The notes under the pieces: generated by a model
What the model saw: the letters and a program-made list of their open reading frames with translations, nothing else
Database searches by the model: none
Told to the model about the DNA's origin: nothing
Shown: positions 1-22,610 of the stretch, one piece after another
How the letters are laid out: each line of letters opens with the position of its first letter
Position numbering within the stretch: position 1 is the stretch's first letter
Made by a program: the position numbers and the translations under genes
IMG/VR virus record: IMGVR_UViG_3300044972_000326
Location: 1-22,610 of that record
Length of the DNA stretch: 22,610 bases
Source of the DNA: a virus
Strand: one strand, 5' to 3'

Positions 1-302
1 CCCGTTGGAAAAGGAATGACTCTTCGTTTCATTAGTGATGGCATATATTTTTTATGACGATTAACTAAATCAGCAGTCTGCCCTACAGTGTATGCCCGTT
101 CTCTTTTATTTTTAAAATCACTAATTAAACAACTTTCAATCTGATCTTTTGTGATATTGTAAACAGACATAATCCCATTAGACTTGTTGAGGTGATGGAC
201 TCTTACTAAGTCTCCATTTAAGAACCAGACTTTTTTATTCCCTTGAATTACAGGGAGGACATTGTAGCCTTCGCTCTCAATTGTTCCCTTTTTAATAGCC
301 AT
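1..302 (-). CDS. Helix-turn-helix (MerR-like) DNA-binding protein, 3' part cut by the window edge
   Basis: A reading frame opens with ATG at 302-300 and stays open to the window edge, giving 100 residues. It is preceded by a good ribosome binding site (AGGAGG, about 5 bases before the ATG). The first half (start MAIKKGTIESEGYNVLPVIQ) has no recognisable motif. Residues about 75-100 contain YTVGQTADLVNRH followed by a basic stretch and IPFPTG. This resembles the helix-turn-helix of MerR/excisionase-type proteins, in which a tyrosine-valine-glycine turn leads into the recognition helix. It overlaps the end of the zinc-ribbon gene by 55 bases in another frame, so the two are probably translated together. 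A DNA-binding or regulatory role is inferred from the motif only; the C-terminal part is missing. Confidence 0.72.
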   Translation of the reverse strand, partial: MAIKKGTIESEGYNVLPVIQGNKKVWFLNGDLVRVHHLNKSNGIMSVYNITKDQIESCLISDFKNKRERAYTVGQTADLVNRHKKYMPSLMKRRVIPFPT

Positions 303-439
303 CGGCCCTCCTGAGAATTGCTTGGTGGATGAAAGAATGCTCGTGCTCCACAAGACATACAGTACATTTCTAAATTGTTTATTTCGGTATACTGTCTGTC
401 TATAAACATTCTACCTTTACATTTTTTACAAAAAATCAT
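248..439 (-). CDS. Small zinc-ribbon protein
   Basis: This 63-residue protein has two CxxC knuckles, Cys4/Cys7 and Cys27/Cys30, spaced as in a zinc ribbon (CKKC and CMSCG). It probably binds one zinc ion. Its ATG overlaps the stop of the preceding fibre-like gene as TGATG, which implies coupled translation. There is no convincing independent ribosome binding site. The last 55 bases overlap the start of the downstream helix-turn-helix gene. Short zinc-ribbon proteins of this kind are common in phage genomes and mostly have no assigned function. Its pairing with a DNA-binding gene hints at a regulatory or nucleic-acid role, but that is inference. It has no tail-protein signature, so it probably marks the end of the structural genes. 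Confidence 0.75.
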   Translation of the reverse strand: MIFCKKCKGRMFIDRQYTEINNLEMYCMSCGARAFFHPPSNSQEGRWLLKREQLRAKATMSSL

Positions 440-885
440 CAGTTGGGTATACCTATTGCAATAAGGTTAACGCCAACACTTGAAACTCCACCAACATTAA
501 ACTTGACTGATCCTTCTATGCTTGAGGTAGTTACGCTAGAAAGGGTGACAACAACATCATTTCCTGCAGTAGAGGCAATTGCATTGTTCACTGGGGTTGC
601 TGTTACGATTGGAGTAAACTTAAATTCAGTTGGAAAAGAATAGGAAAATGGAAGTGCTGACCCAGCAGTCTGGGTTTCACCATTTGTAACTCTAACATAA
701 CCACCGATAACTCTTGCCTCTGAAGTCTTGACACTCTGCTTGCCTGCATTGGGAGTGTCTACTGTTACATACTTATTTATAGATGTAGAAGCCTGAGTTG
801 ACAAATCATTAACAGCCTTAACAATCTGATAAATGTAGGTTACATCTAAGGGCTGTCCTCGTTCTGGTACAGGTAAAATTGCCAT
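439..885 (-). CDS. Tail fibre / minor tail protein (virion surface candidate)
   Basis: This 148-residue protein starts MAILPVPERGQPLDVTYIYQ, the type of N-terminus seen on small fibre or tip proteins of siphoviruses. Residues about 10-45 look helical (IVKAVNDLSTQASTSINKYV) and could trimerise. The rest is rich in Val, Ser, Thr and Gly, with alternating hydrophobic residues suggesting a beta-sandwich head. It ends with VNLIAIGIPN. There is no signal peptide or catalytic motif. The ATG lies exactly 6 bases after an extended -10 element at 892-900 and has no Shine-Dalgarno sequence, so this gene is a candidate for a leaderless transcript. It overlaps the zinc-ribbon gene at its stop codon. A role in host contact is inferred from position and composition. 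Confidence 0.7.
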   Translation of the reverse strand: MAILPVPERGQPLDVTYIYQIVKAVNDLSTQASTSINKYVTVDTPNAGKQSVKTSEARVIGGYVRVTNGETQTAGSALPFSYSFPTEFKFTPIVTATPVNNAIASTAGNDVVVTLSSVTTSSIEGSVKFNVGGVSSVGVNLIAIGIPN

Positions 886-891
886 AATATA

Positions 892-900
892 ATTATACCA
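892..900 (-). promoter_or_regulatory. Extended -10 promoter, predicted leaderless
   Basis: Read on the minus strand the element is TGGTATAAT. Six bases (TATATT) separate it from the ATG of the fibre gene, so transcription would start at or next to the A of the start codon. No -35 box is visible at the usual spacing. The element overlaps the last codons and stop of the preceding gene. The same TGGTATA core and the same 6-base gap occur before the chaperone gene at 18499. Confidence 0.5.
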
Positions 901-1330
901 GACTCTCAGTTCCAGAATCGTAAATCTGTAGCCCTACATTTATCTTTGGGTTAATTGAAGATACCTGAACAATAGCACGAACGGAGGTTGTTCCAGTTTT
1001 TAAAAATGAATAACTTGTAGATCCAGTTGTTGCTTTATATGTTGGTTCAGCAGAGTCAAACCCAACAAAAACATCATATAGCAATTGTGTAGAAGTGTTG
1101 CCAGGATCCCAACTGAGAATCAGAGTGTTTCCTAGTTGTCTTAGGTCTCCAGTTCCATCCTCAACCTGCTCTGATTGAGTAAAAACTATTGGAGAATAGG
1201 CAGACTTTCTGTTCTTATCTTCTGCAACTATTCTAAATCTTAAAACAGTTTTATTATTTTCTGTCACTTTTCCTAGTGATTGCTTTTTAATAATAATATT
1301 TTTAATTCCAGGGTCTGGTGTAATTGCCAT
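893..1330 (-). CDS. Fibronectin type III-like minor tail protein
   Basis: This 145-residue protein has a fibronectin type III-like layout. A first strand pair (TVLRFRIVAEDKNRKSAYSP) is followed by LILSWDPGN, LLYDVFVGFD and a final strand SVRAIVQVSS. The Trp in LSWDP and the Tyr in LYDVFV occupy positions typical of such folds. FnIII-like domains are common on phage tails and are thought to help weak, general attachment to the cell surface. The gene follows the preceding stop by only 2 bases and has no strong ribosome binding site, so it is probably translated by coupling. It has no signal peptide or catalytic residues. The fold is assigned by eye; it could also be another small beta-sandwich. 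Confidence 0.66.
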   Translation of the reverse strand: MAITPDPGIKNIIIKKQSLGKVTENNKTVLRFRIVAEDKNRKSAYSPIVFTQSEQVEDGTGDLRQLGNTLILSWDPGNTSTQLLYDVFVGFDSAEPTYKATTGSTSYSFLKTGTTSVRAIVQVSSINPKINVGLQIYDSGTESLV

Positions 1331-1332
1331 TG

Positions 1333-2496
1333 TTAAACATCCAATGCAAATCTAAACTCAATATAGTTTGTTGTGTTTGCTGATTTAATAATTGGTCTAG
1401 ACTGTACATTTTTAATTACAGAGTACCCAGTCATTCCATAGAGAGAGTTTGTTGCTGTATTATTTTCAACCCTCAGAGCATCCAGACAAACATAATAGGA
1501 ATCAGATGGAAGATTGTTTTTAGTAATAGTGGCATAAATCTTTGCTGTTTTAACTTCTGACCAACTAAATCTCAAACTCTTGTCTAACTCTTGAAAAGTT
1601 TTGTTTACTACGACGTATCTATTGTTTTCAAAATCATGAGAGTTTACAGACGTCCCATTGTCGTATCCTGTATCATCAATGTCTACTTGAAACTTTGCAT
1701 ACTGTATGCTTGAGTTTGCTCCAGGGTGAGAAAACTCTAAAAGTATTTTAACGTTGTCTGGAACAGTTAGAGAGTTTGCAGTCTTGTTAGCAATAGAAAA
1801 TGCAAGACGAAGTTCATCTAATGGGCTATTCTTTGTAAAATCTATAGATGTAGGATCTAATATAATGTAGTCTGAACCAGTTAGAGGAACCATGCTTCCT
1901 TGTGGGTTATAGCCAAGGCTCGATGTGTCGCCTCTCATTGCAATAATGTTATTTAAAAATCTACATCTTTCATTTCTGGCAACTCTGTCTTCGTCTGTAA
2001 AAATTCTATTGTCTGCATTTGTTGCAAAAACTTTTGGTGTCTGAATAATATTTCCAGTATTTGTTTCTCCATCTAGCGGAGCATTTTGTACAAAAATATT
2101 AGTAGGAGATTCTCCATCAATACTGTATCGCCAGTTGTCGGTGTCTGAAAAAGAATAAACAACTCTGCTATCGAATGCTCCTGCTACTGGGTTTGATGCT
2201 GCAGAAAATATACCTACCTCTGTAATTTCATATCTTTCTTGAGTTGGAAGTTCTGCAGTTAGAACAACCTTTGATATTCCGTCCTCATCAACAAAGCCTC
2301 TAGAAACAATAGGCATGCGGATCATTTCAAACTCTAGGGATTCTCTATTTTTCATTGCCAGTAACTCGGCAGGACTAAATGTGTAGTCAGATGCCACTGG
2401 ATTTGTTCCACACCCTATAGCGATGTGAGATGCATAAGATGTTGTCTGTCCAACAAGGTACTTTGCTAAGATATTTTTGCCTACATTAGTTATCAT
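1333..2496 (-). CDS. Minor tail protein / fibre base
   Basis: This 387-residue protein has an N-terminus (MITNVGKNILAKYLVGQ) and an early YASHIAIGCGT segment, a combination characteristic of minor tail proteins next to the hub in siphoviruses. Residues about 85-115 read PTQERYEITEVGIFSA, resembling the 'EVGIF' strand of tail-collar or fibre-attachment domains. The middle has several short beta-rich stretches, including a possible carbohydrate-binding-like segment around SPLDELRLAFSIANKT. A ribosome binding site (AAGGGAG) lies 7 bases before the ATG. The gene sits between the 178-residue tip protein and the FnIII-like protein. I infer it links the tail tip to the distal fibres. Confidence 0.72.
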   Translation of the reverse strand: MITNVGKNILAKYLVGQTTSYASHIAIGCGTNPVASDYTFSPAELLAMKNRESLEFEMIRMPIVSRGFVDEDGISKVVLTAELPTQERYEITEVGIFSAASNPVAGAFDSRVVYSFSDTDNWRYSIDGESPTNIFVQNAPLDGETNTGNIIQTPKVFATNADNRIFTDEDRVARNERCRFLNNIIAMRGDTSSLGYNPQGSMVPLTGSDYIILDPTSIDFTKNSPLDELRLAFSIANKTANSLTVPDNVKILLEFSHPGANSSIQYAKFQVDIDDTGYDNGTSVNSHDFENNRYVVVNKTFQELDKSLRFSWSEVKTAKIYATITKNNLPSDSYYVCLDALRVENNTATNSLYGMTGYSVIKNVQSRPIIKSANTTNYIEFRFALDV

Positions 2497-2507
2497 TGAT
2501 TGCTCCC

Positions 2508-3044
2508 TTAGTACATTGTATCATCAAAAGTACCTCCAGCAGTTAAGATTTCAACCTCTACCTGCTCATTTTCTTTTATGTTTATTAGATTAATTACAAG
2601 GTCTCCGCTTATTGGATCGATGTATATTGCTTTGCCATTATAGACCTTTACTCTTTTTGTTAAGTCTGGGTTGGTTCCAACCAAGTCATATCCATTGCCA
2701 TACTTTGGAAGGTAATTAGCAAGCGTTATAGCCAAGGAATTAAAGAATGAGTCTGCAGACTGAAGCCTTAATACGTTATTTGGATTATACTGCAGATAAA
2801 GATCTGTTAAGTTTTTAATTGGTGCATAGATTACTGTCTGACCATTTACCAAATCGTGTCTAGATATCGTTGCAAGTTCAAACCCACCTATATCTTCAAA
2901 GATAAGGTCTGTCATTATTTCAATAGCAACAGCCTGCTCTCCAAATATAAGAAGATCAGGTGTTGCAATTTTTACAGAATCAGATGTGCTTGTCTTGGCT
3001 GGGGATGGAATCCCTGCTGTTGCTGGCATGCTTGTATCTGCCAT
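2508..3044 (-). CDS. Tail-tip associated protein of unknown function
   Basis: This 178-residue protein starts with a Ser/Thr/Pro/Ala-rich segment (MADTSMPATAGIPSPAKTST) that looks disordered. A folded domain follows from about residue 25. Acidic and hydrophobic patches alternate, including FEDIGGFELATISRHD and LTLANYLPKYGNGYDLVG-like stretches, and the end (EVEILTAGGTFDDTMY) is beta-like. Its ATG overlaps the stop of the large hub gene as TAATG, and GAGGTGA lies in the correct place upstream. There is no signal peptide, transmembrane segment or catalytic motif. The location between hub and fibre genes makes a structural role likely, but I do not recognise the family. Confidence 0.66.
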   Translation of the reverse strand: MADTSMPATAGIPSPAKTSTSDSVKIATPDLLIFGEQAVAIEIMTDLIFEDIGGFELATISRHDLVNGQTVIYAPIKNLTDLYLQYNPNNVLRLQSADSFFNSLAITLANYLPKYGNGYDLVGTNPDLTKRVKVYNGKAIYIDPISGDLVINLINIKENEQVEVEILTAGGTFDDTMY

Positions 3045-6000
3045 TAGATCACCTCACTTAAGAACAATTGCATTTCTGGGCCGTTGGAAGTTCTTGAAAA
3101 GTCAATGTTGTATACAACAAATCGGTTAGATGAATTTGCTGCAATGTCTATTCCATTTTCTTTATAGTCTAAAGTTACTATATCTCCAAGTTGAATAGTT
3201 GGGATAGAGAATATCTTAACTCCTAAAGACTTTCTTGGTTTTGATATTTTTGTAACAATCCACTTCATCAACTCTGATGCTTCATCTTGTGACTGAATAT
3301 AGGCTGCGTCTAAAGAAAAATCTTTTTTGCCGTGTTGCATTCTGCTAAACTTGATATCTTCATAGTCTAGTTTAAACTTGAACGGATTTGAAATTAACTT
3401 ATCTGCAACAAACTTTGGATCTGACATAAGACTATTCTTTGTAAAATATTGATCAACTGTCAAAGTATTGTTTGACTGCTGAGTAAAAGTAATTCCCTGA
3501 ATTCTTAAATAGTTTCCACTAGTCTCATCTAGGTTGAGGGCAGTGTCTGTTGCATTAAACACCAAGAACTCTGCTCCGTAGGATCCTGCCCTGAAGCCAG
3601 AGATAACAAAACCTTTTATATTATTAAAGGTAGGAGAAATTTTTGCAGTAAGGGCTGGGAAGGCCTTGTCATATCTAAAACTAAATTCTGCTACTTCTCG
3701 CATTATGCTTCCAAATTCTTCAAAATAAATATTGTATTTTGGTGGCTCTGAAGATCCAATTCCAGTAAGGTAGGTATTTTGGATAAGACCACTTAAGGCA
3801 TACTTTCTAAAAGAATTGCTTGCATCAATATCAGAGTCTGCAAAAACAGAGTTAGCGATTGTGCCCAAAGAGAATGATGTATTTTGAGAGTAGTTGTTGG
3901 ACAAGGCATAGACATTCTCAAACATTGCTCTTGAAGATCCTCTTGTGAATAGGGCAATTTCAGAATACTCTGGTAGCGGATCTGGATCATCTACTGTCTT
4001 TACCATGGTTCCATTTATGTATAGGTAGAATCTTCTTGTCTTTCCTATGTTTTCATATTCTACTGCTAAATCATATACCGTTGGATTTTCCTCAGCAAAC
4101 ATTCTTGACTGACCAGTAAACCTTCCATCATCTACAATAATTTTAGCCAGACCCTTGTATAGGGGAACTGGAATTGCTTTTCCAGCATTAGACTTAACTT
4201 TGTAGAATAAAACATTTTGAACATTCTGCTTTTCTCTTTCTGATAACTTGTTCAAACCAAGTGCTGCAATTTCAAAGTAGTATCCAACATTAGTGGTTGG
4301 ATTTAGCATTACTGCTATTCCAGCAGAACCTCCAGAGATTGTAACATTTTTGTCTGGTGTAGATCCATTTACAACATAGTATGCTGCTGCACCATTGGCA
4401 GTCTGACCTCTGTCTTGATTGTTTTCTATTTTACCAATTAGTCTAACTCTTGTACCAAAGTGCTTGTATTTTTTATCTGTCAGCGGCTTGTGAACATAAG
4501 ATATGAAATCTCTTGGCTTATCTTTTGTTGTAAAGTTTGGACCAGTTAAAGAGAATGCTGATGACTGAACAGATCCAGGAACTTGTTGAGTCTTTGTAGT
4601 TATTTCTCCTGTCAAAGAAGTTGATAAGAAATTTTTAATAAGTCCTGTTCTTGTTGAAGTTCTTGCTAAGGCATCTGATGAAATGCCAGTGCTCAATGTC
4701 TTTCCTGCTGATGCAACAGTGGTTACTGGAGAATCAGTTTTTGTTTCAAACAAATATTCTGAGGCCATAGAGCAGCCCTTTACGTTGTCATCAGATTTCC
4801 AGTAATCAGATATTCCAGCAGAATGTTCTACAACTGTTGTTCCAAACTGACCACGACCATGCTTTGCTACTGGACCATTCTTAAGTTTGATAACTCCCTC
4901 TTGCTCAAAGTAATTAGGAACAGAGTAAATCCTTACAAGGCCAGTAGGATAAATCTTTCCATTGAATGGCAACTTAGAGAAATAGTTCTGGTACTCTTCA
5001 ACGGAGGATATCCAAACATTGCCAAACCCAGTAACATTATATTGAACTGCATCATATTTGATTACCTCTCCACTAGAGTAGAAGTATCCGTTGTATCTTG
5101 TTATCCAGTATACTGCTTCTCCTAGGCTGAAGGTGTTATTTATTACGATACCGTTTTTTACTTCTGGGACCTTGTCTGACAGGTTTGAGTTTAAAGGTAT
5201 CGCAGCAAGTACGTATGAAGACTGTGTTCCAACTTCATTGTTAATTGACTTTGTGTTTTCAGTACCAGATACTTCCCAAAGCAGGGCTGGCTTATAGGCA
5301 TACATTCTTTCATCTTCTAAAAGACTTGCCTGTCTTAGAGTTCCAATAGATCTCTGAATATGTCTCACAGTGTAATTTATCGATCCGCCGTTGTAAATAG
5401 CGTTTGACTCATTTGAGACTGAAATGATGTTTGACAGTTTAGATTCATCTGTTGTCTTGTTCTTAATTTCGTTGTCTTCATATAGATCATTCGTTCCCTT
5501 AAGTGCAAAAGTTGTTGGTCTCTGCTCCTTGGTTGGCATTATATAGTCTTTGCTCATCATGACAAAGTTATTATATTCGTCAAAGAACATTGCTGTTTGT
5601 GTTGATACTGCTAAATCTTGTAGTACTTGAGCAACGCTTTTGTCTGGAGCAACAAAAAAGAATGGCATGATCATTTCCTTTTCATTTAAAACTCTTCTAA
5701 ACGTGTAGTTAGAAAACCCAATACTGTCTAGTAGTAGAGATACGGCAGAACTAACTGACACTTCTGTCATTAGGATTTCTGGTGCTGTAATTGATTCTAA
5801 ATACCAATACATATCTCTTAGTGTTATTGAGATTTTTTTATTCTCTAGATCTGTTTTTGGAAACGAATCTGAGTACAATGTCTTCATTGGAACCCAGTAG
5901 TCCCAACCTTTAACATTTATGATAATTTCATAAAACTTAAACTGTACGTGGCTATCTACATATTTTGCTATGATGCTTGCTGGATTATTATCATTGAATG

Positions 6001-7432
6001 CTTGATCATGATCAAATATACTTACGCTTCCATTTGATGCAACTAGTTGACCAACTGGCAAACCGCTTAGTCCTAGGTCAGATGCACTCTTGTTAATTGA
6101 ATAATTTATAACCTTATCAGAAAGATTCATTACAAGTCTTGGAGACATTTCAATAAGATCGAATGTCGAATCTTTTGAAGTCATTGTGTCTACAACAATT
6201 CTAATTCCAGAAATATACTCAAACTCTCTATACTGAACTTTATTGTTTAGTGGTGTTATAAAATTATCTGGAGATGTAGCATCTGTAACAAAGTTAGTTA
6301 GTCTGTCAACGGTTTCATCTTGTACATACCATCCATATTTTGGAGTTATGATCTCGTAGTCTGTTCCATTCCAGATGTAGTACTTACCTATGTCATTTTC
6401 GTTTTCCTTAATAAGATACGCATATCCAATTACAGACTGCTCAGGAAGCAGGGTATCGCTTGAGTATACTTCTGCAAAAACAAATCTAGTTATCCATTCA
6501 TCTGGGACAATAAATCCATAAGCAATCTCGACATAGCCGTCGCTTTTAATGATTGCAGAACCATCTTTTCTTCTTTTTGATGGGTCAAAAGAAATAATAT
6601 CTTGCCAGTTATTATCTTTTAAAAATTGAATCTTCCATCTACTTGGAACCTTTTGATTCACCTCTCCATAAAATGGATCAGTAAATGATCCTGTTGAAGA
6701 TGAGAATGGCCCTAGGTCTTCAGTACCAGTATGAGTTTGCATCTTTACTACAATTCTGTTTGTTGGTATTTGGTTTTTATATACCACGAAAGGGCAGGCA
6801 TCTTCTATGGCATTGCTAACACCACTTACCTTTGAGGAAATGCCATACTCAGAGTTTTCTGCCACACCCTTTTTCTCTGTATTATCTTTGTCAATAAATT
6901 TTTCACTAAACCCATAAGAAATAGAAGAATCGTTGTATGTGTATTTGTATCTGGTTTCGGATCTGTAGGATGTCCAGTATTTAAACTTATCTTTTTTATC
7001 TGGCATGTAGTATCTAGGTCTATCTGCCATAAACATGTTAGGGTAATGAAGTTTTCCATTTTCAAAATAAACTGCCTTGTTTATTCCAGACCTTGGTCTA
7101 AATCTTTCAAAGCAACTTTCTAAAGAATACAGGGCTTGTGTTTTTTCTTTTTTAGTTAAAAATGTAGTTGGAGTATTATCATTTTCAAATGTTCCATCAA
7201 TCAAAACATCTGCATCAGTTGCTCCTGTATAAAAATTTCCAGCATCGTTGATATCAAAACTTGTTGGCAAAGAAGAATATATGGATGTTGGTTGAGTAGG
7301 TCTGTATCTGTAGTTTCCAATATGCTTAATATTGGTTGCCCTATTCATATTTATTTCTGCGATAACTGCTGACTTATTTCTAACAGTATCAGCAGTCTCT
7401 AAAAATGCTTTTAAGTCTTTGTCCTCAAACAT
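3044..7432 (-). CDS. Large minor tail protein (tail hub / tail-associated, LamG-like domain)
   Basis: This 1462-residue protein is the second largest in the window. Residues about 545-630 carry a conserved hub-like segment: LLLDSIGFSNYTFRR, then MPFFFVAPDKSVAQVLQDLA, then MFFDEYNNFVMMS. This is typical of large minor tail proteins in actinobacteriophages. Residues about 970-1185 look like a LamG/concanavalin-like beta-sandwich, with FGTRVRLIGKIE near its start and RFYLYINGTMVKTVDDP near its end; such domains bind sugars. The C-terminus (IPTIQLGDIVTLDYKENG, VVYNIDFSR) resembles tail hub proteins. The gene overlaps both neighbours as TAATG. It probably forms the tail-tip hub through which DNA exits and which contacts the receptor. 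No peptidoglycan-cleaving motif is evident. Confidence 0.8.
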   Translation of the reverse strand: MFEDKDLKAFLETADTVRNKSAVIAEINMNRATNIKHIGNYRYRPTQPTSIYSSLPTSFDINDAGNFYTGATDADVLIDGTFENDNTPTTFLTKKEKTQALYSLESCFERFRPRSGINKAVYFENGKLHYPNMFMADRPRYYMPDKKDKFKYWTSYRSETRYKYTYNDSSISYGFSEKFIDKDNTEKKGVAENSEYGISSKVSGVSNAIEDACPFVVYKNQIPTNRIVVKMQTHTGTEDLGPFSSSTGSFTDPFYGEVNQKVPSRWKIQFLKDNNWQDIISFDPSKRRKDGSAIIKSDGYVEIAYGFIVPDEWITRFVFAEVYSSDTLLPEQSVIGYAYLIKENENDIGKYYIWNGTDYEIITPKYGWYVQDETVDRLTNFVTDATSPDNFITPLNNKVQYREFEYISGIRIVVDTMTSKDSTFDLIEMSPRLVMNLSDKVINYSINKSASDLGLSGLPVGQLVASNGSVSIFDHDQAFNDNNPASIIAKYVDSHVQFKFYEIIINVKGWDYWVPMKTLYSDSFPKTDLENKKISITLRDMYWYLESITAPEILMTEVSVSSAVSLLLDSIGFSNYTFRRVLNEKEMIMPFFFVAPDKSVAQVLQDLAVSTQTAMFFDEYNNFVMMSKDYIMPTKEQRPTTFALKGTNDLYEDNEIKNKTTDESKLSNIISVSNESNAIYNGGSINYTVRHIQRSIGTLRQASLLEDERMYAYKPALLWEVSGTENTKSINNEVGTQSSYVLAAIPLNSNLSDKVPEVKNGIVINNTFSLGEAVYWITRYNGYFYSSGEVIKYDAVQYNVTGFGNVWISSVEEYQNYFSKLPFNGKIYPTGLVRIYSVPNYFEQEGVIKLKNGPVAKHGRGQFGTTVVEHSAGISDYWKSDDNVKGCSMASEYLFETKTDSPVTTVASAGKTLSTGISSDALARTSTRTGLIKNFLSTSLTGEITTKTQQVPGSVQSSAFSLTGPNFTTKDKPRDFISYVHKPLTDKKYKHFGTRVRLIGKIENNQDRGQTANGAAAYYVVNGSTPDKNVTISGGSAGIAVMLNPTTNVGYYFEIAALGLNKLSEREKQNVQNVLFYKVKSNAGKAIPVPLYKGLAKIIVDDGRFTGQSRMFAEENPTVYDLAVEYENIGKTRRFYLYINGTMVKTVDDPDPLPEYSEIALFTRGSSRAMFENVYALSNNYSQNTSFSLGTIANSVFADSDIDASNSFRKYALSGLIQNTYLTGIGSSEPPKYNIYFEEFGSIMREVAEFSFRYDKAFPALTAKISPTFNNIKGFVISGFRAGSYGAEFLVFNATDTALNLDETSGNYLRIQGITFTQQSNNTLTVDQYFTKNSLMSDPKFVADKLISNPFKFKLDYEDIKFSRMQHGKKDFSLDAAYIQSQDEASELMKWIVTKISKPRKSLGVKIFSIPTIQLGDIVTLDYKENGIDIAANSSNRFVVYNIDFSRTSNGPEMQLFLSEVI

Positions 7433-8073
7433 TATACTTCTTCCAAGGTTACTGACACATTCCAGTAGTCAAACTTGTTTCCTCGTTTTTCAACAGAGTA
7501 AGAAAAGTCGCTAATAAACATTTCAATTAGTTGGTTATATTGCTGGAGATGGTTATAAGGGTCTGGAGTTCCTTTAAATATACCCTTTCTATCGTAGGCA
7601 AGAAATACCCAAAAAGATCCCTTGTGTGCGTCATACCATTCAAGCATGTCAGCACCACCTGCTCCACCATCTGTTGTATATGACTTGTTTGGAGACAAAC
7701 CAGTTACCGTATTAAATGTTGGAACATCATCATGAGACCTAGATGGAATTAGTGTCCAACTGGTACTTAGAGTAAGTTTGTCAGCAATATGATATGATCT
7801 CATTCGACCATTAATCATTCTTTCACGCTTTTCAATTCTTTCATTTTTAAACTGTAGGGTCTGTCTATTATCATCAGTAATTAATAAGAACTGGTCTACT
7901 AGTGATGGATCGTCAACTCCTTCTGGATCTGCCCCGACCTCATAGCCATTAGGGACATAGAGTCCATTTTGTAGGGTGCCAGTGTTTTCTGACCAAAGCA
8001 TACCGCTTGGTCTTCTATACTTTTTACGACCCAGCATATAGGTGACTCTTGGGTCTATTACTTCATCAGCCAT
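7432..8073 (-). CDS. Distal tail (Dit-like) minor tail protein
   Basis: This 213-residue protein lies directly downstream of the tape measure, the canonical position for the distal tail protein that joins the tail tube to the hub. Visible features are an N-terminal basic stretch (YMLGRKKYRRPSG), a central SYHIADKLTLSTSWTLIPSR strand pair, LEWYDAHKGSFWVFLAYD, and the terminal FSYSVEKRGNKFDYWNVSVTLEEV-type strands. The last stretch is a common ending for this protein in actinophages. A ribosome binding site (AGAGGAG) precedes the ATG. The start overlaps the end of the tape measure by 8 bases, and the stop overlaps the hub gene as TAATG. The Dit assignment rests on position and this C-terminal pattern, not on a full domain match. 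Confidence 0.73.
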   Translation of the reverse strand: MADEVIDPRVTYMLGRKKYRRPSGMLWSENTGTLQNGLYVPNGYEVGADPEGVDDPSLVDQFLLITDDNRQTLQFKNERIEKRERMINGRMRSYHIADKLTLSTSWTLIPSRSHDDVPTFNTVTGLSPNKSYTTDGGAGGADMLEWYDAHKGSFWVFLAYDRKGIFKGTPDPYNHLQQYNQLIEMFISDFSYSVEKRGNKFDYWNVSVTLEEV

Positions 8074-11000
8074 TTAGTGACACTCCTCTAACTCTTCTTC
8101 CCTCAACGTTTTTAATTGTTGACATAACTGCCTGTGCAATCTCGTTAGGGTTTGCATCAGTTCTAGCATTTACTGTTAATGCATATGTATTATTATACAC
8201 TGCTCCACCTGCTGATTGCCCATTATTTAATGACTTCATTGTATTTATACCGTGAGTGTCTACGGCATACTTGCTCATTACGAATTCTCCAGGAGTGAGC
8301 ATTGCAGGAACAGTATCGGTTCCTATTGAAAATCCTGAAGCAGAATACCTTTTCGGAACTAATCCTCCAGATGATAGAGCAACCAGTGCGTCTGGTGTTC
8401 CACGCATCTGATTTACGGCATTTGCATAATCAATAATCTGTGATCCATTTGCTGTTCCGTCGCTTACTGCTTCAAATACGCTATCAAAATATTCTGAGTT
8501 AGCAGAAGCAAGGTCTGAAAACTCTAAGATATCTTCGTCAGTGTAGGATCCGCCACTTTGTATTTTTTCTAGTCTTACTTCTGACTCTGCCTCTTCTCCC
8601 TTTTTGATTACTGAATTTTTTGCATCGATAACAGAAATTGGTGTTGAGTTATATTTTGCTAACTTATCAAGAATAGATTGCCATTTTTTATCAATTTTAT
8701 CTGTTGATGCAAGCAATGCTCCAAGTTGACCATCAAATTCTTTTCCTGCAAGTGTGTTGGCCTCGATTTTGGCCTTGACAGCATCCCACTCTAATTGAGT
8801 CTTACCCAAAACTTCTATTCCCTTGACATACTTATCTATCTGTGCTTGTATTAATTCATTAGCAAATGTAATATCTGCAATTTGATCTTCTAGTGGCTGA
8901 AGTTGCTCTATTTGTTTCTTAAGAATATCATCTTGTTTCTTTTGAATATCAGCAAGTTTCTTTTCACGAGCCTCTTCTAAGTTATAAATATCATCTTGCT
9001 TTTTCCTAATACTTTCAAGAATTGCAATTCGTGCTGGATCGTTTTCCATCTGGTAAAGTTTTTGAGAATTTTCAAATTGCTTCTCATCAATTTCTTTTTG
9101 GGTTAGACCAGTTTCTTTTCCACGAAGATTCTTAATCTCGTTTTCTCTAGACTGCTGCAGAGCGTCTGCTGTTGCTGTGCCAAACTTTTGTGCTGATTGT
9201 GCACGGGCCTCTTGTGCTGCTCTTGCTGCTGCTGCTATGTCTCCGCTAGTTAAAGCACCTGCAATATCAAGTTGGCTTTTTTGCTGATTTGTAATTTCTT
9301 CATTTACTTGTGCAACCTTTTCAAGAGCCTCTGCCTGCTTGTCATATTCTTCATTAATTTTCTCTGCCTGATTAGCCATGAGTGCGGAGTCATTTGACAT
9401 CTTAGCATTTTGTTTGTTGATTTCTTCCATGGCACGATCACCAAAGATTGGGTTCATCTCTAGTTCTCTTTCAGCATCAGAAATTTCTTCTTGAAGTGCC
9501 TCTATAGGTCTTGTGTAATTCTTCTCAATCTCTTGTTCTATGTCCCTAATCTCACGATTAAGTAATTCGATTTCTCTTCTAATTGGCTTGGCTGCTAACT
9601 CTAGGTTTGCCAACTGATCTTCGTTGGCCTGCAATGTAGCAACCATGCTAGTTGTTCTTGGATCTGCACCTGTTCTTAGCATCTGTTCTTGAACAGAGAA
9701 CATCTCATCTACAAGATCCATGCCAGGCTGGGCAGACTCAGAGTACTTTCCAGAGTTATAATTTACTTGTATATCAATCATCTTTCTAGCCTCAATAGAG
9801 TTTAGGTAGTCTGCTATTTCTTTAGAGTCAACCTTTCCATCTTTGAGGTCTTCAATTAAACTCTTTGCAAGTGCTGGATCATTTAATACTTCTTGCATTT
9901 GATCTGCAGAGAAGCCTGCCATCTTCATTGCTGTTCCAAGTTTTGGCATTTGCTCAAGAAGTTTAAATTCCTCATTAGCCTGAATCATTTTTTGGCTAAG
10001 AGCAAATCTTTCTGTTTCGTCGGTAGCCTTTTTAAGATCTGCAATGTACTGTTTTCTTTCTTTGCTTCCCTTTTTACCAAGAGCACCTGCTGCGATTGCT
10101 GCTGCTGTAGCAGCATCTTGAACATGTTCTAGGGCCTCTGTTGCAGTTGCTCCTTCTGAAACTAATATCTTAAATGCTTTTTCTTGGTTAGCAACTTGCT
10201 CCACTGCTTCTCTATTAACAACGTTGGCTTCTCCAACTATAGCCTCGTTGTATGTCTTCATCATCTTTTTACCAGTGTCGGTAAGGCCCTTAATATTTGA
10301 CTTTGTTTTTGGCTTACCCTTTTCAAACTCAAAGATAGCCTTCTTGCCTTTTAGGTTTGCAAGTTTCTTGAAGTCTTCAGAAGACATACCAGCAATCATA
10401 TCTCTAAATTCTTTTGGAACCTTCATGCCAATCATTCTCTGCTGCAAACCGTCAAACACCTTGAATGCACTATTCATGTCTTTCTTTATTTTTGGATTAC
10501 TAAATGCAGCAAGCATAGACTCCAGTGGCTTTGTTGCATCAAATGCTCCGTCACGAACATTCTTAATTCTCATTGCAAGTGAGTCAAGGAAGTCAAGAGG
10601 ATCTGATCCTTTACCGTCACCAGTTGTTTTAGGAACGTCTGCTCCAAGAGAAGTAACTCCTCCTGTTCCTGTCATTTCAACCTTTTCAACTGCAAACTCG
10701 GCATCTGAAAGTTTTGCTAACGCTTTAACATTTTTTTCTAGAATCGCTGTGTAGGCATCTGTTCCAATTGCAATATTGTTTAGATATGCTTCATTCATGG
10801 CCTGCTGTTGTGCAAGGTACTGGATATCTGCCTCACGTGTTTTATCATTTACAGTAGCCTCATACATCATTTGTGCTGAAAGTTTTTGTAGATATTCTGT
10901 CTGTTGCTCAAGACTTCCATCTTTAAACTGCTTCATTCTTTCTTCGTTACCCTCTAAGGCATCTGTTGCTGCCTTCATGTTAGCAGAGACGTCAGCAGTA

Positions 11001-14000
11001 GCATCTACAGTTTTCCCGTCGTCTCCTACTAAAGAATCTTTACCAGCCTTCTTAGCAGCGTCTTTCATTTTTTCAAGATCTTCTTGCTCTTTTTTAATCT
11101 TTTCAATTCCTTCAAGACCAATAGTTTTAACTAGAACCTCAAAATCAATTGTGTTTCCATCCATGGCTTGCATGCTCTTAATTGTTTCCATTATAGAGTC
11201 AAACTCTGCTGGATCCTTCTTTTTCATAATCATTTCAGTAATGATTGATGTTGCTTGTTTTCTTCCTCCCGCACTAAATCCTGCAAACATTCCAAACAAT
11301 TCTTTTGTCTTTGCAGCACCCTTTGTTTTAATACCAGCGTTTAACAAGAAGTCCATTTCATTTAACTTGCCACTGAAAAGGTCCATATAACTCGTTGCTT
11401 CTCCTGGGCTTAAGACCTTGCTTCCAACAAGCATTTCCATTTTTGCCTGGAATCTTTGTGCTCCTTGCTGACCTTCAAGACCAGTCTTTACGTACTGTCC
11501 TGTTTTAGAATTATACTTACCCATAGTGGTGTCATCTACAAGGGACTCAGTTTTGTTTAAGAATTTCTTAGAAGCCTCTTCTTGATCTGTTCCCTTGTAT
11601 GTTGATTCAACCTGTGCTCTAGAAGCATCAAAGAATGCATCTTCACGCATAGCCTGCTTACCCCATACAGATCCACTATATACCTTATCAAAACTTATTT
11701 GATTTTTATTTATTTGTGCAGTAATGTTATCATTCATGAACTGCGAATCTTTTAGATTCTGAGCATTAAGATCAGAAATTTGTTTTTCAATATCCAACTT
11801 CTTTTGTGCATTTGTTGTTGCTGCTAACTCTGCTTCAAGTTTTTTCTTTTGAGTCTGATATTCTACCTCAACCTGATCAGCCATCATTGTTGCTAGTTCT
11901 AGATTGTTCATGTTTAATGCTGCTAGGGCTGCAACTTCTTTTCTTGAACTTTCTCCAAAGCCTGATTTTGATGCAATTTCATTTTCAAGGTTGCTAGTTC
12001 TTTGACCTGCTTTTGCCATGATACCGATTCTGGTCTTCATTGGATCCTTCTTTAGATCCTCACCATCTGGACCAATCAATGAATTCATTTGGCCAATGAC
12101 CTGCATTTCTATTTTTGAATCACCAAGTTCTATGGCCATGGCTGCTGCAATACTGTTTGCTGCATCACTGTCTAGAACTCCATCTGCAACACCTGTTGCA
12201 AGTTTTAATGCTAGATCTGATACAGCCTTATCCTTACCAAACTCTTTAGTATTTTTTTGGAACAGATCTTTTTCTTTTTTACCAGGATCTGATCCTAAGA
12301 ATTGCTTTCCAAAGATATCATCTATCTTTATCGCTTCATCATACTTACCATACTGGCTTTCTTGTCTGCGCTTATCCATGATTTCAGATGCGCCAACCTT
12401 GCCAGTTACTTCACCTATTGACTTTAATCCACTTCTTGTTGCTGATAGGTCTTTTGCAAACTGTGCTGCCTTACCAGCCATAGCATTAAGATGTTTGTTG
12501 AATAGGTATGCTCCTGCTGCCACTGCTGCTAGTGCTACTACGATACCCTGCGGTCCTGTGAGACCTGCAATCATTGGAGCAAACTGTGCAACTGTTGCTG
12601 CTCCACCAAGTGCTGCTGTAACTTGTGGTGGGGCTCCTGCCATACCAGCAACCATTGCTGCTGTACCAAGGCCACCTGAAATCTTACCAGAAGCCCTGCC
12701 AACCTTTTCTCTACGCATGCCACGCTTCTTTTCTTTAACTTGCTTTTCTGAAAGAGTTGTTGGTTGCTTCTTTCCGTCTGCATCAAGTTCTGGATCAAAA
12801 ATTATTTGACCATTCTTATCTCTCGTATATGTAGATGCTTCTTCATAAGCCTCAACTGATCCCATTCTGTCTTTGCCTAATTCTTCATTCCCTGACTGAC
12901 TTCCTGGTGGAACAATTCCATTTTCTGCTGCCATGGCTGCTGCTTCTTTAGCATTGTACTCCTTGAGTCTTGCCAACTGCTCTCTTTTTTCTGCTTCTAT
13001 ATCATCGTTTACGACTGCAATGTTTGCAGAAGATGTTGCAAGATCTTGCTGTGCAATTCCTGTTTGATCTATTGCTGGAAGCATTTCTCCAAGGTTGTTG
13101 TTTGCTGCTGCTGTTAACTGGCTAGTTGTTATTAGGTTATCTGCATTTGTTGTTTGAGCATTTACAGCATCACCAGTTGCAGTTGCAAGTTCATCTGTTT
13201 GGTCTGCAACTAGTAGGGTTGATCCTGCTGTGTCATCTGTTCCCTCGACAATTCGCTTTAAGCCATCGCCTTGTTCTTGTGTTCCATTAGAAATAATTTC
13301 GTTTGATGCTTCAGTCCCGTTTTCTAACTGAGTTGCCTGCATATCTGCTTCTGCTGCTTTTATTCTTGCTTCTGCTGCTTTGATTTCTGCTTCATCTGCC
13401 AGTTTCTTAAGGTCTCTAGCATTCTCAGCAGTGTGCATATTCTTGCCACCTTCACGGGCTGCAACTTCTTCCCACTTTGCTGCTTCAGTTCTAACTTTTG
13501 CTGCTGCTGCTTCTGCTTCAGATGCCTCTTTGTCTAACCTGTCGGCTTCTTGACGGGCTTGACCAATGTTAATTGTGTTGCCCTTAATCTTAACTCGTGA
13601 ACGACTTTCGTCTTTGATTTGCTGAACAACCTGTGCTTGCGCTGTTGCTGCCTGCTCTGTGGTTGCTTCTAATTTCGCTGCTGCTGGGCTAGTTTTTGAA
13701 GCAGTTAGAAGTGATGCCTGAGATGTTACTGGTGTTGATGAAACTGAGTCTACTGTTCCTGTAGCACCACGCTTTCTTCTTTGTCTATCTAAAGACTTAA
13801 GAACTTGTCTTTCATCACGCATCTCTGGTGTATCAATATCATCATAGAAGGCTTTGTTTCCAAGATCCATCTTGTCTGTTTTTGCTTGTGTTTCTGCTGC
13901 TGATGGAAGTGCTGCATCAGTGAGTTGTGAAGACTTTGTTTTTACCCCAGGAGTTCCTTCTTCTAATCCTTGTGCAAGTCCATCTGCAATATCTTTTCCA

Positions 14001-17000
14001 AGACGCTTAGTTCGTCTTGATGGTGATGCTGTCTCTGCTTTCTTTTCTGCAGCAGTAAGGTCTGCGTCTACATCTTCAGCAACTGTGATTGAATCAAGTC
14101 TTGCTTTCTTTTCGGCTTCTGATAGTGGGACAAAACCATCACCACCGTCTTCATTAAACTTTCCTTTTCTTTTTTCAACCTTTGCCATTCCAGAAGCAAT
14201 ACGCTCTTCTTTAGGTCTTTGGTCTGCAATATCTGTTTTAGGATATTTTGCTCTTCCTTCGGCATCAAAAATTGTTGCTGTTGCTGCTCTTTTAAATCCA
14301 GGGGTTGCAACAGTTCCTTTATTGCCTTTCTTTCCTGTTGTTTCTTTAGCCATAAACTGTGTGTCATCCAGCATTGATTGAAGGACTCCTGCTTGGATCT
14401 GAAGTTCTTCTTCGTTTAATGCTCCGTTAACAAGAATTTTTTCTTTTATAGAATTAATTTGTTCTGTTGTTGCTGCTTTTTTTGCTTCAAGTTCATCTAA
14501 TTTTTTAAAATAAAGATCTCTTGCTGCATTTGCTTTTTCTGTGCCGTCTTCATTTTGCTTAGGTGCAAGCATTTCAGATAGTTCATTTTCTGAGTGGGTT
14601 GAGACATCCCATAAGTCGGGGTCCCATCCTTCAGAAACTGATTTTGCCGTTGCACCAGGAGAAGCAATATGACCTCTGTCTAACTGAACATTTCCCTTCT
14701 TGCCCTTTGATGCATCTGCATCTGGCCTTTGAAGTGGTTTCATTCCAGGTATTTGATCTACTCTGTCTCCAGACTCATTGGCAATTTTCTGCATTCTTTC
14801 ATACTCAGCACCTCGACCTGCTGCGTACATGTCATCTCTTACACTGCTACCGCCACCCTCAGATTCTCCTTGAGAGTGACCTGCAATTTTTTGCTTACCT
14901 GTAAATCCTGCTTTGTCATTGATTTGATTAGATGATAGAGTAATACCGCTCATCTCTTCTGTTACAATTCTTAACTCTGCAAGGAAAGTTTCAAGTTTTA
15001 CCTTTCCTTCTTTTGCTAATCTTGCAAAAACTTCTTGAAGAACGTCTGCTCCATTTTCAACACCCATGGATCCATCTTGCATTGCTTTTACAAGGTTTGT
15101 TACTGCTGTAACATTCTTTTCTGATTCTGGCTTTATTGCTAAACGAAGTTGTTGTCCACCAACATCAAACCCAACTCCCCTAGATGATTGTCCTGTGGTC
15201 TGTCTCTTACCAGTTCCATTGTTGTACTTCATTACGGATCCGTTTTGAAGTGCTGCAACTAATTCTGGATTTTCTTTTGCAGTCTGCTTTGTAAGAACAA
15301 CTTCTCCAGGAGTCAGTAACGCTGGGACTGTATCTTTATTGCCTGTACCTGGAACAACTCCACCTGTTGCAAACTTTTTGGGAGGTAGCCCTGCTACGGC
15401 TCCTGCAGGTCCTGGGACGGTATTAAACAGACCTGGTGATGATTGGGCAAGGGCTCTTGCTTGGCTGGCTGCATTTCCATATGCTAAGGCTAATGCATCG
15501 ACTGCACCTTTTTCAACATTGAATGTAGATAGAAGTTGCTGATGAGATGTGTGAAGAGCATTTGTTTCTGCAAGCAACTCAGTCTGCTGATTAGTTAAAT
15601 AATCAAACCCTCCACCAAGGACATTGTTTTGTCCGTTAAGTTTAGCAATTCCACCACGAAGCATTGCGAAGAACTTAATTACGTTTGCAATACCGTTAAC
15701 AAGAACACCAAATGTCATAAGTGCAACTGGGGCAATTGCTCCAAGTACACCTATCATAATTGTTATGACCTTCTTAGTTCCATCACTAAGACCATTAAAC
15801 TTTGCCAATATCTTTCCAACAAATTCAACTATTGGGGTTACTGCTTGTAAGAATGCTTTACCTACTGGCACTAACTCATTCTTTAAATTTTCCATGGCCT
15901 TTTTAAATTTAGCCCCTGTTGAATCTTCAACTCTCTTTAATTCTCGCTCAGATAAAATTGCCAACTCTTCAACCGATGCTCCAGCAAGGTCAAGTGCTCT
16001 AGATGCTTGAGTTCCATCTTTTGCAACGTTTTGAAACATTGTTGACATACGAGCAAACTGGAACTTACCAAACAGTTGTTCAATTGCTCTTGCACGGTTA
16101 AGTGGATCTAGTGTGTCTAATGCTCTAGCAAGTCCTACTACCGTGCCCTTTAGGTTTCCAGCATTGTTATCTACAATTCCCTTGATGTTAATTCCAAGTC
16201 CTGCAAGGAACTCACTAGTCTTTTTTGCTGGATTAATCATGGAAGCAAGACCAGACTTAAGTGCGTTAGCACCTTCTGATGCGTTGATTCCACCTTCCTT
16301 CATTGCAGTCATAAAGAATGCTAAATCTTCAACGTCACCACCAAGTTGCTTTACAACTGGTCCAGCCTTTGGAATTGCAATCGTTAAGTCTTCGATAGAA
16401 AGAACAGTTTGGTTTTCTACTGCGTTAAGGAAGTTAATCTTTCCAGCAAGTTCTTCTGAAGAAACACCAAAAGCGTTTTGTAAAGAAATGGTGGTCTCAA
16501 GTGCTTGCTGCTGTTCTACTTGGCCAAGTACGGAAAGTCGTGTTGCTTGAACTACTTGCGCTTCTAAAGCATCACCTTGCATACCCATCGCTGCAGCAGT
16601 TGCTGCCATTTCCATTGTGTCCTTTACGGCAATACCGTATTTCGTAAACTCTTTACCTAGTCTTTGGATATTGGCAACTGCTTTATTTGTTGCATCTCCA
16701 GAGGTTGTTATGTCTCCATAAACTCTTGTAAACTTAAGGACTGCCTCTTCCATTTCCATGAATGTTTTTGCTGCTGCAGAGCCAAGGATGGAAAGAGGAA
16801 TTGTCAAACCAACCATCAACTGACGGCCTGCCCACTGAGTGTTCTTACCAAAGTTTAGGAGGTTTGTTGATCCTTGCTTTAATAACTGATTCAAGAACTG
16901 TTGGCGTTGTGCAGCCATCTGAACTCTTGTTGCATAGTCAGCATACTTACCATTGGCCATTTGTAGGTGCTTTGGAACTACCTGCAAAACCTTGACAAGG

Positions 17001-17422
17001 TCACCATTGGCATTACCCAATTGGATGTACTGGGACTGAAGAAGTTTTACTCTATCTTTACGAGCACGGTTAATAATCTCACGCTCTTGTGCAAACATTC
17101 CTTTAAAGGTTTTTGTGTTTGCCGTCGCTGCTGCTGCTGTATATCTAAAGTACTCTCGCATAGAGAGTTGGTTCTTTTCAAGAGCCCTAGTAAAAGATCC
17201 TGTACTTGTTGCTATCTCTTTTTGACTTGCAACAAATTTTCCAGTCGCATTGATTGCTTGGATTAGTTGAGAATTAAGGCCCTTCTGGGCATTCATTGCT
17301 GCAACATTACCCTGAGTTAGGGATTGGTTAAATGTGCTTAATCCAGCCTGTAATTTACGAAGAGATGCGAGGGCTGCTCTGGTATCAAAATTAATACCAA
17401 TATTTGAGTTTACATCAGCCAC
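8066..17422 (-). CDS. Tail tape measure protein, unusually long
   Basis: At 3118 residues this is far longer than the usual tape measure. The N-terminal part (about 190-600) is the conserved region: GRQLMVGLTIPLSILGSAAA, MEMEEAVLKFTRVYGD, AAAMGMQGDALEAQVVQATR, and a hydrophobic segment at about 548-580. A GG-VPG...DTVPALLTPGE motif lies at 680-709 and recurs in variant form at 3013-3052. An SPSRRTKRLGKDIADGLAQGL motif at 1130-1157 is another tape-measure hallmark. A second hydrophobic region spans about 1577-1645. Long coiled-coil stretches lie near 1290-1370 and 2590-2900. The start is GTG, because an in-frame stop lies immediately upstream and AGAGGGTG is well placed. It sets tail length and is chaperoned by the two upstream gene products. 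No lysozyme or peptidase motif was seen. Confidence 0.95.
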   Translation of the reverse strand: MADVNSNIGINFDTRAALASLRKLQAGLSTFNQSLTQGNVAAMNAQKGLNSQLIQAINATGKFVASQKEIATSTGSFTRALEKNQLSMREYFRYTAAAATANTKTFKGMFAQEREIINRARKDRVKLLQSQYIQLGNANGDLVKVLQVVPKHLQMANGKYADYATRVQMAAQRQQFLNQLLKQGSTNLLNFGKNTQWAGRQLMVGLTIPLSILGSAAAKTFMEMEEAVLKFTRVYGDITTSGDATNKAVANIQRLGKEFTKYGIAVKDTMEMAATAAAMGMQGDALEAQVVQATRLSVLGQVEQQQALETTISLQNAFGVSSEELAGKINFLNAVENQTVLSIEDLTIAIPKAGPVVKQLGGDVEDLAFFMTAMKEGGINASEGANALKSGLASMINPAKKTSEFLAGLGINIKGIVDNNAGNLKGTVVGLARALDTLDPLNRARAIEQLFGKFQFARMSTMFQNVAKDGTQASRALDLAGASVEELAILSERELKRVEDSTGAKFKKAMENLKNELVPVGKAFLQAVTPIVEFVGKILAKFNGLSDGTKKVITIMIGVLGAIAPVALMTFGVLVNGIANVIKFFAMLRGGIAKLNGQNNVLGGGFDYLTNQQTELLAETNALHTSHQQLLSTFNVEKGAVDALALAYGNAASQARALAQSSPGLFNTVPGPAGAVAGLPPKKFATGGVVPGTGNKDTVPALLTPGEVVLTKQTAKENPELVAALQNGSVMKYNNGTGKRQTTGQSSRGVGFDVGGQQLRLAIKPESEKNVTAVTNLVKAMQDGSMGVENGADVLQEVFARLAKEGKVKLETFLAELRIVTEEMSGITLSSNQINDKAGFTGKQKIAGHSQGESEGGGSSVRDDMYAAGRGAEYERMQKIANESGDRVDQIPGMKPLQRPDADASKGKKGNVQLDRGHIASPGATAKSVSEGWDPDLWDVSTHSENELSEMLAPKQNEDGTEKANAARDLYFKKLDELEAKKAATTEQINSIKEKILVNGALNEEELQIQAGVLQSMLDDTQFMAKETTGKKGNKGTVATPGFKRAATATIFDAEGRAKYPKTDIADQRPKEERIASGMAKVEKRKGKFNEDGGDGFVPLSEAEKKARLDSITVAEDVDADLTAAEKKAETASPSRRTKRLGKDIADGLAQGLEEGTPGVKTKSSQLTDAALPSAAETQAKTDKMDLGNKAFYDDIDTPEMRDERQVLKSLDRQRRKRGATGTVDSVSSTPVTSQASLLTASKTSPAAAKLEATTEQAATAQAQVVQQIKDESRSRVKIKGNTINIGQARQEADRLDKEASEAEAAAAKVRTEAAKWEEVAAREGGKNMHTAENARDLKKLADEAEIKAAEARIKAAEADMQATQLENGTEASNEIISNGTQEQGDGLKRIVEGTDDTAGSTLLVADQTDELATATGDAVNAQTTNADNLITTSQLTAAANNNLGEMLPAIDQTGIAQQDLATSSANIAVVNDDIEAEKREQLARLKEYNAKEAAAMAAENGIVPPGSQSGNEELGKDRMGSVEAYEEASTYTRDKNGQIIFDPELDADGKKQPTTLSEKQVKEKKRGMRREKVGRASGKISGGLGTAAMVAGMAGAPPQVTAALGGAATVAQFAPMIAGLTGPQGIVVALAAVAAGAYLFNKHLNAMAGKAAQFAKDLSATRSGLKSIGEVTGKVGASEIMDKRRQESQYGKYDEAIKIDDIFGKQFLGSDPGKKEKDLFQKNTKEFGKDKAVSDLALKLATGVADGVLDSDAANSIAAAMAIELGDSKIEMQVIGQMNSLIGPDGEDLKKDPMKTRIGIMAKAGQRTSNLENEIASKSGFGESSRKEVAALAALNMNNLELATMMADQVEVEYQTQKKKLEAELAATTNAQKKLDIEKQISDLNAQNLKDSQFMNDNITAQINKNQISFDKVYSGSVWGKQAMREDAFFDASRAQVESTYKGTDQEEASKKFLNKTESLVDDTTMGKYNSKTGQYVKTGLEGQQGAQRFQAKMEMLVGSKVLSPGEATSYMDLFSGKLNEMDFLLNAGIKTKGAAKTKELFGMFAGFSAGGRKQATSIITEMIMKKKDPAEFDSIMETIKSMQAMDGNTIDFEVLVKTIGLEGIEKIKKEQEDLEKMKDAAKKAGKDSLVGDDGKTVDATADVSANMKAATDALEGNEERMKQFKDGSLEQQTEYLQKLSAQMMYEATVNDKTREADIQYLAQQQAMNEAYLNNIAIGTDAYTAILEKNVKALAKLSDAEFAVEKVEMTGTGGVTSLGADVPKTTGDGKGSDPLDFLDSLAMRIKNVRDGAFDATKPLESMLAAFSNPKIKKDMNSAFKVFDGLQQRMIGMKVPKEFRDMIAGMSSEDFKKLANLKGKKAIFEFEKGKPKTKSNIKGLTDTGKKMMKTYNEAIVGEANVVNREAVEQVANQEKAFKILVSEGATATEALEHVQDAATAAAIAAGALGKKGSKERKQYIADLKKATDETERFALSQKMIQANEEFKLLEQMPKLGTAMKMAGFSADQMQEVLNDPALAKSLIEDLKDGKVDSKEIADYLNSIEARKMIDIQVNYNSGKYSESAQPGMDLVDEMFSVQEQMLRTGADPRTTSMVATLQANEDQLANLELAAKPIRREIELLNREIRDIEQEIEKNYTRPIEALQEEISDAERELEMNPIFGDRAMEEINKQNAKMSNDSALMANQAEKINEEYDKQAEALEKVAQVNEEITNQQKSQLDIAGALTSGDIAAAARAAQEARAQSAQKFGTATADALQQSRENEIKNLRGKETGLTQKEIDEKQFENSQKLYQMENDPARIAILESIRKKQDDIYNLEEAREKKLADIQKKQDDILKKQIEQLQPLEDQIADITFANELIQAQIDKYVKGIEVLGKTQLEWDAVKAKIEANTLAGKEFDGQLGALLASTDKIDKKWQSILDKLAKYNSTPISVIDAKNSVIKKGEEAESEVRLEKIQSGGSYTDEDILEFSDLASANSEYFDSVFEAVSDGTANGSQIIDYANAVNQMRGTPDALVALSSGGLVPKRYSASGFSIGTDTVPAMLTPGEFVMSKYAVDTHGINTMKSLNNGQSAGGAVYNNTYALTVNARTDANPNEIAQAVMSTIKNVEGRRVRGVSLNG

Positions 17423-17429
17423 TCATTAA

Positions 17430-17437
17430 CACCCTCT
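17430..17437 (-). promoter_or_regulatory. Ribosome binding site that decides the GTG start of the tape measure gene
   Basis: The minus strand reads AGAGGGTG, with the GGG core about 9 bases before the GTG at 17422-17420. A competing out-of-frame ATG at 17426-17424 lies between the site and the GTG and opens only three codons (ATG AGT GGC, then TGA). The GTG is supported because an in-frame TGA directly precedes it and no later start is better placed. Confidence 0.55.
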
Positions 17438-17440
17438 TCT

Positions 17441-17764
17441 TTATTTGATTGAGTTTAGAAGACCAGTTGCATCTGCCAGTTTCATACCTGACGCTGCATC
17501 AATAATCTTATAGACTGTAGGAAGATCTAGATTTTCCTCAATCGCCTCTCTGTTGTCTGCTACTAGTGGCAGATATTGCTTAAATGCAATCTGCACACAG
17601 TCTAGCAAAACATTCATTGACTTTTCGTTATCTTCTGCCACTTCCTGCAACTCATTAAACTTTTGCATAAATGGCTTTAGAAGTGAGATCTTTAGTGGTC
17701 TTACTTCAAACTTTGTTCCATCGATAAGATATAGTTCTTCTTTGTCTTCAACTTTTGTAGACAT
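17441..17764 (-). CDS. Tail assembly chaperone-like protein, short paralogue
   Basis: This 107-residue acidic protein lies between the longer chaperone-like gene and the tape measure, the position of the tail assembly chaperone in siphoviruses. Its whole length aligns with the N-terminal domain of the upstream gene (17819-18499). Shared anchors are PLKI near residue 23, DC..IA.KQY.P near 55-66, and NLDLPTVYKIIDAASGMK near 79-96. I estimate 35-40 per cent identity by eye over about 95 residues. Its own extended -10 element lies at 17790-17798, and a strong AAGGAGG site precedes the ATG, suggesting high expression. No slippery heptamer is visible near its end, and no extension into another frame is possible before the tape measure starts. 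By analogy with lambda it would correspond to gpG. Confidence 0.75.
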   Translation of the reverse strand: MSTKVEDKEELYLIDGTKFEVRPLKISLLKPFMQKFNELQEVAEDNEKSMNVLLDCVQIAFKQYLPLVADNREAIEENLDLPTVYKIIDAASGMKLADATGLLNSIK

Positions 17765-17789
17765 CTGTCCTCCTTATAAGGTTTAGTCA

Positions 17790-17798
17790 ATTATACCA
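17790..17798 (-). promoter_or_regulatory. Extended -10 promoter of the short chaperone gene
   Basis: The minus strand reads TGGTATAAT. A start about 7 bases downstream (near 17783) would leave a leader of about 19 bases carrying AAGGAGG. There is no recognisable -35 box. The element sits in the 54-base gap between the two chaperone genes, so the short protein could be made independently of the long one. Confidence 0.55.
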
Positions 17799-17818
17799 TA
17801 GTGCAGGCTTATTTTTGG

Positions 17819-18499
17819 CTATTCGTAAACCTCGTAAGAGAGTCCATTTCCTATTCCAAAACCAGCCCTTTGTGCATTCTTGCCCTGTAAAGCCATAATA
17901 TCGCTTCCATCTGTTGCCTTGCCCTTACTAAATACCCTGGCTTTCATGTCTTCCCATTCATTTCCTTTTCCTGATTTCTTGTCTAAATCAATACCCTTCA
18001 TTGCAGCAAAAAACTTTTTATCGTTATATTCTAGTTCTCTTTTTATTTCAAGCGTTGCAGTTAACTCTGGCATAGATAAAGACTGCTCTAGTTCCTCATA
18101 GTCTTTCCATATTCCAAGAACAAAGACTTCTGACTCTAGTTTTGCCAAGTCTAAGGTTTCCCATGATGATCCGCTTTCTACGGCTTGAGATTTTACTGGC
18201 TCTTCTGATTTTGAATTAATCTTAATACCTGCTGCAATATCCAGAACCTCATAAATTGTAGGAAGGTCTAGGTTATCCTCAAGATCTTCTACTGTCTTTA
18301 TGTGTGGAGCATATTGCTTCATTGCAATTAGTGCACAGTCAACTAAAATAGTTATTGATTCGCCATCCGTTTTTGCTTCTTTAATTGGTTCAAAGGTTTC
18401 TAAAAAATCTCTAAGATATTTTATCTTAAGAGGCCCAGCAGAAATCTCTGTCCTATCTACAAAATAGAACTTTCGTTTTTGATATATGCTTGTTGCCAT
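17819..18499 (-). CDS. Tail assembly chaperone-like protein, long paralogue with C-terminal extension
   Basis: This 226-residue protein has two parts. Residues 1-95 are homologous to the complete short chaperone (see 17441-17764). After a Ser/Glu/Lys/Pro-rich linker (about 97-115), a second domain contains VLGIWKDYEELEQSLSMPEL, then KKFFAAMKGIDLD, and ends NAQRAGFGIGNGLSYE. The DYEELE..LS..EL segment is typical of the second chaperone domain in actinophages, which is lambda T-like and probably contacts the tape measure or tube. I chose the ATG at 18499-18497 because an upstream in-frame ATG at 18529 lies inside the terminator hairpin. No Shine-Dalgarno sequence precedes the chosen start. Instead an extended -10 element lies 6 bases upstream, so the transcript is predicted to be leaderless. 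Confidence 0.74.
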   Translation of the reverse strand: MATSIYQKRKFYFVDRTEISAGPLKIKYLRDFLETFEPIKEAKTDGESITILVDCALIAMKQYAPHIKTVEDLEDNLDLPTIYEVLDIAAGIKINSKSEEPVKSQAVESGSSWETLDLAKLESEVFVLGIWKDYEELEQSLSMPELTATLEIKRELEYNDKKFFAAMKGIDLDKKSGKGNEWEDMKARVFSKGKATDGSDIMALQGKNAQRAGFGIGNGLSYEVYE

Positions 18500-18505
18500 T
18501 ATACA

Positions 18506-18514
18506 AGTATACCA
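18506..18514 (-). promoter_or_regulatory. Extended -10 promoter, predicted leaderless, abutting a terminator
   Basis: The minus strand reads TGGTATACT, followed by 6 bases (TGTATA) and the ATG of the long chaperone gene. The TGG overlaps the end of the terminator's T-rich tract, so any -35 region would fall inside the hairpin. No ribosome binding site lies between this element and the ATG. Confidence 0.5.
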
Positions 18515-18546
18515 AACAGAAAGGCCCAACCCCGAAGGATTGAGCC
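18512..18546 (-). terminator. Intrinsic terminator after the major tail tube gene
   Basis: On the minus strand a 10-base-pair stem (GGCTCAATCC pairing with GGGTTGGGCC, with two G-T wobbles) closes a TTCG tetraloop at 18533-18536. The T-rich run TTTCTGTTT follows at once. It begins about 20 bases after the tail tube stop codon. Stem quality, UUCG loop and T-run together make this the clearest terminator in the window. Confidence 0.88.
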
Positions 18547-18565
18547 TCTCATGTATTAAGTTGTA

Positions 18566-19219
18566 TTATGCGAGTGAACGATCTACGATCTTACCGTATG
18601 ATGCGTCATCGTTTGGAAGAAGACGGAATGATACTTCAAACATTGAAGCCTCATCACGCTTTGCTGATACTGTTACGCTCTCGATTGAGAGTGCACGGTA
18701 TGCAACATAGATTCTTTCCTTTGGATCTGCTGCAGAACCAGAACCTGGTCCTACTGCTACTAGACCACGCTCTAGTGGAACGTCGCCAATATCTCCTGCT
18801 GACATGTTCATTGTCTGAAGACCTAGGGCCTCTGCAGATAGATCGTCTTCATCTGCTGCAATTGCTACTAGAAGGTTTTCTAGTGTTGCCTCTGCGAAAG
18901 ATGTATTTAGGTTAACTGTCATACCTTGCTTGAATAAACGAGCAACGTCGAGAAGTTGATCTACCGCTACTTCACCAAAATCTGGTTCGAACGCTAGTTC
19001 TAGACCATTTGATGTGTAACCGATATTTGTGTATGCATTGTCTGCTGACAATGTTGTCTTGTATGATGTTGCTGATGCTGTTAACGGTGGAAGATCTGTT
19101 GCTGCTTGAGCATCGGTAATCTTTCCGTCCTCATCTAGTCCGATTGGACCTGCATCATGCGTAAATAGTGCTGCTGCACCCACGATGATGTTACTACTTG
19201 AACCACGGCTGTATGCCAT
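18566..19219 (-). CDS. Major tail tube protein
   Basis: This 217-residue protein starts MAYSRGSSSNIIVGAAALFT. It sits between the tail-terminator gene and the chaperone genes, which is the usual place of the tube subunit. The body is beta-rich, with YTNIGYTSNGLELAFEPDFG, LLDVARLFKQGMTVNLNTSF and a C-terminal SIESVTVSAKRDEASMFEVS strand pair. The GLELAFEPDFGEV segment is typical of actinophage tube proteins. I chose the ATG at 19219 because AGAGGTGAG lies 4 bases upstream; a longer frame begins at 19264 but has no ribosome binding site. An extended -10-like element lies about 50 bases upstream and a strong terminator follows, so this abundant protein may be made from its own short transcript. 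Codon choice looks biased, as expected for high expression. Confidence 0.87.
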   Translation of the reverse strand: MAYSRGSSSNIIVGAAALFTHDAGPIGLDEDGKITDAQAATDLPPLTASATSYKTTLSADNAYTNIGYTSNGLELAFEPDFGEVAVDQLLDVARLFKQGMTVNLNTSFAEATLENLLVAIAADEDDLSAEALGLQTMNMSAGDIGDVPLERGLVAVGPGSGSAADPKERIYVAYRALSIESVTVSAKRDEASMFEVSFRLLPNDDASYGKIVDRSLA

Positions 19220-19223
19220 ATAT

Positions 19224-19232
19224 CTCACCTCT
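19224..19232 (-). promoter_or_regulatory. Ribosome binding site that decides the tail tube start
   Basis: The minus strand reads AGAGGTGAG, 4 bases before the ATG at 19219-19217. The two in-frame ATG codons further upstream (19264 and near 19234) have no comparable site, so the 217-residue product is preferred over the longer frame. Confidence 0.75.
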
Positions 19233-19268
19233 TTCATTTTATTAAAAGGGGGTTGTTTCCTCACCTTA

Positions 19269-19277
19269 ATTATACAG
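19269..19277 (-). promoter_or_regulatory. -10-like promoter element upstream of the tail tube gene
   Basis: The minus strand reads CTGTATAAT. The TG is adjacent to, rather than one base before, the TATAAT, so it is a slightly imperfect extended -10. A start near 19262 would give a leader of about 43 bases. There is no clear -35 box. Its position in the gap between the tail-terminator and tail tube genes supports a role. Confidence 0.45.
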
Positions 19278-19285
19278 GCTTTTTA

Positions 19286-19897
19286 TTAGGTGTTTTTATC
19301 CCAGACTAACTTATTTTCATCTGTCTTTATGCAAGTAAAACTACCTTTTACAATGCCTATTTTTTCACATGGGGCACCCTGGTAAACATATTCTGGGTGC
19401 CAGTCATAGTCAATAATTATCTTGTTACCCGCATAAGTACGGGCTGTGGCAAAGTCAACAATATCTCGTGTCTCTTCTAATTGATAGATCTTGAAGTTAT
19501 GAAAGAAGCATGGCTTGGAGTCTATTGTTTCGTAGTCTATGTTTGCTGCAGCCCACTCATTTAGGTCTTTTGCTGAGTCATCACCATTATCAAGCAGATC
19601 ACTTATCTCTTGCTGAGTAATTATCATATTCTTTTGTGCATCCTCACCTACAGAATAAAAATAATATAATAGTTGCTCACACTTAATGTATGGAAAAGCC
19701 TCTCTTCTCATCTTGAACATTCTGTCGTATACTCCAAAGACACCGTTACTCTGAGGAAACGTGTTTATGAGATCGTCTATTTGGGTAGGAAGTGTAGGGA
19801 AAAAGTATGTAGTTCCAGAGGAACCAAAACTTGGACCAATCTTGGCTGCCAAGTAAGCATTAATAATTGTTGGTGGATGATGAATTGCTGCTGCCAT
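19286..19897 (-). CDS. Tail terminator-like (head-tail joining) protein
   Basis: This 203-residue protein begins MAAAIHHPPTIINAYLAAKI and lies immediately before the tail tube gene, the usual place of the tail terminator. The N-terminal half contains FPTLPTQIDDLINTFPQ and MFKMRREAFPYIKCEQLLYYF, consistent with a mixed alpha-beta fold binding the end of the tube. The C-terminal half includes NKIIIDYDWHPEYVYQG. Its start overlaps the preceding stop as TAATG, with TAGGTG just upstream. The assignment follows gene order and size. The family match is weaker than for the tube and tape measure proteins, so another neck protein is possible. Confidence 0.66.
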   Translation of the reverse strand: MAAAIHHPPTIINAYLAAKIGPSFGSSGTTYFFPTLPTQIDDLINTFPQSNGVFGVYDRMFKMRREAFPYIKCEQLLYYFYSVGEDAQKNMIITQQEISDLLDNGDDSAKDLNEWAAANIDYETIDSKPCFFHNFKIYQLEETRDIVDFATARTYAGNKIIIDYDWHPEYVYQGAPCEKIGIVKGSFTCIKTDENKLVWDKNT

Positions 19898-20571
19898 TAT
19901 GCACCTACTCCAGCATTAGCAACCCAGACGTATCCTACTGAAACGCCCTTGCTTCTTCCTCTTGCTTTCCCTGCTCTTAAATTCTTTTTATATACCTGTG
20001 GGTTTTCAAGATACTTTGCAACTCCACTAGTTCTCAAGAATGATTGTGAAAAATATCTATTAAAGAATAGATCTAGTGTTTTTTCAAATCCACCCTGTGC
20101 TTCTTCTCCTCCAGGGTTACTAATCTTAATTGGCTTTTTTGTAAACACAGTTTCTCCATTTTCTTCAAAAGCCAAAACCTCTGAAGTTCTTGGCTTAATC
20201 AATACAGAGGCTCCGCTTTCAATAATTCTTGCTTTGTCGTAGAAAGGAACCTTCGATCCATCCTTGATTGATGATGATTGACGGAAAGATGACTTAAAAG
20301 ATAGTCCGATATTACTAGTTGTAAACTCTATGTCGTATAGTCTTGCCCCTGGGCTTCCTGTTCTGTTCCACTCGTATATATGGTGAAGCATCTCTGGATT
20401 TACCCTTGCATTTGAGTCCACAAACTGCTTCATTACTTCTACGGTTTGTGCTCCTAAAGATCTTAGGAATGGAGTCTTTCCTTTGTGAATACCGTCCAAG
20501 AATCCAATAGAATAGTTTACGATGTTGTTCATTTCTTTCTTGAACTTCTTAGAATTGTATACTGGTTTCAT
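19897..20571 (-). CDS. HK97-gp10-like neck / tail completion protein
   Basis: This 224-residue basic protein starts MKPVYNSKKFKKEMNNIVNY and has an early amphipathic helix followed by KTPFLRSLGAQTVEVMKQFVDSNAR-type segments. The central part (YEWNRTGSPGARLYDIEF) matches the usual shape of HK97-gp10-like proteins, where a helix leads into a 'TG.L..SI'-type strand. The C-terminus is rich in Lys/Arg/Gly (KKNLRAGKARGRSKGVSVGY). It starts by ATGA overlap with the head-closure gene, behind AGGTGA. The role is inferred from its place in the ordered cassette connector, closure, gp10-like, terminator. The protein is longer than many members of the family. Confidence 0.7.
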   Translation of the reverse strand: MKPVYNSKKFKKEMNNIVNYSIGFLDGIHKGKTPFLRSLGAQTVEVMKQFVDSNARVNPEMLHHIYEWNRTGSPGARLYDIEFTTSNIGLSFKSSFRQSSSIKDGSKVPFYDKARIIESGASVLIKPRTSEVLAFEENGETVFTKKPIKISNPGGEEAQGGFEKTLDLFFNRYFSQSFLRTSGVAKYLENPQVYKKNLRAGKARGRSKGVSVGYVWVANAGVGA

Positions 20572-21017
20572 AGGTCACCTGATTGATTCTCTGATCTTCT
20601 AATAACTAACTTAAATGACTCTACAACTCCGAATGGTCCTACAAATGGTTCACAGGTTGCAATTTCAAACAAGGTTGGCTTTCCAGATCTAACGCCAGAG
20701 GTTTCCATGTATATTAGGTTTCCCTCTTGATCTTTGATGTCTGTTATTAATATGTTGGTTAGCGCATTTTTGTTGTCTCTTGAAGATATTCTTATGTCTG
20801 ATTTTGTTCTTCCGACCAGTAGTGAGTTCTGAGTAATGTTAACATTTGGCTTTACATCCTCTTTGAATGCTGATCCACCTGATGAAAAACTACAGGCAAA
20901 GGTTCTATCCAAAACCCATTGCTTTTTAATTGCTCCAAAGTCACCCTGCTCAATGATTGGGTGATAAAGAGAGGCCTGCATTGGAAACATGAAGTCTGGA
21001 GTTTCGCAAACTGTCAT
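20568..21017 (-). CDS. Head closure (stopper) protein
   Basis: This 149-residue protein starts MTVCETPDFMFPMQASLYHP. It has the length and order expected of a head closure protein, which seals the portal channel after packaging. The body has a beta-barrel-like strand pattern: SLLVGRTKSDIRISSRDN, ALTNILITDIKDQEGN and FEIATCEPFVGPFGVVESFK. Two cysteines (Cys4 and Cys38) lie in the N-terminal part and one more in EIATCEP. Its ATG overlaps the connector stop as TAATG with GGGGTG upstream, and its stop overlaps the next gene as ATGA. No enzymatic motif is visible. The role is inferred from synteny and fold-like pattern. Confidence 0.65.
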   Translation of the reverse strand: MTVCETPDFMFPMQASLYHPIIEQGDFGAIKKQWVLDRTFACSFSSGGSAFKEDVKPNVNITQNSLLVGRTKSDIRISSRDNKNALTNILITDIKDQEGNLIYMETSGVRSGKPTLFEIATCEPFVGPFGVVESFKLVIRRSENQSGDL

Positions 21018-21913
21018 TACAACACCCCAAGTTTTGTAATAGACTTAGCATACTTAGAAAGTATCTTGTCTACAATTATATTTCCTGTTCCTTCGAAAAG
21101 ACCCTTATCAAACTGAATTCTGTATTGATCTGTGTTGTAAGAAGAAATAAATCTCTTGTAATAATCTAACTTTCCACACTCTAAATCGTGGACTAGCATC
21201 TCTGTTGCTCTGATAATGTCTGATGGAACTGTTGTATATCCATACTCAACAGTTATTAGGTAGTCCCATGTTTTGCCAAACCCTCTATATACAAACTGTG
21301 GGTCCAAAGAATCCGATGCTGCTGCTGGTAAAACTAGTGGAGAAGACTCTGCACGATTGATGTTATCAGAAGACTTTTCGATAATCGCCGTCTTGTCTGA
21401 TGATACTTCGTATTGTCTATCTTCTACTAACTTATTGTTTTCATATACCGCTAAAACTTTTTTAACATCGTCCCAGATTGGAAGATAGTCGGCACCTGTT
21501 CCTGTAAAATGTAAAACCTTTTTCTTATAATAAAATCCTTCTGGGATTATTGAGTCAATAATTGCTCTAGCAATTTCCTCATTTAATGCATAGGCTGCGA
21601 TGTCTGATGCTGTTGTTGCTTTTGTTGATGGATCAATATACGGTCTAACTATCTCGTATGTCTCATCTTGTAAAATTTGCTCATCTGGTGTTCCAAGATC
21701 TTTGACAATCTCAACTCTGTATGAAGAGTCATATTTTCCTGGCAAAGAAATCTCTAATGTTTCTCCAGAAGAAGACTCTGTAAATGTTGATGTTAAAATT
21801 GAAAGGTCCGCCATATCCGTTATGGTAACAGTTATATCTGCATCTACAATCCCCGCAGGAATTACAAAATTAGCAGGTACTTCTGCATATGGCGAAACTC
21901 TCAATATCTCCAT
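21017..21913 (-). CDS. Head-tail connector (adaptor) protein
   Basis: This 298-residue protein has two halves. Residues 1-95 are beta-rich (ADITVTITDMADLSILTSTF, YRVEIVKDLGTPDEQ) and look like an immunoglobulin-like extension. The C-terminal part includes ASDIAAYALNEEIARAIIDS near residues 103-122, WDYLITVEYGYTTVPSDIIRATEMLVHDL, and a closing helix; this helical layout resembles the gp6/gp15 adaptor that binds the portal ring. It begins 6 bases after the preceding stop, with only a weak AGGG ribosome binding site, and overlaps the closure gene as TAATG. The extra N-terminal beta domain is longer than in typical adaptors, so it may project from the neck. Confidence 0.68.
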   Translation of the reverse strand: MEILRVSPYAEVPANFVIPAGIVDADITVTITDMADLSILTSTFTESSSGETLEISLPGKYDSSYRVEIVKDLGTPDEQILQDETYEIVRPYIDPSTKATTASDIAAYALNEEIARAIIDSIIPEGFYYKKKVLHFTGTGADYLPIWDDVKKVLAVYENNKLVEDRQYEVSSDKTAIIEKSSDNINRAESSPLVLPAAASDSLDPQFVYRGFGKTWDYLITVEYGYTTVPSDIIRATEMLVHDLECGKLDYYKRFISSYNTDQYRIQFDKGLFEGTGNIIVDKILSKYAKSITKLGVL

Positions 21914-21919
21914 GCTAAA

Positions 21920-22366
21920 TTACCCTAAAACCTTTTGGACTTCTTCGGGTGTTGCGATGCGAACATGTGAACGAGTTAGCCACTTGTCTGCTTGGTCTTT
22001 TGTTACAATATTAACACCCTTGTAGATTGCTCCATTTGCTTCTTCCCAACGAACATTGCTTGTTGAGTAGATAGCGACCTTGTCTCCAAGATCCTTTGCT
22101 GGCTTAATATCTTTCTTTGGACCATCTGCTGCCATTGATCCAATAGCACCTGTTTCTGTAAATCCTAGTGACTGAACTGGCTCTTCTGCTGGTGGTGCTT
22201 CGACAACTGGTGATTCGACTGCTACCTCAACTGGTGCCTGAACTACTGGCTCTACGACTGGCTCTACTACTGGCTCTGCTGGTGTCTCGACCACTGGGGC
22301 TTCAACGTGTGCTGGCTCTTCTACATTTTCTACTGAAAATGGCTTGTTGTAATCATTATTTTCCAT
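21920..22366 (-). CDS. Pro/Glu/Val-rich protein following the capsid gene
   Basis: This 148-residue protein has a low-complexity N-terminal half (about residues 15-65) made of VVEP, APVE and related blocks; three near-identical 12-base units lie at 22242-22277. The second half is a compact conserved-looking domain: DKVAIYSTSNVRWEEANGAI, YKGVNIVTKDQADKWLTRSH and IATPEEVQKVLG. It starts 10 bases after a perfect AAGGAGG, just behind an extended -10 element, and comes directly after the capsid terminator. The C-terminal domain resembles small domains seen beside capsid genes in other phages, with no function known to me. A role on or in the capsid is inferred from position. The acidic proline-rich arm may act as a flexible tether. 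Confidence 0.7.
   Translation of the reverse strand: MENNDYNKPFSVENVEEPAHVEAPVVETPAEPVVEPVVEPVVQAPVEVAVESPVVEAPPAEEPVQSLGFTETGAIGSMAADGPKKDIKPAKDLGDKVAIYSTSNVRWEEANGAIYKGVNIVTKDQADKWLTRSHVRIATPEEVQKVLG
22242..22277 (-). repeat. Three tandem 12-base coding repeats (VVEP units)
   Basis: On the plus strand three consecutive units read actactggctct, acgactggctct and actactggctct. They encode repeated Val-Val-Glu-Pro blocks of the 148-residue protein. The single difference is at the third base, so the protein repeat is better conserved than the DNA one. Unit copy number could vary between relatives. Confidence 0.7.
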
Positions 22367-22384
22367 TGTATCCTCCTTGTTTGT

Positions 22385-22393
22385 ATTATATCA
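22385..22393 (-). promoter_or_regulatory. Extended -10 promoter after the capsid terminator
   Basis: The minus strand reads TGATATAAT, a full extended -10. A start near 22379 would give a leader of only about 13 bases, carrying AAGGAGG almost at its 5' end. No -35 box is visible; the position where it would lie falls in the terminator stem. It would restart transcription for the head-tail joining genes. Confidence 0.55.
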
Positions 22394-22405
22394 TTAAAGT
22401 ATTAA

Positions 22406-22435
22406 GGGGGACAGGAGAGTGAACTCCCGCCCCCC
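22406..22435 (-). terminator. Strong hairpin after the major capsid gene
   Basis: On the minus strand a 12-base-pair stem (GGGGGGCGGGAG with CTCCTGTCCCCC, two G-T wobbles) closes a 6-base loop (TTCACT). It begins about 20 bases after the capsid stop codon. The run that follows is TTAATACTTTAATG, so the T-tract is poor. It could terminate only partly, or protect the 3' end of the capsid mRNA. Confidence 0.72.
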
Positions 22436-22456
22436 ATTAAAGGTACTGTTTACAGA

Positions 22457-22610
22457 TTACTCATCTGCTGCAGCGTCAGCGAATGCGATTGCATCCTCTT
22501 CTTCCCAGTTGATACCGAAGCGAACGAATACAGTGTATTCAATTGTATCCTTCTTCGCTACGTACTCACGGTTTACAGTGATATCTCTCTGGAATCCCCA
22601 TACACGGTTT
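22457..22610 (-). CDS. Major capsid protein, C-terminal 51 residues
   Basis: The reading frame enters from the right window edge and ends at TAA (22459-22457). The visible end includes NRVWGFQRDITVNREYVAKK, then TIEYTVFVRFGINWEEEDAI and a short Ala/Asp-rich tail. The 'FVRFGINWEEEDA' pattern is the usual finish of an HK97-fold capsid protein in actinophages: the last strands of the P or A domain followed by an acidic tail. It is the most upstream gene of the window, followed by a terminator-like hairpin and the connector cassette, which is the expected order. The GC content and codon use appear a little higher than in neighbouring genes, consistent with very high expression. The N-terminal part lies outside the window. 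Confidence 0.78.
   Translation of the reverse strand, partial: NRVWGFQRDITVNREYVAKKDTIEYTVFVRFGINWEEEDAIAFADAAADE

Follow-up and report, generated by a model that had tools for sequence, protein, structure and literature searches.

Most long-tailed phages produce a short and a long tail assembly chaperone from one gene, on which some ribosomes slip frame. Few recoding events in phages are as conserved as this G/G-T frameshift, which may be retained for ratio control, for co-translational coupling or as a frozen accident. The window (the whole stretch of 22,610 nucleotides that was analysed, from virus record IMGVR_UViG_3300044972_000326, a freshwater phage) carries a long and a short gene, which very probably encode the GT and G tail assembly chaperones as two paralogous genes, without a frameshift.

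According to ORF calls on this 22.6-kb virus contig, the order of transcription on the minus strand is major tail protein, long chaperone, short chaperone and tape measure; the order given in the initial annotation, extended then short, was correct, and the tape measure gene comes next. The major tail protein gene (18566..19219, minus strand, ATG at 19219; 217 aa, phrog_2175, E=1e-30) sits where the major tail protein is annotated in Streptomyces phages. The gap between it and the long gene contains an intrinsic terminator hairpin (18519..18550, minus strand) with a 14-pair stem and a U-rich tail. The long, GT-like gene (17819..18499, minus strand) encodes 226 aa in one reading frame, comprising an N domain (residues 1-99), a linker and a T domain (residues about 109-226), and the short, G-like gene (17441..17764, minus strand) encodes 107 aa consisting of the N domain only. 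The tape measure gene (8066..17422, minus strand) lies 18 nt past the short gene, with no promoter of its own seen. Its product is very large (3118 aa; 1,677 to 3,948 aa in relatives), which implies a very long tail.

The N-terminal domain of the long protein had been described as homologous to the whole short protein, and alignment bears this out for nearly its whole length (residues 1-94, 41% identity on 96 columns, E=2e-25); profile-profile alignment of the two N domains gave E=3.4e-38. Both proteins match phrog_10504 (7e-20 and 1e-19), and residues 130-194 of the long protein match a separate family, phrog_10474 (1e-16). The extra C-terminal domain, also noted initially, aligns with the T domain of the GT chaperones annotated in Streptomyces phages. 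Searches with tblastn matched phage records of Streptomyces (127) and Rhodococcus (3), 130 in all (E down to 1e-32 against annotated tail assembly chaperones); most of the matches listed fell in two pieces, on features annotated as tail assembly chaperone or as hypothetical protein. For the AlphaFold model of the short protein (pLDDT 75), the best viral match was a tail assembly chaperone (BFVD, TM 0.74, E 3.4e-6), and in a fold search of the PDB the HK97 tail assembly chaperone 2ob9 was ranked first with a non-significant E of 1.3. Structure prediction of both N domains gave the same fold elements in each; the fold search with the long model (pLDDT 69) returned no match, and Pfam, NCBIfam and PDB sequence searches assigned the chaperones to no clear family. 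The two genes thus have the features of this protein family, namely a location between major tail protein and tape measure, a short and a C-terminally extended form with a shared N domain, and a sequence and fold relationship to annotated chaperones. On these grounds the long protein is assigned a putative GT role and the short one a putative G role.

The initial annotation had seen no slippery heptamer in either gene. This stands for the short gene, which has none; the long gene contains one in-phase TTTTTTA, at gene nt 93-99 (codons 31-33), within the N domain and distant from the domain junction. It is conceivable in principle that recoding persists, with an extra product made from one gene through a non-canonical slip, and this in-phase heptamer could be taken as a sign of it, as could the presence of some in-phase heptamer near the junction in 16/99 two-gene representatives. 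The TTTTTTA is however kept by only 18/110 close relatives, the long gene has fewer in-phase heptamers (1) than its codon shuffles (2.0), and the junction heptamers are scattered and mostly A runs. A GGGAAAC at nt 338 of the long gene is in the wrong phase, its -1 and +1 frames are filled with stops, and no synonymous constraint was detected at the N-T junction, where variation is near the normal level of the gene (53 unique close relatives). A hidden frameshift in the long or the short gene was rejected on heptamer phase, conservation and synonymous variation, and persistent recoding is considered very improbable. The lambda type is defined by a shifted T domain with a slippery heptamer ending G; here T is in frame and no in-phase heptamer is conserved.

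To survey relatives, IMG/VR was scanned five times and the GTDB genomes once, with open frames classified by HMM. The two-gene form (N and T joined in a single frame, followed by a further N gene, always in this order) was found at 322 loci (226 distinct core sequences) and the single-N form with T in the -1 frame at 80 loci (63 distinct core sequences), these counts including some repeats of the same contig. The remaining 12 classified loci held a partial set, nearly all as a result of contig-end cuts or an unrecognised diverged N. T was in frame at all 322 two-gene loci and in the -1 frame at 80/80 single-gene loci, which supports the duplication reading of the initial annotation, and no mixed locus (second N with a shifted T) occurred among loci holding the whole region. 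When copies of N were counted in 30 long records, exactly one was found in 12/12 of the frameshift type and exactly two in 18/18 of the two-gene type (records of up to 118 kb). A second G gene elsewhere in frameshift-type phages was accordingly rejected (0/12 records, the longest of 102 kb and some being fragments).

The single-gene relatives are Stanwilliamsviridae of Streptomyces, the Rhodococcus phage Francesca and freshwater contigs. Circinus, Faust, Coruscant and Yaboi all have the major tail protein gene first, then G, then T in the other frame, and last the tape measure gene; the joined product is annotated in Yaboi and Francesca. These phages share with the window the N and T domains, which are homologous, and their placement after the major tail protein gene and before the tape measure gene; they differ in that a single gene is present, T is in the -1 frame, the start is SD-led (Shine-Dalgarno) and there is no second N. 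An in-phase X XXY YYZ heptamer lies in the overlap of 36/44 frameshift representatives (GGGAAAC 13, CCCAAAT 11, CCCAAAC 11 and GGGAAAA 1; one locus carries a second, overlapping heptamer). In the CCCAAAC and GGGAAAC clades, synonymous variation is zero at the slip codons and also across much of the overlap. The Boydwoodruffvirinae (Coruscant, Yaboi, StarPlatinum) are without a canonical slippery heptamer though T is in the -1 frame; at the CCCAAAT site of their relatives they have a conserved GAC CCG GAA (L005:2780-2845, L006:2780-2863), whose CCCGGAA is possibly a non-standard slip site.

The two genes of the window differ in their start signals. The claim that each has its own promoter element was strongly upheld across relatives (99 representatives; 323 loci). 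Upstream of the long gene, the terminator (fold of -27.6 kcal/mol, z -6.6 in the window) has a counterpart at this position, with z < -2, in 97/97 testable two-gene representatives, and is followed in the window by an extended -10 element, TGG TATACT (18506..18514, minus strand), ending 6 nt before the ATG. A -10-like hexamer 3-13 nt before the long start is present in 96% of the 99 representatives vs 9% in shuffles, mostly ending 6 to 9 nt from the start codon and mostly reading TATACT, TAGAAT or TAAAAT (TATAAT in 15/99). No Shine-Dalgarno precedes the long start, GGAGG being found at 0/323 loci. Leaderless genes, which are common in Actinobacteria, are marked by a -10 box about 10 bp ahead of the start codon (PMC3160421), and the long transcript is predicted to be leaderless, starting at the A of the ATG.

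The short gene of the window is preceded by an extended -10 with the consensus hexamer, TGG TATAAT (17790..17798, minus strand), and by a Shine-Dalgarno, AGGAGG (17769..17774, minus strand). The TATAAT, about 26 nt before the short start, is kept at 322/323 two-gene loci, and anti-SD pairing reaches -5 kcal/mol or better in 98% of the 99 representatives (median -10.7 kcal/mol). The single frameshift genes resemble the short gene, with a -10 about 25 nt upstream and a Shine-Dalgarno. In the two-gene form the tape measure gene follows about 20 nt after the short gene, with no promoter seen between them. Elsewhere in the window, the minus-strand gene starting at 885 (885-915) has TGGTATAAT 6 nt before its ATG and no Shine-Dalgarno; since this is the same type of start, predicted leaderless starts are used at other places in this phage.

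Since the start signals of the long and the short gene differ, it is probably at the initiation of transcription and of translation that the G:GT ratio is set; the signals are observed, and their strengths and the resulting protein ratio are deduced from them. In the proposed scheme, the ancestor would have resembled the close relatives of today, having only one G gene, equipped with a -1 slip site, and a T domain out of frame with it. A single duplication would have let one copy become an in-frame N-T fusion without slip site and the other an N-only gene adjoining the tape measure gene. GT would then be translated from a leaderless transcript whose promoter, mostly non-consensus, follows the tail-protein terminator, and G from a transcript shared with the tape measure, with a consensus extended -10 promoter, a leader and a strong Shine-Dalgarno. 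The excess of G over GT would be set by the strength of promoter and translation initiation. Two points weigh against this scheme: in Actinobacteria, leaderless genes can reach good expression, and readthrough from upstream could also supply mRNA of the long gene. That the lineage left the frameshift through one duplication and rebuilt the ratio from two initiation modes, a leaderless start for rare GT and an SD-led start for abundant G, is favoured here by a small margin over its being otherwise.

Trees of the N domain placed all long N domains in one clade (99/89, 100% of bootstraps) and all short ones in another (95/72, 94% of bootstraps). Sisterhood of the two groups was neither rejected nor shown (AU p=0.485), so that the frameshift freshwater clades may be younger than the duplication. 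In the T-domain tree, a single origin of the two-gene form was not rejected (p-AU 0.296); the best tree requires three changes and has L185 and L184 misplaced. These trees are compatible with one old duplication, and since the two-gene group is surrounded by frameshift types, frameshifting was likely the ancestral state. L184 (3615-4366) is of the frameshift type, with GGGAAAC and a 25-nt overlap, and its T domain falls on a long branch within the two-gene clade. This may mean that the locus went back from two genes to frameshifting, or that its placement is an artefact of the tree. The identity of long and short N domains is the same within a genome (38.5%) as between genomes (39.0%), which indicates no homogenisation, and gene conversion holding the two alike was rejected on these values.

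The second N gene might instead have come from recombination rather than tandem duplication, if a frameshifted locus was fused in frame and later gained the G gene of a related phage downstream, the incoming gene sitting behind the promoter of the tape measure. This would account for the short N being nearer to the freshwater frameshift N (mean identity 58%) than the long N is (42%), for the grouping of the short genes with freshwater frameshift genes in a quick tree, and for the TATAAT-type promoter found between GT and tape measure in 10/10 of the GGGAAAC-clade representatives listed, which is the place of the short gene promoter in the two-gene form. The same pattern is however expected if the long gene evolved faster after a duplication, the short N being more conserved than the long N in 89% of pairs, and a tree with long and short as sisters was not rejected; recombination is kept as a tentative alternative, on balance unlikely. 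More doubtful still is that the two proteins are not simply GT and G, the long N being specialised and not mixing with the short one along the tape measure, so that the two would have separate jobs. The faster divergence of the long N points this way, as do fixed differences between the N domains, such as KY in the long protein vs SL in the short protein and in frameshift G (PLKIKYLR / PLKISLLR). Against it, the predicted N-domain folds share the same elements, a PLKI/F/C/Q/P/E core is common to both N domains, and conservation is highest in the T domain, which is consistent with a GT role. The duplication with two initiation modes remains the preferred reading.

Lambda produces about 30 gpG per gpGT, the tape measure being bound by G and the tube protein by T (PMC5009743). 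The window resembles this system in having short and extended forms with a common N domain directly before the tape measure, with roles that are presumed, and differs from it in having two genes, no frameshift and the order extended then short. The initial annotation had called duplication in place of recoding unusual, which has to be tempered, since comparable arrangements are reported in T4-like phages and some Microbacterium phages. PMC10885494 (citing Vladimirov, Gautam and Davidson 2022) reports for T4-like phages a separate short gene and a fused long gene without frameshift. By that account these genes correspond to the separate short and in-frame fused long genes of the window and work alike, and the two-gene principle is therefore already known; unlike the window phage, T4-like phages are myophages, and sequence searches gave no clear match to them, 1/46 members hitting PF12322 weakly (E=0.0012). 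In some Microbacterium cluster EA phages, two tail assembly chaperone ORFs are reported to be separately expressed with no evident frameshift (PMC7302621, PMC11659878), a likeness at the level of description. The papers searched contained no report of this lineage or of a leaderless/Shine-Dalgarno split, an absence that is weak evidence. What appears to be new is an actinophage-type lineage with frameshift cousins and this split between start types.

A large phage group without the frameshift thus exists beside close relatives that retain it in an identical gene order. This shows that the recoding is replaceable and suggests that the conserved need is an excess of the short form. It also gives a measurable prediction, in which leaderless vs Shine-Dalgarno starts set the protein ratio; if true, the sister lineages that keep the frameshift offer a natural before-and-after comparison. 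For annotation, the two tail assembly chaperone genes of two-gene phages are real and should not be joined.

Tape measures tend to be longer in two-gene records (mostly 2,400-3,950 aa) than in frameshift records (1,980-3,700 aa). Longer tails as the cause of the switch were rejected (Mann-Whitney p=0.07 on phylogenetically dependent data; 3,144-3,701 aa in the nearest frameshift clade). The scan of GTDB host genomes gave a single locus, of the frameshift type (L416); its 110-kb contig was assigned by binning to a MAG labelled uncultured cyanobacterium and is probably a co-binned phage rather than evidence of a host. Isolates exist of phages that infect Ca. Nanopelagicales, which are freshwater actinobacteria (PMC10202952). 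In two relatives a foreign ORF, assigned by eye, is inserted between the long and the short gene: a SAM methyltransferase-like ORF (L298:3364-4139), and an HNH/endonuclease VII-like ORF which itself has a leaderless-type start (L329:3379-4006). In both, the two chaperone genes and the promoter of the short gene are undamaged.
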